From contig NC_013791.2 of assembly GCF_000005825.2 (NCBI RefSeq), forward strand, positions 3,720,001-3,784,000: a stretch of DNA of 64,000 nt, given 5' to 3'. The notes beneath the pieces were generated by a model. It was given only the letters and a program-made list of their open reading frames with translations. It searched no databases and was not told the DNA's origin. Positions 1 through 64,000 of the stretch are shown one piece after another (position 1 is the first letter of the stretch; each line of letters opens with the position of its first letter). Source of the stretch: Alkalihalophilus pseudofirmus OF4 (lineage in GTDB: Bacteria; Bacillota; Bacilli; Bacillales; Bacillaceae_D). The position numbers and the translations under genes are program-made.

Positions 1-350
1 TCGGTATGATGGCAGCAGGAAATGTCATGGTTAACAGGGTGAGGGTTGGCTGTCTCGACTTTACAGATGTTACCTCAGTCCCCCAAATGGCCTTTCAGTC
101 GCCAGGTGGCTTTGAAGCGGTACAAAAAAGCTATTTCTATCAACATGCGAGAGAACGGGATAAACGTCTTGCAAGACGCGCAGTCGCAGGAGAACGCACA
201 CATCCTGCAGAGTTTGCATTATGGTTCTTCAGGCCAGACGGCGCCTGCCCAGCACAGTGGTGGGGTCAATGGAACTCCGGACGCTACAAAGCACATTGCT
301 TCTATACACCACTAGCATCTGAATGCCCAGAAGTATACTCAACGTATTAA
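1..350 (+). CDS. cwlJ: Spore cortex-lytic enzyme CwlJ, 3' part (5' end outside window)
   Basis: The reading frame is open from the window edge (first whole codon at base 3) to a TAA at 348-350. The visible C-terminal part matches CwlJ: GNVMVNRVR, a VPQMAFQ stretch, YFYQHARERDKRLARRAV, then FALWFFRP and HCFYTPLASECPEVY. CwlJ is a Hydrolase_2 family peptidoglycan hydrolase stored in the spore coat, which breaks down cortex during germination, especially in response to Ca-dipicolinate. About 30 N-terminal residues, including the start of the catalytic domain, lie outside the window. The next gene is gerQ, whose product CwlJ needs for its location in the spore; this pairing supports the call. Methionines near base 6 are internal, not the start. 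Confidence 0.92.
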   Translation, partial: GMMAAGNVMVNRVRVGCLDFTDVTSVPQMAFQSPGGFEAVQKSYFYQHARERDKRLARRAVAGERTHPAEFALWFFRPDGACPAQWWGQWNSGRYKAHCFYTPLASECPEVYSTY

Positions 351-613
351 TGAGAAGAGCGGAGGGGTTCGTTTAGGTATGAGGGGGATGGAGCTTTGAC
401 AATGAGAAGCGCTCTTTGCTTCGTTTGGCAAAGTGAAGCCACCGATTACCTGAACCCTGAAGCTAGACATTAAAAGCGGAGGGGCATGTTCTGGCATTCG
501 AAAACTTAGGGCAGCGATATGAAGACGCTTTTTGTCATCATTCGATGCACCGTTATTTCCCGCAAGGCAAGGAGCCAAAGCTAGGCACGTAAAGAGAAAA
601 GGGGCGATAAATA
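351..613. other. Intergenic region cwlJ-gerQ, no gene seen
   Basis: These 263 bases hold no convincing gene. The short motif GCGGAGGGG occurs twice (about 359-367 and 476-484), each followed by loosely similar sequence, which may be a decayed tandem duplication. The last 20 bases carry the gerQ ribosome binding site (AAAGGGG at 598-604). A sporulation sigma promoter is expected here but I could not place one with confidence. Confidence 0.4.
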
Positions 614-1138
614 GTGTATCAATCATGGAATCAACAATCACCACAGCAGCAACCAGATAATAAAGACTTCATTAATCAACAGGCTTTTACCCAGCAAATG
701 CAAGGAGCTCAAATGCAGCAACAGCAACCGATGATGCAGCAACAACAGCCAACGATGCAGCCGCAAGCAGGACAGTTTTTCTCTGCTCAAAACTATCAAG
801 TACCTGGTTTTGTTCAGCAGCAATTTGGAGGTACGGGAATGCTGCCGCTTGAGCAATCATTTATAGAAAATATTCTACGTTTAAACCGAGGAAAAATTGG
901 TACTTTTTATATGACCTTTGAAAATAATTCCGAGTGGAATGCCATGATCTTTAGAGGGCGTGTAGAAGAAGCAGGCCGTGATCATATTGTGATCAGCGAC
1001 CCAGATACAGGCATGTACTATTTACTGTTAATGGTTAATTTAGATTATGTAACCTTTGATGAGCCGATTGAATATGAATATCCATTTAACAGCGGCCAAG
1101 GTGCCCAGTTAGCACAATATTCGCCAAGACCAGAATAA
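614..1138 (+). CDS. gerQ: Spore coat protein GerQ
   Basis: The 174-residue product has a Gln/Met-rich N-terminal third (about residues 5-60), then the conserved GerQ region from about residue 65: VPGFVQQQFGG, LPLEQSFIENILRLNRGK, GTFYMTFENNSEWNAMIF and a C-terminal EYEYPF. GerQ is an inner-coat protein cross-linked by transglutaminase in B. subtilis and is needed for CwlJ to be placed in the coat. It follows cwlJ directly, as in many bacilli. The start is a GTG at 614, ten bases after AAAGGGG. The Gln-rich head is low-complexity and varies between species. A strong terminator follows. Confidence 0.93.
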   Translation: MYQSWNQQSPQQQPDNKDFINQQAFTQQMQGAQMQQQQPMMQQQQPTMQPQAGQFFSAQNYQVPGFVQQQFGGTGMLPLEQSFIENILRLNRGKIGTFYMTFENNSEWNAMIFRGRVEEAGRDHIVISDPDTGMYYLLLMVNLDYVTFDEPIEYEYPFNSGQGAQLAQYSPRPE

Positions 1139-1145
1139 TAGACAA

Positions 1146-1178
1146 CGAGACGCTTTGAAGAAGGCGTCTTTTTTTATT
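1146..1178 (+). terminator. Rho-independent terminator after gerQ
   Basis: AGACGC pairs with GCGTCT across a short loop and is followed by a run of seven T, eight bases after the gerQ stop codon. Confidence 0.85.
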
Positions 1179-1272
1179 AACTTTGTAAATACGCGCAAAA
1201 TTTGGAATTAAATGCTAAACTGTAAGAAGTATTTAATAGTCACATGAATATACAAAGATATGAGGTTCTGCA

Positions 1273-1767
1273 ATGAAAAGACACTTTATTTTATTGTTTA
1301 TTAGCATTCTAATGAGCGGTTTATTCTTTTATATCTTTAATCTATCCACCCCTCCCCCTGGTTCTGTGTCAGGAAACAGAAATCCTATGCTTTTACTTAT
1401 ACCTATTTTAGTTATTCTTTTCGTTGGTTTCATTTTTTCAATGATAAAGGTCATCGAACATTTTAGAGTTAGTATTCGTGCAGTTACGATCACGATGATG
1501 GCGCTACTCCTTCATTGGTTAGTTGGATTAACTTATCAACGTACTGCATTTGATAATTATCGTGAAGTCTTGGCTGAGGCGTATCAAAAGGAATGGGGCT
1601 ATGTTGATTGGTATTACATTGAGCAGATCACTTCTTCTTTGCTCTCTGTGCATACAAATAAGCTCTATTTTAACCTAAACACCTATATCATGTTTCTTAC
1701 TCTTTCCCTGTTCCTTTCCTTGGCATATATTTTAGTGAAACGTTATGCCTTAATGAAACATAAATAA
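1273..1767 (+). CDS. Hypothetical four-helix membrane protein
   Basis: I do not recognise this 164-residue protein. It has about four hydrophobic segments: residues 5-24, 38-58, 70-86 and 138-157. The third is followed by a more polar stretch with YRTAFDNYREVLAEAYQKEWGYVDWYYIEQ, shown here as two parts, YRTAFDNYREVL and AEAYQKEWGYVDWYY, which probably lies outside the membrane. The C-terminus is basic (KRYALMKHK), so likely cytosolic. The start ATG at 1273 has a weak site (GAGGTT, about 1262). It stands alone between gerQ and the convergent ywdK-like gene and ends in its own terminator. Base composition is like its neighbours. No function is proposed. Confidence 0.6.
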   Translation: MKRHFILLFISILMSGLFFYIFNLSTPPPGSVSGNRNPMLLLIPILVILFVGFIFSMIKVIEHFRVSIRAVTITMMALLLHWLVGLTYQRTAFDNYREVLAEAYQKEWGYVDWYYIEQITSSLLSVHTNKLYFNLNTYIMFLTLSLFLSLAYILVKRYALMKHK

Positions 1768-1797
1768 AAACGCGCAGCTTAGCGCGTTTTTATTTAT
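1768..1797 (+). terminator. Rho-independent terminator
   Basis: AAAAACGCGC and GCGCGTTTTT form a hairpin around AGCTTA directly after the stop codon at 1767. The A-run in front makes it usable on both strands, so it may also stop transcription of the convergent ywdK-like gene. Confidence 0.85.
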
Positions 1798-1824
1798 GAG
1801 GTATATACATCTATCAACTATTTA

Positions 1825-2199
1825 TTACAAGCCTCTAACAGCGGCAACCCCTAAGAGCACCCAGCCGACAATAAATGCTAATCCGCCAATCGGTGTAATC
1901 GCTCCAAGTTTAGTAATGCCTGTTAACGCCATGGCATACAAGCTTCCTGAGAATAAAATAATTCCAATAAGAAAACTCCAGCCTGCCCCGTTTAACATGC
2001 TTGATGAAGTCAGTTTCAGTGCTACGATCCCAACAATTAATAATCCAATCCCATGTATCATATGATATTGCACGCCTGTTTGGTAATTTTTCATCATACG
2101 CTCTGATAAACGCGGCTCAAGTCCATGTGCCCCAAATGCTCCAATCGCTACAGACAATGCCATCACAATACTGCCTAGTAAAATGAATAGTTTAGCCAT
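1825..2199 (-). CDS. ywdK: DUF423 family membrane protein (YwdK-like)
   Basis: The 124-residue protein is almost wholly hydrophobic, with four predicted helices. It opens with the DUF423 signature: a first helix, then GAFGAHGLEPRLSERMM and YQTGVQYHMIHGIGLL. The remaining helices carry FSGSLYAMALTG and the family ending GGLAFIVGW. The molecular function of the family is unknown. The ATG at 2199 is preferred over one six codons upstream because AAGGAG lies seven bases before it. In B. subtilis ywdK lies in the same ywd cluster as gerQ (ywdL) and ung (ywdG), which fits the local gene content. Confidence 0.88.
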   Translation of the reverse strand: MAKLFILLGSIVMALSVAIGAFGAHGLEPRLSERMMKNYQTGVQYHMIHGIGLLIVGIVALKLTSSSMLNGAGWSFLIGIILFSGSLYAMALTGITKLGAITPIGGLAFIVGWVLLGVAAVRGL

Positions 2200-2305
2200 C
2201 TTTACACTCCTTACCATTACAATCTAATGTTGTTTTAAGAATAGCATACTAATGTCTAAAACAAAATTTCAAAGTGAAAATTAAACAAATTGCCATTTTC
2301 TAAGT

Positions 2306-2321
2306 TTTTTCATGTGAAACA
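2306..2321 (+). other. Degenerate parS-like palindrome
   Basis: TTTTTCATGTGAAACA matches the parS consensus TGTTNCACGTGAAACA at 14 of 16 positions. It lacks the central CACGTG, so it may not bind ParB. It is noted because two much better sites occur at 54887-54926. Confidence 0.25.
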
Positions 2322-2371
2322 TTTGGAAAAATCAGATAAACTGACAGAAAAGAAGTAATAGGAGGAGTTAG

Positions 2372-2989
2372 ATGAGTAAATTGAACATTCGCCCATATAC
2401 ATTAGAGGATTATGAAGGGTTGCTTGATGTTCAGAAAGAAGCATTCCCGCCGCCTTTTCCTGAGGAATTGTGGTGGAGCAAGGAACAAATAAGATCGCAT
2501 GTGGAAACATTTCCAAAGGGAGCTCTTGTCGCTGAGATTGATGGAGTAATCGTCGGGTCAGCTACCTCCCTTATTATTCAATATACTGGCGAGCCGCACA
2601 CCTGGGATGAGGTAAGTGACAATGGCTTTATTCGCCGCAACCATAATCCACACGGGGACAGCTTATACGGAATTGATGTCTGTGTAAGACCTAGCTACCG
2701 TGGCCGAGGGATTGCAGGTGCCCTGTACGAAGCAAGAAAAGAGGTTGTGGAAGAGCTTGAACTCACCCGATTCTTAGCTGGCTGCAGAGTTCCTAATTAT
2801 CATGAATATGCTCAGCACTTAGATATTGATTCCTACATTAAAAAGGTACATTCAGGCGAGATTCATGACCTTGTTTTATCGTTCATGATCAAACAAGGTC
2901 TGACTCCTCTGCAAGCTCTGCCGAATTATTTAGATGATGATGAGTCTCTTGACTACGCGGTTTTAGTTGAATGGCAAAATAAACTATAA
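2372..2989 (+). CDS. GNAT family N-acetyltransferase
   Basis: The 205-residue protein is a GCN5-related acetyltransferase. The N-terminal strand MSKLNIRPYTLEDYEGL is typical, and motif A for acetyl-CoA binding is seen near residues 103-123 as DVCVRPSYRGRGIAGALYEA. The region around HTWDEVSDNGFIRRNHNPHG and the later NYHEYAQHLDIDSY resemble larger GNAT proteins that in other bacteria are fused to nitrilase domains; here there is no fusion. The substrate cannot be told. The start follows a near-perfect AGGAGG (2360-2366). It is a single gene, convergent with a membrane protein whose stop codon abuts its own. Confidence 0.85.
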   Translation: MSKLNIRPYTLEDYEGLLDVQKEAFPPPFPEELWWSKEQIRSHVETFPKGALVAEIDGVIVGSATSLIIQYTGEPHTWDEVSDNGFIRRNHNPHGDSLYGIDVCVRPSYRGRGIAGALYEARKEVVEELELTRFLAGCRVPNYHEYAQHLDIDSYIKKVHSGEIHDLVLSFMIKQGLTPLQALPNYLDDDESLDYAVLVEWQNKL

Positions 2990-3502
2990 TCATAGGCTAG
3001 GAAAAAGATAAAATGTTCCTGCAAATAACACGGTTGTCCAGATTAACGACCAGTGAACGGCTCCTTCCACACGCTTTTCATCAAAACGGCTCTTATGGAT
3101 CAGTGAAAAGATAAACAAGTATGTCATAAACAAAAACACACTGCCTAATAAGTAGAGAAGAAAACGAAATTGTTCTACCCAGGCAAATAAAGGGCCGATT
3201 GTGGCCATCACAAGAAAAAGAACAGTAGATGCAATTGCAATCACAAAGGATACTTGAGGCATTTTCAGCCATGCTTTATGACGAAAAATGTCTCTATTCT
3301 TTTTGGCTTCAAATAGAAATAATAAATAAACACCGATTAAAATAATTATGTAGACAATGAGAGTAGAAAAGCTGCTGTTAACAGCTGGCTCACCAGCAGT
3401 AGGCGGCTGGATGGTACGAGAGCTCACCATTCTCTCTAACATAAACATAAATAAGATTACATTTGCGATGACAAGAATTTGAAAAGTAGACCATTTAGCC
3501 AT
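2990..3502 (-). CDS. Hypothetical membrane protein, four to five helices
   Basis: I do not recognise this 170-residue protein. Hydrophobic segments lie near residues 8-22, 46-64, 84-103, 113-134 and 150-167. A Ser/Thr/Pro-rich loop (SSRTIQPPTAGEPAVNSS, about 27-45) follows the first helix and is probably extracellular. Positively charged KKNRDIFRHKAW follows the second, fixing it on the cytosolic side. The gene is followed directly by the stop of the convergent acetyltransferase gene, with no terminator between. No function is proposed. Confidence 0.6.
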   Translation of the reverse strand: MAKWSTFQILVIANVILFMFMLERMVSSRTIQPPTAGEPAVNSSFSTLIVYIIILIGVYLLFLFEAKKNRDIFRHKAWLKMPQVSFVIAIASTVLFLVMATIGPLFAWVEQFRFLLYLLGSVFLFMTYLFIFSLIHKSRFDEKRVEGAVHWSLIWTTVLFAGTFYLFPSL

Positions 3503-3617
3503 AGTATGTTGGCTGCTCCCCTCTCTATAAGATCACGCTTCTCTATATAGACGCATTAACCTCCTTGTCGGTTTCACTTTTTTCAATATTTGGTGAATAA
3601 ATCCTTTATATACAAAA

Positions 3618-3651
3618 TAAAACCCGCCCCATTCTTCTTGGAGCAGGTTTG
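3618..3651 (-). terminator. Terminator of the ywdI-like gene
   Basis: On the minus strand AACCTGCTCCA pairs imperfectly with TGGGGCGGGTT and is followed by TTATTTT, just past the stop at 3653. Confidence 0.7.
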
Positions 3652-3652
3652 A

Positions 3653-3943
3653 CTAAAAGTCGAGTAGATTATCTTTGGGCGGAGCTGGCTCATTTTGCTG
3701 CACGGAAGTTGAAATAATTTTTGTCTCGTTTGGATAAGTAGCTTGAACTGGTGTATGTGCATATGAAGCCGCAGGTATTTCTGTCTGCTTGGCAGAGGTT
3801 CCGCTTTTAATGAGCTGGCAATGAGATTCAATCACGGCAGTATACTCACGAATTGCCGAGACATCGCCCCTATCAACAGCTTCACGCAAACGACTTACCT
3901 GCTCTTCCATCTGATTGACGATCGATTTTCCTGAAATATTCAT
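3653..3943 (-). CDS. ywdI: YwdI family protein (DUF5327)
   Basis: The 96-residue protein starts with the conserved YwdI segment MNISGKSIVNQMEEQVSRL, followed by a helical EAVDRGDVSAIREYTAVIESHCQLI. The second half is low-complexity, rich in Thr, Gln and Pro, and ends DNLLDF. The family's function is unknown; it is small, cytosolic and probably coiled-coil. The start at 3943 is chosen over an upstream ATG (4000) because GAGAGGTGTCAGTT precedes it and because conservation begins there. It lies next to the amtB operon end, transcribed in the same direction after a terminator. Confidence 0.82.
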   Translation of the reverse strand: MNISGKSIVNQMEEQVSRLREAVDRGDVSAIREYTAVIESHCQLIKSGTSAKQTEIPAASYAHTPVQATYPNETKIISTSVQQNEPAPPKDNLLDF

Positions 3944-3982
3944 AACTGACACCTCTCTTTTCTCTTCCCATATTATCATATG

Positions 3983-4030
3983 GAGAACATAAAAAGACAA
4001 CCATCACGCAGGTTACACATCCTGCACGTT
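3983..4030 (-). terminator. Terminator of the amtB operon
   Basis: The minus strand shows GCAGG / CCTGC with outer CAAC / GTTG pairs and a bulge, followed by TCTTTTT. It overlaps the last codons of the regulator gene. Confidence 0.6.
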
Positions 4031-4267
4031 GGCTGCCAAAATAGTCTTTATACCGGCTACATTAATGCCCTGTTCAATATAGGATTTAATTAATCTAAAT
4101 CTTTCAATGTCTTCTAAAGAAAACATTCGTTGGTTTCCTTCATTTCGCACCGGTTTAATTAATCCTTGTTCCTCGTAGTAACGGATCTGCCTTGCTGTGA
4201 GACTTGTCATCTCCATCACGACACGAATCGGAAAACAGGCTTTCTTTTTAGAAACCGTCGGATCCAC
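4013..4267 (-). CDS. GlnR/TnrA-like MerR-family regulator without C-terminal tail
   Basis: The 84-residue protein is essentially one MerR-type DNA-binding domain. FPIRVVMEMTSLTARQIRYY, then EEQGLIKPVRNEGNQRMFS and IEQGINVAGIK follow GlnR of B. subtilis closely, closer than TnrA. GlnR is about 135 residues and TnrA about 110; both carry C-terminal tails that sense glutamine synthetase. Here the protein stops seven residues after GIKTILAA, so the tail is absent. In B. subtilis GlnR the tail is autoinhibitory and needed for response to GS, so this protein may bind constitutively or respond to something else (inference). It is the last gene of the amtB operon, 36 bp after the exonuclease gene. 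The start GAC-preceding ATG has AGGGGAGGGTGTG upstream. Confidence 0.85.
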   Translation of the reverse strand: MDPTVSKKKACFPIRVVMEMTSLTARQIRYYEEQGLIKPVRNEGNQRMFSLEDIERFRLIKSYIEQGINVAGIKTILAANVQDV

Positions 4268-4303
4268 ACCCTCCCCTCCTTTACCAACCCTATATTTTTA
4301 AAA

Positions 4304-5041
4304 CTATTTTTTTAATGTTGCTAAATAAATATAAATCTCGCGTAACGTCGAAAATCCTTTCTCTTGTGCAAGCTTTAAGGACTGCCCCCAAAGTTCAGCT
4401 GTCATTTTCGCATCATAGAGGGCATGATGCCTCGTTGTGATAGGGATATTGTAGTAGATGCAGCATTCATCTAAGGTTACAAGATTTTCATCGTGAGCAA
4501 CCACCCTTGTAAGGAAAGTTGTATCAATAATTCGGTGGGCAAACGGCATCCTCATTAACTGCCACGTCATGTGGGACATAAAACGTTTTTCATGAGTAGC
4601 ATGATGAGCAACTAAGGTCCCCCCTCCGACAAATTCATAAAAATCATTTAATACCTCTATTAATGGCCTTGAAGATTGGAGCTCTTCTAACGTAAGACCT
4701 GTAAGCGACAATACATCTGAAGACGGTTCTTTCTTACATTGCACTGTAGAATAAAAGCTCTCTTCGAAAAGCACCTCAGCTCCTTTCATCTTCACGGCCC
4801 CTATTGAGAGTATTTCGTCGCCTTTGTCGGGAAAGAAGCCGCTTGTTTCTAAATCAAAAACTATAAAAGAAAGGGAATGAAGAGGCTGATCGAGTACGTC
4901 ATCATTTTTTAATTCTCTTTGAATCTGCCTCAGCCTTGCTAAGCCTTCAGCTTGTGAGCTTTGCAAGGTAGAAGCATACATACTAGGACTTAATTTAGTC
5001 GATAGCTGTTTAACCAATTGCACCATATGGTTCATTACCAT
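4304..5041 (-). CDS. DEDDh 3'-5' exonuclease (DnaQ-like)
   Basis: The 245-residue protein has an N-terminal helical region (1-55), then a DnaQ-type exonuclease domain. ExoI is FDLETSGFFPDKGDEI; ExoIII is HHALYDAKMTAEL, with the H-x4-D of the DEDDh class. ExoII reads AHHATHEKRFM, where Glu takes the place of the usual Asp of HNxxFD, a conservative change. The substrate may be DNA or RNA ends; the family includes PolIII epsilon-like proofreaders and free exonucleases. The gene overlaps or abuts the nucleotidyltransferase gene (stop at 5047). A TTG at 5050 is possible, but the ATG at 5041 has AAGGG nine bases upstream. The pairing of this exonuclease type with DUF294 proteins is common. Confidence 0.85.
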   Translation of the reverse strand: MVMNHMVQLVKQLSTKLSPSMYASTLQSSQAEGLARLRQIQRELKNDDVLDQPLHSLSFIVFDLETSGFFPDKGDEILSIGAVKMKGAEVLFEESFYSTVQCKKEPSSDVLSLTGLTLEELQSSRPLIEVLNDFYEFVGGGTLVAHHATHEKRFMSHMTWQLMRMPFAHRIIDTTFLTRVVAHDENLVTLDECCIYYNIPITTRHHALYDAKMTAELWGQSLKLAQEKGFSTLREIYIYLATLKK

Positions 5042-5046
5042 GAGGA

Positions 5047-6027
5047 TCAACCCTTCATTAATACATTTTCAATATATTGATACAGCTCGTGCCCCTCACG
5101 CACCCATTCTTTTAGACGCTGTTTGTCAGAAGAAGAAAGGCGGTCAACATCAACAAAGTGAATCCCAGCATATTCTTTGTGGCCACGTTGAAAAGAGAGC
5201 CGGTGAGTGAGCAATTCTTGAAAAGAAAGCTGATGGCTTTTTATATGACCATAAGCCGCAGGAAGCTTCTTCATCCTCTCAAGGGTAGAGGTCGCCATAA
5301 TGTTTTCTTTTAACGCAAGAAGGCGCAGTCCATTCACGTAAGGAAAGAGTACCGTTTGCTTGAGATCAAATTTACCTTGGTGAATTCCTTTTGGCTCTGT
5401 TAATAATTGACCGAAAAAGCCGATCCCTTTTTTTACTCTCCCCGTGTTTTCCGTTAACCGTTTAAGAAGATCTGGTTTTCCTTTCAAATGATGCTGCAAC
5501 CGCTCTTTCAACTCAATAATATAATCAGCTTCACCCATAAAATGTCTGGCATCAGCTAATGTTAACACATAACGAAGCGTCTCCCACGTATCCTCTTTTA
5601 CCCACTGATCGATTTGCTTTTGCCACGCAGCCCTCGACTTACACCAGCGTTTTGTTGAAGCCATTACTTTACCGTCACACTCTTCATAGCCGGCTGCCTT
5701 CAGCTCTGAGGTAATTTCACCGCCAAGCCTCATAAAATAATCTTCAAATTCATTAGAGTCATCGTCATAGACGATTCCATGATCTTGGTCACTATAATAA
5801 GACTGCTCAAGCCTGCCTGCACTTCCCATTACAAAGAAAGCAAAGTGAGCAGGAGGACTTCCCCACTCACTTTCAACAGTTTTCAATGCCCGGCACACTG
5901 CATGCTCCATCATTCGTTCATGAATATCTTGCAGCTTGCTCGGTTTTACTTCATTCAATGCTGATTGCCTTAAATCTTCATCACGGTGCTCATCTTCGAT
6001 AAAAGAGACCTTCTTGGAAACAGACAT
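5047..6027 (-). CDS. DUF294 nucleotidyltransferase-like protein (GlnD-like catalytic motif)
   Basis: The 326-residue protein carries a pol-beta-type nucleotidyltransferase core, VMGSAGRLEQSYYSDQDHG at about residues 67-85, whose G-S-x-G-R and D-x-D motifs are those of GlnD and DUF294 proteins. A helical C-terminal domain (about 180-320) matches the putative DUF294_C region. The CBS domains often found in such proteins are missing. The start at 6027 follows GCAGGAG, which lies in the end of amtB; one base separates the two genes, so translation is likely coupled. The natural substrate is unknown. GlnD uridylylates PII, but no PII gene is seen beside this amtB, so another target, or a PII encoded elsewhere, is needed. 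Confidence 0.82.
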   Translation of the reverse strand: MSVSKKVSFIEDEHRDEDLRQSALNEVKPSKLQDIHERMMEHAVCRALKTVESEWGSPPAHFAFFVMGSAGRLEQSYYSDQDHGIVYDDDSNEFEDYFMRLGGEITSELKAAGYEECDGKVMASTKRWCKSRAAWQKQIDQWVKEDTWETLRYVLTLADARHFMGEADYIIELKERLQHHLKGKPDLLKRLTENTGRVKKGIGFFGQLLTEPKGIHQGKFDLKQTVLFPYVNGLRLLALKENIMATSTLERMKKLPAAYGHIKSHQLSFQELLTHRLSFQRGHKEYAGIHFVDVDRLSSSDKQRLKEWVREGHELYQYIENVLMKG

Positions 6028-6028
6028 C

Positions 6029-7297
6029 CTATGCTCCTGCTTTTTCTTCTTTTTCCGGCATGCTTTCAGGATATCCATAGCTTCCGTGTTCACTTAAATC
6101 AAGACCAAGAATTTCTTCTTCTTCAGATACACGCAGGCCTCCGACAATCGCTTTTGTCACTAACAACAATACATAAGATGCTATAAAAGCAAATGCTCCG
6201 CAAACGACTACGCTCAATGCTTGAACACCTAATTGAGAAAATCCACCGCCATAAAATAAACCGGCACTTCCGCCATTTAATGCTGCTAGTTCTGGTGTAG
6301 CAAAGAATCCAGTTGAGATTGTACCCCAAACACCAGCAACACCGTGTACAGACAGCGCAAAGATTGGATCGTCAATTTTTGCTTTATCAAAGAATTTCAT
6401 ACTGAAGAATACGATTAGTCCGCCAATAAGGCCGATAATAACTGCTGCCCAAGGAGCAACGAATGCACAAGATGCTGTAATGGCTACAAGACCTGCCAAT
6501 GCCCCGTTTAACATCGTCGGAACATCTGATTTACCGAGAATTGCCCAGGCAATAAATAGAGCGGCTACTGCACCAGCAGCTGCTGCAAGCTGAGTGTTTA
6601 ATGCAACATATCCGAAGAATGCCCCGTCTACACCTAATGTACTACCTGCGTTAAATCCGAACCAACCAACCCATAAAATTAAAACCCCTAATGCTGTATA
6701 CACCTGGTTATGCCCTGCTAAATCATTTACTGAACCATCTTTATTGAACTTTCCAAGACGAGGCTTCAATAGAATCGTTGCTGCAAGGGCCGCCATTGCA
6801 CCTGTTAAATGAACAACCGTTGAACCTGCGAAATCTTGCTTACCAAGCTCAGCTAACCAGCCGTCACCCCAAATCCAGTGCGCAACAATTGGATACACAA
6901 ATGCCGAGAATAATACGGCAAATACGATATATGCAGATAATTTCGCACGCTCAGCAAATCCTCCGAAGGCAATCGTTAAAGCAATAGCTGCAAATGCCAG
7001 CTGGAAAAAGAAATCAATCGATCCTGCTAAGCCATCAAACATCGTGGTGAAATCTCCGAAGAAGAAATCACTTAGTCCAATAAATAAATTCCCTTCGCCA
7101 TATATAAATCCATAACCTACTGCCCAGAATACGAGTGATGCAATCCCAATTGTAAAAATGGTTTTCCCTGCAATATGCCCTGCATTCTTCATTCTGGTTG
7201 AACCTGCTTCAAGCAAGATAAACCCACCTTGCATTAACATGACAAGCACCGCACAAACCATTACCCACAGGTTATTCATCAAAAATAATTCATCCAT
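6029..7297 (-). CDS. amtB: Ammonium transporter Amt
   Basis: The 422-residue membrane protein belongs to the Amt/MEP/Rh family, with about 11 helices and no signal peptide. The signature LEAGSTRMKNAGHIAGK follows helix 1. The two pore histidines are seen in STVVHLTGA and LSVHGVAGVWG. The family conducts ammonium across the cytoplasmic membrane and in B. subtilis (NrgA) works with a PII partner, GlnK, under TnrA. Here glnK is replaced by a nucleotidyltransferase gene. The start has AGGGGGAG eight bases upstream. It heads a four-gene operon (amtB, DUF294 gene, exonuclease, GlnR-like). A TnrA/GlnR box and TATAAT lie upstream. Confidence 0.95.
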   Translation of the reverse strand: MDELFLMNNLWVMVCAVLVMLMQGGFILLEAGSTRMKNAGHIAGKTIFTIGIASLVFWAVGYGFIYGEGNLFIGLSDFFFGDFTTMFDGLAGSIDFFFQLAFAAIALTIAFGGFAERAKLSAYIVFAVLFSAFVYPIVAHWIWGDGWLAELGKQDFAGSTVVHLTGAMAALAATILLKPRLGKFNKDGSVNDLAGHNQVYTALGVLILWVGWFGFNAGSTLGVDGAFFGYVALNTQLAAAAGAVAALFIAWAILGKSDVPTMLNGALAGLVAITASCAFVAPWAAVIIGLIGGLIVFFSMKFFDKAKIDDPIFALSVHGVAGVWGTISTGFFATPELAALNGGSAGLFYGGGFSQLGVQALSVVVCGAFAFIASYVLLLVTKAIVGGLRVSEEEEILGLDLSEHGSYGYPESMPEKEEKAGA

Positions 7298-7371
7298 CTT
7301 CTGACTCCCCCTTTGTTTTTGAAGCTGCTTACTCTGTTCGTCATGTAAGCTAACATCTGTTGTTAAGTCCT

Positions 7372-7377
7372 ATTATA
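7372..7377 (-). promoter_or_regulatory. -10 element of the amtB promoter
   Basis: The minus strand reads TATAAT here, about 75 bases before the amtB start codon. The -35 region (GTAGAT at 17 bp spacing) is poor, as expected for a promoter that needs an activator. Confidence 0.65.
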
Positions 7378-7405
7378 CGTTTTGAATATTCAGAATCTAC
7401 TGTCT

Positions 7406-7422
7406 TGTAAGATAAGCTGACA
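7406..7422 (-). promoter_or_regulatory. TnrA/GlnR box upstream of amtB
   Basis: TGTAAGATAAGCTGACA is a perfect match to TGTNA-N7-TNACA, the shared site of TnrA and GlnR. There are 28 bases between it and the TATAAT. If transcription starts seven bases after the -10, the box is centred at -49, the spacing known for TnrA-activated promoters such as nrgAB. Confidence 0.85.
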
Positions 7423-7570
7423 TGGTTTCTGTTTACCCTCACAACCATGAAAACGCTTAATACATTGGGGTTTCAGTCATTTTACTAAAAGTACCAGAAT
7501 GAAAAATGTGATTAGAGAAAGAGTAACAAAGGGGGATTTTCGTCTTCCTCTAAAGAGACAGGGAGGTTTT

Positions 7571-8281
7571 ATGATGAACCAGCCAAATCAATTAAACCAA
7601 CAACAGCAAATGATGAATCAATCTCAAATGCAGTCAAACCAATTGCAGTCAAATCAATTACCGCAAAACATGAGCCACGGAGGCCACGAAGTATTTGATG
7701 CGCATGAGATTATCGCAGAAATGATTAACGTCCTTGATCAATATATGATGTTCCGTTCATTTATGAAGGACCAAGAGTTAATTGACATTCTTGATCGCCA
7801 GTACGCTTTTATTGAGAGTCAATATAATTTAATCGTAGATGCATTTTCTATGGGATCGAAGCCACAAGGCGGATCGACAGATGTATATAAAATGACTCAA
7901 TCCAATGATGTCGTATTCGGTATCAGCCCAACGCAGCCGAAAAAGCCTAACCGCTCCATTTCAGAAATTAAAGAAGCTGGCTTATCTGCACATATGTTAG
8001 GACTTCTTAAGACAACCGCCTCTACAATGACAATGACTTCAGTGGAGATGACGAACCCTGTACTGCGCAGGATTTTAGCAGATACAGTTCCAAATATGAT
8101 TGAGATGGCTTATGAAGTGTTTTTATACCAAAATAAACACGGATATTATCAAGTACCTCAGTTAAAGCAGCAAGATATGCAAACAATGACACAAGCTTAT
8201 GCTAAAACAACCGCACCGCCGCAAATGCCAAATAGCGGCGAAAATCAAACGCAGCAACAGCAACAACCTTTCATGCAATAA
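7571..8281 (+). CDS. Spore coat protein, CotF-like
   Basis: The 236-residue product has a Gln/Asn/Met-rich head (1-35) and tail (about 205-236) around a helical core. The core, from HEVFDAHEIIAEMINVLDQY onward, with KDQELIDILDRQYAFIESQYN and the later RRILADTVPNMIEMAYEVFLYQ, resembles the CotF/coat F ferritin-like domain found in spore coat proteins. Its location would be the spore coat. The ATG at 7571 (or 7574) follows GGGAGG at 7561-7566 and is preferred over an ATG at 7499 that has no site. The neighbour amtB is divergent and unrelated. A bidirectional terminator follows. Confidence 0.75.
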   Translation: MMNQPNQLNQQQQMMNQSQMQSNQLQSNQLPQNMSHGGHEVFDAHEIIAEMINVLDQYMMFRSFMKDQELIDILDRQYAFIESQYNLIVDAFSMGSKPQGGSTDVYKMTQSNDVVFGISPTQPKKPNRSISEIKEAGLSAHMLGLLKTTASTMTMTSVEMTNPVLRRILADTVPNMIEMAYEVFLYQNKHGYYQVPQLKQQDMQTMTQAYAKTTAPPQMPNSGENQTQQQQQPFMQ

Positions 8282-8282
8282 A

Positions 8283-8320
8283 ACAAACCCGTAGTGAGAA
8301 TTCACTACGGGTTTGTTTTA
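8283..8320. terminator. Bidirectional terminator
   Basis: AAACCCGTAGTGA and TCACTACGGGTTT form a long perfect stem around GAAT, with T-rich sequence on the plus side and an A-run on the other. The end of the convergent transporter gene (stop at 8305) lies inside the stem. Confidence 0.88.
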
Positions 8321-9342
8321 GGTTTCTCGGCAAACCACTTGATCAAAAAAGGCAGTACAAGAAATAAGGCTAGAACTCTAAGCATTTGCAAGGTGGCGAC
8401 CATTGTCGGTTCAATAGCAAGCATTGTAGCTGTTGAAGCCATTTCAGCGGCTCCTGCAGGAACTATGCTTAAGAGGCTTGTCGAATAGTTGATAGGAGTG
8501 AGGAAAAAGAAGATCGCAGCAAGCCCAAAGCTCATCAAAAAGTATAAAGCGAGTGTTAGAGCACTTGCCCCGCCTACCCGTTTTATTTCCTGAAAGGTTT
8601 CACGATCAAACCGCATCCCAATAATGGCGCCCATTAATGCTTGTGCGAGACCCGTCACAAAAAATGGCATCTCAGACGTGGGAATCACCCATTGATGCAC
8701 TGAAAAACCAAGAGCTATGGCAAAAAACAAAGCAGAACCCGGAAACCTCACTCTGGCACCTAACCATAACGTCATAATCACAATAACGATTAATGCAGCG
8801 ATCGCTGTACTTCCGCTTGTTAACGATACACCGTTTGCGGAAAGACCGGAATTTACCACTGGATGACTCAAACCGACTATAAACGGAATAATGAAGACAA
8901 ACAAAGTAATTCTTGTTGTATGAAAAGCTGCCACAAGCCGCTGGTCCGCTCCATATTCCTTACTCAGAGCAATCACCTCTGAAGCCCCTCCAGGCATACA
9001 GCAAAAGAAAGCCGTGTTGGGGTGCATGCCTGTATATTTCAATAAAAATCTCCCTAAAAGAATACCGCCCACAATCGTTAAAATAAGGGTAATCAAAAAT
9101 GGCCCGATTAACATGTGGTAAGTAAGAAATTGTTCGGGGACCACCATAAATCCAATATTTCCGCCTATTAGCGCTAAGGATACTTTAAAAAGCGAATCTG
9201 AAAAGAATAGTTTTTTAATATAAAACGCACTAACAATACCTGTCACTAATGAACCTAATAGCCACCCTGCAGGAACATTCAAGTAAGAAAAAGCAGCTCC
9301 AACAAGGGCTGCAATGATAAGAAAAGTTGCTTTTTGCAGCAT
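8305..9342 (-). CDS. AbrB family membrane protein (COG3180-type transporter)
   Basis: The 345-residue protein has about ten helices in two repeats. The family signatures are seen: VPAGWLLGSLVTGI near the start, PGGASEVIALSKEYGAD in the middle, MGAIIGMRFDRETF, and SIVPAGAAEMASTATML near the C-terminus. The two P-G/A-G-A-x-E-M motifs reflect the internal duplication. Members were once labelled ammonia monooxygenase, wrongly; some are linked to regulation of abrB or to transport, but the substrate is unknown. The start has AAGGAG at -8. The gene stands alone between a coat gene and an aldo/keto reductase gene. Confidence 0.82.
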   Translation of the reverse strand: MLQKATFLIIAALVGAAFSYLNVPAGWLLGSLVTGIVSAFYIKKLFFSDSLFKVSLALIGGNIGFMVVPEQFLTYHMLIGPFLITLILTIVGGILLGRFLLKYTGMHPNTAFFCCMPGGASEVIALSKEYGADQRLVAAFHTTRITLFVFIIPFIVGLSHPVVNSGLSANGVSLTSGSTAIAALIVIVIMTLWLGARVRFPGSALFFAIALGFSVHQWVIPTSEMPFFVTGLAQALMGAIIGMRFDRETFQEIKRVGGASALTLALYFLMSFGLAAIFFFLTPINYSTSLLSIVPAGAAEMASTATMLAIEPTMVATLQMLRVLALFLVLPFLIKWFAEKPKTNP

Positions 9343-9370
9343 GCAAACCGCTCCTTATATAATTAACGAT

Positions 9371-9405
9371 GAAAAGCCTTCAATCCACATTAATTGAAGG
9401 CTTCT
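9371..9405 (-). terminator. Terminator of the aldo/keto reductase gene
   Basis: On the minus strand AGCCTTCAAT pairs with ATTGAAGGCT and is followed by TTTC, just downstream of the stop at 9412. Confidence 0.75.
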
Positions 9406-9411
9406 GTCCTA

Positions 9412-10239
9412 TTAAAAGTCAAAGGTCTCCGGGTCCGGACCATAACGCTTATCTTCATTTAACTCATCAAGCTTTCTAATTTCTTCTTGTGTCAATTCAA
9501 AATCAAAGATCTGGCTGTTCTCGATAATCCGTGACTCTGTTACAGATTTTGGGATCGTTACGACTTCATGTTCGATATTCCAGCGCAATAAGACCTGTGC
9601 AGGGGTTTTGTTATGAGCATTCGCTATCTCTTGGACAGTTGGATTAGAGAAGATGTCGCCTTTTGTCAATGGCCGCCAAGCCTCAACTTGAATCCCTTGC
9701 TCCTTACAATACTTCCTTAGATCTTCTTGCAATAAATAGGGATGAAACTCAATTTGATTCACCATAGGCTTGATTTCAGCTGTTTTTAGCAGCTCTTCTA
9801 AATGAGTTACATTAAAGTTACTTACACCGATCGCACGAACTTTTCCTGCTTTATACAACGTCTCAAGCGCTTTCCACGTATCCTTAAATTTACCCTCAAC
9901 CGGCCAGTGTACTAAATAAAGATCCAGTACATCGAGCCCGAGCTTGTTCATGCTTTGATCGAATGCACGAAGAGCAGACTCATATCCTTGATCGTCATTC
10001 CACACTTTAGTCGTAATGAAAAGCTCTTCTCTCGCCACTCCGCTTTTCTTAATGGCGCTGCCAACACCTTCTTCATTATAATAAACAGCTGCCGTATCAA
10101 TGCTTCGATACCCTGCTTCAATCGCTTTAATAACTGCTTGTTCTACTTCAGCTCCGTCTTCAGCTTTGTACACCCCTAGACCAAGCCAAGGCATTTTCAC
10201 TCCATTATTGAGTGTTGCGTACGCTGTACTTGCATTCAT
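9412..10239 (-). CDS. yvgN: Aldo/keto reductase (YvgN-like glyoxal/methylglyoxal reductase)
   Basis: The 275-residue protein is a full AKR5-type TIM barrel. The catalytic tetrad is complete: Asp48 and Tyr53 in SIDTAAVYYNEEG, Lys78 in FITTKVW, His111 in YLVHWPV. The NADPH-binding end is seen as VTIPKSVTESRI. It resembles B. subtilis YvgN, which reduces methylglyoxal, glyoxal and other aldehydes with NADPH in the cytosol. One common position reads VEAWRPLTKG where most relatives have VEAWSPL. The start follows AAGGAG at -10. The gene is single, upstream of modBA and in the same direction. Confidence 0.9.
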   Translation of the reverse strand: MNASTAYATLNNGVKMPWLGLGVYKAEDGAEVEQAVIKAIEAGYRSIDTAAVYYNEEGVGSAIKKSGVAREELFITTKVWNDDQGYESALRAFDQSMNKLGLDVLDLYLVHWPVEGKFKDTWKALETLYKAGKVRAIGVSNFNVTHLEELLKTAEIKPMVNQIEFHPYLLQEDLRKYCKEQGIQVEAWRPLTKGDIFSNPTVQEIANAHNKTPAQVLLRWNIEHEVVTIPKSVTESRIIENSQIFDFELTQEEIRKLDELNEDKRYGPDPETFDF

Positions 10240-10274
10240 AACTATCAGCTCCTTTTTAAATTAATTATTCTCAA

Positions 10275-10931
10275 CTAAGATTTATACCATTTGGACAGGA
10301 GAATTAAAAAAATGATCGTTGTAACGCTTAATGCGAGAACCATTAAATGGGCATCCATCATTCGGTTCGCTTGAACAGCATCATAAATGGCAATGGACAA
10401 GGTTTGCGTCTTTCCGGGGATATTCCCTGCGACCATAATCGTCGCACCAAATTCCCCCATCGCCCTCGCAAACCCTAATACAAGACCTGCTAAAATCCCT
10501 TTATAAGCGAGCGGTGCAATAATATACCGTAGTAATTGAAGGCCATGAGCACCGTCTAGTTTTGCCGCATCAAGTACCGATGTGGAAATGGACTCAAACG
10601 ATGCCTGTATCGGGCGGATTAAGAGCGGAAGGGCCGCAATAGCAGCTGCAATAACCGCCGCTTTCCATGTAAAAACAATCGGTTCCCCTGTTAACCCTTC
10701 TACCCACTGACCTATGAAGCTGTTCCGGCCAAGCGAGATAAGTAAATAGTATCCAAGGACGGTTGGAGGAACGATTAAAGGAATCGTAACTAACACAGAA
10801 AGCAGTCTTGTAAGCCTGTTTTTATGAAAAGCAAACCACCAAGCAAGCAACATTCCAATGACGAACGCAAACGCGGTGGCGATCATTGATATTCGAAGCG
10901 ATAACAGTAAAGGTGTTAAGATCGTCTCCAT
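10275..10931 (-). CDS. modB: Molybdate ABC transporter permease ModB
   Basis: The 218-residue protein has five to six helices and the BPD_transp_1 fold. The EAA loop is seen as DAAKLDGAHGLQLLRYIIAPLAYKG, here split as DAAKLDGAHGLQLL and RYIIAPLAYKG, followed by ARAMGEFGATIMVAGNIPG, the stretch typical of ModB. It forms the membrane channel for molybdate import with ModA. Its start overlaps the modA stop (TAATG), so the two are translationally coupled. No modC ATPase gene lies nearby; the ATPase must be encoded elsewhere or shared. Confidence 0.92.
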   Translation of the reverse strand: METILTPLLLSLRISMIATAFAFVIGMLLAWWFAFHKNRLTRLLSVLVTIPLIVPPTVLGYYLLISLGRNSFIGQWVEGLTGEPIVFTWKAAVIAAAIAALPLLIRPIQASFESISTSVLDAAKLDGAHGLQLLRYIIAPLAYKGILAGLVLGFARAMGEFGATIMVAGNIPGKTQTLSIAIYDAVQANRMMDAHLMVLALSVTTIIFLILLSKWYKS

Positions 10932-11731
10932 TACGGCAGGTCAAACCCGTATTTCACTAAAATTTCTTGTCCGCGTTTTCCTGTTAAATACTCGATGAAT
11001 TGCTTACTTTCTTCCTGCTTTGATGAAACAGCTGGAATTCCCAGTGCCTGAATAATCGGCTCATGTGCAGCCTCATCAACAAGTTGATACTCATAATCTG
11101 TATCACTTACTAAAGCCAAGGCTACCATACCAACATCAGCATTACCTGACTCAACATATTGATAGGCTTGTCTAATATTTTCCGCATAGACGAGCTTTTC
11201 TTCTATCTGCTCCCAAATTCCCCATGACTCTAATGTCTCTTTAGCTGCCTTTCCGTAAGGCGCGTGTTCAGGGTTAGCAATCGCAATGGTCCCTACCTCA
11301 TCGCTTAAAAGATATTGCTGCGCTTGCCCGCTTTCTAATAAGAGACTTTCCTCTTCATACATCAATACATTACGGCCAATAGCATAATAGTGTTTTGAAC
11401 CAGCCAGTATTGCTTCTTGCTCAATCAACTCATCAATATACGATTCATGTGCAGCTAAAAACAAATCATAAGGCGCACCCTCGTTGATTTGCTGAGTAAT
11501 CAATCCAGTAGAACCAAACGTAAACTCAAGAGGAATCCCCGTCTCATTTGTAAATTCCTCCCCCGCCTCCGTCAATGCATGATACAAATCAGATGCAGCT
11601 GCAATATATAACGGTTCATCTTCATCATTTGGGTTAGTACAGCCTGTCATTATAAATACATGTAAAACAATGAGTATGCCAATTAGTTTATTTATCATCT
11701 TGCTTTTAGCCTTTCTATTGTGGTCTGTCAT
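10931..11731 (-). CDS. modA: Molybdate-binding lipoprotein ModA
   Basis: The 266-residue product has a signal peptide with a lipobox (VFIMTGC) and a mature periplasmic-binding-protein type II fold. ModA features are the strand LYIAAASDLYHALTE, FTFGSTGLITQQI, GAPYDLFLAAHES and VGMVALALVSD. It captures molybdate or tungstate outside the membrane for ModB. Two starts are possible: ATG at 11731, without a clear site, and ATG at 11698, which would give a more usual short signal peptide; the longer form is listed. modB overlaps its stop. A longer intergenic region with repeat fragments lies upstream. Confidence 0.9.
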   Translation of the reverse strand: MTDHNRKAKSKMINKLIGILIVLHVFIMTGCTNPNDEDEPLYIAAASDLYHALTEAGEEFTNETGIPLEFTFGSTGLITQQINEGAPYDLFLAAHESYIDELIEQEAILAGSKHYYAIGRNVLMYEEESLLLESGQAQQYLLSDEVGTIAIANPEHAPYGKAAKETLESWGIWEQIEEKLVYAENIRQAYQYVESGNADVGMVALALVSDTDYEYQLVDEAAHEPIIQALGIPAVSSKQEESKQFIEYLTGKRGQEILVKYGFDLP

Positions 11732-11895
11732 TTGTGATCTGTTCGAATAAATAGTATGTACAATCTACTCCATTCTACCTTTTTACAAATTCCATTTGAA
11801 GGCATTTGCTCATTTTTAAAAATATTCCCATAACAAACGTACCAAACTAGTAATAAAGAAGAGCAACTGGGGCAAAAATCGTTTGAAAACAAATA

Positions 11896-11986
11896 TATGT
11901 TAGAGGAGAATTGCCGCTCCTGAAATATGCTTCGCTTTCCGCGGTGAGCGAGTACCTGTAGTGGAGATCAACAATTACTGCAAGGG
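11896..11986 (-). repeat. Composite GC-rich repeat, internally deleted copy 1
   Basis: In reverse orientation this copy joins the outer end of module A (GAAATATGCTTCGCTTTCC) directly to the outer end of module B (reading GCGAGTACCTG to GGAGATCAAC). Everything between is missing, as if an intact B-A element had lost its interior. The left flank TGTTAGAGGAGAA matches the outer flank of copy 4 (40848-40875, reversed). Confidence 0.75.
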
Positions 11987-12051
11987 GACCCATTTTCCAG
12001 TGTATTTATTTCTGTTATGAGTGAAGACGATGAGAATGCTGCCGTGACGCC

Positions 12052-12100
12052 AGTGGAAAGCGTGTGCCTGCAGCGGAGATCAACAACCACTATAAGGGCG
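12052..12100 (-). repeat. Fragment of composite repeat, module B end
   Basis: GGAAAGCGTGTGCCTGCAG followed by CGGAGATCAACAACCACTAT matches the outer arm of module B (reverse orientation), 65 bases from copy 1. Confidence 0.65.
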
Positions 12101-12102
12101 CA

Positions 12103-12146
12103 GGAAAAACTCCCTTCAGATCAACTTTTTCTAAGGGAGTTACATT
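12103..12146 (-). terminator. Terminator of ung
   Basis: AACTCCCTT and AAGGGAGTT form a nine-pair stem; the minus strand continues in TTTTT. Confidence 0.7.
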
Positions 12147-12200
12147 ATTTAGCGATTCGTTCGTCTTCTAAGTTAAACCTTTTCGTTACATCCTAGTCTT

Positions 12201-12875
12201 TTAACGATTGGGGAGCTGCCATTCGATTGGTTCCTCGCCCATTTCTGTTAATATCCTATTGATTTTTGAAAATGGTCTGCTTCCAAAAAATCCACGATGA
12301 GCTGACAGGGGACTCGGATGCGGAGCTGTAATGATATAATGATGGTCATTTGTAATTCGCTTGCTTTTTGCTTCTGCATGCTTACCCCAAAGCACAAAAA
12401 TGACAGGCTTTTCTCTTTCATTCAGAAGGTCAATCACCCGATCGGTAAAAAGCTCCCAGCCGCGACCTTTATGTGAAGCTGCTTGTCCTCCCCTTACCGA
12501 TAGAACGGTATTTAATAAAAGAACACCTTGCTCTGCCCAGGGAACAAGATATCCGTTATTAGGAACCGAAGCGCCGAGATCTTCTTTTAATTCTTTAAAC
12601 ATATTTTGAAGAGATGGCGGGATGCGCACATCAGGCCTCACTGAAAAGCTTAGTCCATGTGCTTGATTAGGTCCGTGGTAGGGATCCTGTCCAAGAATGA
12701 CCACTTTTGTATCACGGTAAGATGTTAATTGAAGGGCTTCAAAAAGGTGGTGCATTGAGGGATAAACAATTTCCTCTTGGTATTCCTTTTTTAAAAATTC
12801 GCGGAGCTCTTTATAATAAGGCTGCTCAAACTGATCTTTAAGCAGTTCGTTCCAATCATTCTTTAAGATACTCAT
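12201..12875 (-). CDS. ung: Uracil-DNA glycosylase Ung (family 1)
   Basis: The 224-residue protein has all family-1 motifs. The water-activating loop is [18 protein letters not shown] with catalytic Asp64 and His67; [10 protein letters not shown] binds uracil; the minor-groove loop is [18 protein letters not shown] with His186. It removes uracil from DNA as the first step of base excision repair in the cytosol. The length is normal. The start has GGAGG at -9. In B. subtilis ung (ywdG) lies in the same region as ywdK and gerQ. Confidence 0.97.
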
Positions 12876-13035
12876 ACCTGTTTACCTCCATGTTATATCT
12901 AAGTTTTTTTAGTAGTATAACATGGGACAAACTAAATGCTTTTGTCTCACTAAACAAGTAGTATAAAAGCATTAGGACACACCTGTCGAATTATAAGATC
13001 AAACAGGACAATATAACCGAATATTCAAACTATTA

Positions 13036-13064
13036 TTGTGAGATTTTTACAGCTGTGGTACAAT
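13036..13064 (+). promoter_or_regulatory. SigA-type promoter
   Basis: TTGTGA, a 17-base spacer and TACAAT, with an upstream TG that makes the -10 extended. The inferred start is near 13071. Confidence 0.6.
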
Positions 13065-13070
13065 CAAAAG

Positions 13071-13178
13071 TGACATATATTCCAGTTTTATCCTTACTTT
13101 ATAATGCACCTATGCAGACTCTTATAACACGAGTCCTACCAGTCGTTCTTCTACTGTGTAGGGCTCTTTTTGTAAAAA
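13071..13178 (+). ncRNA. Putative short leader RNA ending in a terminator hairpin
   Basis: From the inferred start near 13071 the transcript would run about 105 bases to a hairpin, GAGTCCTAC / GTAGGGCTC, followed by TTTTTGT (hairpin 13130-13177). The small ORF starts 20 bases further on. It could be an attenuator for that ORF or a free small RNA. No riboswitch family was recognised. Confidence 0.4.
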
Positions 13179-13196
13179 AGGGGGGGGATAAAAGTG

Positions 13197-13325
13197 ATGG
13201 AGTTGCTTGAGCAGTTGTTGACGTTGTCCGTACTTGCTGCCACTTGCTTCTCTACCGTCATGTTAGGTATCAAACATTTAAAAGAGATTAAAAAGAAACC
13301 TAAAAAGAGAAGACGATTCCCTTGA
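13197..13325 (+). CDS. Small membrane peptide with basic tail (42 aa)
   Basis: The ATG at 13197 (or GTG at 13194) opens a 42-residue frame: one hydrophobic segment, about residues 7-24 (LLTLSVLAATCFSTVMLGI), then a highly basic tail, KEIKKKPKKRRRFP. The ribosome binding site is extreme, a run of AAAAAAGGGGGGGGA. A hairpin, CGATTCCC / GGAAATCG, covers the stop codon and is followed downstream by a T-run. The design, a single helix with charged tail, strong site, hairpin-rich mRNA, resembles type I toxin peptides of bacilli, but the sequence is not one I recognise, and no antisense RNA was identified. It could instead be a small regulatory membrane protein. Confidence 0.5.
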   Translation: MELLEQLLTLSVLAATCFSTVMLGIKHLKEIKKKPKKRRRFP

Positions 13326-13515
13326 GGAAATCGCCTATATGAGATTTTTTTGCCTACGAGTAAAGTATAATACCGAATAAACTAATTTATACAACAAACT
13401 TTCAAAATTTTCAATCTAATATAAGTGTATTTATATTGTAAGTGTAAATGGGATATATGTCGAGCATTTTAGCACTTTTTATCAAAAAAATTCTTATTCA
13501 CTAGGGGGAGTCGCA

Positions 13516-14487
13516 TTGAGTAAAGTGAGCCTGATTCCATTCAAAGTTGAGAAGGTTCTAAATGACACAAAGGTTATTCCGCCCGGTATTGAAATGATTG
13601 AAGCACCAGCCATATGGGAGGCTGGATATAAGGGTGGTAATACTGTTGTAGCTGTTCTAGATACAGGGTGTGAAACGACCCACATCGAATTTATGGATCA
13701 AATTATTGACGGTCGTAACTTTACTACAGATGATAACAGCGACCCTGATAATGTAGAAGATTCTAACGGTCATGGTACTCACGTATGCGGAACCGTTGCT
13801 GCCTGTGAAAATGACAAGGGCGTCATTGGTACCGCCCCAAAAGCGAAACTGCTCGTTGTAAAGGTGCTTAGCGGACAAGGGTACGGAGATACAAAATGGG
13901 TCATTGAAGGGGTTCGTTATGCGATAAATTGGCGTGGACCAAACAATGAACGAGTTCGTGTCATTTCTATGTCACTCGGGGGAAGAATTGATACTCCTGA
14001 ACTTCATCAAGCGATAAAAGATGCTGTAGCTGAGGATATTTTAGTTGTATGTGCAGCTGGAAATGAAGGGGATGGCAATCATGACACAGATGAATATGCC
14101 TACCCTGGAGCTTATCCGGAAGTCGTTCAAGTAGGCTCTGTCAATCTAGAAGGCGAGATCTCTAGATTCAGCAATACAAATTGTGCGATTGACCTTGTCG
14201 CACCAGGCGAAGAAATTATTTCAACTTATCTTAACAACGGCTACGCTGTCTTATCCGGTACTTCAATGGCTACACCGCATGTATCCGGTGCGGCAGCCCT
14301 GTTAATTGAACAAGGAGAAAAAGAGTTTGAAAGAAAGTTGACGGAACCAGAAATTTTCGCACAACTGATCAAACACACCGTTTCTCTTAACTTCAGCCGC
14401 CGCGCACAAGGAAGCGGGCTGTTGAAATTATCATCAAGCGTTGTATCGGTAGAGGATGCCGAATATACAACTAGCTCTATTAAATAG
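13516..14487 (+). CDS. isp: Intracellular subtilisin-type serine protease
   Basis: The 323-residue S8 protease has no signal peptide. The N-terminal SLIPFKVEKV matches the LIPY/F inhibitory propeptide motif of intracellular subtilisins, which is removed to activate the enzyme. The catalytic triad is Asp49 (VLDTG), His86 (NGHGTHV) and Ser250 (SGTSMATPHVSGAAA); the oxyanion region is CAAGNEGDG. It degrades cytosolic proteins, mostly in late growth and sporulation. The start is a TTG at 13516, with AGGGGGAG nine bases upstream. A terminator shared with sacP follows. Confidence 0.93.
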   Translation: MSKVSLIPFKVEKVLNDTKVIPPGIEMIEAPAIWEAGYKGGNTVVAVLDTGCETTHIEFMDQIIDGRNFTTDDNSDPDNVEDSNGHGTHVCGTVAACENDKGVIGTAPKAKLLVVKVLSGQGYGDTKWVIEGVRYAINWRGPNNERVRVISMSLGGRIDTPELHQAIKDAVAEDILVVCAAGNEGDGNHDTDEYAYPGAYPEVVQVGSVNLEGEISRFSNTNCAIDLVAPGEEIISTYLNNGYAVLSGTSMATPHVSGAAALLIEQGEKEFERKLTEPEIFAQLIKHTVSLNFSRRAQGSGLLKLSSSVVSVEDAEYTTSSIK

Positions 14488-14488
14488 A

Positions 14489-14528
14489 CGAAACAGGCCC
14501 GCTCTAATGAGCAGGCCTGTTCTTTTAT
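14489..14528. terminator. Bidirectional terminator isp / sacP
   Basis: AACAGGCC and GGCCTGTT form the outer stem with an inner GCTC / GAGC pairing, followed by TCTTTT on the plus strand. It sits between two converging genes. Confidence 0.85.
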
Positions 14529-14534
14529 GCGAAA

Positions 14535-15938
14535 TTATTTTTTCTTCTCAGCATCTTCTTTTAAACCAAGTAATAACGTAGCTACAAAAGCACCACCTGC
14601 AGCGATTAAAATACCAATTGCATAATTAATGATATTCGCTGTTCCAAAAGGTGCCGCAATCGCGAACATTGGAATTCCTGTTAATCCATATGCATTCGTT
14701 ACAACATTAGTAAATACAACGTATGCCCCTCCTAGAGCGCCACCGATAGCAGCTCCGATAAACGGACGCATAAAGCGTAAGTTTACACCAAAGATTACTG
14801 GTTCGGTAATACCTAGGAATGCAGAGAATGATGCAGGGATCGCAATTTCTTTCACTTTAGGGTTCTTTGTCAGGAAGAATACTGCAAGACCCGCTCCACC
14901 TTGGGCTACGTTTGCCATTGCCCAGATTGGCAGTAAGAAGTTCATGCCAAAGTCAGCAATCAGAGCCGCTTCAATTGCGTGGAAGCTGTGATGAACTCCT
15001 GTAATAACAATTGTTGAGTAAAGTCCTCCAAACAGAAGACCTGCAAAAATGCCTGCTGTGTTATAAATATAATCAAGACCCCACGTTAGACCATTTCCAA
15101 TCATCGTCCCAAGCGGCCCAACGAAAAGCATCGCAATAAAACCAGTTACAATGACTGTCACAAACGGTGTGACGAGTAAATCAATTGCATTTGGCACGAC
15201 TTTACGTACACCGCGCTCAATTTTACTCATAATATAAACGACTAATAATATCGGAATAACCGTACCTTGATACCCTAGAAGATCGACATTCATTCCAAGA
15301 AATTGAATCGTTTCCGGTTCAGCATCGGCTAATGTCCAAGGATTTAACAGAGCCGGGTGCGTCATGATTCCACCAAGTACTGCCCCTAAATACGGATTGG
15401 CACCAAATTCTTTGGCAGCACTAAAACCAATTAAAATCGGTAAAATAATAAATGCGGCACTTGAGAACATATCTAAAAATAGAATCCATGGACTGTCAGG
15501 CGGAACAAGTTCGAAGGCCTGAAGCATCCCTAATAAACCCATTAAAAGACCACTCGCTACAATCGCCGGAATGATTGGAACGAAAATGTTAGAGAGAGTT
15601 CTCGCTATCCTAGCGAGGGGATTCATCTTCTTTTTAGCAGCATCTGCGTGATCTACTTGCTTTTCTCCCCCGTCTGTATCTTTTGTGCCTAGTCCTGTTA
15701 ATTCAGCAAACTCGGCGTACACCTTATTAACAAGACCCGTTCCAAAAATGACTTGGTATTGACCAGATGCTTTAAAAACTCCTTTTACCCCGTCTAACTC
15801 TTCAATTTGACTTTTATCCGGCTTGTCATCATCATTTAGCACAATTCGCAGACGAGTTGCACAATGTGTGGCACTTACAACGTTGTCAGCTCCGCCAAGC
15901 AGATCGACAAGCTCATGGGCTACTTTTTTCGTATCCAT
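14535..15938 (-). CDS. sacP: Sucrose-specific PTS enzyme IIBC (SacP)
   Basis: The 467-residue protein has an N-terminal EIIB domain (1-85) with the phosphorylation cysteine in SATHCATRLRIV, a short linker, and an EIIC domain of about ten helices from residue 110, with TGVHHSFHAIEAALIAD and FLGITEPVIFGVNLR. It follows B. subtilis SacP almost throughout and takes up sucrose as sucrose-6-phosphate. There is no EIIA domain, so it must borrow one. The leader holds a promoter, a cre site, a RAT and a terminator, the full set for CcpA repression and SacT-type antitermination. sacA lies 2.7 kb away in the same direction. Confidence 0.93.
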   Translation of the reverse strand: MDTKKVAHELVDLLGGADNVVSATHCATRLRIVLNDDDKPDKSQIEELDGVKGVFKASGQYQVIFGTGLVNKVYAEFAELTGLGTKDTDGGEKQVDHADAAKKKMNPLARIARTLSNIFVPIIPAIVASGLLMGLLGMLQAFELVPPDSPWILFLDMFSSAAFIILPILIGFSAAKEFGANPYLGAVLGGIMTHPALLNPWTLADAEPETIQFLGMNVDLLGYQGTVIPILLVVYIMSKIERGVRKVVPNAIDLLVTPFVTVIVTGFIAMLFVGPLGTMIGNGLTWGLDYIYNTAGIFAGLLFGGLYSTIVITGVHHSFHAIEAALIADFGMNFLLPIWAMANVAQGGAGLAVFFLTKNPKVKEIAIPASFSAFLGITEPVIFGVNLRFMRPFIGAAIGGALGGAYVVFTNVVTNAYGLTGIPMFAIAAPFGTANIINYAIGILIAAGGAFVATLLLGLKEDAEKKK

Positions 15939-16015
15939 TTTTATTTCCTCCTTATTTAAGCTCTCTATAGTTTTTGTCTAAGCAGAATCCTTATCCATTC
16001 AATACCCAATCCATG

Positions 16016-16086
16016 CAAAAAAAGACCTAAAATGGTCAGAATCCGTCATTTGGGTAGACGTATCCCGTTCCTCCATTTTAGGTCTT
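16016..16086 (-). terminator. Conditional terminator in the sacP leader
   Basis: Reading the minus strand, AAGACCTAAAATGG (16086-16073) pairs perfectly with CCATTTTAGGTCTT (16035-16022), followed by a T-run. The first arm overlaps the 3' end of the RAT, so an antiterminator bound to the RAT would prevent this hairpin. Confidence 0.88.
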
Positions 16087-16109
16087 GCCTGCATAATCAG
16101 TAACAATCC
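16081..16109 (-). promoter_or_regulatory. RAT (ribonucleic antiterminator) of the SacT/SacY/LicT type
   Basis: The minus strand reads GGATTGTTACTG, then ATTAT, then GCAGGCAAGACC, a 29-base near-perfect match to the RAT consensus. BglG-family antiterminators bind this RNA hairpin when unphosphorylated or activated by the sugar-specific EII. No such antiterminator gene lies in the window. Confidence 0.9.
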
Positions 16110-16118
16110 CACTTATGA

Positions 16119-16132
16119 TGTTTTCGCTTACA
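16119..16132 (-). promoter_or_regulatory. cre site (CcpA) in the sacP promoter
   Basis: TGTAAGCGAAAACA fits the cre consensus WGNAASCGNWNWCA at every position. It lies immediately downstream of the -10, over the inferred start, a location for repression. Confidence 0.82.
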
Positions 16133-16160
16133 TTTTAACTGCTTCAACAGTTTCCGTCAA
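16132..16160 (-). promoter_or_regulatory. sacP promoter
   Basis: TTGACG (16160-16155), a 17-base spacer and TAAAAT (16137-16132) on the minus strand. Confidence 0.75.
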
Positions 16161-16169
16161 ACACTTTGT

Positions 16170-16871
16170 TTACTTTTTTGGCTTTTTATTTCGAATGATG
16201 ACCTCATCAACGGAAAGGTTCGTTCGCTCATCAAGATTGTGAACAATAATTTCTGCCACATCCTTTGGCTGCATTAACATTTTACGCTTTTCATCTGAGA
16301 ATATGCCATCCCAAAACGGAGTATCCATGCCGCCCATATAAATACCGCTGATTCGAATCATTGTGTCACTGAGTTCAGCCTGCAAACTCTCAGTAAATCC
16401 ACGAACAGCAAACTTACTTGCCACATAGCCCGATTCATTCGCTTTTCCTACAAGCCCTGCAGTCGATACAATATTAACAATCGTTCCTTTGTTACGTTTT
16501 TTCATTTGAGGAAGGACCGCTTGTGTTGGGTAGATTGTTCCTTTTACATTTACATCAAGCATCGTACAAAGCTCTTCTGTGCCAAGGTCTTCTGCTAATC
16601 CAAAATATCCTACACCTGCATTATTAATCAGCATATCCACTTCGCCAAACTCTTCACTCAGCTGATGAAAAACGGAAGCTACCTCTTCTTTGTTCACAAT
16701 ATTAAGCGCGTGAGCTGAATAACTTCCTTCTTGGCCGTTAAAAGAAGACTCTAGCTTTTCTTTCGACCTTCCAAGCAAACAGACATGTGCTCCCTTTAGT
16801 CCATAAAGTTTTGCAAGAGCTGCACCTAATCCGCTGCTTGCTCCTGTAATCGCTACTACCTGCTTTTTCAT
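16170..16871 (-). CDS. Short-chain dehydrogenase/reductase
   Basis: The 233-residue protein is a classical SDR. It has the cofactor loop TGASSGLGAALA, the NNAG motif (INNAGVGYF), and the catalytic Ser, Tyr and Lys in VSTAGLVGKANESGYVASKFA, shown as VSTAGLVGK and SGYVASKFA. The Arg in LLGRSKEK after the second strand suggests NADPH. The substrate cannot be inferred. The start has AGGTGA at -9. It lies between sacP and the YjiH-like gene in the same direction, but sacP has its own promoter, so the link to sucrose use is doubtful. Confidence 0.88.
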   Translation of the reverse strand: MKKQVVAITGASSGLGAALAKLYGLKGAHVCLLGRSKEKLESSFNGQEGSYSAHALNIVNKEEVASVFHQLSEEFGEVDMLINNAGVGYFGLAEDLGTEELCTMLDVNVKGTIYPTQAVLPQMKKRNKGTIVNIVSTAGLVGKANESGYVASKFAVRGFTESLQAELSDTMIRISGIYMGGMDTPFWDGIFSDEKRKMLMQPKDVAEIIVHNLDERTNLSVDEVIIRNKKPKK

Positions 16872-16973
16872 AAGGATTCACCTGCTTTTGTTTTTATTCG
16901 AAGGCTCGGTGCTGCCATTGGGTCAGTCTTAAGCCGTTTTGCTTTGGTTCACATGTTAATTGTATTAAAGACG

Positions 16974-17004
16974 AAAAGGATTGCGTCACCACAATCCTTT
17001 TATG
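16974..17004 (-). terminator. Terminator of the yjiH-like gene
   Basis: AAAGGATTG and CAATCCTTT form a stem with a short loop and T-rich flanks on both strands, about 125 bases past the stop at 17129. Confidence 0.7.
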
Positions 17005-17128
17005 CATCCATTGATTACTACTGCGTCAGTCGAGATCTTTATTGTGTGCGTTGAGCGTCTTAATGTATCAAGATCCTACGTTATTGCGTCGTTTCAGCTG
17101 CATAGCTTAATACTCATCCATTCAACCA

Positions 17129-18499
17129 TTAAAAAATCAAGTGAGCCATTAAAACAACAACCGGCAGTGTAATTAGCGTACGCTCAATAAAGATAATCAC
17201 TAGATCTGTAAACGATACTGGCAGCTTAGATGCTAGAAGCAGTCCGCCAATTTCAGACATATAAATTAATTGAGTAACAGATACGCAGGCGATAATGAAA
17301 CGCGTCATTTCATTTTCAATGCCGCTGCCGATAATTGCCGGCAAGAACATATCTGCAAATCCAATTACCATTGTTTGAGCAGCTGCTGCAGCTTCTGGTA
17401 CCTGCATGATTTGAAGAAGTGGAATAAATGGTGCACCTAACCACTCAAATACAGGCGTATATTCAGCAACAACAAGTGCCGCTGTACCAAGAGCCATTAC
17501 TACAGGTATCACTCCAAGCCACATATCAAGAACATTTTTCATGCCGCCTTTGACATTTGAAGCGAAGCCGTTATTCGTTGTCGCTCGCTCTAACGCTTGA
17601 CGAAGCCCTGACTTAAAGGAAGCTCCGATGCTTTGACGTTCTTCCTTTGCATCGTATTTCTTATCTGTAATATACGTATCTGCTTTTCTAGACAAAGGAG
17701 GGATACGCGGCAAAATAATCGCTGCTACAAACCCTGCTAATACGATAGTGCCGTAGTACGGCAAGAATAAGTGCTCCAAGTTCATATAAGACAAAATGAC
17801 GATACTAAACGTAATCGAAACGACAGAGAAGGTGGTCCCAATAACAGCTGCCTCACGTTTTGTATAATAGCCATCTTCATATTGTTTATTCGTAAGCAGA
17901 ACCCCGATCGTTCCATCACCCATCCAAGAAGCCATACAATCAATCGATGAGCGTCCCGGCAGAGTAAATAATGGACGCATGATACGGTTTAATATGGATC
18001 CAACAAGCTCCATTAAACCAAAGTTCATTAATAGAGGTAAGAAGAACCCAGCAAATAAAAATACAGAAAATAAAATAGGGATTAGATCAAACAGTAAAAG
18101 ACCACCCGTGTCTTCTGACCAAATAAACTCTGGCCCCCACTCCATCAATGTTAAAACAGCAAACAACACTCCAAACACTCGAATAATTGTCCACGTCCAG
18201 CCTACATCAAATAAGGCTTCGACCAGCTCGCTTTTTTTCGCAAAGGCAGGCTTTGCTGCTACAACAAATACTGTCATAATCACCGAGAGGACAAGAAGAA
18301 TCGTCATTGCTAACGGAAGTACATCAGCAAATGCTCCCTCTACAATACCTGCCAAAAAGGCTACAGGAATCGTAATATCTCCGTCTATAACAATCGGTGT
18401 CATAAATAATAAAATACCAATCAAAGAAGGAAGGATGAATGCTAAATAATGTTTAGCGGTAAATCGCTTCTTTCTTTCTGCTTGATTAGATGAATCCAT
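17129..18499 (-). CDS. YjiH family nucleoside-recognition (Gate domain) membrane protein
   Basis: The 456-residue protein has about ten to eleven helices and two Gate (nucleoside recognition) regions: GRSSIDCMASWMGDGTIGVLL near residue 190, shown here without its tail as GRSSIDCMASWMGDGTIG, and VIGFADMFLPAIIGSGIE near 385. It corresponds to YjiH family proteins, presumed transporters of unknown substrate. The start at 18499 follows GGAGGG at -5, and the upstream in-frame GTG/ATG region is rejected. It lies between an SDR gene and sacA in one direction, each with its own terminator. Confidence 0.82.
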   Translation of the reverse strand: MDSSNQAERKKRFTAKHYLAFILPSLIGILLFMTPIVIDGDITIPVAFLAGIVEGAFADVLPLAMTILLVLSVIMTVFVVAAKPAFAKKSELVEALFDVGWTWTIIRVFGVLFAVLTLMEWGPEFIWSEDTGGLLLFDLIPILFSVFLFAGFFLPLLMNFGLMELVGSILNRIMRPLFTLPGRSSIDCMASWMGDGTIGVLLTNKQYEDGYYTKREAAVIGTTFSVVSITFSIVILSYMNLEHLFLPYYGTIVLAGFVAAIILPRIPPLSRKADTYITDKKYDAKEERQSIGASFKSGLRQALERATTNNGFASNVKGGMKNVLDMWLGVIPVVMALGTAALVVAEYTPVFEWLGAPFIPLLQIMQVPEAAAAAQTMVIGFADMFLPAIIGSGIENEMTRFIIACVSVTQLIYMSEIGGLLLASKLPVSFTDLVIIFIERTLITLPVVVLMAHLIF

Positions 18500-18593
18500 A
18501 CTATCCCTCCGAACTAACCACATCTAATATGACTGCAAAGTGATGATGAGTGATCAATCATCTCACCGTATAATTATGCTATTCTAAGAAAAT

Positions 18594-18636
18594 AAAAAGC
18601 CTACACACTCACCCTCTTGATGAGGTGCAGGCTTGG
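18594..18636 (-). terminator. Terminator of sacA
   Basis: On the minus strand AAGCCTGCAC pairs with GTGTAGGCTT across a long loop and is followed by TTTATTTT. Confidence 0.8.
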
Positions 18637-18658
18637 TTCACTTGTTAATCATACTAGC

Positions 18659-20107
18659 CTAGTATAACATCCACGCTTGCAGTTGAACAGATGTCGGTTG
18701 TCCTGTTTTAAAGGTAATATTTTTCTCGTTTTCAGCCGGGTAAATTCGAGCGGTAAATACTTCTGCCCCGTCATTTACAAATATCTCAATTGATGAAGAG
18801 TCTAAGAAAACACGAAGATTTTTCAGCTCGCTGATCTCACAATGACGCTCTTCAATCGTTTTGCCATCCACAAAGCTGATTCGGCTCAGCGTCAAGCGCT
18901 TTTTTTCAGGGGAATACGTAATCGTTGCATGATTACGCATCTGAATCGTTACTTCACTTGAAGGATTTTCGTTAAACGTGAGCTCATATTCTAAACGTTC
19001 TCCATCAATCCCTGCGAAAGCTTGCTCTTCTTCATTCAATACCACATTATGATAAATGACTTCATCATGTCTAAGTTTCTTTAACTCTTCTACCGGCAGT
19101 TGATAGAGCTTGCCATCTTTCACTCTAAGTTCACGAGGCAAAGTCATCGCATGGATCCATTTATATTCAATGGTCGGGTGGTCTTCCTCGCGTTCTTCAG
19201 GCAGCCCTAACCAACCGAAGAGCAGGCGGCGCCCTTGATCATCTTCTGTCGTTTGCGGAGCATAAAACTCAAAGCCTCGATCCATTTCCACAAACTCACC
19301 GTGATCAAACCGAGCGTTTTCATAATCCATTTTTCCGATAAAGTAGCCTGCTTGATAAATATTTTGATATAACATTCCCTCAGGTTCTAATCCTTGAGGA
19401 GAGAGGATTAGAACTTCTTCGCCGTCTAGCTCAAATAAATCTGGACATTCCCACATATAGCCGAAATCTTCTAAGGACCCTACGTGCGCACCAGCAATTG
19501 CCCCTAAATGTTCCCACTTGTATAGATCACTAGAACGCAAGAGGGCAGCTTTTCCTGTAAGGTCCTCGCTTTGAGCCCCGACTACCATATAGAAATAATC
19601 ATCACGCTTCCAAACTTTAGGGTCACGAAAATGAGCTGTATAACCTTCCGGAAGCTCAACAACGACTCCTTTTTTATCAAACGTAAAACCATCTTCTGAT
19701 TCTACTAATACTTGATAGCTCTCTCGATTATTGTGTTCATCTTTTACATTGCCTGTATAAAATAAATACATCTTTCCGTTATGTTCAATCGCACTCCCGG
19801 AATAACAGCCATTCTTATCAAACCAATCACTAGGTGCAAGGGCTATCTCATGGTGCTCCCAATTGACTAGATCACGCGAGGTGTAATGTCCCCAAAATTT
19901 TGCGCCATGTTCTGTTTTAAACGGATTCCATTGATAAAACAGATGGTAGACACCCTTGTATTGAATAAACCCATTCGGATCATTTAACAAGCCGACTGGC
20001 GGCATTAAGTGATACCCTAGGCGAAAACGATCACTTTCTACTAATGATTTATGTGTTTCAACTTCCTGATAAGCGGCTTCACGTAATTGTTTATCACGAT
20101 CAGACAT
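18659..20107 (-). CDS. sacA: Sucrose-6-phosphate hydrolase SacA (GH32)
   Basis: The 482-residue enzyme is a GH32 beta-fructosidase. It shows MPPVGLLNDPNGFIQYKG with the nucleophile Asp, HFRDPKVW with the transition-state Asp, and GYMWECPDLF with the acid/base Glu. A beta-sandwich module follows from about residue 330. It splits the sucrose-6-phosphate made by SacP into glucose-6-phosphate and fructose. The start at 20107 is chosen by similarity to SacA, with GGAG 11 bases upstream; an ATG at 20134 is an alternative with a weaker site. No RAT was seen upstream, but an inverted repeat lies between gene and promoter. Confidence 0.94.
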   Translation of the reverse strand: MSDRDKQLREAAYQEVETHKSLVESDRFRLGYHLMPPVGLLNDPNGFIQYKGVYHLFYQWNPFKTEHGAKFWGHYTSRDLVNWEHHEIALAPSDWFDKNGCYSGSAIEHNGKMYLFYTGNVKDEHNNRESYQVLVESEDGFTFDKKGVVVELPEGYTAHFRDPKVWKRDDYFYMVVGAQSEDLTGKAALLRSSDLYKWEHLGAIAGAHVGSLEDFGYMWECPDLFELDGEEVLILSPQGLEPEGMLYQNIYQAGYFIGKMDYENARFDHGEFVEMDRGFEFYAPQTTEDDQGRRLLFGWLGLPEEREEDHPTIEYKWIHAMTLPRELRVKDGKLYQLPVEELKKLRHDEVIYHNVVLNEEEQAFAGIDGERLEYELTFNENPSSEVTIQMRNHATITYSPEKKRLTLSRISFVDGKTIEERHCEISELKNLRVFLDSSSIEIFVNDGAEVFTARIYPAENEKNITFKTGQPTSVQLQAWMLY

Positions 20108-20155
20108 TATACAGACAACTCCTTTTTTTCGCATCGTACCTGCTTCTTCTCTGCG

Positions 20156-20178
20156 TTATCGTATCGCAGAGAGACGCT
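20156..20178. promoter_or_regulatory. Inverted repeat upstream of sacA
   Basis: CTCTGCG and CGCAGAG, seven perfect pairs around TTATCGTAT, lie about 50-70 bases before the sacA start. It could be a repressor operator or a leader hairpin. Confidence 0.4.
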
Positions 20179-20303
20179 CGGTGCAACTTCTTAGTATTTT
20201 TCTATGTTATTAATGTTGAGCAAGCTTGTACCATAAAGAGCCCCAATGCGTTATAATCTTTATATCATATAAGAATAATAAGGATTAAAAGGAGAGCTGA
20301 CTA

Positions 20304-21242
20304 ATGACTGCAAAAATATATGTCATTCACGAAAATGAGGAGTGGACAGAACCGCTTCGAAAAGAATTAGAAGCTCTTGGTCATCCATTTGAAACTTGGC
20401 ATCTGGACCAAGGAATGATTGATCTCACAAAAGAACCTCCACAAGGAATTTTTTATAATCGCATGAGTGCTTCTTCTCACACCAGAGAACACAGATATGC
20501 ACCAGAATTTACAGGGGCTGTGCTTGATTGGCTTGAAGCTCATGGCCGTATCGTGCTTAACACAAGCCGTGCCCTTAAGCTTGAAGTGAGCAAAGTCGCA
20601 CAATATACAGCCCTTGAATCCTTTGAAATTGAAACGCCGAAAACAATGGCAGCTGTCGGGAAAAAACATATAATAGATGCGGCTGAAGCATTCGGCGATG
20701 CTCCATTTATTACAAAACATAATCGAGCAGGAAAAGGACTTGGCGTTCAGCTATTCGAGAATACAGACGCACTTAAAAAGTATGTGGAAGGACTGGATTT
20801 TGAAGAGCCGATTGATGGGATTACTCTTTTGCAACAATATATTCAATCACCAGATTCAACGATTACTCGCTGTGAATTTATTGGGGGAAGGTTCTTTTAT
20901 GCTGTGGAGGTAGACACATCAGAGGGTTTCGAATTGTGTCCTGCTGATGCTTGTCAGATTGGCGATGCTTTCTGTCCAACGACCGCAGAGCCAAAAGAGA
21001 AGTTTAAGATCATTGAAAACTTTAATGACCCAATTATTCATAAGTATGAGGCTTTCCTGCTTGCTAATGATATTCATTTTGCCGGGATAGAATTTATTCG
21101 TGATGCTTCGGGGAATCTCTTTACGTATGACGTTAATACGAACACAAACTACAATCCTGACGCAGAACGAAAGGCCGGTAAGTTCGGCATGAAAGAAATT
21201 GCGAAGGTTCTTGGAGAATTGTACGTTGAGCATTATAGCTAA
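20304..21242 (+). CDS. ATP-grasp ligase, RimK-like
   Basis: The 312-residue protein has an ATP-grasp fold. The ATP-binding strand is PFITKHNRAGKGLGVQLF (about residues 133-150), followed by the acidic hinge near DGITLLQQYIQ, and the metal-binding end is FTYDVNTNTNYN, a D-x-N-T-N-x-N motif typical of RimK and related glutamate or amino-acid ligases. The N-terminal 120 residues form the pre-ATP-grasp domain. It probably joins an amino acid to a protein or small molecule by an acyl-phosphate intermediate; the substrate is unknown. The start has AAGGAG at -9. It is divergent from sacA. Confidence 0.83.
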   Translation: MTAKIYVIHENEEWTEPLRKELEALGHPFETWHLDQGMIDLTKEPPQGIFYNRMSASSHTREHRYAPEFTGAVLDWLEAHGRIVLNTSRALKLEVSKVAQYTALESFEIETPKTMAAVGKKHIIDAAEAFGDAPFITKHNRAGKGLGVQLFENTDALKKYVEGLDFEEPIDGITLLQQYIQSPDSTITRCEFIGGRFFYAVEVDTSEGFELCPADACQIGDAFCPTTAEPKEKFKIIENFNDPIIHKYEAFLLANDIHFAGIEFIRDASGNLFTYDVNTNTNYNPDAERKAGKFGMKEIAKVLGELYVEHYS

Positions 21243-21297
21243 ATGTGAATGAAAGTATGGGTATCTCGTTAGAACACAAAAAGCGACCCTTTCAGTA

Positions 21298-21623
21298 GTT
21301 GTTGATCTCCGCTGCAGGTACTCGCTTTTCCCGGGTGTCGGTGCCTTCCGCTACAACCAACGGAGGCAAGGTGTTGTATAGTACCCCCATTATAAGTAGC
21401 TTTTAAATGATCTCTAGCAGATGAACTCACTTTTATAATTTGCATTGAACCATAATTAAATCATTCCACTTAATAATTACACAAAGCAGTAACCAAGCGG
21501 ATGAAATATGTGGAGACTCCTGCGGTGCCTAGAGCAGGGCTGAGATCCCACAGGGCAAAAGCCCGAGGAAGCTCAGCAGCTCACCGCAGAAAGCGAAGCA
21601 TATTTCAGAAGCGACAACTATGC
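21298..21623 (+). repeat. Composite GC-rich repeat, copy 2 (B shortened, A intact)
   Basis: Module B (21299-21367) keeps both ends (GTTGATCTCCGCTGCAGG and GTGCCTTCCGCTACAACC) but has lost most of its middle. A 125-base AT-rich linker follows, then module A (21503-21606), a long hairpin bounded by GAAATATG and CATATTTC. The 500-base region between the ligase and azoR contains nothing else but the azoR terminator. Confidence 0.82.
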
Positions 21624-21696
21624 TATCCCTTGTTTGAGGCACCTTCTTTTAGGTTGCTTTTGAAAGATAATTAAATTACTCCACTTAGTAATCAAA

Positions 21697-21733
21697 AAAG
21701 CGCTGGGAGATTTTCTCTCCCAGCGCTTTTACT
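21697..21733 (-). terminator. Terminator of azoR
   Basis: AAAAGCGCTGGGAGA and TCTCCCAGCGCTTTT form a perfect 15-pair stem around TTTTC. Confidence 0.88.
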
Positions 21734-21741
21734 GTTCATAA

Positions 21742-22368
21742 TTAAAATGCTTTTGCTGTCTTACGTACTTCCTCAAGTCCGTTGGCAATAATGTTCTCTG
21801 CTTCATCCGGCATTTGGTTATGGCCTTCGATGATTACAGTTGAAAGCTGCTCAATTCCCCAGAAGCCCATCACTGTACGCATGTAGTTCATAGACATTTC
21901 AAGCTGAGCCATTGGTCCGTTTGAATACACACCGCCACGTGCATTTAATAACGCAACTTTCTTGTCACCCATTAATCCTACAGGACCTTCTGGTGTGTAT
22001 TTAAATGTTTTGCCAGCACGGCTTAGGTAGTCTACATACGTGTGTAATGCTGCAGGAATCGTGAAGTTCCATAGTGGGAAAGCAAATACGACTTTATCCG
22101 CACTAATGAACTGCTCTAGGTAACGATCGTTTAATTCACGAGCCGCATCTTCCTCTGGAGTTGTAGCAATTTGCTGCATAGGCTTAAACAGTCCATTCAG
22201 CATTGTTGCATCAAGGTAAGGAAGATTTTCTTTATATAGATCCAACTCAATAACTTCATCAGTTGGGTTTGCTTCTTTATAAGTTGTGAGGAATTCCTCG
22301 TACATTTTTACGCTGACTGCTTCCTCTTTCGTTCTTGGATTTCCTTTTACAAATAATACAGTTGCCAT
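21742..22368 (-). CDS. azoR: FMN-dependent NADH-azoreductase
   Basis: The 208-residue protein is a flavodoxin-fold reductase. It begins ATVLFVKGNPRTKEEAVS with the FMN phosphate loop, and has FAFPLWNFTIPAALHTYVDY and LLNARGGVYSNGP, the AzoR/AzoR1 signatures. It reduces quinones and azo compounds by two-electron transfer from NADH and protects against thiol-reactive stress. The start has GGGAGAG at -8. An inverted repeat over its promoter suggests control by a MarR/DUF24-type repressor such as YodB, which controls azoR1 in B. subtilis. Confidence 0.92.
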   Translation of the reverse strand: MATVLFVKGNPRTKEEAVSVKMYEEFLTTYKEANPTDEVIELDLYKENLPYLDATMLNGLFKPMQQIATTPEEDAARELNDRYLEQFISADKVVFAFPLWNFTIPAALHTYVDYLSRAGKTFKYTPEGPVGLMGDKKVALLNARGGVYSNGPMAQLEMSMNYMRTVMGFWGIEQLSTVIIEGHNQMPDEAENIIANGLEEVRKTAKAF

Positions 22369-22405
22369 TGGTTTATCTCTCCCTTTTTATATCTCTATAA
22401 ACTTT

Positions 22406-22437
22406 CTATACTTTTTTGTTTACTAAATAAAGTATAG
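22406..22437. promoter_or_regulatory. Operator-like inverted repeat in the azoR promoter
   Basis: CTATACTTT and AAAGTATAG are perfect 9-base arms 14 bases apart, 38-69 bases before the azoR start. Placement fits a repressor of quinone/azo stress genes (YodB-like), but the regulator is not in the window. Confidence 0.6.
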
Positions 22438-22579
22438 TAACATTCTTTTCATTCGTCAATAGAAAAGCTCATTACACTTTATGGTTTTAGATTTCCCATT
22501 TATCTCTTTCATACTTTCCCTTATAATGGAGGACAAGTAAAAACGATCGAATCGTTGCATACTAAAGGAGTGTACATCT

Positions 22580-23383
22580 ATGACAATGAAAAAAGCGTTA
22601 ACCATTGCGGGTTCAGATACAAGCGGCGGAGCAGGACTGCAAGCAGACCTTAAGACATTTCAGGAACTTGGCGTTTACGGTATGAATGCCTTAACGGTAG
22701 TAGTAGCGCAGGATCCTCACAATCATTGGAATCATGAAGTGTTTCCTCAAGATGTGGGACAGCTTGAAAAGCAAATTGAAACAGTTCTTGCTGGCATTGG
22801 CATTGATGCAGCGAAAACAGGAATGCTTGGGCGAACAGAAATTATAGAGCTCGTAGCTAAGAAAGTCGATCAATATACTATTTCAAACTTTGTTGTTGAC
22901 CCAGTTATGGTATGTAAGGGAGCAGATGAGGCATTGAATCCAGAAACGGATGCCTGTCTGCGTGATGTTTTAGTACCAAAAGCATTAGTGGTAACACCAA
23001 ATTTATTTGAAGCAGCACAGCTAAGCGGACACGGCCCGATTACAACGATCGGTGAAATGAAAGAAGCTGCTGCCGCCATTTCTGAGCTTGGTGCAAAGCA
23101 TGTAGTTGTAAAAGGCGGAAGCAAACTTGATCATGAGAAAGCGGTCGATGTGTACTTTGATGGAAAAGATTTCACACTGCTCGAATCAGAAAAGATTGAC
23201 ACAACGTTTACTCACGGAGCTGGCTGTACATTTGCAGCAGCTATCACCGCAGAGCTAGCAAAAGGACGCTCTGTAGAAGAAGCGATCCACACAGCAAAAG
23301 AGTTTGTTAACACAGCTATTAAGCATTCATTCCGACTTAATCAATATGTCGGGCCTTTAAAGCATATAGCTAATAGAGGGTAA
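22580..23383 (+). CDS. pdxK: Pyridoxine/pyridoxal/pyridoxamine kinase PdxK
   Basis: The 267-residue ribokinase-fold enzyme starts KKALTIAGSDTSGGAGLQADL and contains DPVMVCKGADEALNPE, VTPNLFEAAQLSG and the catalytic THGAGCTFAAAITAELAKG. It follows B. subtilis PdxK (formerly called ThiD/YjbV group) rather than the hydroxymethylpyrimidine-phosphate kinase, including NQYVGPLKH at the end. It phosphorylates vitamin B6 vitamers in the salvage route to PLP; an HMP-kinase activity is possible. The start has GGAG at -9. A hairpin follows and rarD lies 60 bp downstream. Confidence 0.88.
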   Translation: MTMKKALTIAGSDTSGGAGLQADLKTFQELGVYGMNALTVVVAQDPHNHWNHEVFPQDVGQLEKQIETVLAGIGIDAAKTGMLGRTEIIELVAKKVDQYTISNFVVDPVMVCKGADEALNPETDACLRDVLVPKALVVTPNLFEAAQLSGHGPITTIGEMKEAAAAISELGAKHVVVKGGSKLDHEKAVDVYFDGKDFTLLESEKIDTTFTHGAGCTFAAAITAELAKGRSVEEAIHTAKEFVNTAIKHSFRLNQYVGPLKHIANRG

Positions 23384-23389
23384 GTACGA

Positions 23390-23420
23390 TTCAGGTCTGG
23401 CATTTGTCAGACCTGTTATG
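23390..23420 (+). terminator. Possible weak terminator after pdxK
   Basis: CAGGTCTGG and CAGACCTG form a stem, followed by TTATGTTT. The T-run is interrupted, so read-through into rarD is likely. Confidence 0.45.
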
Positions 23421-23442
23421 TTTATAGAAAGGCAGTGACAAG

Positions 23443-24396
23443 GTGCAACAATCTAATACGCAGCACTCAGAACAAAAGATAGGGATTACAGCCGCGATCT
23501 TTGCTTATATATTATGGGGAATCCTACCTCTCTACTGGAAACAGCTTGAACATGTCACTCCAGGGGAAGTATTAGCCTACAGAATAATTTGGTCCCTTGT
23601 TTTTATGGTTGGTATCTTAGCGTTAAGAGGACAGATTGGCTTTTTTGTACAAGAGGTTAAACGTCTTCTTACCAGTAAAAAGCAAACAATCGGCATGATT
23701 TCAGCCTCTGTTTTTATCACGTTAAACTGGTTTGTCTTTATTTGGGCGGTAACGAATGAACGGATGGTAGAGGCGAGCCTTGGCTATTATATTAATCCGT
23801 TAGTTAATGTCCTTCTTGCCATGATATTTCTTAAAGAGAGGTTTACTCGCTGGCAAGGAGTATCTTTCGCCCTCGCATTTATAGGAGTGACATTAATGAC
23901 TGTTTATTACGGGGTTATTCCGTATGCTTCTTTCTTGCTTGCTATTACCTTTGGAATCTATGGACTTATGAAAAAATTAGTCAATGTCGGTGCACTGGTA
24001 GGACTAACAATTGAAACAATGTTGATGACCCCTTTTGCTCTGCTTTATGTGTGGTTTGCCAAACCTGAAGCGGGCATTTTTTCAGCACACTCTCTTGAAA
24101 CATGGATGCTGTTAATTGGAGCCGGGGCCGCAACAGCTATACCACTTCTGCTTTTCTCTGTTGGTGCAAAAAGGATCTCCTTGTCATTAATCGGGTTCCT
24201 TCAATACATTGGACCGACCTTAATGCTTCTGTTTGGTGTATTTCTTTATAAAGAGCCCTTCAGCTTGATCCAATTGGCTGCGTTTATTTTCATATGGATC
24301 GGACTCCTTATTTTCACTACTTCCGGCACCCCTGCCTTTAAAAAATTAACAGCGAGGCGAAGTGTTCCTCTGCACACAAAAGAAAAAGGAATGTAA
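23443..24396 (+). CDS. rarD: RarD family EamA transporter
   Basis: The 317-residue protein has ten helices in two EamA halves. RarD features are FAYILWGILPLYWKQLEHV at the start, AVTNERMVEASLGYYINPLVNVLL in the first half, shown as NERMVEASLGYYINPLVN, and SLSLIGFLQYIGPTLMLLFG near the end. Members of this drug/metabolite family export or import small molecules; the substrate is unknown. The start is a GTG at 23443, with AAAGG 11 bases upstream. It probably shares a transcript with pdxK. Confidence 0.9.
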   Translation: MQQSNTQHSEQKIGITAAIFAYILWGILPLYWKQLEHVTPGEVLAYRIIWSLVFMVGILALRGQIGFFVQEVKRLLTSKKQTIGMISASVFITLNWFVFIWAVTNERMVEASLGYYINPLVNVLLAMIFLKERFTRWQGVSFALAFIGVTLMTVYYGVIPYASFLLAITFGIYGLMKKLVNVGALVGLTIETMLMTPFALLYVWFAKPEAGIFSAHSLETWMLLIGAGAATAIPLLLFSVGAKRISLSLIGFLQYIGPTLMLLFGVFLYKEPFSLIQLAAFIFIWIGLLIFTTSGTPAFKKLTARRSVPLHTKEKGM

Positions 24397-24399
24397 CCT

Positions 24400-24435
24400 A
24401 AAAAAGCATGCAGCCAAATGACTGCATGCTTTTAC
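24400..24435. terminator. Bidirectional terminator rarD / glnA
   Basis: AAAAAAGCATGCAG and CTGCATGCTTTT form a perfect stem around CCAAATGA between two converging genes. Confidence 0.9.
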
Positions 24436-24440
24436 TATTC

Positions 24441-25808
24441 TTAAAACTTCGCTTGATAAGCTGCTACTTCCCAATCAGAAACCGTTGTACGGAAGTCATC
24501 CCACTCACCGCGTTTTAGTTCAACATATTCTGAATATGCATGTTCACCTAAAGTGTTGCGGCCAATCGTACCTGCTTCAAAATGATCTAGAGCAGACTCA
24601 AGGTTTGTCGGCAGGTTCGAAATACCGCGCTCAAAGCACTCTTGACGTGTCATGCTGAAAATATCATCATTGACTGCTGGAGGTGCAGTCAGTTCACGCT
24701 CAATTCCATCAAGACCTGCTGATGCAACAACAGCAAATGCAAAGTAAGGGTTTGCTGATGGATCCGGGCAGCGGATCTCAACGCGAGTACCAGCGCCGCG
24801 TGTTGCTGGGATACGAATAAGAGCTGAGCGGTTTGAAGCTGACCAAGCAATATAACAAGGAGCCTCATATCCAGGGACGAGACGTTTGTATGAGTTGACA
24901 AGCGGGTTTGTCACTGCTACAAAATCTTTCACGTTATCAATTAATCCGGCAATAAATTGATAAGCTGTTTCAGACAGCCCTAACTCATCCGTATCATCAT
25001 AGAAAGCATTTTCTTGTTTTTCAATATCAAACAACGAGATATTTGTATGCATTCCGCTGCCGTTTGCCCCTGCAAGCGGCTTTGGCATGAATGTGGCATG
25101 AAGACCATGCTGTCCTGCTACTGTTTTCACAACCCATTTATACGTTGTTGCTGCATCTGCCGCCCCAAGGGCATCTGCATACTTGAAGTTAATTTCATGC
25201 TGGCCGATTGCCACCTCGTGATGCGAAGCTTCAATCGTGAAGCCCATTTTCTTTAATACTTTATAAATTGCTAAACGAACTTTTTCGCCGTTATCTTTTG
25301 GTGATGGCTCAAAATATCCCCCGACATCTTGTGTTTTTAATGTAGGCTGTCCCGCATCGTCCGTCTCAAATAAGAAGAACTCAAGCTCTGGACCCACATT
25401 GATTGAATAGCCCTTTTCCTCAGCACGCTTAACCGTTTCTTTTAAAACGTTGCGCGGGTCGCCCAAAAAGTCCGACCCATCAGGCTTTTTTACGCTGCAT
25501 AAAAACCTCGCTTCAGAATACCCTTCCTCTTCTGTCCAAGGAAGTACAGCAAATGTGCTTAAATCAGGCGTTAAATATAAGTCTGATTGGTTAATCGGTG
25601 TGAAGCCTGTAATTGATGAACCATCAAACATCACTTGACCGTTTACTGCTTGATCTAATTGTTCAGATGTAATTGTTACATGCTTTAATGTTCCTTCAAT
25701 ATCTACAAATTGCATATGCAATAGCTCTACATGTTTTGTCTCAATCGTTGCACGAATTTCCTCAATTTGGCTCTCTCTCGTTGGTACTGATACAGTTGTC
25801 ATCCCCAT
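24441..25808 (-). CDS. glnA: Glutamine synthetase type I
   Basis: The 455-residue enzyme has the beta-grasp head with VDIEGTLKHVTI and MFDGSSITGF, and the catalytic domain with NVGPELEFFLF, HHEVAIGQHEINFKYADAL, the ATP-binding KPLAGANGSGMHTNISLF and NRSALIRIPATRG. It makes glutamine from glutamate and ammonia. There is no adenylylation tyrosine region of the beta type, as expected for Firmicutes. Unlike B. subtilis it is not preceded by glnR, so it may be a second glnA. ATG at 25808 or 25802 is possible; AAGG lies six bases before the first. A perfect TnrA/GlnR box and a promoter lie upstream. Confidence 0.94.
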   Translation of the reverse strand: MGMTTVSVPTRESQIEEIRATIETKHVELLHMQFVDIEGTLKHVTITSEQLDQAVNGQVMFDGSSITGFTPINQSDLYLTPDLSTFAVLPWTEEEGYSEARFLCSVKKPDGSDFLGDPRNVLKETVKRAEEKGYSINVGPELEFFLFETDDAGQPTLKTQDVGGYFEPSPKDNGEKVRLAIYKVLKKMGFTIEASHHEVAIGQHEINFKYADALGAADAATTYKWVVKTVAGQHGLHATFMPKPLAGANGSGMHTNISLFDIEKQENAFYDDTDELGLSETAYQFIAGLIDNVKDFVAVTNPLVNSYKRLVPGYEAPCYIAWSASNRSALIRIPATRGAGTRVEIRCPDPSANPYFAFAVVASAGLDGIERELTAPPAVNDDIFSMTRQECFERGISNLPTNLESALDHFEAGTIGRNTLGEHAYSEYVELKRGEWDDFRTTVSDWEVAAYQAKF

Positions 25809-25848
25809 CCACTTCCTTTTCATAAAGTATTTTTTCTCTGTTTTTTAT

Positions 25849-25878
25849 TACTTTATGTTGTTGAGTGAATTTTCGCAA
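25849..25878 (-). promoter_or_regulatory. glnA promoter
   Basis: On the minus strand TTGCGA, a 17-base spacer (AAATTCACTCAACAACA) and TAAAGT. The TnrA/GlnR box ends six bases upstream of the -35. Confidence 0.6.
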
Positions 25879-25884
25879 TACTTA

Positions 25885-25901
25885 TGTTAGATTATCTAAC
25901 A
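25885..25901. promoter_or_regulatory. TnrA/GlnR box upstream of glnA
   Basis: TGTTAGATTATCTAACA is an almost fully symmetrical TGTNA-N7-TNACA site. With the promoter above it is centred about -50, nearly the same position as the amtB box. Confidence 0.88.
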
Positions 25902-25925
25902 TGGAATATGAGTGAGCTAATTTTA

Positions 25926-25958
25926 CGTAAAAAAGGAGCTGGGAATATTCCCAGCCCA
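25926..25958 (-). terminator. Strong minus-strand terminator, owner unclear
   Basis: GCTGGGAA and TTCCCAGC form a palindrome (25938-25955); reading the minus strand it is followed by TCCTTTTTT. It lies 132 bases beyond the dinB-like stop codon, so it may end that transcript or a small RNA in 25960-26089. Confidence 0.6.
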
Positions 25959-26089
25959 CTCAAAAAAAGGATAAAGGGGGTCGTGCTTGCTTGCTGCACC
26001 TTTACCTTATCAATTGTCACAAGCACTAGCAACAGCTTCTCGCTAGTCTTAATAAGATCTCTATACACTTCACGAATCCTTTACATTCT

Positions 26090-26545
26090 TTATACTTTTG
26101 TGAACTTCATTAACTTATGGATCGTGCTTAAATGCATCGCTTCATGACCGACTGAAAAAACGGTCAAATCACCGATTGTCGGCATATCAAACACATTACC
26201 AAGCGGCTCCCTATCTAAGTTGCCCGTTAACTTTTGTTCAAGCTTTGCAATCTGGCCTTCAAGCTCTGCTTTAATTTCTTCTAAGGACGGAACAGCATCA
26301 TCCCAATCTTTCGGGCTTGTCCCTTTATCGAAATACGTATCATACCCCTTAGGATAACTAGGAGCTTCTCCAAGCATTTGAGCGGTTAAACGGTCATGGA
26401 TTACAACAATATGGCCAGCGTTCCAACGGATATTATTATTAAACCCTTCTGGAATTTGATCAACTTGATTCTCTTCTACCTTTTGCAGTGTTTTTAACGT
26501 AAAAGCACGCCAAGTGTTTAACTGTCTAAATAGTGTTTGTTCCAT
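26090..26545 (-). CDS. DinB family protein
   Basis: The 151-residue protein is a four-helix bundle of the DinB/YfiT superfamily. The likely metal ligands are histidines in RWNAGHIVVIHDRL (about residues 38-51) and in SVGHEAMHLSTIHKLM (about 130-145). Bacillithiol-S-transferases and other thiol-dependent enzymes belong to this superfamily, but the reaction here cannot be assigned. The start has AGGAGG at -8. It is a single gene between glnA (divergent promoter region) and a dehydrogenase gene. Confidence 0.85.
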   Translation of the reverse strand: MEQTLFRQLNTWRAFTLKTLQKVEENQVDQIPEGFNNNIRWNAGHIVVIHDRLTAQMLGEAPSYPKGYDTYFDKGTSPKDWDDAVPSLEEIKAELEGQIAKLEQKLTGNLDREPLGNVFDMPTIGDLTVFSVGHEAMHLSTIHKLMKFTKV

Positions 26546-26623
26546 GTTTACTACCTCCTAAGTGTATGTTGTAACGTGTCTTTCCACTCTATTCTAGTAG
26601 GAATGTCGATAGATTGGAAACGA

Positions 26624-27502
26624 TTACGCTTGATCGACATAGAGTTTAATTAATGCTTGAGTTCCTGCATCTTCAAATCCGCGCGTCACTAGCTCCTCAT
26701 ACATTCCCTTAGCAAGTTTCAACCCCGGTGTATCAAGACCTAGTTCTTCTGCCGACTCTAGCGCAATTGTCATATCTTTCACAAAGTGCTTAATATAAAA
26801 CCCCGGCTCATAGTCTCCTGCTATCATACGTGGAGCTAGATTGCTAAGTGACCAGCTTCCTGCTGCTCCCCCGCCAATACTTTTAAGTACTAGATTTGGA
26901 TTCAGTCCTGCCTTATCTGCGTAACTAATTGCCTCTGAGACTCCTATCATATTTGTGGCTATCGCAATCTGGTTGACCATTTTTGTATACTGCCCCATTC
27001 CTGGTCCGCCTTGCAGTACAACATTCGTACCCATTGCCTGAAAAACAGGAAGTGCCTTGTTATAAGCTTCTTCGTTACCACCAACCATAATCGTTAAACG
27101 AGCTTCTCTTGCTCCAATGTCCCCGCCAGAAACAGGAGCATCAAGTGCGGTCATCTGATGTTTGTCAGCAGCTTCAGCAATCTCTTTTGCAAGAGTGGGA
27201 GATGAGGTCGACATGTCAATCAAGATGCTGCCTTCTCTTGCGTTATTAAGCAGCCCCTCTTCACCAAAATAGATTTCTTTAACCTCACTTGGAAACCCTA
27301 GCATCGTAATGATTACATCTGCTTTTTCTGCTGCTTCTGTGGCCGATTCACACCACGTACAGCCTTCTTCAATGAGATCTTCTGCTTTCGACTTGGTCCG
27401 TGTATAAGCATTCACTGAGAACCCTTTTTTCATTAGATTTTTAGCCATGCTTTTTCCCATAACTCCTAAGCCGATAAACCCAATTGATTTTACGTTATCC
27501 AT
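26624..27502 (-). CDS. NAD(P)-dependent beta-hydroxyacid dehydrogenase (YkwC-like)
   Basis: The 292-residue protein belongs to the 3-hydroxyisobutyrate dehydrogenase family. The Rossmann loop is GFIGLGVMGKSMAKNLMKKG, the substrate-binding DAPVSGGDIGAREARLTIM follows, and the catalytic Lys lies in YTKMVNQIAIATNMI. An Arg in NAYTRTKSKAEDL after the second strand suggests NADPH. It resembles B. subtilis YkwC; tartronate semialdehyde or similar short hydroxyacids are possible substrates. The start has AAAGGTGTG upstream. The 528 bases before it hold the repeat copy 3. Confidence 0.88.
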   Translation of the reverse strand: MDNVKSIGFIGLGVMGKSMAKNLMKKGFSVNAYTRTKSKAEDLIEEGCTWCESATEAAEKADVIITMLGFPSEVKEIYFGEEGLLNNAREGSILIDMSTSSPTLAKEIAEAADKHQMTALDAPVSGGDIGAREARLTIMVGGNEEAYNKALPVFQAMGTNVVLQGGPGMGQYTKMVNQIAIATNMIGVSEAISYADKAGLNPNLVLKSIGGGAAGSWSLSNLAPRMIAGDYEPGFYIKHFVKDMTIALESAEELGLDTPGLKLAKGMYEELVTRGFEDAGTQALIKLYVDQA

Positions 27503-27604
27503 TCAAACAACACACCTTTCGTATATGTCATCTATTCTCGATTTTTAGCAAAATTCCTTTTAAACACCTAAAAAGATTAGATTTATCTAGCAAAAGTGAG
27601 TAGC

Positions 27605-27982
27605 CCCTGCAATAATTGTTGATTTCCGCTGCAGGCACACGCTTTCCGCGGGCGGTCCGGAAGCCTCCTCGTCGCTTTGCTCCTGTGGGGTCTTCCCTGG
27701 CCACGCACATCCCGCAGGAGTCGGTGCCTTCCGCTCCAATCAACGGAGAAAGGATGTTGTTATGTTGCTCCCTCATTATAAGCAGCACTTAGTGAATAGA
27801 ACTGAGCCTATTAACTAAATCACTCCACTCCATTTTTGGAAAGAGCATTAACTCAGCGGATGAAATATGCGTAGACTCCTGCGGTGCCTAGAGCAGGGCT
27901 GAGATCCCACAGGGCTAAAGCCCGAGGAAGCTCAGCAGCTCACCGCGGAAAGCGAAGCATATTTCAGGAGCGGCAGCTATGC
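27605..27982 (+). repeat. Composite GC-rich repeat, copy 3 (most complete)
   Basis: Module B (27618-27744) runs from GTTGATTTCCGCTGCAGG to CCGCTCCAATCAAC. A linker of 117 AT-rich bases follows, with GGATGTTGTTATGTTG and CCTCATTATAAGCAGC near its left end and ACTCAGCGGATG at its right. Module A (27862-27965) begins GAAATATGCGTAGACTCC and ends GCGAAGCATATTTC. Both modules fold into long hairpins. A reading frame across module B on the minus strand is judged spurious. Confidence 0.85.
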
Positions 27983-27983
27983 A

Positions 27984-28015
27984 CAAAAAAAACGACCTAC
28001 ATAATGTAAGTCGTC
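27984..28015 (-). terminator. Terminator of the yclNOPQ operon
   Basis: On the minus strand ACGACTTACAT pairs with ATGTAGGTCGT and is followed by eight T. Confidence 0.85.
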
Positions 28016-28030
28016 TCCGTTATTTTACTA

Positions 28031-29065
28031 TTACTCAATTCCTGCTTTCACTTCTTCTACCATTTCAGATACAGCCGTTAATCCGCCGCTTGTGATGTAC
28101 CAGTTTACCGGATCTAGGTAAACAATATTTCCTTCTTCATATGCACGAGTTGTTTTGACTAACTCATTTTCAACCGTCTGCTGACCGGATGACTCACCGC
28201 CAACGACTGCCGCACGATCGATGACAAACAAGTACTCAGGATCTTGCTCTACAATGTACTCAAACGAAATATTCTGCCCATGGTTTGTTACCTCAATTGA
28301 ATCATCTGTCGGAGTTACTCCAAAGTCATCGTGAAGAAGACCAAAGCGAGAACCAGGACCATACGCGCTGATATCGCCATCATTAGCCATGATTAAAAGA
28401 CCGCTTGTTTCACTTGCTGTTGCTGTTTCATGCAACTCTTCGATTGATTCCTCAATTTCAGCTAATTTCTCTGCCGCTTCCTCTTCTTTTTCGAAGATTT
28501 CAGCTAAAGTCGTTACATTCCCTTTAAATGATTCTACATAATTTGTTGTATCGACACCCATAAAGATTGTCGGTGCGATTTCGTTTAACTCTTCGTACGC
28601 TTCTGCTGCACGGCCGCTAATAATAATCAGGTCCGGCTCCATTCCATAGATTGCTTCAAAATCAGGCTCAAATAAAGTACCTGCATTTTGATATTCTTCC
28701 CCTTTATACTTTTCAAGATAGTCAGGTACATTTTCTTGAGGCAATGCTGTCACATTTACACCTAATGTATCTAATGTATCAAGAACACCCATATCAAACA
28801 CAACAACCGTTTCAGGATTTTTAGGAACAACCGCTTCTCCTAAATCATGTGTAATAGTGACTTCAGACGCTTCTGAATCGGCATCACTATCTGCCTCAGT
28901 TTCTTCTGTATCTTCAGCCGCTTCTTCTGTTTGTTCTGCTTCTACATCAGCTGAAGCCTCTTCTGCATTGTCACTTCCGCACGCTGCAAGAACTCCTGCA
29001 AAGATTACTAATACGAACAGGAACATAATTGGACGTAATGACAATGAACGTAATGTTTTACTCAT
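28031..29065 (-). CDS. yclQ: Siderophore-binding lipoprotein (YclQ-like)
   Basis: The 344-residue product has a signal peptide with lipobox GVLAAC, then a 45-residue linker almost all Glu, Asp, Ala and Ser, then a periplasmic-binding-protein type III fold (VVVFDMGVLDTLDTLG, AGTLFEPDFEAIYGMEPDLI, DPEYLFVIDRAAVVGGES). In B. subtilis YclQ binds petrobactin and its precursors. The acidic linker is much longer than usual and would sit in the cell wall; such acidic surfaces are common in alkaliphiles. The ATG at 29065 follows GGAG at -8. It is last in the yclNOPQ operon, separated from yclP by 86 bp. Confidence 0.9.
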   Translation of the reverse strand: MSKTLRSLSLRPIMFLFVLVIFAGVLAACGSDNAEEASADVEAEQTEEAAEDTEETEADSDADSEASEVTITHDLGEAVVPKNPETVVVFDMGVLDTLDTLGVNVTALPQENVPDYLEKYKGEEYQNAGTLFEPDFEAIYGMEPDLIIISGRAAEAYEELNEIAPTIFMGVDTTNYVESFKGNVTTLAEIFEKEEEAAEKLAEIEESIEELHETATASETSGLLIMANDGDISAYGPGSRFGLLHDDFGVTPTDDSIEVTNHGQNISFEYIVEQDPEYLFVIDRAAVVGGESSGQQTVENELVKTTRAYEEGNIVYLDPVNWYITSGGLTAVSEMVEEVKAGIE

Positions 29066-29151
29066 CTTACCCACTCCTATATTTCTTTTTTTATTTATTT
29101 AATAGAATGACAGTTAATCATCCTTCTATTACAAAATGATAAACACTAGCC

Positions 29152-29910
29152 TTACACAAAATAGACGCAGACTCTTTGGTTATTAATATCATTAATCTGG
29201 ATATCCATATCATAGATTTCCTTTAAAGCATCGTTATTAATAATCTCGTGAGTCGGCCCTTCCTTAACGACTTTGCCGTCTTTTAATGCGACAATGTAGT
29301 CTGAGTAAAACGAAGCAAAATTAATATCATGAAGCACGATAATGATCGTCTTACCGAGTTCTTTAACCATACGCTTTAACACTTTCATAATTTGTACAGA
29401 GTGCTTCATATCAAGGTTATTTAGCGGCTCATCCAATAGAATATACTCGGTATCCTGAGCAATAACCATTGCAATAAATGCACGTTGTTTTTGCCCGCCG
29501 CTTAACTGATCTAAATACTTATCTTGGATGTCACGAAGCTCCATATAATCTATCGCCTCATCAATATACTTCCAATCTTCTTTTGATAGATTCCCTTTTG
29601 AGTAAGGAAAGCGGCCAAAAGAAACAAGATCTTTAATCGTTAAGCGGATGTTAATATTATTTGCTTGTTTTAAGATGGATATTTTCTTTGCGAGATCTCC
29701 ACTTTTCGTTTCATTGATCTTCGCATCATCAATAATGACTTCCCCTGTATCGGCATCAATAAGACGGCTGATCATTGAGAGCAGCGTACTTTTACCTGCC
29801 CCGTTCGGGCCAATAAAAGAAGTGATCTTCCCTTTTTGAATTTTGATTGATACATCATCAACAACTTTTTTCGTACCATACAGTTTTGAGACCTTCGTAA
29901 CTTCTACCAT
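29152..29910 (-). CDS. yclP: Siderophore ABC transporter ATPase (YclP-like)
   Basis: The 252-residue ATPase has a full nucleotide-binding domain: Walker A GPNGAGKSTLL, signature LSGGQKQRAFIA, Walker B YILLDEPLNNLD, and the switch His in VLHDINFAS. It drives uptake of an iron-siderophore through the YclN/YclO channel. Its start overlaps the end of the permease gene (7 bases), so the two are coupled. The family pattern is FecE/BtuD-like. Confidence 0.94.
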   Translation of the reverse strand: MVEVTKVSKLYGTKKVVDDVSIKIQKGKITSFIGPNGAGKSTLLSMISRLIDADTGEVIIDDAKINETKSGDLAKKISILKQANNINIRLTIKDLVSFGRFPYSKGNLSKEDWKYIDEAIDYMELRDIQDKYLDQLSGGQKQRAFIAMVIAQDTEYILLDEPLNNLDMKHSVQIMKVLKRMVKELGKTIIIVLHDINFASFYSDYIVALKDGKVVKEGPTHEIINNDALKEIYDMDIQINDINNQRVCVYFV

Positions 29911-30851
29911 TTTTTACTCTCCTTTAATAAAAGATAGAGGAAATATACACCACCGACGAAATTCACGATGACACTAAGCGGAGTCGCAAATGAAAAGATT
30001 CGCTCTACAATTAATTGACCGCCAACCAGTGCAATAATACTAATCAGCATGGCCGCTATGATAATGTAGGAGTGCTTATAGGTTTTCATAAACTCATAGG
30101 CGACATTTGCGACTAATAATCCTAGGAAAGTAATTGGCCCGACTAGAGCGGTTGCAATTGAGATCAGCATCGCAACGATGACTAGGAGACGTTTAATCAC
30201 ATAATCATAATCAACCCCTAAATTAATCGCATGCTCTCTACCAAGCGAGAGCACATCTAAGTACTTGTTAAACCTGAAATAGTAAAGACTGATCAAGAAG
30301 AACAAGATGATAGAAAGCCATAATAGGTCAGTATTGACGTTATTAAAGCTTGCGAACATCCTGTTTTGCACCGACAAAAATTCATTCGGGTCAATAATAA
30401 CCTGCATAAATGTAGACAGGCTGCCAAACAGCGTCCCAAGGACAATCCCTACTAATAACAAGAAGAATATATTCTGGCCGCCTTTTTTGAATAATGTTTT
30501 GTAAAGCAGGCCAGCAAATAACACCATTACGATCACTGAGATCCCAAAGTTTAGGTGCTTATTTAACACCATCACACTCGTAGAGCCAAACATGAAAATA
30601 AGAAAGGTTTGGATCAGCATATACAAGGAATCAAGCCCGATAATACTAGGCGTTAAAATTCGGTTGTTCGTGATCGTTTGAAAAATTACCGTTGAAAAAG
30701 CTATCGCTGCACCTGTGATAACAATGGCAAAGATTTTCGTTCCTCTTCTAGGAAGGGCGTATTCCCAGTTGTTTAGATCAAAGAATAAAAAGAGTACAAC
30801 AAGCGTAAGCGACAATCCAGCTAATACAATTAACTTCGTTTTATAACCCAT
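29904..30851 (-). CDS. yclO: Siderophore ABC transporter permease (YclO-like)
   Basis: The 315-residue FecCD-family permease has about nine helices. Family stretches are SIIGLDSLYMLIQTFLIF and GPITFLGLLVANVAYEF, the latter the loop that contacts the ATPase. It starts at 30851, with GGGAG 11 bases upstream, and overlaps the end of yclN by 11 bases. An ATG at 30896 inside yclN is rejected because it lacks a site and extends past the family N-terminus. Confidence 0.92.
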   Translation of the reverse strand: MGYKTKLIVLAGLSLTLVVLFLFFDLNNWEYALPRRGTKIFAIVITGAAIAFSTVIFQTITNNRILTPSIIGLDSLYMLIQTFLIFMFGSTSVMVLNKHLNFGISVIVMVLFAGLLYKTLFKKGGQNIFFLLLVGIVLGTLFGSLSTFMQVIIDPNEFLSVQNRMFASFNNVNTDLLWLSIILFFLISLYYFRFNKYLDVLSLGREHAINLGVDYDYVIKRLLVIVAMLISIATALVGPITFLGLLVANVAYEFMKTYKHSYIIIAAMLISIIALVGGQLIVERIFSFATPLSVIVNFVGGVYFLYLLLKESKKW

Positions 30852-31794
30852 GTTTTTTTCTCCCGAGTAGAAGATAAAGAAAGATTCCGCTTCCAATCAC
30901 ACCGACAGTTAATCCTATTGGAATCTCGTACGGATAAATAATAATACGCCCAAGAATGTCACAAAACAGTACAAATACAGCTCCTAGAAGCGCCGTGTGC
31001 GGCAGGTTCTCTCTTAAATTATCTCCTTTATAAATCGTTACAATGTTTGGAATGATCAGCCCTAAAAATGGAATCATTCCTACAGTTAAAACAACAACTG
31101 CAGTAATGGCAGCGACAATTACCAGGCCGATATTAACTACTTGCTTATACTTCAAGCCTAGGTTCTTTGAAAATTCCTCACCCATTCCAGCAATCGTAAA
31201 TCTGTTAGCAAATATGTACGCGACAATCAATAAAGGAATACTGATATAGAGCAATTCATAACGACCGCGGATAATGACCGCAAAATTCCCTTGCAGCCAG
31301 GATGACATGTTCTGAATTAAGTCATAACGGTAAGCAAAAAAGGTGGTCACCGATCCGACGATGTTTCCAAACATTAAGCCGACAAGAGGAATGAAGATTG
31401 TATTTTTAATTTTGATCCGCTCAAGGATTTTCATAAAAATGAACGTTCCTGCCAGCGCAAATAAAAAAGCAACAATCATCTTTTGCAGCGGGCTTGCTGA
31501 AGCAAATAAGATCATGCTCACTAAAATACCCAGTCTTGCTGAATCAAGTGTTCCTGCGGTGGTCGGTGAAACAAACTTATTTCTTGTCAGCTGCTGCATA
31601 ATTAATCCGCAAATACTCATCCCAACGCCTGCGATGATAATACTGATCAGACGCGGAATCCGGCTCGTTAAGAAAATATGTTTCTGCTCGTCTGTCATAT
31701 TGAATATTTCTAAAGGCGAAATATCAGATACTCCTACAAATAAGGAACCAAATGACAATAAGATAAATAAAAGTACTAAGTATTTAATCTTCAT
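30841..31794 (-). CDS. yclN: Siderophore ABC transporter permease (YclN-like)
   Basis: The 317-residue FecCD-family permease carries TSRIPRLISIIIAGVGMSICG near the start (shown as RIPRLISIIIAGVGMSICG), SPTTAGTLDSARLG, and the ATPase-contact loop IPFLGLIIPNIV. With YclO it forms the membrane channel. It is the first gene of the operon; two Fur boxes and a promoter lie just upstream. The start has GGAAGAG at -3 to -9. Confidence 0.93.
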   Translation of the reverse strand: MKIKYLVLLFILLSFGSLFVGVSDISPLEIFNMTDEQKHIFLTSRIPRLISIIIAGVGMSICGLIMQQLTRNKFVSPTTAGTLDSARLGILVSMILFASASPLQKMIVAFLFALAGTFIFMKILERIKIKNTIFIPLVGLMFGNIVGSVTTFFAYRYDLIQNMSSWLQGNFAVIIRGRYELLYISIPLLIVAYIFANRFTIAGMGEEFSKNLGLKYKQVVNIGLVIVAAITAVVVLTVGMIPFLGLIIPNIVTIYKGDNLRENLPHTALLGAVFVLFCDILGRIIIYPYEIPIGLTVGVIGSGIFLYLLLGRKKHGL

Positions 31795-31833
31795 AGCTCT
31801 TCCTAACTTGGTTTAACGATTTAAACACATTAT

Positions 31834-31862
31834 TTTATTGATATTCGTTATCATTCTCAACA
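31834..31862 (-). promoter_or_regulatory. yclNOPQ promoter
   Basis: On the minus strand TTGAGA, a 17-base spacer and TAAAAT. The spacer coincides with the first Fur box. Confidence 0.6.
31839..31853. promoter_or_regulatory. Fur box 1
   Basis: TGATATTCGTTATCA matches the 7-1-7 site TGATAATNATTATCA at all but two positions. It overlaps the yclN promoter. Confidence 0.82.
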
Positions 31863-31866
31863 ACAA

Positions 31867-31881
31867 TGATATTCATTATCA
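31867..31881. promoter_or_regulatory. Fur box 2
   Basis: TGATATTCATTATCA differs from the 7-1-7 Fur site at one position; it is followed by a further partial repeat, ATGAGAATG. It lies upstream of the -35. Confidence 0.85.
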
Positions 31882-31956
31882 ATGAGAATGTCAATCATTC
31901 TTAATTAATTTCTCTTACTTTTTTCAAGAAACTAATCAATTGTTCTTAAAAATCAC

Positions 31957-31988
31957 ATAAAAAAAGCCATTCTCTAATGAGAATGGCT
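31957..31988 (-). terminator. Terminator of cshA
   Basis: AGCCATTCTC and GAGAATGGCT form a stem around TAAT; the minus strand continues in seven T. Confidence 0.88.
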
Positions 31989-31998
31989 TACTAAGAAA

Positions 31999-33507
31999 TT
32001 ATGCTTGTTTTGATTTACGGTATTGGCCGCCTGAACGATTTCCTTGACCACCTGAACGACGGTCACGGTTACGATCATCTTTACGGAAGCTGCCGCCAGG
32101 ACGACGACGGTCACGGTTGCGGTCATCACGACGTCCGCCGCCGCTGCGGTATGGCTTGCCGCTGCCGCCTGAACGATGCTTTTTCACACGTAAAGGTGCT
32201 TCACCCGTTAATTTCACATCTGTAGTATCTGGCTCTTTTGTAAGAAGCTTTAATGCTGCAGCAAGTGCTGTTGTCGCATCAGATTCTTGTAGAAGATCCT
32301 TAGCAATTGCACGGTAAGCATCCGCTCCGCCTTCAGCAATTAATCCACGAAGCTGCTCAACAGCTAGCTCTTGCTGGCCTTTAATCGCTTCTTCGTACGT
32401 TGGAACTTCACGACGAGTCATTTTCTTCTTAGATACTTGTTCAATTGTTTTCACGTGCTCACGTTCCCTAGGTGTAGCAAACGTTAAAGCTAATCCTGAT
32501 TTACCAGCACGCCCTGTACGTCCAATACGGTGAACGTAGCTTTCAGGATCTTGCGGCAAGTCAAAGTTATACACATGAGTAACGCCTGTGATATCTAATC
32601 CACGTGCAGCTACATCTGTTGCTACTAACACATCAACAAGTCCGTTTTTGAATTTACGAAGGACACTGTCACGCTTTGCTTGGTTTAAGTCACCGTGAAT
32701 TCCTTCTGCACGGTATCCACGCTTCGTTAACGCTTCAGAAAGCTCATCAACACGACGCTTCGTACGACCGAACACAATGGCAAGCTCAGGCGTATGAATA
32801 TCAATGAAACGGCAAAGTGTATCAAACTTTTGACGCTCATGAACTTCAACGTATTGCTGCTCAATGTTCTCCATTGTTACTTCTTTAGATTTAACAGCAA
32901 TCAGCTTAGGCTCGCTCATAAATGTTTGTGCTAATTTCTCAATACGCTTTGGCATAGTTGCTGAGAAAAGTAATGTTTGGCGCTCGTTAGGTACTTCACT
33001 TAAGATTGTCTCAATATCTTCAATGAAGCCCATGTTAAGCATTTCATCCGCCTCATCAAGTACAACCGTTTCTACTTGTCCTAGACGAATCGTTTTACGA
33101 CGCATATGGTCCATTAAACGACCAGGCGTTGCTACAACAACATGTGGTTTATTTTTAAGGTCACGAATCTGCTTACGCATATCTTGTCCGCCGTATACAA
33201 CTACAGTACGAACACCTTTGTATTTACCAAATTTAAATAATGACTCCGCTACTTGATTTGCAAGTTCGCGAGTCGGTGCAAGAATTAATGCTTGCACGTG
33301 ATCATTTTCAATATTAATGCGATCAATTAACGGTACACCAAACGCTCCGGTTTTCCCCGTACCTGTTTGTGCTTGACCAATAATATCTTTACCTTCTAGG
33401 GCTGTTGGAATCGTAGCCGCTTGAATCGGAGTTGCTTCCTCAAAACCCATTTGTGTTACTGCTCGAACTACCTCAGAGTTCAAACCAAATTCATAAAAAG
33501 TTGCCAA
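31999..33507 (-). CDS. cshA: DEAD-box RNA helicase CshA
   Basis: The 502-residue protein has all DEAD-box motifs: the Q motif GFEEATPIQ, motif I AQTGTGKT, Ia [24 protein letters not shown], then IV-VI in the second RecA domain ([24 protein letters not shown]). The last 60 residues are a basic Arg/Gly/Asp-rich tail for RNA binding. CshA unwinds mRNA with the degradosome and aids cold growth. The start is a TTG at 33507, giving [13 protein letters not shown], with AAAGGAG nine bases upstream; a longer ATG start lies in the leader and is rejected. The leader is long and can form hairpins. Confidence 0.94.
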
Positions 33508-33650
33508 ATCGAAAATCTCCTTTATCTTATCTGATTTTAGCGCCTTGGTGAGCCTATCCTGCGACACGTAAAAGATGTCACATAAAAGAGTTCAATCACC
33601 TCTTTTGGCTCCCCGTAAGCCTAACATCTTCTCTATTAGCTATTATATAC
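33508..33650 (-). promoter_or_regulatory. Promoter and structured 5' leader of cshA
   Basis: TATAAT at 33647-33642 (minus strand) sets a start near 33635 and a leader of about 125 bases. The leader contains AAAAGAG / CTCTTTT and GGCT / AGCC hairpins. Long leaders are common in cold-shock helicase genes. Nothing else was seen in 33651-33846 apart from a GACCATA / TATGGTC hairpin at 33662-33693. Confidence 0.45.
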
Positions 33651-33846
33651 GTACGTAGAAAGACCATACCCCACAACGATCTGGAATATGGTCGTTATAA
33701 CGATGCTATGTGTCGCCTATTCCCAAAAAGGTCGGCGCAAATTTCCTTTTAAAAACAAATTCAATCATACCACGTGGGTCATAGAAAAGCAACGTAAGGA
33801 AACTTTATTATTTAGTTCATTAACAAAACTGCCACTATTTACACCC

Positions 33847-33884
33847 AAAAAAGCAGTCCCTTATTAAAGAGACTGCCCAAAATA
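33847..33884 (-). terminator. Terminator of the GH13 gene
   Basis: GGCAGTCTC / GGGACTGC on the minus strand followed by TTTTTT. Confidence 0.82.
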
Positions 33885-33891
33885 GATCATT

Positions 33892-35553
33892 TTATGCTAA
33901 TCGGTACACTCTCGCCTCATAAGGACGAAGAGAATCGAGCGAACCGTTTGCTGTATAATTCGCAAGTACGAGCGGAGAGTTTTCTGATAAGTCTAGGCTT
34001 CTTAAGTCCGTTTCAGCCTCTGTACCAAACATGTTCACAAGGATCACATATTTCTCCTCCCCGAGTGTCCGCGTATAAGCATATACTTCTTTATGCTCAG
34101 GGAAAACTAGATCATACTGACCATACATTAAAACGTCTGTTGATTTGCGAAGTGCAATCATCTTTTTGTAGTAATGTAAAATGGAGTCCTCTAGCTGCTC
34201 CTGCTTTGCTACATTGATGTCACTGTAATTAGGATTCACGCCAAACCAAGTTGACTCGGCTGTAGAGAAACCAGCATTTTTCGAGTCATCCCATTGCATC
34301 GGCGTTCTCGAATTATCGCGGCCTTGCTCCCAGATAATCTCCATTATCTCTTCATGAGAACGGCCCTTAGCTGTTTCAATCCGATAGAAGTTTTTCATCG
34401 AGACATCATCATACTCTTCAATCGTATCAAATTGTACATTCGTCATGCCGATCTCTTGACCTTGATAAACAAATGGCGTGCCTTGCATGAAGAAAAACAT
34501 CGTTCCAAGCGCCTTTGCACTCTCAGACCAATACTCTTTATCATTTCCCCAAGTCGATACACTCCGGGGCTGGTCATGGTTTTCAAGGAATAATGCATTC
34601 CACCCGCGGCCTTCTAACCCTTTTTGCCACTTAGTCAGTGTTTCTTTTAAGGAAATAAGATCGAGCTCACCGCCCGTTTCCTTTCCCCAAAGACCTAGAT
34701 GCTCAAATTGGAAGATCATATTAAATGCACCGCGATCTTCTCCTACCCAATCATCTGCTTGATCAAGCTTTACACCGTTCGCTTCCCCAACGGTCATCAC
34801 ATCGTATTTAGCTACCGTTTCATTTTTCATTTCTTGAAGGAACTTATGGATTCCCGGGCGATTCATATGTCCATCAAAAGAAGGGACATAATCAAGTCCT
34901 TTTGGGTTAGGAAGATCAGGCAGCCCGTCGATTTTCTTGATATGCGAAATAGCATCAACGCGGAAACCGTCAATTCCCTTATCCATCCACCAATTCATCA
35001 TGTTATACAGCGCCGCGCGAACATCACCGTTTTCCCAATTTAAATCTGGCTGTTTTGTAGAGAAAATATGCATGTAGTACTGCTTTGTCTTCTCATCAAA
35101 TTCCCACGCGGGTCCGTTAAAAATTGACTCCCAGTTATTAGGCTCACTTCCGTCTGCACTTGGATCACGCCAAATATACCAATCACGTTTTGGATTATCG
35201 ACGGATGAGCGTGATTCGATAAACCAAGGATGCTCATCAGACGTATGGTTGATTACTAAATCAATAATCAGCTTCATATCACGATTATGAACTTCTTTTA
35301 ACAGTTGATCAAAATCATCCATATTCCCGAAGTCTTCCATAATATCTTGGTAATCACTAATATCATACCCGTTATCATCATTCGGTGAACGGTACATTGG
35401 ACAGATCCAGATCACATCAATTCCTAGACCTTTAATGTAATCAAGCTTTTGGATCACCCCTTGCAGATCACCAATCCCATCACCGTTCGAATCCATAAAG
35501 CTTCGTGGATACACTTGATAAGCTATTGCCTCTTTCCACCATTTTCTATCCAT
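33892..35553 (-). CDS. malL: GH13 alpha-glucosidase (oligo-1,6-glucosidase type)
   Basis: The 553-residue enzyme is a GH13 subfamily 31-type glucosidase. It has YQVYPRSFMDSNGDGIGDLQG at the start, shown as YPRSFMDSNGDGIGDLQG, DLVINHTSDEHPWF, GIDGFRVDAISHI with the nucleophile Asp, MTVGEANGV with the acid/base Glu, and FLENHDQPR with the third acid. It hydrolyses short alpha-glucosides such as maltose or isomaltose in the cytosol (no signal peptide). It is divergent from malT-mapP, so it probably splits the maltose released by MapP. Trehalose-6-phosphate hydrolase is a related alternative, but the context favours maltose. The start has GGAGGG at -7. Confidence 0.87.
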   Translation of the reverse strand: MDRKWWKEAIAYQVYPRSFMDSNGDGIGDLQGVIQKLDYIKGLGIDVIWICPMYRSPNDDNGYDISDYQDIMEDFGNMDDFDQLLKEVHNRDMKLIIDLVINHTSDEHPWFIESRSSVDNPKRDWYIWRDPSADGSEPNNWESIFNGPAWEFDEKTKQYYMHIFSTKQPDLNWENGDVRAALYNMMNWWMDKGIDGFRVDAISHIKKIDGLPDLPNPKGLDYVPSFDGHMNRPGIHKFLQEMKNETVAKYDVMTVGEANGVKLDQADDWVGEDRGAFNMIFQFEHLGLWGKETGGELDLISLKETLTKWQKGLEGRGWNALFLENHDQPRSVSTWGNDKEYWSESAKALGTMFFFMQGTPFVYQGQEIGMTNVQFDTIEEYDDVSMKNFYRIETAKGRSHEEIMEIIWEQGRDNSRTPMQWDDSKNAGFSTAESTWFGVNPNYSDINVAKQEQLEDSILHYYKKMIALRKSTDVLMYGQYDLVFPEHKEVYAYTRTLGEEKYVILVNMFGTEAETDLRSLDLSENSPLVLANYTANGSLDSLRPYEARVYRLA

Positions 35554-35584
35554 TTGAATCCCTCCAACTGTTTAACATTCAAAA

Positions 35585-35597
35585 TAAAACGTTTACA
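35585..35597. promoter_or_regulatory. Operator-like half palindrome near malL
   Basis: TAAAACGTTTACA shares the AACGTT core and one good cre half. It lies 32-44 bases before the GH13 start codon. Confidence 0.4.
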
Positions 35598-35653
35598 TTA
35601 TTAAATATTTATAAATTCATATCTGCCTTAGGAACGTATGTTGACAGCTTCAG

Positions 35654-35665
35654 ACAAACGTTTGC
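35654..35665. promoter_or_regulatory. LacI-family (MalR-like) operator 1
   Basis: ACAAACGTTTGC differs by one base from the perfect palindrome at 35902, about 105 bases before the GH13 start. Confidence 0.65.
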
Positions 35666-35863
35666 ACATTTTCTTTGCTCATTTATTATAGAACGGATTA
35701 TAAAAAGTTACAACGCTTTCTCTTGATTCCCTCTTAAAATCCCTAACGAAAATAAACGAAACCATCCTTATTTCCCGCACTCCACAAAAATAAATATTGT
35801 CTTTTAAGCAAGGCAGGACAACGATCTAGAATAAGAACTGAGAGAAAACACGGTAAAAAACAC

Positions 35864-35892
35864 TTGCAAGTTAAAAAAATCTCTACTAGAAT
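35864..35892 (+). promoter_or_regulatory. malT promoter
   Basis: TTGCAA, a 17-base spacer and TAGAAT; inferred start near 35899, three bases before the operator. Confidence 0.68.
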
Positions 35893-35901
35893 AACTTCTG
35901 A

Positions 35902-35913
35902 GCAAACGTTTGC
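35902..35913. promoter_or_regulatory. LacI-family (MalR-like) operator 2
   Basis: GCAAACGTTTGC is a perfect 12-base palindrome of the type bound by LacI/GalR maltose repressors, directly downstream of the inferred malT start site. Confidence 0.75.
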
Positions 35914-36008
35914 ATTAGAGCGCACAACTCGCTTTTTGAAAACGGATTCTGAAAACGATTTAATTTATATTTATTTAATATAACTTTAGTTAATTGAGGA
36001 GGATTTAC

Positions 36009-37652
36009 ATGAGACAGCTTATTTCATTTGATTTTTGGCAAAAGCTAGGGAAAGCATTAATGGTTGTTGTAGCTGTTATGCCTGCTGCAGGGATTATGAT
36101 CTCGCTTGGGAAACTCATTGCGATGAGCGGCGGCGATTTGGCAGCAGTTGCAACAACTGCCCGCGTAATGGAAGACATCGGGTGGGCGATTATCACTAAC
36201 CTTCATATTCTATTTGCTGTTGCAATAGGTGGGTCGTGGGCGAAAGAGAGAGCAGGCGGAGCTTTCGCTGCAGTGATTGCTTTCATTTTAATTAACCGTA
36301 TTACTGGTGCATTATTTGGGGTTAATAATGATATGCTGCAAGACCCTGAAGCAACGATTACGTTCTTTGGCCGTGAATTAGTTGTTAGCGATTACTTTAC
36401 ATCAGTACTCGGAGCACCTGCCCTAAATATGGGCGTATTCGTTGGTATTATAGCTGGTTTCTTAGGAGCTGTACTATTTAATAAATACTATAACTTTGAT
36501 AAGTTACCGCAATCTTTATCATTCTTTAATGGAAAACGATTTGTACCTTTTGTCGTGATATTTGGATCTACTATTACCGCACTTGTTCTGTCATCATTCT
36601 GGCCGTTTGTGCAAACGCTGTTAAATGACTTTGGACAATGGATTGCAACTTCACGAAATACCGCACCTGTCATTGCACCATTTATTTTTGGTACACTAGA
36701 GCGCTTATTGCTGCCATTTGGACTTCACCATATGTTAACGGTACCGATTAACTATACAGAACTTGGCGGTACGTATGTAATTCAAACTGGTGAAAATATC
36801 GGCCGTGTGGTTGCCGGGCAAGATCCGCTTTGGCTTGCGTGGGTAACAGACTTAACAAACATGCTTCGTGCTGGCGATGTGGCTGGATATAATCAATTAC
36901 TTGAAGAAGTTACACCTGCACGCTTTAAAATTGGTCAAATGATTCTTTCATCTGCTGCCCTGATTGGTGCTGCATTAGCTATGTATTTAAATGTTGATAA
37001 AGAAAAGCGTCACAAATATAAGCCTATGTACTTATCTGCTGGCTTAGCTGTATTTTTAACCGGTGTAACAGAGCCGATTGAGTTCATGTTTATGTTTGCA
37101 GCTCCACTTCTTTATGTGGTCTATGCTGTATTAACTGGTTTTGCCTTTGCAGCTGCTGATGTCATTAACTTGCGAATTCACTCATTTGGATTTATCGAGC
37201 TATTAACAAGAACTCCAATGTCGATCTATGCAGGCCTTGCTCGCGACCTTCTGAACTTTGTTGTTGTCTGCCTTGTGTTCTTTGGATTAAACTTCGTCGT
37301 CTTTAATTTCTTAATTAAGAAAATGAACCTTCCAACACCAGGACGTAACGGTAACTATTTAGAAAACGAAGAAGAAGGAAAAGGCTCATCTGAAAAAGCG
37401 GAAGTAAGTAAAGACGGCCTTGCTGGAAAAATCATTGCCTTACTTGGCGGAGAAGAAAATATTGAAGATGTAGATGCATGCATGACTCGTCTTCGTGTAA
37501 CAGTAAAAGATCCAGAAAAAGTAGCGAAAGAAGCGGAGTGGAAAGAAACGGGCGCCCTTGGTTTGATCGTGAAAAACCGTGGTGTTCAAGTTATTTATGG
37601 TCCAAAAGCAGATATAATTAAGTCGGATGTACAAGACCGATTAGGAGCGTAG
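36009..37652 (+). CDS. malT: Maltose-type PTS enzyme IICB (MalT)
   Basis: The 547-residue protein has an EIIC domain first (about 1-425, ten helices, with LERLLLPFGLHHMLTVPINY and TGVTEPIEFMFMFAAPLLY), a charged linker, and an EIIB domain (about 455-547) with the phosphorylated Cys in DVDACMTRLRVTV. It belongs to the glucose/maltose superfamily. Because mapP follows directly, maltose delivered as maltose-6'-phosphate is the best substrate guess; glucose or N-acetylglucosamine types are less likely. The start has GAGGAGG at -7. EIIA is not fused. Confidence 0.88.
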   Translation: MRQLISFDFWQKLGKALMVVVAVMPAAGIMISLGKLIAMSGGDLAAVATTARVMEDIGWAIITNLHILFAVAIGGSWAKERAGGAFAAVIAFILINRITGALFGVNNDMLQDPEATITFFGRELVVSDYFTSVLGAPALNMGVFVGIIAGFLGAVLFNKYYNFDKLPQSLSFFNGKRFVPFVVIFGSTITALVLSSFWPFVQTLLNDFGQWIATSRNTAPVIAPFIFGTLERLLLPFGLHHMLTVPINYTELGGTYVIQTGENIGRVVAGQDPLWLAWVTDLTNMLRAGDVAGYNQLLEEVTPARFKIGQMILSSAALIGAALAMYLNVDKEKRHKYKPMYLSAGLAVFLTGVTEPIEFMFMFAAPLLYVVYAVLTGFAFAAADVINLRIHSFGFIELLTRTPMSIYAGLARDLLNFVVVCLVFFGLNFVVFNFLIKKMNLPTPGRNGNYLENEEEGKGSSEKAEVSKDGLAGKIIALLGGEENIEDVDACMTRLRVTVKDPEKVAKEAEWKETGALGLIVKNRGVQVIYGPKADIIKSDVQDRLGA

Positions 37653-38450
37653 ATGCCTTTGAAGCTGTTAACATTAAACGTTCACGCATGGCAGGAAGAA
37701 AATCAAGAAAAGAAGCTCGATCATCTAGTAAAAACAATCTTTGAAGAACAATACGATGTCATAGCTCTGCAAGAAGTGAGTCAGCATCGTGACCAAGATG
37801 TGGTAGAAGGTCAAATTAAAGCTGACAACTACGGGTACATTTTGCAGAAGAAACTAAAAGAGCTCGGCTCAGCTCCATATGAAATGGTCTGGGCTCCGTG
37901 TCACTACGGATATGAGGTGTTTGAGGAAGGCATTGCCCTCCTCACACGCCATCCTATTATTGAGTCAACTGACTTTTATGTAACGAAGAGCCGTGAAATG
38001 AAAAATTGGAAATCAAGAAATATTGTTGGTGCTCTCATTGAGATCGATAACAAACCGATTCATTTCTACTCCTGTCACCTTGGCTGGTGGGAAGATACAG
38101 AAGAGCCCGCACGCGGCCAAATGGATGCGCTGCTAGAGCAGATTCCAGCTGATGGGCGAGTATTTTTAATGGGTGACTTCAATAATCATGCCGATATGCG
38201 TAACGAAGGATATGATTACCTCATTCAAAATGGATTTTATGACACGTTTACATTAGCGGACGAAAAAGATTCTGGTGTTACCGTTGAAGGAAAAATTGCC
38301 GGATGGGATCAAAATAAACGAGGAATACGTATCGATTTAATCCTAACAAACCAAAAAGTAAACGTATTTTCCTCAAAAGTGATCTTCAACGGGCGCAATC
38401 GTGACATTGTTTCTGACCACTTCGGGGTAGAAGCCGTTATTACTGAATAA
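37653..38450 (+). CDS. mapP: Maltose-6'-phosphate phosphatase (MapP-like, EEP family)
   Basis: The 265-residue protein has the endonuclease/exonuclease/phosphatase fold. The motifs are LLTLNVHAWQ (Asn), VIALQEVSQHRD (Glu), HFYSCHLGWW, FLMGDFNNHADM (Asp-x-Asn) and VSDHFGVEA (Asp-His). Despite the nuclease fold, the position right behind a maltose-type PTS gene matches mapP of Enterococcus faecalis, which removes phosphate from maltose-6'-phosphate so that maltose can be cut. Its ATG follows the malT stop with no gap, with AGGAG inside malT, so the two are coupled. A terminator follows. Confidence 0.85.
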   Translation: MPLKLLTLNVHAWQEENQEKKLDHLVKTIFEEQYDVIALQEVSQHRDQDVVEGQIKADNYGYILQKKLKELGSAPYEMVWAPCHYGYEVFEEGIALLTRHPIIESTDFYVTKSREMKNWKSRNIVGALIEIDNKPIHFYSCHLGWWEDTEEPARGQMDALLEQIPADGRVFLMGDFNNHADMRNEGYDYLIQNGFYDTFTLADEKDSGVTVEGKIAGWDQNKRGIRIDLILTNQKVNVFSSKVIFNGRNRDIVSDHFGVEAVITE

Positions 38451-38462
38451 AATAGTATCGTA

Positions 38463-38500
38463 CAAAGTGAGCAGGCCTAATGGTCGCTCACTTTTTTTAT
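38463..38500 (+). terminator. Terminator of malT-mapP
   Basis: AAGTGAGC and GCTCACTT with inner pairs (AGGCC / GGTC), followed by TTTTTT; the stop codon of the convergent channel gene lies at its edge. Confidence 0.85.
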
Positions 38501-38916
38501 GAAGTCTCCTCACTTTGAGCTGCAACACTAAATCCTTTCATGAAATAAGCAGCGGGTAAGAGTAAGCCAAGACTAGCCTGAATGATCGAGAAAAACCTCG
38601 CACTTCCAACAGGGACAAGATCCCCGTATCCAATAGATAACATTGTTACCCCGCTGAAATACAGAAAATCTAAAAAGGTCTGTTCGGCAATTTCTCCAGT
38701 AGGATCATTAATTAGAAGAACAGGCTCATGAAACGAAAGGAAGTAATAGAGAAAGGCAAAGCCGAATGTAATCCCTACTAGGACGAAAAATAATTTATAA
38801 AATAGAGTCGGGCAAAAATAGCTCTGTTTATAGGATTTACTTGTAAAGAAATAATAAAGATTTCCGATTAAAAATAAAATCGTGATGGCTATTAACAGCA
38901 TTGAAACCACGCTCAT
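38497..38916 (-). CDS. Two-helix potassium channel
   Basis: The 139-residue protein has an N-terminal helix, a second helix around residues 40-62, a pore helix with the filter TMLSIGYGDLVPVG (about 95-108), and a last helix. SIGYGD is a K+ selectivity filter variant of the common TVGYGD. There is no RCK or cyclic-nucleotide domain, so gating is unknown. It resembles small ion_trans_2 channels of bacilli. The start at 38916 follows GGAG at -7; an upstream GTG is rejected. It converges on mapP. Confidence 0.85.
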   Translation of the reverse strand: MSVVSMLLIAITILFLIGNLYYFFTSKSYKQSYFCPTLFYKLFFVLVGITFGFAFLYYFLSFHEPVLLINDPTGEIAEQTFLDFLYFSGVTMLSIGYGDLVPVGSARFFSIIQASLGLLLPAAYFMKGFSVAAQSEETS

Positions 38917-39046
38917 CCCCCCCTCTCCTACCTTTTTCACTAATGAAACAGGTACAAACCTCTAATTTACCCAACGTTTATTAAAGGAGATATCTGGGAA
39001 AGTTCAAAAGAGATACGGATACTACAGCAGAAGGAGCGGATCGGTT

Positions 39047-40315
39047 ATGAAAACATCACAAGCAAACATCCCAAGTGAAAAAGGATTAGATCACAGCCTC
39101 TCACTCCTTAAAGACGGCTATTTATTTATTCACAAACGTGCTCAAGACTTCCAATCAGATATTTTCAAAACAAGGCTGATGGGTGAAGAGGCGATTTGCC
39201 TTAGAGGTGAAGATGGAGCCAAAGTTTTTTATGATAATGATAAATTCAAAAGGGAAGGCGCTGCCCCAAAACGTGTTCAAAAAACTTTATTTGGAGAGGA
39301 TGCCATTCAATCCATGGACGGCGAAGCGCACCGTCACCGTAAGCAGCTATTTATGTCATTAATGTCTCGTGAACGTCTTCAGGAATTAAATGAAATTACG
39401 CGTGCGCAATGGCTTCTTTACATAAAGAAATGGGAAACGCAAAAGAAAATTGTCCTGTTTGATGAAATGGAAGCGATGCTGACAAAGGTTGCCTGTGAAT
39501 GGGCTGGAGTGCCGTTAGAAGAAAAAGAGGTAGAAAAGCGTACGAAGGATTTCGGTGACATGATTGATGCTTTTGGAGCTGTTGGTGTACGCCACGCTCG
39601 CGGAAGAAGCGCAAGGAAGAGAACGGAAGCATGGATAACGTCCTTAATTGAAGAAGTAAGATCTGAGCAGCGGAGTCCTCGTGAATCAACGGCTCTTTAT
39701 CAAATGGCTTGGCATAAGGAACTGGACGGGACCTTAATGGATGCTAAGATGGCCGCTATTGAATTAATCAATGTCATCCGTCCAACGGTTGCGGTAGGTC
39801 GTTTTATTACGTTTGGGGCTGTTGGGCTGCATGAGTTTCCAAAAGAACGCGAGAAGCTGATGCAAGATCAAGATGGCACATACAGTCACCTCTTCACTCA
39901 AGAAGTGCGTCGTTATTATCCGTTTGCTCCCTTTACTGGTGCGAGAGTGAAAAAGGATTTCACGTGGAACTCTCATCAATTTAAAGAGAACACACTCGTT
40001 TTGCTTGATATATATGGGACCAATCGCCACCCAAAACTATGGGAGAGCCCAAATGAATTCCGTCCTGAACGATTTAAAGGCTGGGAAGGCAGTCCTTTCT
40101 CCTTTATTCCTCAAGGAGGCGGCGATGAACATAAAGGGCATCGCTGTGCAGGCGAGTGGATCACGATTGAATTAATGAAGATCAGCTTATCTCAATTGGC
40201 TCAGAACATTACGTATGACGTGCCGAAGCAGGACCTCACGTATGATCTAAGCAGAATGCCAAGCATACCGAAAAGCCGTTTTATTATTCAAAATGTACGT
40301 AGACAACAACAATAA
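39047..40315 (+). CDS. cypC: Fatty-acid peroxygenase, cytochrome P450 CYP152 family
   Basis: The 422-residue P450 lacks the usual I-helix Thr pair and instead has NVIRPTVAVGRFITF, the Arg-Pro of CYP152 peroxygenases, which binds the fatty-acid carboxylate. The heme loop is PQGGGDEHKGHRCAGEWITIE (Cys in HRCAG), with the CYP152 insert. DSMDGEAHRHRKQ-type sequence near residue 90 (QSMDGEAHRHRKQLF) also fits. It uses hydrogen peroxide to hydroxylate long-chain fatty acids at the alpha or beta carbon, like B. subtilis YbdT/BS-beta. No partner reductase is needed. The start has AAGGAG at -9. PHA-type genes lie beyond the repeat downstream, in opposite direction. Confidence 0.93.
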   Translation: MKTSQANIPSEKGLDHSLSLLKDGYLFIHKRAQDFQSDIFKTRLMGEEAICLRGEDGAKVFYDNDKFKREGAAPKRVQKTLFGEDAIQSMDGEAHRHRKQLFMSLMSRERLQELNEITRAQWLLYIKKWETQKKIVLFDEMEAMLTKVACEWAGVPLEEKEVEKRTKDFGDMIDAFGAVGVRHARGRSARKRTEAWITSLIEEVRSEQRSPRESTALYQMAWHKELDGTLMDAKMAAIELINVIRPTVAVGRFITFGAVGLHEFPKEREKLMQDQDGTYSHLFTQEVRRYYPFAPFTGARVKKDFTWNSHQFKENTLVLLDIYGTNRHPKLWESPNEFRPERFKGWEGSPFSFIPQGGGDEHKGHRCAGEWITIELMKISLSQLAQNITYDVPKQDLTYDLSRMPSIPKSRFIIQNVRRQQQ

Positions 40316-40376
40316 TACTAAGGCTCGGAAAATATTAACTTATAGAAATACGAACAGCAGGAGTGGCCTATGTGGA

Positions 40377-40877
40377 CCACTCCTGAAATATGCTTCATTT
40401 TCCGCGGGAGCTAGTAAGCCCCGCTCTACAAGAGGCTACCTAAAAAGTTTTCCCTACAGTGTGGTTGATTTCCGCTACAGGCACTCGCTTTCCGCGGGCG
40501 GTCCGGGAGCCTCCTCGTCGCATGCTCCTGTGGGGTCTCCCCTGGCCACGCACATCCCGCAGGAGTCGGTGCCTATAGCGAGGTCAACCGAGCGCGTAGG
40601 TTAATAAGTGGTTCCTCTCATTGAAAACAGGTGTTCAGTGACTTACCTTTTTTAGTGAAAATAATATAATTTGAGTTTCGATTGGTCTGATCGAAAACGA
40701 AATCATCCATTAAATTCTTTAAAAACCACGAAACCTAGCGGATGAAATGTGCGTAGACTCCTGCGGTGCCTAGAGCAGGGCTGAGATCCCACAGGGCCAA
40801 AACCCGAGGAAGCTCAGCAGCTCACCCCGGAAAGCGAAGCATATTTCAGGAGCGGCCATTCTCCTCTAACATATGTT
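40377..40877 (+). repeat. Composite GC-rich repeat, copy 4 (with an extra module A fragment)
   Basis: A reversed, decayed module A end (CCTGAAATATGCTTCATTTT at about 40382) precedes module B (40464-40588, GTTGATTTCCGCTACAGG to GAGGTCAAC). A linker of about 150 AT-rich bases contains the palindrome TTCGATTGGTCTGATCGAA (40676-40694). Module A (40743-40847) ends the element, flanked by AGGAGCGGCCATTCTCC. It fills the 592-base gap between cypC and phaC; no gene was found there. Confidence 0.83.
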
Positions 40878-40907
40878 TATTTCAATCTTTTATTGTTCCA
40901 GCCTTAT

Positions 40908-41894
40908 TTATATCCGGTCTGACCGTTCTTCTAGCCAGCTTTCGAGAAAATCCGGAATTTCTCCTGAAAGCGCAAGGCTGATATGGCCCCCTTTTACGCG
41001 CTTATATGTCCGGTCTTCACTCCCTATCATTTTCATCAATGGTTTTGTTAAATGTTCTGGTACGATTAAGTCGTCAGTCGTAGAAACAACCAGCAAATCC
41101 GCCGTTACGTTTCGAAGGTTAACATGTTCCCCGCCCAGATAAAGTTTATTTAAAATCAATTTATTTTTCTTTCCCAATTCATTCATTAACTGCTTTAATG
41201 CAGCCCCTGAAAAAGGAATATGCTCCTCCACCCACTTGCTTACAAGTTCTGCTTTCTTTGAACGTTTGGCATGGCTTTGAAATGCAGGAGACCATGTATT
41301 TGTAAAGGTAAATGGTTTGGTCATCGTCCGCATAGCAATCTCTACTAGCTTAGCAGGAATCAAACCATATTGGTCGATTACCTCATCAAAGCTAATCTCT
41401 TCTTTCTTCAATGCTTCCGCCCACTTTTCTAAAAAAGGCGGCTTATCAAAATCAAGCGGCGGCGCAAATAGAATGAGGTTCCGAATAGGCTCCGTGCTTA
41501 AAGCCGTATACATTAATGCCAACGTACCACCTAAACAATAACCAATCACACTCATTTCCTCTGCCCTAGAATGAGCAAGTGCTCGTTTGACAGCCTGCTT
41601 GATATACTTCAACACATAATCATCTAGAGTAAGATGTCCGTCCTCATATCCCGGCACTCCAAAATCAAGCAAATACACATCGTACCCCTGCTTAGTAAAA
41701 GCCTCCACCATACTCATTCCAGGTGCCAAATCAAGAATATAGGCTTTATTCAACAAGGAATAGACGAGAAATAAAGGAACACGATACGTTTTTTTCTTCG
41801 CTGGATAATACCAGAGCGTCGCTTTATTTTTCTTCCAAACGGCCACTCGAGATGTTTGTCCTATATGAGGGTTTAATCTATCAAACTGATCCAT
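40908..41894 (-). CDS. phaC: Polyhydroxyalkanoate synthase subunit PhaC-like (class III/IV)
   Basis: The 328-residue alpha/beta hydrolase carries the PHA synthase lipase-like box GYCLGGTLALMY with the catalytic Cys, NKAYILDLAPGMSMVEAFTKQGYDVY typical of PhaC (shown as NKAYILDLAPG and GYDVYLLDFG), an Asp in STTDDLIVP, and a His in KGGHISLALSG. It is about 30 residues shorter at the N-terminus than class IV PhaC. It would polymerise hydroxyacyl-CoA in granules. Its ATG follows the phaR-like stop with no gap. phaB (reductase) is absent. Confidence 0.88.
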   Translation of the reverse strand: MDQFDRLNPHIGQTSRVAVWKKNKATLWYYPAKKKTYRVPLFLVYSLLNKAYILDLAPGMSMVEAFTKQGYDVYLLDFGVPGYEDGHLTLDDYVLKYIKQAVKRALAHSRAEEMSVIGYCLGGTLALMYTALSTEPIRNLILFAPPLDFDKPPFLEKWAEALKKEEISFDEVIDQYGLIPAKLVEIAMRTMTKPFTFTNTWSPAFQSHAKRSKKAELVSKWVEEHIPFSGAALKQLMNELGKKNKLILNKLYLGGEHVNLRNVTADLLVVSTTDDLIVPEHLTKPLMKMIGSEDRTYKRVKGGHISLALSGEIPDFLESWLEERSDRI

Positions 41895-42392
41895 CTACTC
41901 CCACTCCTCATCTAGCATGCATTCAAGCTCATACTGAAACAGACGAGGATCTGTGATATGAGGATTCACCATAAGCATTGGTGATGCCGCATGATCATTA
42001 TTTATAACGGTTTGCCTGCTGTCATTTCTCTTATTCGTTTTCTCTCTTTGGCTAACTCCCTCTGACTTTTTCTTTAAGGTTTTTGTTTCCTCCCCCAAAC
42101 GATCAACCTTTTCTTCTAGCCTATCAATCTTTTCTTCTACTTGAATAACAAGATTAGCAACTCTTGCTACATCGTCCTTTGATGGTATATTCAGCTGCTG
42201 AGAAATAAGCTCAGAGTATCCTCTTACTTTCTTTAAAGAATGGACATGACTCTCTAGCATAGCATTCATCTGCTCAACACTTTCTGCAGATTCTACCCAC
42301 TCTTTAACCTGTTGATTCATCTCGTTCTCTAGTTTTTTGCCAAAAGACGTCACGAGTGCTCTTTTAGATTTTGATTTTGATTTTTTACCCAT
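41895..42392 (-). CDS. phaR: PhaR/PhaE-like PHA synthase partner subunit
   Basis: The 165-residue protein starts with a Lys/Ser stretch (GKKSKSKSKRALVTS), has a helical region with HSLKKVRGYSELISQQLNIPS like PhaE/PhaR, then a coiled coil (about 85-125, VEEKIDRLEEKVDRLGEET) and an acidic tail with PRLFQYELECMLDEEWE. The PhaR/PhaE family activates and binds PhaC. The sequence match is moderate, but the adjacency to phaC with TAGATG coupling makes the call likely. The start has AAGGAG at -9. Confidence 0.75.
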   Translation of the reverse strand: MGKKSKSKSKRALVTSFGKKLENEMNQQVKEWVESAESVEQMNAMLESHVHSLKKVRGYSELISQQLNIPSKDDVARVANLVIQVEEKIDRLEEKVDRLGEETKTLKKKSEGVSQREKTNKRNDSRQTVINNDHAASPMLMVNPHITDPRLFQYELECMLDEEWE

Positions 42393-42614
42393 TTTCTACT
42401 CTCCTTCTCTCCCTCTATTTCTATACTTCTTCCTGTGAAATTTGCCTTTTATACTATACACACGCTGCGGGTAATCCGTTCATAGATTAACCTACCTTTA
42501 AGAAAATCAAGCAAACGAACCAATTATCTCTGTTCTTCCGCATCTATACCTTTCCAATCTCTCTCTTCTACATATCCTAATTCCGTTACTAGTAAAAAAT
42601 GAGGATGATGAACA

Positions 42615-43973
42615 ATGACTAATAGATTTCAAAGGAGAAAACCAATACCAGGGCCAAAAGAACATTGGTTAAAAGGGAGCTTACAAGCATTCACATCTGA
42701 TCCGCTTCGCTTTTTAAGCAACCAAGCTGAGACGTTCGGGCCTGTGAGCTCTTTTCGTTTCGGACCATTTCAAGAAGTGTATTTCGTCAATGATCCAGAT
42801 CTTATTAAAGAAATCTTGGTGACAAAACAAAAAGCATTCATTAAATCTCGGGATATCCAAATGCTAAAAGCTGTGGTAGGAGAAGGTCTATTAACTAATG
42901 AAAAAGAGTCTCACCTGAAGCAGCGGAGACTTATCCAGCCTGCCTTCAAAAAAACACATATCCACCAGTACGCTCAAGATATGATAGAAACAACAAACGC
43001 ATTTATAAAAGGTTGGAAGGGCGAAGAAGAGAGAAATATTGCAGCTGACATGATGAATATAGCTCTTGGCATTATTACAAAAACAATGTTTGGCATGGAG
43101 ATGGGACAAGGGGCAGATGTGATAGAACAACCGATGGAAGCAGTCATGAAACTTGGTATCAAAAGAATGCGCTCCCTCTCTCCTCTGCCTTTATGGGTCC
43201 CTACTCAGGCAAATCGACAACTGAAAAAGGCAGTGAAAGAGCTGGATGATGTCCTTTTTTCTATCATTAGCAAAAGAAGATTAGAGGATAATCAATCAGA
43301 AGATTTATTAGGGATGTTAATGAAAGCTCGGGATGAAGAAAACGGGGCTGTAATGTCTGATCAGCAGCTACGAGATGAATTAATGACAATATTTCTTGCT
43401 GGACATGAAACGACAGCTAACCTCTTAGCATGGACGTTATATTTATTATCAGAACATCCAAGTGCTGATGAAAGACTGTACGCAGAAATAAAAGAGGTCA
43501 CAAATGGAGAAGCGCTCTTACCAGAACATTACACCAAGCTTACTTATACGCAAAATGTAATATCTGAATCAATGAGACTTTATCCTCCGGCCTATGTGAT
43601 CGGAAGGCAAGTAGAAGAAGACATAGAAATTGGACCCTACTTATTTAACAAGGGGGCGATGGTTTTAATCAGTCAGTATGTTATGCATCGAAACGCATCA
43701 TTCTATCATGAACCTAACATTTTCAAACCGGAACGATTTGATCATAATTTTCTTAAAACCTTGCCTCCTTTTGCCTATTTCCCATTTGGCGGCGGGCCGC
43801 GAGTCTGTATCGGAAACCACTTCGCTATGATGGAGGCTACGTTAGCTTTAGCTGCGATTGCTCAGAATTATAAATTCACCTTAACAAGCAGCCAACAAAA
43901 AGTAACACCACAGCCCCTTATCACACTTCGGCCTAAAGGCGGGCTCATGATGAAGGTTGAGAAGAGGAAGTAA
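42615..43973 (+). CDS. Cytochrome P450 (monooxygenase type)
   Basis: The 452-residue P450 has a proline-rich start (KPIPGPKEHWLKG), the I-helix oxygen-binding IFLAGHETTANLLAW, the K-helix ESMRLYPP (ExxR), and the heme loop FPFGGGPRVCIGNHFAMMEA with the Cys ligand. It resembles class II-type P450s of bacilli (CYP102/CYP197-like heme domains) but has no fused reductase, so it needs electron partners. The flavin reductase family gene just downstream, in opposite orientation, is not an obvious P450 reductase. The substrate is unknown; fatty acids are plausible from the context. The start follows GAGGATG. Confidence 0.9.
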   Translation: MTNRFQRRKPIPGPKEHWLKGSLQAFTSDPLRFLSNQAETFGPVSSFRFGPFQEVYFVNDPDLIKEILVTKQKAFIKSRDIQMLKAVVGEGLLTNEKESHLKQRRLIQPAFKKTHIHQYAQDMIETTNAFIKGWKGEEERNIAADMMNIALGIITKTMFGMEMGQGADVIEQPMEAVMKLGIKRMRSLSPLPLWVPTQANRQLKKAVKELDDVLFSIISKRRLEDNQSEDLLGMLMKARDEENGAVMSDQQLRDELMTIFLAGHETTANLLAWTLYLLSEHPSADERLYAEIKEVTNGEALLPEHYTKLTYTQNVISESMRLYPPAYVIGRQVEEDIEIGPYLFNKGAMVLISQYVMHRNASFYHEPNIFKPERFDHNFLKTLPPFAYFPFGGGPRVCIGNHFAMMEATLALAAIAQNYKFTLTSSQQKVTPQPLITLRPKGGLMMKVEKRK

Positions 43974-44044
43974 AAAGTCAGAAATAGAAGAGGCAAATTT
44001 TTTTCATAGACTTGATTCATTCGATTTGCTTCATTATTATTTAC

Positions 44045-44064
44045 GGGGAGGATCCTCCTTTTTA
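44045..44064 (+). terminator. Short terminator after the P450 gene
   Basis: GGAGGATCCTCC is a perfect 12-base palindrome followed by five T. Confidence 0.6.
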
Positions 44065-44129
44065 ATGTTTGTTTTCAGACACTAACATCATATCGGGGGA
44101 ATCCTCTTCATTTTTATTAAAGTATCTTT

Positions 44130-44678
44130 TTATTTTAAAAAATCTTTATACCCTACTCTATCATCAAGCTTCACATACCTCGATCTCCCTAGATATAAAG
44201 GAATTGAAAGTTGTTTTAAATTTGGCAGCCCATTACTCAAAAAGAGAGCCTCATCTCGGTAAAAGCCCACAAGTTCGGCGACAAAAAAATCATGGTCTCC
44301 ATATGTCTTAACATCAACCGTCTCACATTCATACACAACATAGGCCTCTTTTAAAATAGGAGCTCCCGTTGCCTCACCTTCAATAAAAGATTGGGTTGAT
44401 AGTTTATCTGTATCAGCTCCTGAGGTCACCCCTGCTTTTTGAATAACTTCCGCCTTCTCAAACGGTAGAAAGTTTATCGCGAATTTCCCTGCTTTCTTCA
44501 ACAACTGGTATGAATACCTTTCTCGTCCAATACTTACCCCGTACATAGGAGGCTCATAAGAAATATAAGTATGCCATCCACATGCCATTATATTATGTTC
44601 CTCTTCAACTGCCACCGTCACTAGCGCCACCATGCCAGGATAACTATGCATGACCGTTTTATCTAGCCGCTCTAACAT
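44130..44678 (-). CDS. Flavin reductase family protein
   Basis: The 182-residue protein has the FMN-binding split-barrel fold: GMVALVTVAVEEEHNIMACGWH near the start, shown as NIMACGWHTYISYEPPMYGV with the usual position for flavin binding, RYSYQLLKKAGKFAINFLP, and a late GLPNLKQLSIPLYLGRSRYVKLDD-type end (LYLGRSRYVKLDD). Such proteins bind FMN and reduce flavin or small substrates with NAD(P)H. The specific role is unknown. It lies five bases after the NAD(P)-binding gene, with GGAG at -8 inside that gene's end, so the two form an operon. Confidence 0.85.
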   Translation of the reverse strand: MLERLDKTVMHSYPGMVALVTVAVEEEHNIMACGWHTYISYEPPMYGVSIGRERYSYQLLKKAGKFAINFLPFEKAEVIQKAGVTSGADTDKLSTQSFIEGEATGAPILKEAYVVYECETVDVKTYGDHDFFVAELVGFYRDEALFLSNGLPNLKQLSIPLYLGRSRYVKLDDRVGYKDFLK

Positions 44679-44683
44679 TTACT

Positions 44684-45349
44684 TCACTCCTCTCTCCCAG
44701 CCTTTTCAATCTCATTTGATTGAAGAATCACTGTACCTGTACTTCTATTTTCTGACGCCTGTTTAACCATCGCCCGTGCAACCACCACGTCTTCAATTCC
44801 TCTATACTTTCTAAGCGGGCCCAACAAGAGAGGCTTCATCACTTTCACTGCATGCTCACCCACCTTTTCCCCAAAGCGAAATTCTTCACGATTGCCTAAC
44901 AAAAGAGAAGGTCTGAAGATATCCACATGTGGATAACCTACTTTCTTCACTGCCTCTTCCATTTCGCCTTTTACTCTGCTGTAAAAAACCCGTGACTCTG
45001 AGTCTGCTCCTATCGCAGAGATAACAAGTAAACGCGAAGCCCCTTTCTCCCTCGCTATCCTGGCAACCTTTATCGGATATTCATAATCAACTTTTTTAAA
45101 CGCTTCTTTTGTTTTAGCTTTTTTGATCGTAGTTCCAATACAAATAAAGACATCGTCTACTGCTGGAATATCGTTTTCTGTCAACGAATCAAATTTAACC
45201 TTATGGATGATTTGTTTAGAATCTGACTTATCCACAGGACGGCGCACTAGTAAATGTACTTCTTTGTATTCCTTCGACTGAGATAATTGGTTGACAACTT
45301 GCTTTCCTACAAGCCCTGTTGCCCCAAGTATTAATGCACGACGGTTCAT
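44684..45349 (-). CDS. NAD(P)-binding oxidoreductase (atypical SDR, HTATIP2-like)
   Basis: The 221-residue protein opens with a Rossmann loop, RALILGATGLVGKQVVNQL, then LLVRRPVD, VFICIGTTIKKAKTKEAF and SRLLVISAIGADSESRVFYSRVKGEME, shown as LLVISAIGAD and FYSRVKGEME, where Ser-Tyr-x3-Lys is the SDR active site. The C-terminal RPSLLLGNREEFR is typical of HTATIP2/CC3 proteins. It probably uses NADPH; the substrate is unknown. The start at 45349 follows AAAGGAG at -10; an upstream start is rejected. It is followed by the flavin reductase gene. Confidence 0.86.
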   Translation of the reverse strand: MNRRALILGATGLVGKQVVNQLSQSKEYKEVHLLVRRPVDKSDSKQIIHKVKFDSLTENDIPAVDDVFICIGTTIKKAKTKEAFKKVDYEYPIKVARIAREKGASRLLVISAIGADSESRVFYSRVKGEMEEAVKKVGYPHVDIFRPSLLLGNREEFRFGEKVGEHAVKVMKPLLLGPLRKYRGIEDVVVARAMVKQASENRSTGTVILQSNEIEKAGREE

Positions 45350-45482
45350 TTTGAAGTCACTCCTTTGAACACCATTATAATGATTCTGTTTGAAAAGAGC
45401 GAAAATTTGACTTGATCTTCCAAACTTTCTCATGTTAGGATTTGGTTTGTAAGAGATTTTGTTTTAAAGAACTTAATAGCAT

Positions 45483-45581
45483 TAACTAGGGGTGTCCAAC
45501 GAGCTGGGCTGAGAGAAAAACGCGTTGAAGTTTTTTAACCCTTCGGACCTGATCTGGCTCATACCAGCGTAGGGAAGTTAG
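45483..45581 (+). promoter_or_regulatory. TPP riboswitch (THI box)
   Basis: All conserved pieces are present in order: ACTAGGGGTGTCC, GCTGGGCTGAGAG, a variable P3 extension, CCCTTCGGACCTGATCTGG and CTCATACCAGCGTAGGGAA. The ends TAACT / AGTTA close P1. It precedes a terminator and thiC, so thiamine pyrophosphate should stop transcription of thiC. Confidence 0.97.
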
Positions 45582-45625
45582 AGACTCCTAAGTATTTACA
45601 TGTCTATTTGACTACTTCTACATAG

Positions 45626-47512
<1,887 letters not shown>

Positions 47513-47525
47513 GGTGGTGTTAGAT

Positions 47526-47702
47526 ATGAAGCTTGTCCGGCTTGCAAAGCTTGAACAAGAACGAGCTGCGCTCAACGCTAGAATAAAAGAAATTGAAAAA
47601 GAGATTATAACGTTGCAAACAACATGCGAACATACCTTTTCCGGAGACTCCTATTCGCTTAGCTGCACTAAATGCGGAATCACTCGTGTTCTTTATTATT
47701 AA
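47526..47702 (+). CDS. Small coiled-coil/zinc-ribbon protein downstream of thiC
   Basis: The 58-residue protein is a helical heptad-like stretch (MKLVRLAKLEQERAALNARI) continuing to about residue 32, then a likely zinc site, CEHTFSGDSYSLSCTKCGI (Cys-x-His, then Cys-x2-Cys). I do not recognise a family. The start ATG at 47526 follows GGTGGTG at -5 to -11, and it should be co-transcribed with thiC and thus be TPP-controlled. A longer frame that begins inside thiC is rejected. Confidence 0.68.
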   Translation: MKLVRLAKLEQERAALNARIKEIEKEIITLQTTCEHTFSGDSYSLSCTKCGITRVLYY

Positions 47703-47715
47703 TTGCTTCCTCCCG

Positions 47716-47750
47716 GGCTGCCCCACTTAAGCGGGGCAGCTTTTTTTGTT
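47716..47750 (+). terminator. Terminator of thiC operon
   Basis: GCTGCCCC and GGGGCAGC around ACTTAAGC, then seven T. Confidence 0.92.
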
Positions 47751-47878
47751 TGGAAAACATCACCGGGCAGCGCTCAACTTATTCCTCACGTTTAAAGAAG
47801 CTTAATTTGTGATACATAAGAACATACCAACTAGGACAAAATATGGAAGTAGATTACGAACTGAGGAGGTTCAATTTA

Positions 47879-49414
47879 ATGAATGAGCAAACACCCAATC
47901 AGCTGCCTGAGAGACCAGAGCCATATTGGAGAATAACAAGCCAGTTAGCAAGCTTTCCCCCCCTTAAAGAAGACATTAAGACTGATGTCTGTATTGTAGG
48001 TGGTGGGATTTCTGGAATTACAACGGCCTACCTGCTCGCCAAAGAAGGATTAGATGTGACCTTAATTGAGGCAGATGTATTAGTCAACGGAACGACAGGC
48101 CATACAACCGCTAAAATAACAGCCCAGCATGACCTGATTTATGATGAATTAATCCATAATCTCGGCATTGAAAAAGCAAAGTTGTATTACGAGGCAAATG
48201 ATGCTGCTCTTCAATTTATCCGTAAGTTAGTGAAAGAAGAGAAAATGGCTTGTGATTTTACAGATGAGGATGCCTACCTCTACACCACTAATAACCGAGG
48301 TGTCAGCAAGCTGGAACATGAATTTAAAGCTTATCAGGAAATTGGCATTGATTCTGAATGGATTACCTCCATGCCGCTCGATATTCCTATTAAAGCAGGA
48401 ATCAAAATGCGTAACCAAGCACAATTTCATCCAGTGAAATATTTAGCTCATCTTATTAAAGGATTTACTGAAATGGGCGGTAAAATATATGAGCATACGG
48501 TTGCAGATGATGTAAAAGAAGGCGAAGCTCCTATTGTGGTCACACGTGATGGAAAACGGATTTCAACTCAATATGTAGTAGCTGCTTCCCATTTCCCGTT
48601 CTATGACGGCGCTGGTTTTTACTTTTCTAGACTGCATGCAGACCGCTCCTATGTTGTTGCTGTCGAGTGTGATGAGGAATTTCCAGGAGGAATGTACTTA
48701 AGCTGTGATGAGCCGAAACGATCTCTACGCTACACGGATATGGATGGCAAAAGGCTCGTCATTGTTGGTGGTGAACAACATAAAACCGGGCAAGGCATGG
48801 ATACTATGTATCATTACGCGGCACTAGAAGAATACAGCCAAAAGATGTTCACTAATTCCAAGGTCCGCTTCCGCTGGTCTGCCCAAGACCTTGTGACGCT
48901 TGATAAGGTCCCTTATATCGGAAAACTTTCACGCATGCATCCAAATATTTTTGTTGCCACAGGCTTTAGAAAATGGGGGATGACAAACGGCACGGTTGCC
49001 GCTCATGTGATTTGTGATCTCATTACACATCGTCCAAGTCCATACGAAGAGCTCTTTAAGCCCTCACGCTTTGTCGCTGACCCGAGTATCCGCCACTTCA
49101 TGTCTGAAAACCTTGATGTCGCAAAGCATCTTATAAAAGGCAAGTTTGATGATGCAGATAAATCAATAGATGAAATCTCGGTTGATGAAGGGGCAGTTGT
49201 AAAAGTAGACGGAAAAAGAGCAGGCGCGTATAAGGATAAAGAAGGGTGTCTCCACGTGGTCGACACAACCTGTACGCATATGGGCTGTGAAGTCAATTGG
49301 AATAATGGCGACCGCACATGGGACTGCCCATGTCACGGTTCACGCTTCTCTTACAAAGGCGAGGTCATTGAAGGCCCAGCAACAAAGCCGCTGAAGTCAT
49401 TAAAAGATAAATAA
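47879..49414 (+). CDS. yhfW: FAD-dependent oxidoreductase with Rieske [2Fe-2S] domain (YhfW-like)
   Basis: The 511-residue protein joins a DAO-type FAD domain (dinucleotide loop TDVCIVGGGISGITTAYLLA at about 36, HPVKYLAHLIKG, and VATGFRKWGMTNGTVAAHV near 375) to a C-terminal Rieske domain (about 430-511). The cluster ligands are visible in CTHMGC and CPCHGSRF (Cys-x-His and Cys-x2-His). It follows B. subtilis YhfW. The substrate is unknown; glycine-oxidase-like amine oxidation with electron transfer to the cluster is possible. The start at 47879 follows GAGGAGG at -9; the upstream ATG at 47843 is rejected. Confidence 0.9.
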   Translation: MNEQTPNQLPERPEPYWRITSQLASFPPLKEDIKTDVCIVGGGISGITTAYLLAKEGLDVTLIEADVLVNGTTGHTTAKITAQHDLIYDELIHNLGIEKAKLYYEANDAALQFIRKLVKEEKMACDFTDEDAYLYTTNNRGVSKLEHEFKAYQEIGIDSEWITSMPLDIPIKAGIKMRNQAQFHPVKYLAHLIKGFTEMGGKIYEHTVADDVKEGEAPIVVTRDGKRISTQYVVAASHFPFYDGAGFYFSRLHADRSYVVAVECDEEFPGGMYLSCDEPKRSLRYTDMDGKRLVIVGGEQHKTGQGMDTMYHYAALEEYSQKMFTNSKVRFRWSAQDLVTLDKVPYIGKLSRMHPNIFVATGFRKWGMTNGTVAAHVICDLITHRPSPYEELFKPSRFVADPSIRHFMSENLDVAKHLIKGKFDDADKSIDEISVDEGAVVKVDGKRAGAYKDKEGCLHVVDTTCTHMGCEVNWNNGDRTWDCPCHGSRFSYKGEVIEGPATKPLKSLKDK

Positions 49415-49451
49415 GGTGCTTACATTAAAGGAATTGCAAAGTAAAAGGTCA

Positions 49452-49745
49452 TGCCGCCGCTCCTGAAATATGCTTCGCTTTCCGCGGTGAGCTGCTGAGC
49501 TTCCTCGGGCTTTAGCCCTGCGGGATCTCAGCCCTGCTCTAGGCACCGCAGGAGTCTACGCATATTTCATCCACTAAGTACTGTCTTTGAAACGTATATA
49601 GTGGGATGCTTTCTATTTCGATCAGACCAATCGAATGATAAATTAATTAACTTTACTAAAAGTTAAGATCACTTAACAACTTCTTATAACAAGGGAGCAC
49701 TTTACAACGTCCTTCCTCCTTTGATTAGAGCGGAAATCACCCCCC
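49452..49745 (-). repeat. Composite GC-rich repeat, copy 5 (reversed; module B mostly lost)
   Basis: Module A (49465-49568) is intact and reversed, GAAATATGCTTCGCTTTCC to GCATATTTC. The linker includes TTTCGATCAGACCAATCGAA (49617-49636), the same palindrome as in copy 4. Only the outer flank of module B remains: GGGAGCACTTTACAACGTCC and TTTGATTAGAGCGGAAATCA. The rest of 49415-49889 shows no gene. Confidence 0.8.
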
Positions 49746-49889
49746 CCTGTCAGGATGGATACTTTTTGCAGTGTCTGCGTTTATTACCTGCTCCAGTTTT
49801 GTCTCAGCCATTTTATAAATCTAACTAGGAACATCTAATAGATTAAGGTATGATAGGTGGATCACTTACGTTAGAAAGGTTGTGGTCCC

Positions 49890-50090
49890 ATGAATGGTCA
49901 AAACCGCTCCTCTATTAAAATCGGCCAGCGCGTTCAGATTGTTTTAAAAAAAGACCAACGCTCTGGTACGTTAACAGAAGGCATCATCTCACGCATTTTA
50001 ACGAAATCACCTCATCACCCGCACGGCATAAAGGTGATGCTCGCAGATGGCCAAGTAGGACGTGTAAAAGAAATTCTAGAAGAAGCATAA
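49890..50090 (+). CDS. ywbE: YwbE family protein (DUF2196)
   Basis: The 66-residue protein matches the YwbE family: IKIGQRVQIVLKKDQRSGTL, shown as IKIGQRVQIVLKKDQ, TEGIISRILTKSPHHPHGIKV-type sequence (ILTKSPHHPHGIKVML), and a final GQVGRVKEIL. The small beta-rich fold suggests RNA or nucleic-acid binding, but the function is unknown. The start has AAAGG at -11. In B. subtilis ywbE lies next to ywbD (rRNA methyltransferase); here the ywbD-like gene is 8.5 kb downstream. Confidence 0.92.
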   Translation: MNGQNRSSIKIGQRVQIVLKKDQRSGTLTEGIISRILTKSPHHPHGIKVMLADGQVGRVKEILEEA

Positions 50091-50114
50091 GAAGAGGAGG
50101 CCTCCTTTTCTTAT
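50088..50114. terminator. Bidirectional terminator ywbE / VOC gene
   Basis: AAGAGGAGGCCTCCTTTTCTT is split here as AAGAGGAGG and CCTCCTTTTCTT; the stem ends in T-rich sequence on both sides. Confidence 0.65.
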
Positions 50115-50491
50115 GCTTTTCTTTCTACATGAAGCTCAATTATATGCCCATCAGGATCGAGACAAAAAATCTGAGCGAATCCGCTTTTGCTCAGCGGCTT
50201 TTCGATGACCTCTATCCCCTTCTTCTTAAGCCAGCTTAAAGCCTGGTCATAATCTTCTACTCTAATAGCAAAGTGATGCCCCCTTGGATCTATTATCTTC
50301 TTCTCTTCTATTTTGTTACGGTCTTCGATTAAATGCAGCTGGCCTCCTCCAATTTGAAACCAAGCCCCTCTGAAATCAAAGCCAGGACGCTCTATTTCTT
50401 CAAGTTTTAAAATTTCTTTATAAAACTGTATCGATTGATTTAAATCCTTCACAACAAGACTTACATGATGAAGATCAACTATTTTAAGCAC
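50111..50491 (-). CDS. VOC family (glyoxalase/bleomycin resistance type) protein
   Basis: The 126-residue protein has two beta-alpha-beta-beta-beta modules. Metal-ligand positions appear as LHHVSLVVKDL (His), QLHLIED (His/Glu), GHHFAIRV (His) and GHIIELHV (Glu), as in glyoxalase I-like and dioxygenase-type VOC proteins. The substrate is unknown; lactoylglutathione lyase-like labels are common but unproven. The start is a GTG at 50491 with AAAGGGG upstream. It converges on ywbE. Confidence 0.87.
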   Translation of the reverse strand: MLKIVDLHHVSLVVKDLNQSIQFYKEILKLEEIERPGFDFRGAWFQIGGGQLHLIEDRNKIEEKKIIDPRGHHFAIRVEDYDQALSWLKKKGIEVIEKPLSKSGFAQIFCLDPDGHIIELHVERKA

Positions 50492-50585
50492 TTTGACCTA
50501 GCCCCTTTGTCGTTTTTTATTAAAAATTCCTACTATTAAACCGATATGTATATAGAGGTATGCATTTATAAGGAGGATGGAGTAA

Positions 50586-52573
50586 GTGAAATCGATTCAA
50601 GCAAAAGTAATCACCCTCATCTGTACGCTGCTCTTGATTACGTTAGGTGTTGTTTCCACTTTAACGTATTTTCAAGTAAAACAACAGGTTGAGGACAATG
50701 TTCGAGTTGAAGGGGAGTCCCTTGTACAAGAAAAAACAGATCTCATCTCATTGTATTTAGAGAATTTCGCATCATCTCTTGACCGTTACAGTCAAGATGG
50801 ACGCATTATAGACATGCTCGAAGCAGCAGAAGAAGAACAAGAAGCTGCGTGGACGATTGTTAACGAAGACTTTCAAACGTTCAATTCCCTAAATGAACAC
50901 ATCGCTGTTACATATATCGGTTCAAACGAAGGTGAATTTTTTACGGAACCGTTTATTGATGTAGGTTCAGATTATGACCCGCGTACGCGTCCTTGGTATA
51001 CAGCAGCAGAAGAAAATCCAGCAGCCGTCATTTGGACAGAGCCCTATGAAGACGCTAGTACGGGTGAATATGTAGTCACTGCAGCCAAAGCTGTAACATC
51101 TGGTACGACCGTGCTCGGAGTCGTATCATTTGATTTATATTTAGAAAACTTAACATCGATTATTAATGCTAGCAGCCCTGGGTACGATGGCTACTTTTTC
51201 TTATTTGACCAATCTGGCATTGCTCTTGTCCACCCTACACTAAGCGGGAATCAAGCAGATCATCCGGTTGTGTCCCAATTAATTCAATCATCTAATGATA
51301 ACGGCTTTATGGATTATCAATCAGAAGGAGAAAACCGTCTTCTTTATTACAATACAGTTTCAGAAACAGGCTGGAGGGCAGGCGCTGTATTCTCACATGA
51401 AAATATGATGGCTGGCGCTCGAGATATCCGCACAACGATCATTGTAATCGCCCTTGCTGCTATTTTATTATCAGGCGGTATTGCTTATATTTTCTCAAGA
51501 AGAATCACTAAGCCAATCGTTGCATTAAAGAAAGAAGTAAGCCGTGTAGCAAACGGTGATCTTACAACGACGATGAACAGCACATCTAAAGATGAAATCG
51601 GACAATTGACCAATGATTTTAATGTCATGGTAGGATCTATGCGTGAGTTGGTTGAATCGATTCAAGCATCGGTTGAACAAGTAAATGATTCGGCAGAAAG
51701 CCTAAGTGCAGTTTCTGAGGAGACAATCGCTTCAAGTGAGGAAGTGGCAAATGCCATTAGCGAAGTGGCATCCGGCTCTACCCAGCAGGCGGAAGATGTA
51801 GATGGGGCAAAAGATTTAACGATCGAGCTTTCCAATCAAATTGAAAAAGTCGATTACCACTCGGATGAATTGGTCGTTCTATCTAAAAAAGCAACAGAAG
51901 AAAACCAAAAAGGCTCTACGCAAGTAGCTCTTCTGCAAGAGAAAACAAAAGCATTTAATACAGTAATTGGAAATGTCGAGAGTGTCGTTGAAACTCTTGC
52001 TAACCGCATCAAAGAAGTAGAGCAAGTAATTAATACAATTAACGATATCTCGAATCAAACGAACTTACTCGCTTTAAATGCAAGTATTGAAGCGGCTCGA
52101 GCTGGTGACAGCGGACGAGGATTTGCTGTTGTGGCTAATGAGGTTCGAAAGCTCGCTGAGCAGACTTCTCAAGCGACAGAAAAGGTCCGCCACACAATTG
52201 AAGGGATCGAAGCGGAACATCTAAAGTCGTTAGTGAAGTACATTCTACAAAGACAATTACAGCTGAACAAAATACAGCAGTGGCCGCAACAGAACAATCG
52301 TTTAATGAAATTGAATACGTTGTAGGCGATATTATCCAAGCGATTGACCTTATTAAAGAAGAAGTAAGACATATGAATGAACGTAAAGATTCTGTTGTCG
52401 CATCCATTGAAAACATTGCTGCTATTTCTCAGCAATCAGCAGCAGCCGCTGAAGAAGTAACAGCTTCCACAGAAGAACAAATGCGTGCCCTAGCTACCGT
52501 ATCTGACTCTGCTGAGGTGCTGACAGATGCAAGTGAACTTCTTACTGAGCGAATGAATCGTTTTAAAGTATAA
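50586..52573 (+). pseudogene. Methyl-accepting chemotaxis protein with a single-base frameshift
   Basis: The N-terminal frame (GTG at 50586, AAGGAGG upstream) encodes a helix (7-30), an extracellular dCache-type sensor (about 35-280, with [11 protein letters not shown]), a second helix, a HAMP domain (about 305-357) and the signalling domain up to the tip ([23 protein letters not shown]). At 52215-52217 the frame is lost: GCGGAACATCTAAA reads as GCG GAA ACA TCT AAA in relatives, so one A is missing. The rest, in another frame ([14 protein letters not shown] to ERMNRFKV, stop at 52571-52573), would complete a protein of about 662 residues. As read, the product ends at 52325 and lacks half the hairpin. 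It may be a real mutation or a sequencing error. Confidence 0.88.
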
Positions 52574-52580
52574 AGACAGA

Positions 52581-52620
52581 AAAGACCCTGACTTGAGTGA
52601 ACTCAGGCTAGGGTCTTAGT
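52581..52620. terminator. Bidirectional terminator MCP / topB
   Basis: AAGACCCTGACTTGAG and CTCAGGCTAGGGTCTT pair with small mismatches; TTTTTATT follows on the plus strand. Confidence 0.82.
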
Positions 52621-52624
52621 CTTT

Positions 52625-54793
52625 TTATTTATCTAATTTAAGCTTTGCTAATGCATCCGCAAGAGCGGTATTTCCAAAGTCTTCATCTTTGTTTTGCTTT
52701 TTCATATAGTTTGAAACCTCACGCTTTGAGACTTGTTTATGCTTATTTTTCTTTTTGCGTTCATTAAAGACCGACAGCTTCTCACGATGACCGCACACAC
52801 AAGCAAATGTTTGACCTTCTCCTTCTCCTCTAAGCTCAAGTTTCTTTTTACATTTAGGGCAGCGAGCATTGGTGACCTTCGCTATATTCTTTTTATAGCC
52901 GCACTCACGATCCTGACACACTCTCATCTTCCCTCTTTTACCATTCACTTCAAGCATCAGTTTGCCGCATTCAGGGCATTTACTTCCTGTTATATTATCG
53001 TGACGGAAGGTTTTATCACTTGCCTTAATCGACCCTACAATTGATTTGGCATACTGCTTCATGTCAGAGATAAAAGCCTGCTTTGTCAGCTTCCCATTCG
53101 CAATCGCTTCAAGCTTTTGTTCCCACTCAGCCGTAAGTGCAGGAGTACGTAAATCTTCTGGAACAAGATCAAGCAGCTGCTTGCCCTTAGACGTGATAAA
53201 AAGATCTTTCCCTCGCTTTTCAATTAAGAAGGATTGGAAAAGCTTTTCGATAATATCAGCTCTTGTAGCAACCGTCCCAATCCCGCCTGTCTTTCCAAGC
53301 GTTTCGGCAATCTCTTCCGTTTTATTTTCCATAAAAGCTTGAGGACGCTCCATCACAGAAAGCAATGTCCCTTCATTAAATCGAGCGGGAGGCTTTGTTT
53401 CCCCTTTTGTGAGGGTGCAATTCTTAATCGTGAATTCTTCAGCTTCCTTTACAACAGGCAGCCCTTCGCTTTCTTCTTTTGTGTCATACACGACTTTCCA
53501 TCCCAACTTGAGAACTTGGTCCCCCTTCGCCTCGAACTGTTCCCCACAAGCTTCCGCCTCTATTTTAGTCTGCTCGTACTCATATGCCGGGTACAAAACA
53601 GCTAAAAAACGTCTAACAATCAGCTGGTAGAGCTTGTATTCCCTTTCTGATAAAGCAGAAGGTGCCGGGGCCTGCTCTGTAGGAATAATCGCATGATGGT
53701 CCGTCACTTTACGGTCATCAACAAAATGAGTGTTCGCTTTCAATGGGCGCTTCCTTATGTCTGAAACGAATTTCCTGTAAGGCTGTACATCACATGCTTT
53801 TAAGCGGTCGTCTAGTGTTTCAACCAGATCTGACGATAAGTAACGTGAATCTGTTCTTGGATACGTTACTGCCTTATGGTGTTCATATAACTTTTGCAAC
53901 GTGGAGAGCGTTTCTTTTGCCGAGAAGCCAAACTTCTGGTTCGCCTCACGTTGCAGTTCTGTTAAATCATACAATTTAGGCGCCAACGTTTTCTTCTTCT
54001 GTTTCTTGACTGCTTTAACGGTGAGCTTTTCTCCTTCAAGCTTTTCTTTTAAGTTCTTGGCATGTTGATCATCGAAGATTCTGCGTTCTCCGCTCTCTTT
54101 TTGATACCACTGAAAGCGAAGACTATCTTTTACCGTGATAAATAACTGATCAAATGACTTCGGTTTAAATGCTTGGATATCTGCTTCCCTTTTAGCAATC
54201 ATTGCAAGTGTCGGTGTTTGTACACGCCCGCAAGATAATTGCGCATTATATTTCGTTGTCAATGCACGAGTCCCGTTCAGTCCTACATACCAATCTGCTT
54301 CAGACCTAGCAACTGCAGCATCATATAAGGGTTCATATCTCTTTCCATCTTTCAGCTGAGAGAACCCTTCTTGAATCGCTTTATCAGTAACCGATGATAT
54401 CCATAAACGCTTGACCGGCTTATGACAATGCGCCTTCGCTAAAATCCACCGTGCAACGAGCTCCCCTTCTCTCCCCGCATCGGTAGCAATAATGACTTGT
54501 TCCACATCTCCTCTATTAAGCTGAGCTTTCACGGCGTGGAATTGTTTACTCGTTTTTTTTATAACCACTAAATTAAGTTTCGACGGCAGCATCGGTAAAT
54601 CTTCTAGTTTCCATGATTTATATGTATCACCGTAGCTTTCAGGATCTGCTAGTGTGACAAGATGACCAAGAGCCCAGGTCACAATATACTTTGAGCCTTC
54701 AAAGTATCCATTTCCTTTTTTTTCACACTTCAACACACGCGCTAAATCTCTAGCTACGGAAGGTTTTTCTGCTAGTACCACAGACTTTTTCAT
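52625..54793 (-). CDS. topB: DNA topoisomerase III TopB
   Basis: The 722-residue type IA topoisomerase has an N-terminal Toprim domain (VVLAEKPSVARDLARVL; IIATDAGREGELVARWIL), the central domain with LSCGRVQTPTLAMI, and the active-site Tyr in VTYPRTDSRYLSSDL. The C-terminal 120 residues have zinc-ribbon cysteines (CPECGKLM, CQDRECGYKK, CPKCKKKLELRG) and a Lys-rich tail. It relaxes and decatenates DNA through single-strand passage. The start has AAAGGG at -8. The intergenic region upstream holds tandem parS sites. Confidence 0.95.
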   Translation of the reverse strand: MKKSVVLAEKPSVARDLARVLKCEKKGNGYFEGSKYIVTWALGHLVTLADPESYGDTYKSWKLEDLPMLPSKLNLVVIKKTSKQFHAVKAQLNRGDVEQVIIATDAGREGELVARWILAKAHCHKPVKRLWISSVTDKAIQEGFSQLKDGKRYEPLYDAAVARSEADWYVGLNGTRALTTKYNAQLSCGRVQTPTLAMIAKREADIQAFKPKSFDQLFITVKDSLRFQWYQKESGERRIFDDQHAKNLKEKLEGEKLTVKAVKKQKKKTLAPKLYDLTELQREANQKFGFSAKETLSTLQKLYEHHKAVTYPRTDSRYLSSDLVETLDDRLKACDVQPYRKFVSDIRKRPLKANTHFVDDRKVTDHHAIIPTEQAPAPSALSEREYKLYQLIVRRFLAVLYPAYEYEQTKIEAEACGEQFEAKGDQVLKLGWKVVYDTKEESEGLPVVKEAEEFTIKNCTLTKGETKPPARFNEGTLLSVMERPQAFMENKTEEIAETLGKTGGIGTVATRADIIEKLFQSFLIEKRGKDLFITSKGKQLLDLVPEDLRTPALTAEWEQKLEAIANGKLTKQAFISDMKQYAKSIVGSIKASDKTFRHDNITGSKCPECGKLMLEVNGKRGKMRVCQDRECGYKKNIAKVTNARCPKCKKKLELRGEGEGQTFACVCGHREKLSVFNERKKKNKHKQVSKREVSNYMKKQNKDEDFGNTALADALAKLKLDK

Positions 54794-54886
54794 TCAAACA
54801 CCCTTTCTATTAATTCTCCAAAACATATCGACAAATCATCCTCCAATTATGATAGCACCCCCGCTGTTAAAAAGATATCGCATTGG

Positions 54887-54902
54887 CGTTTCACGTGAAA
54901 CA
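54887..54902 (+). other. parS site 1 (Spo0J/ParB binding)
   Basis: CGTTTCACGTGAAACA matches TGTTNCACGTGAAACA at 15 of 16 positions, with a perfect TTTCACGTGAAA core. Confidence 0.9.
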
Positions 54903-54910
54903 TCCTTTAT

Positions 54911-54926
54911 TGTTCCACGTGAAACG
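54911..54926 (+). other. parS site 2 (Spo0J/ParB binding)
   Basis: TGTTCCACGTGAAACG matches the parS consensus at 15 of 16 positions. It is 24 bp from site 1, centre to centre, ending next to the stop codon of the SMR gene at 54929. Confidence 0.9.
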
Positions 54927-54928
54927 TT

Positions 54929-55243
54929 CTATGTTACCAATTTAAGCCCAATCGCTGCGCTCAGAATCATTGCAAGGAAGACAAGCCTTTTCCAATCGGT
55001 TGATTCTTTATAAAAGATCATTCCTAGAAGCGCTCCTCCTGCTGCACCGATTCCTGTCCATACAGCATAGGCCGTCCCCATCGGCAATCCTTCCATCGAA
55101 GCTGCCAGGAATAGAAAGCTGATCACAAAAGAGCTTCCTAGCATGAGTAAGCTGGTCATTTTATGGTCATGATGCCACTTATTAATCATTGCTACACCAG
55201 CCATTTCAAATAGTCCTGCTAAAATTAAATACACCCATTCCAC
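54929..55243 (-). CDS. ykkD: SMR family transporter, second subunit (YkkD-like)
   Basis: The 104-residue protein has four helices. The essential Glu lies in helix 1 (GLFEMAGVAMINKW), and the motif LPMGTAYAVWTGIGAAGG is that of the guanidinium-exporter (Gdx/SugE) group. With the partner it should form a heterodimeric antiporter. It starts two bases after the ykkC-like stop, so translation is coupled. Control by a guanidine-I riboswitch identifies guanidinium as the likely substrate. Confidence 0.9.
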   Translation of the reverse strand: MEWVYLILAGLFEMAGVAMINKWHHDHKMTSLLMLGSSFVISFLFLAASMEGLPMGTAYAVWTGIGAAGGALLGMIFYKESTDWKRLVFLAMILSAAIGLKLVT

Positions 55244-55245
55244 TC

Positions 55246-55617
55246 TTACTCCACCCCTTTCTCATGCTGGCTTTGATCTTCACTCGTTACAAGCTTTAAT
55301 CCTATAACCCCAGCTAAAAGCAACCCTATCAGAAGAACCTTTATTATTTCTAACGGCTCTCCAAATAATAAAAATTCTGCAGAAACGGTACCTGCAGTAC
55401 CCAGCCCTACAAATACAGCATAGGCAGTTCCAACCGGCAGTCTTTTCCCTGCTTGAATTAACAAGTAAAAGCTGACCGCAATCGCTATGATCGTGATCAT
55501 CCACTCCCACCACAGGGAAGCATGTTTTAATCCAATTACCCAGCCAACCTCAAAAAATGCTGCAATGACGACCTTTCCCCACTCTACATTTAATTTCTCA
55601 TTTGTTCTCCTGCTCAT
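55246..55617 (-). CDS. ykkC: SMR family transporter, first subunit (YkkC-like)
   Basis: The 123-residue protein has four helices with the essential Glu in [14 protein letters not shown], and [20 protein letters not shown], the Gdx-type loop. A polar C-terminal tail ([13 protein letters not shown]) extends into the cytosol. The start at 55617 follows AAAGGAGG at -10; a longer frame starting inside the riboswitch is rejected. With the downstream subunit it would export guanidinium in exchange for protons. Confidence 0.9.
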
Positions 55618-55643
55618 TCTCTCTTCTCCTCCTTTATCACAAC

Positions 55644-55695
55644 AAAAAAAGCCCGGGACATACTCTTTTCTAAAAAGAATATCTCCCGGGCTTTT
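55644..55695 (-). terminator. Expression-platform terminator of the guanidine-I riboswitch
   Basis: AAAAGCCCGGGAGATATTC pairs with GAGTATGTCCCGGGCTTTT on the minus strand around a T/A-rich loop and is followed by seven T. The AAAAGCCCGGG part also belongs to the conserved riboswitch 3' end. Confidence 0.92.
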
Positions 55696-55775
55696 ATCCC
55701 TCCGTGTCACAATTGGTTTCATTGTGGGTTTTCTCTCGGACCAGTCCAGCTGAATCGCTGCGGAACCCTAGAAAA
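55692..55775 (-). promoter_or_regulatory. Guanidine-I (ykkC) riboswitch
   Basis: On the minus strand the conserved pieces appear in order: CTAGGGTTCCGC (55771-55760), GGACTGGTCCGAGAG (55747-55733), a short variable arm, ACACGGAGGGATAAAAGCCC. These match the ykkC class. Guanidinium binding prevents the terminator and turns on the SMR pair. Confidence 0.95.
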
Positions 55776-56233
55776 CAACATGTATTCAATTGCCTACATT
55801 ATTTCAACTTCCCTTTTTAATGTCAACCGGAAAAAGTTAACTTCATTTATTTCTGCCTAGTTTATGGTATGCCAAACGCTTTAAAAAGAAGGTAATTGCT
55901 GTCATTTAGTCATTATATTTGTAAATATATTGAAATAACCAACTACTTCATTCTATCTTTTTACCAATAAATATAAAAAAAAGAAAAAATGTGTCCTTCT
56001 ATGCAGGTCATCTTACTAATTTTGAGTAAAACAAATAAAAATGTCCCTGTTTACATCCTTTGTGTCCCGGATGATGGTCTCTTGTTTACAGTAGAAAGGC
56101 TATGAAACAATAAAATTAATCAACAATCACCCTGTATAGACTGAGACATTTTAAACAGCAATGTTTAAAAAAGCTTCATTCGTGGTAAACAGTTTTGGTC
56201 AATACATACAGGAATCTTATGAGGAGTGATGAC
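55776..56233. other. AT-rich intergenic region before the SleB-like gene
   Basis: No gene is seen. The region is AT-rich and probably carries the riboswitch promoter on one side and that of the hydrolase gene on the other. GAGGAG at 56220-56226 is the ribosome binding site of the next gene. Confidence 0.4.
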
Positions 56234-56857
56234 ATGAAACAACTATTTTTGTTAAGTAAAACATTTGTAGCATTAGCTATTCTATTTTTCATTTCACCAA
56301 CAGAAGGACAAGCTCACAGCTTGCTGAAACAAGGAGATACTAGTGCAGAGGTAGAAGAGTTACAAAAGCAGTTAATTCAACTAGATTACTTAGATACAGA
56401 TGCAACGGGTTACTACGGACCTCAAACCGACCAGGCTGTCCGAAACTTCCAAAGTGATTTTGGGTTAGTTGTAGACGGACTTGCAGGAGTTGCTACACAT
56501 AGTTTATTAGAAGAAGTACATAAGTTAGCAAAAATTGTCTACGGTGAAGCACGTGGAGAATCTTTTGAAGGACAAGTAGCCGTAGCTGGTGTTGTATTAA
56601 ATAGAGTAGAGTCTGATGAATTTCCTCAAACTCTTGCCGGTGTCATCTACCAGCGTAATGCATTTACTGCGGTTCATGATGGACAATATGAGTTAACACC
56701 TGATGCGACAGCATACCAAGCCGTAAGAGAAGCATACAAAGGTACTGATCCAAGCCAGGGGGCATTATATTATTTTAACCCAGACATCGCGACATCTGAA
56801 TGGATCCAAACAAGAACAGTAGAACATCGTATTGGCAGCCACGTATTTGCTAATTAA
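56234..56857 (+). CDS. sleB: Cell wall hydrolase, SleB/CwlJ-like
   Basis: The 207-residue product has a signal peptide (cut probably after GQA, residue 27), a peptidoglycan-binding domain (about 30-90, KQGDTSAEVEELQKQLIQLDYL, shown as DTSAEVEELQKQLIQLDYL; FGLVVDGLAGVAT) and a Hydrolase_2 domain (about 95-207, KIVYGEARGESFEGQVAVAG, NAFTAV). The first Glu of GEARGE is the expected catalytic residue. It is an exported lytic transglycosylase-like enzyme of the SleB group, active in germination or vegetative wall growth. The start at 56234 follows GAGGAG. An IS element lies in its terminator. Confidence 0.87.
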   Translation: MKQLFLLSKTFVALAILFFISPTEGQAHSLLKQGDTSAEVEELQKQLIQLDYLDTDATGYYGPQTDQAVRNFQSDFGLVVDGLAGVATHSLLEEVHKLAKIVYGEARGESFEGQVAVAGVVLNRVESDEFPQTLAGVIYQRNAFTAVHDGQYELTPDATAYQAVREAYKGTDPSQGALYYFNPDIATSEWIQTRTVEHRIGSHVFAN

Positions 56858-56861
56858 AAAA

Positions 56862-56874
56862 ACAAGCCAGGCTC
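56862..56874 (+). terminator. Left half of the sleB terminator, split by the IS element
   Basis: AAACAAGCCAGGC (about 56860-56872) pairs with GCCTGGCTGTTT (58368-58379) on the far side of the IS. With the IS removed the two arms would form a hairpin with a short loop. Confidence 0.7.
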
Positions 56875-56916
56875 TTATTTAAAGTGTACCCTTTGTAAAG
56901 GACATTTTTAAAAAGC

Positions 56917-57795
56917 CTAGGCAGCCTTAATAAGATGATCTCTGTACTGAACAGGGGTCATCTTATTTCTATTCCACTGGTATCTATAGTGATTGTAGTA
57001 GGTCATATATCGTTTCATTTCTTTTTTTACTTCATCTAGAGTTGAACATTCTTTAATAGAGGCTTCATCCTTAAGGTGGCCAAAGAAAGATTCCTGAGGG
57101 GCGTTATCCCAACAGTTTCCTCGTCTTGACATCGACTGATGATATCCCATCTTCTTCACTAACTTTTGAAAAGCAGGACTTGTGTAATGAAATCCTTGAT
57201 CCGAGTGAATGAAAGCATCCTTTGCTTTCTTGAAGTTTCTATTCTTCTTTAACTTTAAAAGAGTGTCTGTAGCTAAGTCCATCGTTAGGCGGTCTAACAC
57301 ATGATAAGCCAAAGCTTGTCCAGAGGTACCATCTATTATGGTTGATAAGTAAGCCTTTTGATTTTTACCGTAAAATAAATAGGTGATATCTGTTAAGAGG
57401 ACTTTTCCTGGAATACCTTGCCTAAACTCCCGATTCAATAAGTTTGGCATTGTCCGATGTTCATGTGTAGCTTTCATCATTCGTCTATAAGGGTTGGCCT
57501 TCCTAATAGGACAAATAATGTTGTATTTCTTCATGATTCGTCGGATCCGCTTCAAATTGTAGACAACACTAAATTGACCCGCCAATGTCATTTTAATTTG
57601 ACGTGCCCCTTTCTTACGACCTTTAAAATGGAAAGCTTTTAGGATGACCTTCTTCACTTTTTGATCGGCTTTATCTCGTTGTTTCCTGTGTTCCTGTGAC
57701 TTTAATGAAAAGTAATTATAGTACCCGCTTCTTGAGACACCAGCTAATTCACAAAGATATTTAACCATATGTTTCAGTTGATACTTTTCAATCAC
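56917..57795 (-). CDS. IS3-family transposase OrfB (DDE domain)
   Basis: The frame encodes the rve integrase core. The DDE triad is visible: Asp in LLTDITYLFYG, Asp in FIHSDQGFHYTS, Glu in NAPQESFFGHLKDE (35 residues later). An HTH_21 region precedes it (KKGARQIKMTLAGQ). It is normally made as an OrfAB fusion: upstream of the listed start the frame is open through to a slippery A6G in orfA, so a -1 shift there gives the full transposase. All catalytic residues are present. Confidence 0.93.
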   Translation of the reverse strand: MIEKYQLKHMVKYLCELAGVSRSGYYNYFSLKSQEHRKQRDKADQKVKKVILKAFHFKGRKKGARQIKMTLAGQFSVVYNLKRIRRIMKKYNIICPIRKANPYRRMMKATHEHRTMPNLLNREFRQGIPGKVLLTDITYLFYGKNQKAYLSTIIDGTSGQALAYHVLDRLTMDLATDTLLKLKKNRNFKKAKDAFIHSDQGFHYTSPAFQKLVKKMGYHQSMSRRGNCWDNAPQESFFGHLKDEASIKECSTLDEVKKEMKRYMTYYNHYRYQWNRNKMTPVQYRDHLIKAA

Positions 57796-57833
57796 AGTAC
57801 GAATGAGGATATACTTCTGGCTAGGGGGAAGGA

Positions 57834-58265
57834 CTATTTCTTCATCCCCCTTTCCGCGAACCGAATCTTTTTTAAAAGTTCGTTTTCCGCCTTTAGTAAG
57901 TTAATTTGAGCTTCTAAGCGAGCATTCTTCTCCTCCATGGAAAGCTCCTTTTCCTTTGTACGCCCTGAATTTTCAGCTCTCGTGTCACGTAGTCCCATTA
58001 ACCCGTCTTGATTGTAAGCTTTTTGCCATCTTTTACTCGCTGATTTAATCCTTTCTGTTCCTAAAACTTCAACGTCAAATCCGCATACTTCAAATATGTC
58101 TCTGGCAAACCTCCCTTTCTCTTTTTCCGCTATAAATATGTGTTTAAATTCATCTGTATAAGTGATGCTTTTTGAACTAACAGATCTAACGTACTTATTA
58201 GATGATAATCGCTTAATCTCGTTTTTAGTAAAGTCCTTTTTACTCATTATGTACTCCCATCTCAT
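57834..58265 (-). CDS. IS3-family transposase OrfA
   Basis: The 143-residue protein (or from the ATG six codons in) has a helix-turn-helix region (TDEFKHIFIAEKEKGRFARD, RIKSASKRWQKAYN) and ends in a leucine-zipper-like helix (ARLEAQINLLKAENELLKK). It binds the IS ends. The heptamer AAAAAAG at 57873-57867 (minus strand), read as A AAA AAG in frame, is the -1 shift signal to OrfB. Its own stop lies 11 codons after the slip site. Confidence 0.92.
   Translation of the reverse strand: MRWEYIMSKKDFTKNEIKRLSSNKYVRSVSSKSITYTDEFKHIFIAEKEKGRFARDIFEVCGFDVEVLGTERIKSASKRWQKAYNQDGLMGLRDTRAENSGRTKEKELSMEEKNARLEAQINLLKAENELLKKIRFAERGMKK
57867..57873 (-). other. Programmed -1 frameshift site (A6G)
   Basis: AAAAAAG, in the frame A AAA AAG. 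After slipping back one base the frame reads DSVRGKGDEEIVLPPSQKY and continues without stop into OrfB. Confidence 0.85.
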
Positions 58266-58395
58266 GATGTATTTCTCTAGTAGTAATGTTATTTATTATA
58301 CAAAAAAGTACCCTATAGGTAGACTTTTTTTAAGTGTCTACTCTATAGGGTACATTTTAATTATAGGGCCTGGCTGTTTCACTGTATCCACTTTC

Positions 58396-59589
58396 TTATA
58401 TCAACTTCCTTACAAAAACCACTTTTAAATAGTTTCCTTCAGGAAAAGCTTTCGTCGTTTTAAAATCAGGCGGCAGAGAATAGCTTTCTTCAATTTTGTA
58501 GCGGTATCCTTCCTTCTTAAACGCTTGATCGATAAAGCCTTTAAACTTCTTCATTCCAAATGTACTGCAGTTTGTAGAAGCCACAATAACCCCGTTATCT
58601 TCCGTAATTTGAATCGCTTCTTGCAGCAGACTTGTATAGTCCTTCTGTGCACTGAACGTATGTTTTTTTGACCTAGCAAAGCTTGGTGGATCTAAAATAA
58701 CTATATCAAAGCTCAAGTCCTTACGTTTAGCATAATTAAAATATTTAAATACGTCCATAACAACAATGTCGTGGGCCTCGTAATCGATTCCATTTACACT
58801 AAACTGCTCAATCGTCTTAGGGAGACTTCTATTAGCTAAATCAACGCTCGTTGTTTTGGTCGCTCCGCCTAATGCTGCAGCTACTGAAAAAGCTCCTGTG
58901 TAAGAGAATGTATTCAGTACCGTTTTACCCTCTGCATAAGAATCACGGATCTTTTTTCGTACCTCTTTTTGATCGAGAAACACCCCTACCATCGGGCCAT
59001 CATTTAAATACACTGCAAACTGAATTCCATTTTCTAAAACAAGCAGCGGAAACTCTCCCCTGTCTCCAGTAACAAAATCATCATCTTCTACATACGTCCC
59101 TTTTTTATTGAACCGCTTCTTTTCATACAGCCCTTTAAAATTGGGAGCAGACTGCAGTGCTTCAATAACCCAATCACGGAAACGATAGACCCCTTCACTG
59201 TACCATGTCATCACATAATAACCGTGATAATAATCAATTGTGAGACCGCCCACTCCGTCACCTTCACCATTAAATACACGAAATGCGGTTGTATCATTTG
59301 ATTCAAAATAAGAGTTTCTATGGTTAATGGCCTGATGAATTCTCCCTAAAAAGAACATAGAGTCAATTGCTTCATGCTCACTTCTCGTTAAAATCCATCC
59401 ATACCCTTTATTCTGGCGTCCATAATAGCCTCTGCCAATAAAGTTTCCACGCGTATCAACAAGTGAGAGAAGCATTCCTTCTTCCTTTAACGGCTTAATA
59501 TTTTGGATCGCCTCTTTCTCAAGCAAAGGAGAGCCTGATTTTATTTTTTTTATATGTGAATCGTTTATCGTTACTTTTAACTCGTTCAT
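58396..59589 (-). CDS. ywbD: Class I SAM-dependent rRNA methyltransferase (RlmI/YwbD-like)
   Basis: The 397-residue protein has an N-terminal PUA domain (about 1-75, KIKSGSPLLEKEAI), a linker domain with FNGEGDGVGGLTIDYYHGYY-type sequence (FNGEGDGVGGLTIDYY), and a Rossmann methyltransferase domain from about 215: VLNTFSYTGAFSVAAALGG for SAM and VILDPPSFARSKK as motif IV. It resembles RlmI (m5C of 23S rRNA) and B. subtilis YwbD. The start has GGTGG at about -11. It ends next to the IS element with no clear terminator of its own. Confidence 0.9.
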   Translation of the reverse strand: MNELKVTINDSHIKKIKSGSPLLEKEAIQNIKPLKEEGMLLSLVDTRGNFIGRGYYGRQNKGYGWILTRSEHEAIDSMFFLGRIHQAINHRNSYFESNDTTAFRVFNGEGDGVGGLTIDYYHGYYVMTWYSEGVYRFRDWVIEALQSAPNFKGLYEKKRFNKKGTYVEDDDFVTGDRGEFPLLVLENGIQFAVYLNDGPMVGVFLDQKEVRKKIRDSYAEGKTVLNTFSYTGAFSVAAALGGATKTTSVDLANRSLPKTIEQFSVNGIDYEAHDIVVMDVFKYFNYAKRKDLSFDIVILDPPSFARSKKHTFSAQKDYTSLLQEAIQITEDNGVIVASTNCSTFGMKKFKGFIDQAFKKEGYRYKIEESYSLPPDFKTTKAFPEGNYLKVVFVRKLI

Positions 59590-59755
59590 CTATTTCGTCC
59601 ACCCAACATTGCCTATTTTCCCGCATGCCATGCACGGGGGTTGCACGTACTTGTTCTGTAGGGTGATTATATCATTATTCTAAATAGAACTAAATGTACC
59701 CCGCTGCAACCAAATGTGTTAGAATTTTCTAATAACAGATTTAGGAGTGAACCGT

Positions 59756-60514
59756 TTGAAATTAACTAATCTTGAAAAATACCATGACCCTCTGCTTTAT
59801 GACGCTCAAAATGATACGTACACAAAAGACTTATCTCTCATAGAAGAATATGCTGATATATGTCACGGCCCGATTATTGACCTTGCATGCGGCACGGGAA
59901 GAAGTGCGGTATATCTAGCAGAACGAGGCCATCACATCATTGGGGTCGATATTCACCAAGGAATGTTAGACCGCGCTAGGAAGAAAGCAGAATCCAAAAA
60001 TGTCAAAGTAGATTTCCACCTGCAGGATGCAACAAAACTAGATCTCTCAGTACAGAGTCCCTTTCTTTTTCTAGTTGGTAATGCCTTTCAACATTTCTTA
60101 ACCAATGAAGAGCAGGATGCCCTCTTAAGCGGGATTCATGCGCACCTTGAGGAGGAAGGAATTTTCTTGTTCGGTACTCGTTTTCTAGAAATAGAAGATA
60201 TTTTAGGGGTGAAACCGTATGAGGCATCCTTCACAGATCATCTTGGCAGAAAGGTCACAGAGGTTTATGAAGACATTTATCACCCCCTAGAGCAAGTGCT
60301 AGAATGCGTATCACAAGTGATAAAAATAGATGGGGAAAAGGTACAAAAAGAGAAAGAAACGATCCGCCTTCGCTATGTTCTCCCACAAGAAATGAAACGG
60401 CTCCTAGAAGGACATGGATTTACCATTTTACACGCTTATAGCGATTGGAATAAGACACCAATGCATGCAAAGAGCAAGCAATTGATCTATGTATGTAAGA
60501 AAGATTCTGTTTAA
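59756..60514 (+). CDS. SAM-dependent methyltransferase
   Basis: The 252-residue protein has a class I methyltransferase core: IIDLACGTGRSAVYLAERGH as motif I, VDIHQGMLDRARKKAESKN (motif II), and FLFLVGNAFQHFLT near motif IV. C-terminal strands with LRYVLPQEMKRLLEGHGF-type sequence (YVLPQEMKRLLEGHGF) complete the fold. The substrate is unknown. A TTG at 59756 is preferred as start (AGGAG eight bases upstream); the GTG at 59747 lies too near the site. It is a single gene, convergent with the aldehyde dehydrogenase gene. Confidence 0.87.
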   Translation: MKLTNLEKYHDPLLYDAQNDTYTKDLSLIEEYADICHGPIIDLACGTGRSAVYLAERGHHIIGVDIHQGMLDRARKKAESKNVKVDFHLQDATKLDLSVQSPFLFLVGNAFQHFLTNEEQDALLSGIHAHLEEEGIFLFGTRFLEIEDILGVKPYEASFTDHLGRKVTEVYEDIYHPLEQVLECVSQVIKIDGEKVQKEKETIRLRYVLPQEMKRLLEGHGFTILHAYSDWNKTPMHAKSKQLIYVCKKDSV

Positions 60515-60523
60515 CACCTGCAA

Positions 60524-60556
60524 AGAGGGCTGACCATTATGCAGGTCAACCCTCCT
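60524..60556. terminator. Terminator after the methyltransferase gene
   Basis: GAGGGCTGACC pairs with GGTCAACCCTC around ATTATGCA. The T-run is weak on both sides. Confidence 0.6.
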
Positions 60557-60560
60557 CCTC

Positions 60561-62003
60561 TTAATCTTCTTTATATTGCATATACACAACATGTGTAACT
60601 AAATAATCTTCTAAGCCGTGTTTTCCATCAGCACCGCCGAGCCCTGATTTTCTCATGCCAGCATGGTACCCTTGTATCGCTTCAAAATTCTCACGGTTAA
60701 CAAATGTCTCGCCATATTCCAAGAGAGCAGTGGCACGCATCACTTCATGATAATTTTCACTGTAAATAGAAGACGATAACCCGTACTCGGAATCATTCGC
60801 CATTTCAATCACTTCATCAAAATCACGATAAGTTGTGACCGGAAGAACGGGCCCGAAAATTTCTTCTTTCATAATCGCCGAATCATGCTTCACGTCTTTT
60901 AACAAGGTAGGTTCAAAGAAAAAGCCTTTTTCTACTTCAGCTGGCTGTCCTCCGACAAGAATCGTAGCCCCGTCTTTCACGGCTTCTTTCACCATATCAT
61001 AAATGCCCTCTAAATGATCTTTGCTAATTAATGGCCCTATATCCGCCTTTTTATCTTCTAGCGGATTGCCATACGTTGCAGCTTTCATCACATCAACCAT
61101 TTTCAGTAGAAATTCATCTGCTACATCCTCATGAACATATACTCTCTCAGCATTTGTACAAGCCTGCCCTGAGTTTGTCAGGCGTGACGTTTTAATGCTT
61201 TTCACAGCCAGATCGAGATCAGCATGCTTTGTAACGATTGCTGGTGCCTTCCCGCCTAATTCTAAATTAACCTTTGTAATCTGCTGGGCAGCGGCCTCCA
61301 TTACTTTCGTTCCCGCTTTAATGCCCCCGGTCATCGTCACCATCCCTACTTTAGGGTGTGATGCCATGACGTTGCCAATTTCGGAGCCTTTACCCGTCAC
61401 AAAATTATAAACCCCTTTTGGCAAGGAAGAACGGTGAACAAGCTCATTAAATTTCGCTGCTGTGTTTGGAGTCTGCTGACTCGGCTTAAGCACAATCGTA
61501 CAGCCTGCAATTAACGCAGTGGCTACTTTTCTAGCCAAAATAAACACTGGGAAATTCCATGGCACAATTCCTGCAATTACACCAATCGGCTTTTTGTGTA
61601 TGAAAATTTGTTCATTCTTCTGATCACTTGGAACGATTTCACCTTCGATTTTTCTCGACCATTCAGACATATAATAAAAATAATCAATTGCCATATCGAC
61701 TTCGCCCACTGCAAGGTCATAACTCTTACCTTGCTCTTCGATTAGAAGACGTATAAATGTTTCTCTTTCTTCTTTAAGGGCATCCCCTAACTCTCGGACA
61801 ATTTTTCCTCTTTCATTTGAAGGAACCGTCTTCCATGATTGCAACGCATCATACGCGGCATCAATTGCCTTGTTTGCATCCTCTTCAGTACCGTTTGCAA
61901 TCCTTGAAATCACTTCTTCTGTAGAAGGATTAACGACATCTATAAATTCCTCTGACGTTGAATCAATAAACTCCCCTGCTATATATAATTTATGTGGATC
62001 CAT
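60561..62003 (-). CDS. aldA: Aldehyde dehydrogenase (AldA/lactaldehyde type)
   Basis: The 480-residue protein has the ALDH fold. Cofactor and catalytic motifs are GVIAGIVPWNFPVFILARKV, LKPSQQTPNTA, TMTGGIKAGTKVM, the Glu in KVNLELGGKAPAIV and the Cys in NSGQACTNAERVY. It is close to AldA, which oxidises lactaldehyde and glycolaldehyde with NAD. The start has AAGGAGG at -8. A possible SigB promoter (GTTTAA-N15-GGAAAA) lies about 40-65 bases upstream. Confidence 0.9.
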   Translation of the reverse strand: MDPHKLYIAGEFIDSTSEEFIDVVNPSTEEVISRIANGTEEDANKAIDAAYDALQSWKTVPSNERGKIVRELGDALKEERETFIRLLIEEQGKSYDLAVGEVDMAIDYFYYMSEWSRKIEGEIVPSDQKNEQIFIHKKPIGVIAGIVPWNFPVFILARKVATALIAGCTIVLKPSQQTPNTAAKFNELVHRSSLPKGVYNFVTGKGSEIGNVMASHPKVGMVTMTGGIKAGTKVMEAAAQQITKVNLELGGKAPAIVTKHADLDLAVKSIKTSRLTNSGQACTNAERVYVHEDVADEFLLKMVDVMKAATYGNPLEDKKADIGPLISKDHLEGIYDMVKEAVKDGATILVGGQPAEVEKGFFFEPTLLKDVKHDSAIMKEEIFGPVLPVTTYRDFDEVIEMANDSEYGLSSSIYSENYHEVMRATALLEYGETFVNRENFEAIQGYHAGMRKSGLGGADGKHGLEDYLVTHVVYMQYKED

Positions 62004-62040
62004 CCTTTTGCCTCCTTATATGAAAAGTACCTACAAAAGC

Positions 62041-62067
62041 TTTTCCTATTTTGTACGTTTCTTAAAC
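62041..62067 (-). promoter_or_regulatory. Possible SigB promoter of aldA
   Basis: On the minus strand GTTTAA, 15 bases and GGAAAA. The -10 departs from GGGWAW at one or two positions. Confidence 0.45.
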
Positions 62068-62205
62068 ACCTTTTAGACAATCAGTGCACAACGACATGGA
62101 AAATGTCTTATTTTCATAATTTCACAAATTAAAAATAACCCTTTGATACTGCTTGGCTCGTGGCAATTCTCCCCTCTATACAGCCTCGAAAAAAACACCT
62201 CTCAG

Positions 62206-62230
62206 GTTTTAAAATGTCTGAGACGGGTAA
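62206..62230 (+). promoter_or_regulatory. SigB promoter of the general stress gene
   Basis: GTTTTA, 13 bases, GGGTAA is close to the SigB consensus GTTTAA-N13-15-GGGWAW. The inferred start, about 62238, lies just before the AAGGAGG. Confidence 0.72.
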
Positions 62231-62254
62231 ATTTTCACCAAGGAGGCGATAACG

Positions 62255-62596
62255 ATGAAACCAAACTATAAAGAGTTCCAAAATGACGAAGAAGTTGTAC
62301 GTGAAATTGAAACATTGAAGGCTAAAGGTGTAGACCCAGCAACAATGTATGTCATCACACATGATGATGATCGTACAGACCGCATTGCAGATAATTCAGA
62401 TGCCAATACAGTTGGAGCGAGCGAAGTAGGTCTTGGTACCTCCATTAAGAATGTGTTCCGCAAAAAAGGTGATGAACTGCGCGCTAAATTCTCAGAGCTC
62501 GGCTTCACTGAAGCAGAAGCAGAAAATTTAGAGAACAAACTAGATCAAGGTAAAGTCATTCTTGTCTTAAAAGAAGATCACCCTGTTAATATGTAA
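62255..62596 (+). CDS. yflT: General stress protein, YflT/GSP17M family
   Basis: The 113-residue protein matches the YflT (heat-induced general stress protein 17M) family: EIETLKAKGVDPATMYVITHD at residues 13-33, shown as LKAKGVDPATMYVITHDDDR, TVGASEVGLGTSIKNVFRKK-type sequence (EVGLGTSIKNVF), then ELGFTEAEAENLENKLDQGKV-type sequence (LGFTEAEAENLENKLDQGK) and a final strand. The family is SigB-dependent in B. subtilis; the biochemical role is unknown. AAGGAGG at 62240-62246 precedes the ATG. Confidence 0.9.
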   Translation: MKPNYKEFQNDEEVVREIETLKAKGVDPATMYVITHDDDRTDRIADNSDANTVGASEVGLGTSIKNVFRKKGDELRAKFSELGFTEAEAENLENKLDQGKVILVLKEDHPVNM

Positions 62597-62646
62597 TAAA
62601 AAATAAGCTCGATCTGAGGCTGTAACTCAGATCGAGCTTATTTTAC
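62597..62646. terminator. Bidirectional terminator yflT / EAL gene
   Basis: AAATAAGCTCGATCTGAG and CTCAGATCGAGCTTATTT form a perfect 18-pair stem around GCTGTAA, between converging genes. Confidence 0.93.
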
Positions 62647-64000
62647 TGGTTAACTAATACTTTAAGCCGGCCTTGAAGCTCTTTAACTGCTTCTGGTAAT
62701 GAATGCTCATCTACAGGTTTTGAAAAATAGTACCCTTGCAGCTCATCACATTTAGATTCTAAAAGCATTTCTGCCTGCTCGCTTGTTTCCACACCCTCTG
62801 CAGTTACACGCAGTCCAAGTTTTCTAGCAAGCGAAATAATCGAATGGACAATATGATATTCTTTCGTCTCGTTTTCGATATTATGAATAAAGACTTTATC
62901 GATTTTAATTTTATCGACCGGCAGCAGACGTAAATAGTTCAATGAAGCATTACTGACACCGAAATCATCAATTGCTACACTAAAACCTACCTCTTTTAAG
63001 CGTGATAACTTATGAATAATCGCTTGCTCATTTTTTAATAAGGAATGCTCTGTTATTTCTAATTCAATCTGCTCTGCAGAAATTCCATATTCCGATATCC
63101 CTTCAATTAAGCGGCTTTCGATAGACGGTGCGGCTAATGTTTTAGGAGATAAATTAACAGCCACCTTTGCTTTAGGATCGTTTAATGATCGCAGGAACTC
63201 ACACGCTTTTTCAATGACCCACTCATCGATCAGCTGGATGAAGTCTCTGTCTTCTGCAACGAGTATAAATACATCAGGCGGAATCGTGCCTAGCTTAGGA
63301 CTAAACCACCTAAGAAGTGCCTCGAAATGAACGGTTGACGTTTCCACATGAACAATTGGCTGAAAATAAAGAGTCAATTCTTTTCTAGAAATCGCTTTAC
63401 GGAGCTCACGTTCTAGAATAGGCTTATTCATCACTTCGTTCGTATGCTTATTAAAATTAAAGACCGTAATAGCTTGTCCGCCTTTTTGCTTCGCTTGAAA
63501 CATAGCGTGATACGATTGGTTAATTAAATGTTCAATCGGCAATTCCTCGTTACGCTTGTAGGCGATCCCCATAACGGACTGTACCGATAAATTCATTTCA
63601 TCAATTAAATACGGCGCCTGAAGCTGACGTTGAATCTCAGCAGCTACCTGACAAATTTCCTTATCAGACACAACATAAAAAATATATTCATCTCCAGCAA
63701 CCCGAGCCAATCCGCTTTCTTCAAATTGCAGGACACGCAGCATACGATTTGTCATTTCAACCGTAAATTCATCCATCGATTCATGGCCAATCAAGTCCAC
63801 AATCCGCTCAAATTGATTAATTTTCAAATAGCATACAGCTAGCTGCTTATCTGGTGCATTTTTTACTTTGCTCTCAAGCTTTTCTTTTAAACCCTTAATG
63901 CTCGGCAGTCCGGTCAGCGAGTCAAAAAAGTCATCATGAGTCAGCTTTTCTGTGAAACATAATAAATAGTTAATGAAACCATCTTCTTCTACGATCGGGG
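62643..64000 (-). CDS. GGDEF-EAL domain protein, 3' part (5' end outside window)
   Basis: The frame is open to the window edge, giving 451 residues. It begins with what may be the end of a PAS domain, then a GGDEF domain (DFFDSLTGLPSIKGLKEKL to about residue 180) and an EAL domain (about 195-445). The GGDEF active site reads VAGDEY, a degenerate form that probably cannot make c-di-GMP. The EAL domain looks active: FEALLRWFSP, NLSPKTL, LEITEHSLL, IDDFGVSNASLNYLRLLPVD, shown as IDDFGVSNASLNYL, TAEGVET and LQGYYFSKPV. It likely hydrolyses c-di-GMP. A TTG at 63827 is internal, not the start. Confidence 0.9.
   Translation of the reverse strand, partial: PIVEEDGFINYLLCFTEKLTHDDFFDSLTGLPSIKGLKEKLESKVKNAPDKQLAVCYLKINQFERIVDLIGHESMDEFTVEMTNRMLRVLQFEESGLARVAGDEYIFYVVSDKEICQVAAEIQRQLQAPYLIDEMNLSVQSVMGIAYKRNEELPIEHLINQSYHAMFQAKQKGGQAITVFNFNKHTNEVMNKPILERELRKAISRKELTLYFQPIVHVETSTVHFEALLRWFSPKLGTIPPDVFILVAEDRDFIQLIDEWVIEKACEFLRSLNDPKAKVAVNLSPKTLAAPSIESRLIEGISEYGISAEQIELEITEHSLLKNEQAIIHKLSRLKEVGFSVAIDDFGVSNASLNYLRLLPVDKIKIDKVFIHNIENETKEYHIVHSIISLARKLGLRVTAEGVETSEQAEMLLESKCDELQGYYFSKPVDEHSLPEAVKELQGRLKVLVNQ

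Follow-up and report, generated by a model that had tools for sequence, protein, structure and literature searches.

What kind of element is the G+C-rich block that lies between two open reading frames (ORFs) near 27.6 kb of this DNA, and why does it recur nearby? The window, i.e. the whole stretch of DNA that was analysed, consists of 64,000 nucleotides from Alkalihalophilus pseudofirmus OF4 (G000, here called the own genome), and the copies are given in window coordinates. The block comprises a module B, a linker and a module A. It spans 27605-27990 and falls in the gap between ORFs 26624-27502 and 28031-29074, which agrees with the intergenic placement reported in a first-pass annotation of this DNA. 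That annotation was also correct that the unit is richer in G+C than its surroundings (B 0.646 and A 0.580, with 0.382 in the linker, against 0.411 for the window). It listed five places in the window that carry the unit, in both orientations. The recurrence holds, but near-complete units are present only at 27.6 and 40.4 kb (Table 1).

Table 1. Coordinates of the repeat copies and other structured features within the window
Feature	Position	Strand	Evidence or remark
Module B, 127-nt structured hairpin, closing stem GTTGATT/AATCAAC	27618-27744	-	Model R2, 158.6 bits in own genome; alignment A2; covariation
AT-rich linker	27745-27854	.	A-proximal half resembles left arm of stand-alone A element (by eye)
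Module A, 119-nt structured hairpin, closing stem TGAAATATGC/GCATATTTCA	27855-27973	+	Model R1, 151.2 bits; alignment A1; covariation, 0/500 shuffles
Second copy, module B (matched by model R2)	40464-40588	-	
Second copy, module A	40737-40855	+	Model R1
Remnant, 3′ end of older A module, pointing outward	40377-40412	-	Adjoins second copy
Third copy, module A	21496-21614	+	Model R1
Third copy, module B	21293-21365	-	Internal deletion
Fourth copy, module A, full	49457-49575	-	Model R1
Fourth copy, first 45 nt of module B	49712-49757	+	
Fused remnants only (11.9 kb)	11912-12086	.	A 3′ end (minus) and B 3′ ends (plus)
Linker variant with small hairpin around CGATCAGACCAATCG	40658-40708 and 49604-49654		Common to both copies
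TPP riboswitch	45478-45592	+	Rfam
Guanidine-I riboswitch	55681-55782	-	Rfam

Two properties were overlooked in the annotation: the homology of A and B to each other, and their placement head to head in the composite, with 3′ ends outward. A model built from A (R1) matches the window's B module at E 6.3e-7, and a model built from B (R2) matches the window's A module at E 3.3e-8. Both modules also contain a common scaffold, GACTCC-GCGG ... GAGAYCCCACAGG ... CGAGGARGCTC ... CCGCGGAAAGCG. A and B are homologous and form one family. As to the nature of the repeat, we see an even chance that it is a non-autonomous element that targets hairpins, its own included, and is perhaps moved by IS1182-type transposases.

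Copies, host range and whole elements

The repeat is not confined to the window. A 391-bp query has at least 73 matches in the own genome (best 40 of 82 candidates scored), and the two models find at least 108 distinct modules, some of them partial: 65 A and 43 B. The model searches scored the best 150 of 1295 and the best 150 of 671 candidates, such that these counts are lower bounds. Given 73 query matches and 108 modules in one genome, chance recurrence is excluded.

The annotation regarded B, linker and A as one unit. For B in the own genome, this view is borne out: 34 of the 43 B modules occur within 450 nt of an A, all head to head (20 as B-A+ and 14 as A-B+), and 9 are alone. For A it is not, as 31 of 65 are unpaired. 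Nor does it apply to the examined loci of other genera, where A or B mostly occurs alone, so that the two modules are largely apart in those loci and in about half of the A cases within this genome. Locus L034 (G000:3345281-3346476) contains an array of four B modules, three of them truncated (period 124), and three A modules (period 217), and is a tandem amplification within one unit.

Matches to the B-type model R2 occur in at least 153 of 199 genomes and 78 of 97 genera of the order, with 17 candidates scored per genome. An A-specific pattern has, among its listed matches, 'Bacillus' suaedae, B. timonensis, Halalkalibacter hemicellulosilyticus, Litchfieldia salsa, Metabacillus litoralis, Tenuibacillus multivorans and an uncultured Bacillaceae. 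A single module is present in 17 of the 19 best R2 loci from other genera; the exceptions are L094, with an inverted second B-type module, and L097, with a weak second match. We also picked 27 A loci of other genera for taxonomic spread from at least 80 loci. In one of these (L343), B is clearly present no more than 500 nt from A, and two (L311 and L305) have a second module whose type is unclear.

Whole elements can be delimited around these A modules. Ends resembling GAGGCTGGGACA occur on both sides, with at most 3 mismatches, in 21 of the 27 A elements from other genera, and these 21 are 218-240 bp long. The six that were folded are essentially one hairpin (-71 to -100 kcal/mol). Flanks of A elements are A-rich on the left and T-rich on the right (0.54 and 0.58 against 0.34). 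No direct repeat abuts the ends in any of the 21. The own genome has a minimal A element of 226 bp at 590582-590807. Outside the own-genome units, the end motif is found in the expected, outward orientation at 7/40 left and 6/40 right flanks, compared to 0/80 in the wrong orientation and 11/480 in far windows. With the motif recognisable at only 13 of 80 flanks, most composite copies are without recognisable ends.

A further genome, G122, has four elements of 324-444 bp whose ends are different (GGCTCTTTTCG ... GAAAACAGCC, varying slightly). All four have 8-bp target duplications, one with a mismatch, as opposed to none of the 21 A elements, and these duplications point to a different transposase in G122. 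In two of the four (L239 and L240), an A-like module adjoins B. A search of 25 loci, which were unoriented and represented by one end sequence, found 8-bp duplications in two of the four G122 loci only. Being short, without a gene and bounded by terminal inverted repeats, the 21 A elements and the four G122 elements share these properties with MITEs. The annotation's proposal of a non-autonomous mobile element is thus well supported by whole elements with terminal inverted repeats, by the 8-bp duplications in one genome and by copies inside insertion sequences.

Turnover at fixed sites

We anchored 40 unit sites of the own genome in two close relatives. All 40 could be placed in a genome of the same species (G002) and 39 in Alkalihalophilus marmarensis DSM 21297 (G001), where 11 of the 39 loci stop at contig ends, making absence or truncation uncertain there. 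In G002, 38 sites are occupied, 30 in the same orientation and 8 flipped, and 2 are without a module. The corresponding numbers in G001 are 27 the same, 8 flipped, 1 mixed and 3 in which no module was found. Sequence identity in the regions flanking the eight G002 flips is 94-99%. The 27.6-kb unit is itself flipped in G002, and its flanks are 97 and 96% identical. By eye, the stretch replaced in flips reaches near the outer ends of the unit. Regarding the module-less sites, L064 in G002 has what appears by eye to be an intact terminator hairpin, and L062 (G002) and L043 (G001) have no clean empty terminator.

In the comparison with G002, 22 of 45 same-orientation rows have their best match in the module at the orthologous site, against only 1 of 11 flipped rows; these flips are thus mostly replacements by other members of the family. 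For G001, the figures are 22 of 37 and 2 of 5, the latter of which fits inversion in place. We rejected inversion in place as a general cause of the G002 flips based on the 1 row in 11, but not for each individual case: L060 B in G001 and L054 B match their orthologue best although they are flipped, and may have inverted in place. Opposite directions at one spot in close relatives suggest that the elements keep landing in one another.

Truncated modules tell a similar story. Pooled over the three genomes, and including modules split by insertion sequences, they keep the 3′ part more often than not (25 vs 9 for A and 51 vs 5 for B). Where 3′ fragments lie beside full modules, they point outward in 18/18 cases in the own genome, 12/12 in G002 and 17/18 in G001, for a total of 47/48; ten fragments inside or beyond 400 nt were left uncounted, and fragments are partly orthologous between genomes. 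Nested insertion, with new units entering old ones, predicts such outward remnants, and they would accordingly derive from it. At L060, the A module is complete in the own genome; G002 and G001 retain its outer 29 nt, after which comes an oppositely oriented unit. Some of the outward fragments could also come from tandem duplication.

The same sites might instead descend from old arrays, i.e. from ancestral sites that held several units in both orientations, from which deletion, inversion and gene conversion left different survivors with no recent transposition. Multi-module arrays do exist, as in L034, and complete A modules point in both directions at L053 in G001. This is, however, the one site among 39 in G001 at which full modules of both unit orientations occur together, and there are none among the 40 sites of the own genome or the 40 of G002. 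The 23 of 45 same-orientation rows that also differ from their orthologue, the fused A/B junctions at shared sequence and the matches of L054 B and L060 B are consistent with such a history. Against it, 10 of the 11 rows flipped relative to G002 are not each other's best match, and transposition is evident elsewhere from whole elements that have ends and duplications. We regard this history as rather doubtful.

The preferred reading, in which a hairpin-targeting element lands among other hairpins, also concerns the choice of site. Genes around the 40 sites form 26 tandem, 13 convergent and 1 divergent pairs, whereas simple ORF calling in the window gives 27 tandem, 16 convergent and 15 divergent pairs. 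Tandem or convergent pairs therefore make up 39/40 sites against 43/58 in the window background, which places the repeat beside gene ends. The outer flanks of the 40 sites are no more complementary than permuted pairs when ungapped stems are considered, with 2/40 sites above the 95th percentile. A gapped duplex test around the units was also negative, and is an unsuitable test.

Covarying fold and insertion sequences

RNAalifold predicts one long interrupted hairpin for A, and likewise for B. In the alignment of all 38 A copies (A1), changes on both sides occur in 13 of 33 pairs. None of 500 shuffles equals the observed values, a count that is not a probability, and slid structures fail. Covariation was found in 8 of 37 pairs of B, using 32 copies; this alignment (A2) omits five degenerate or chimeric copies of 37, and the shuffle control applies to A only. 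Across the order, 11 of 33 pairs covary among 26 B-type modules. Single-sequence folding compared to shuffles yields z-scores of -2.6 (B) and -4.0 (A) on the module strand, and of -2.0 (B) and -4.3 (A) on the opposite strand. As the scores are low on both strands, folding does not indicate a strand. G-U pairs exceed A-C mismatches by 59 to 29 when counted by cell, which is suggestive of the strand; the excess by column, 32 to 21, is not significant, and the copies are not independent. No Rfam family was found over the unit using the gathering score for the whole window or E-values up to 1 for 27500-28100.

Modules also occur within insertion sequences. Genome G187 has a 1745-bp IS1182-like element in at least 8 copies, whose transposase has domain PF05598; the family name is our reading. 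Module B is located inside the element, with a terminator-like end on one side of it and the start of the transposase on the other. A B-type module is found in 6 of 30 loci with related transposases (L271, L273 weakly, L274, L288, L292 and L294), which belong to six other genera. In these six, it is ~36 to 104 nt upstream of the transposase and in divergent orientation. Two close relatives of the G187 transposase, L269 (92% identity) and L270 (88%), have a similar end and promoter but lack the module. The module is therefore an optional insert that is unneeded for movement, and it may itself have been inserted.

The annotation had also raised a structured RNA. Covariation supports the structure, and an RNA role is a candidate. 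Under this explanation, the module would be a functional structured RNA, either a regulator or a processed RNA, that was picked up by mobile elements. The covariation in A and across the order is in line with such a role, as are the G-U count by cell and the similar place upstream of a transposase gene in several genera. The column-wise G-U count, the insertion sequences that interrupt modules, the module-less transposase relatives and the lack of an Rfam family speak against it, and we consider it unlikely.

A REPIN consists of two inverted hairpins with a linker, and the composite resembles this arrangement. It is nonetheless highly improbable that the hairpins are moved single-stranded by a Y1 (RAYT or IS200/IS605) transposase: A elements do lack target duplications and 13 of 17 genomes examined have Y1 matches, but there is no Y1 match in G001, G002, G187 or G015, of which the first three are repeat-rich, the modules measure 119-127 nt compared to 20-40 bp for REPs (PMC3733652, in part), and the G122 copies have 8-bp duplications. 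With no Y1 match in these three repeat-rich genomes, the data already suggest continued amplification without it. ISL3 transposases were likewise rejected as movers, as neither they nor Y1 have a match in G001, G002 or G187.

We return to IS1182-type transposases, the possible movers in the preferred reading. A whole terminator hairpin is visible by eye on both sides of 6/8 G187 copies and of two IS1182 copies in the own genome; a third own copy has a whole hairpin on the one side that is readable. L245 and L247 (own genome) and L250-L255 (G187) are IS1182-like elements flanked, by eye, by two whole copies of a terminator hairpin, i.e. by a long palindromic target duplication. The three intact IS1182 copies of the own genome have no module match. 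In the two of these copies whose ends were read, the ends are CAGGCTGTTGAGAAA-like and do not match the GAGGCTGGGACA ends of the composite, although by eye the two are loosely alike. A search of the own genome with the end pattern, allowing at most 1 mismatch, revealed no autonomous partner that has the ends of the composite. The sole exact pair of ends ~2 kb apart (2806163-2808161) was discarded, because it is an A element with an IS110-type insertion and not a transposon partner.

The insertion sequences that interrupt modules are presumably of the IS3, IS1182 and IS110 types. Two copies of one element, which we take to be IS110-type (~451 aa in L205), have inserted near the ACTCC motif of A modules (L058 1934-3665 and L205, G000:2806227-2808150), suggesting that the repeat is the target of this element. 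Another element, assumed to be IS3-type, has inserted close to the apical loop of B modules at two different sites, L140 1311-2767 and L164 1104-2446 (G002).

Proposed mechanism and known systems

The mechanism that we propose starts from a basic A element of ~235 bp, in which terminator-like terminal inverted repeats (GAGGCTGGGACA) close one long hairpin with module A at its tip. In this genus, a B-type element would have entered the left arm of an A element, an origin of the composite that we infer by eye, and the resulting B-linker-A composite would then have spread. Structure, not sequence, would steer insertion to intrinsic terminators and other hairpins, for which reason either orientation fits. 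Because each copy is a set of hairpins, later copies would insert into earlier ones, with partial deletion of the latter. The position of a site would stay fixed, and its content would be replaced, truncated or flipped. Hairpins would thus be the target of these elements, and, by analogy, the cut may be supplied by an IS1182/IS1272-type transposase.

The analogy is to IS1272/TnSha1 of staphylococci, a member of the IS1182 family. It targets hairpin stems and terminators without sequence specificity, makes blunt cuts with partial deletion of the target and no duplication, and has inserted several times independently, in both orientations, into one terminator (PMC4923244, in part). The proposal resembles it in the hairpin or terminator targets, both orientations, partial deletion and missing duplication. 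As the repeat is itself a hairpin, IS1272-like behaviour could explain the lack of duplications around A elements, the flips and the nesting remnants. There are also differences: based on the same portion of that paper, IS1272 is autonomous, while the repeat is gene-less and itself a hairpin, and several IS1182 elements studied here have the whole hairpin on both sides, unlike IS1272.

A broader formulation is more tentative. Each copy of a self-targeting hairpin element could serve as the next landing hairpin, so that sites are near-fixed and content and direction turn over within a species. The covarying module could then be a portable end structure of unlike transposons across Bacillales, namely the GAGGCTGGGACA elements, the miniature elements that duplicate 8 bp and the IS1182-family elements.

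Other repeats share some of these properties. The bcr1 element of the Bacillus cereus group has a TTTAT duplication. MITEs of this kind and the repeat are all short, gene-less, intergenic, structured and high in copy number. The repeat differs from them in that its covarying module is common to elements with unlike terminal repeats, and in its apparent self-nesting and order-wide occurrence. bcr1 is named as a bacterial MITE in PMC2267715 and PMC3733652 (both in part). The SPRITE, BOX and RUP repeats of pneumococcus are like the repeat in being terminator-like (SPRITE), in clustering and in mutual insertion, but belong to another host, and the likeness is by description alone (PMC10969869, in part). 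Bhal-1, a stem-loop family of Bacillus halodurans with 36 copies of 74 bp, likewise consists of structured intergenic repeats in a related alkaliphile, and on this comparison by description alone may be related to the repeat (PMC2267715, in part). No published description of the repeat family was found in the literature searched, whose accessible part mostly excluded subscription papers.

The repeat occurs in at least 153 of the 199 genomes sampled from a well-studied order, yet has no Rfam match, and its module is a candidate for a structured RNA or DNA that belongs to transposons. If nesting is the right model, the repeat is a natural record of transposition directed by the shape of DNA or RNA, and not by sequence. 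The model would also explain how intergenic sites keep the element while its direction flips between strains, and the question of what hairpin-seeking transposases recognise would become directly testable.
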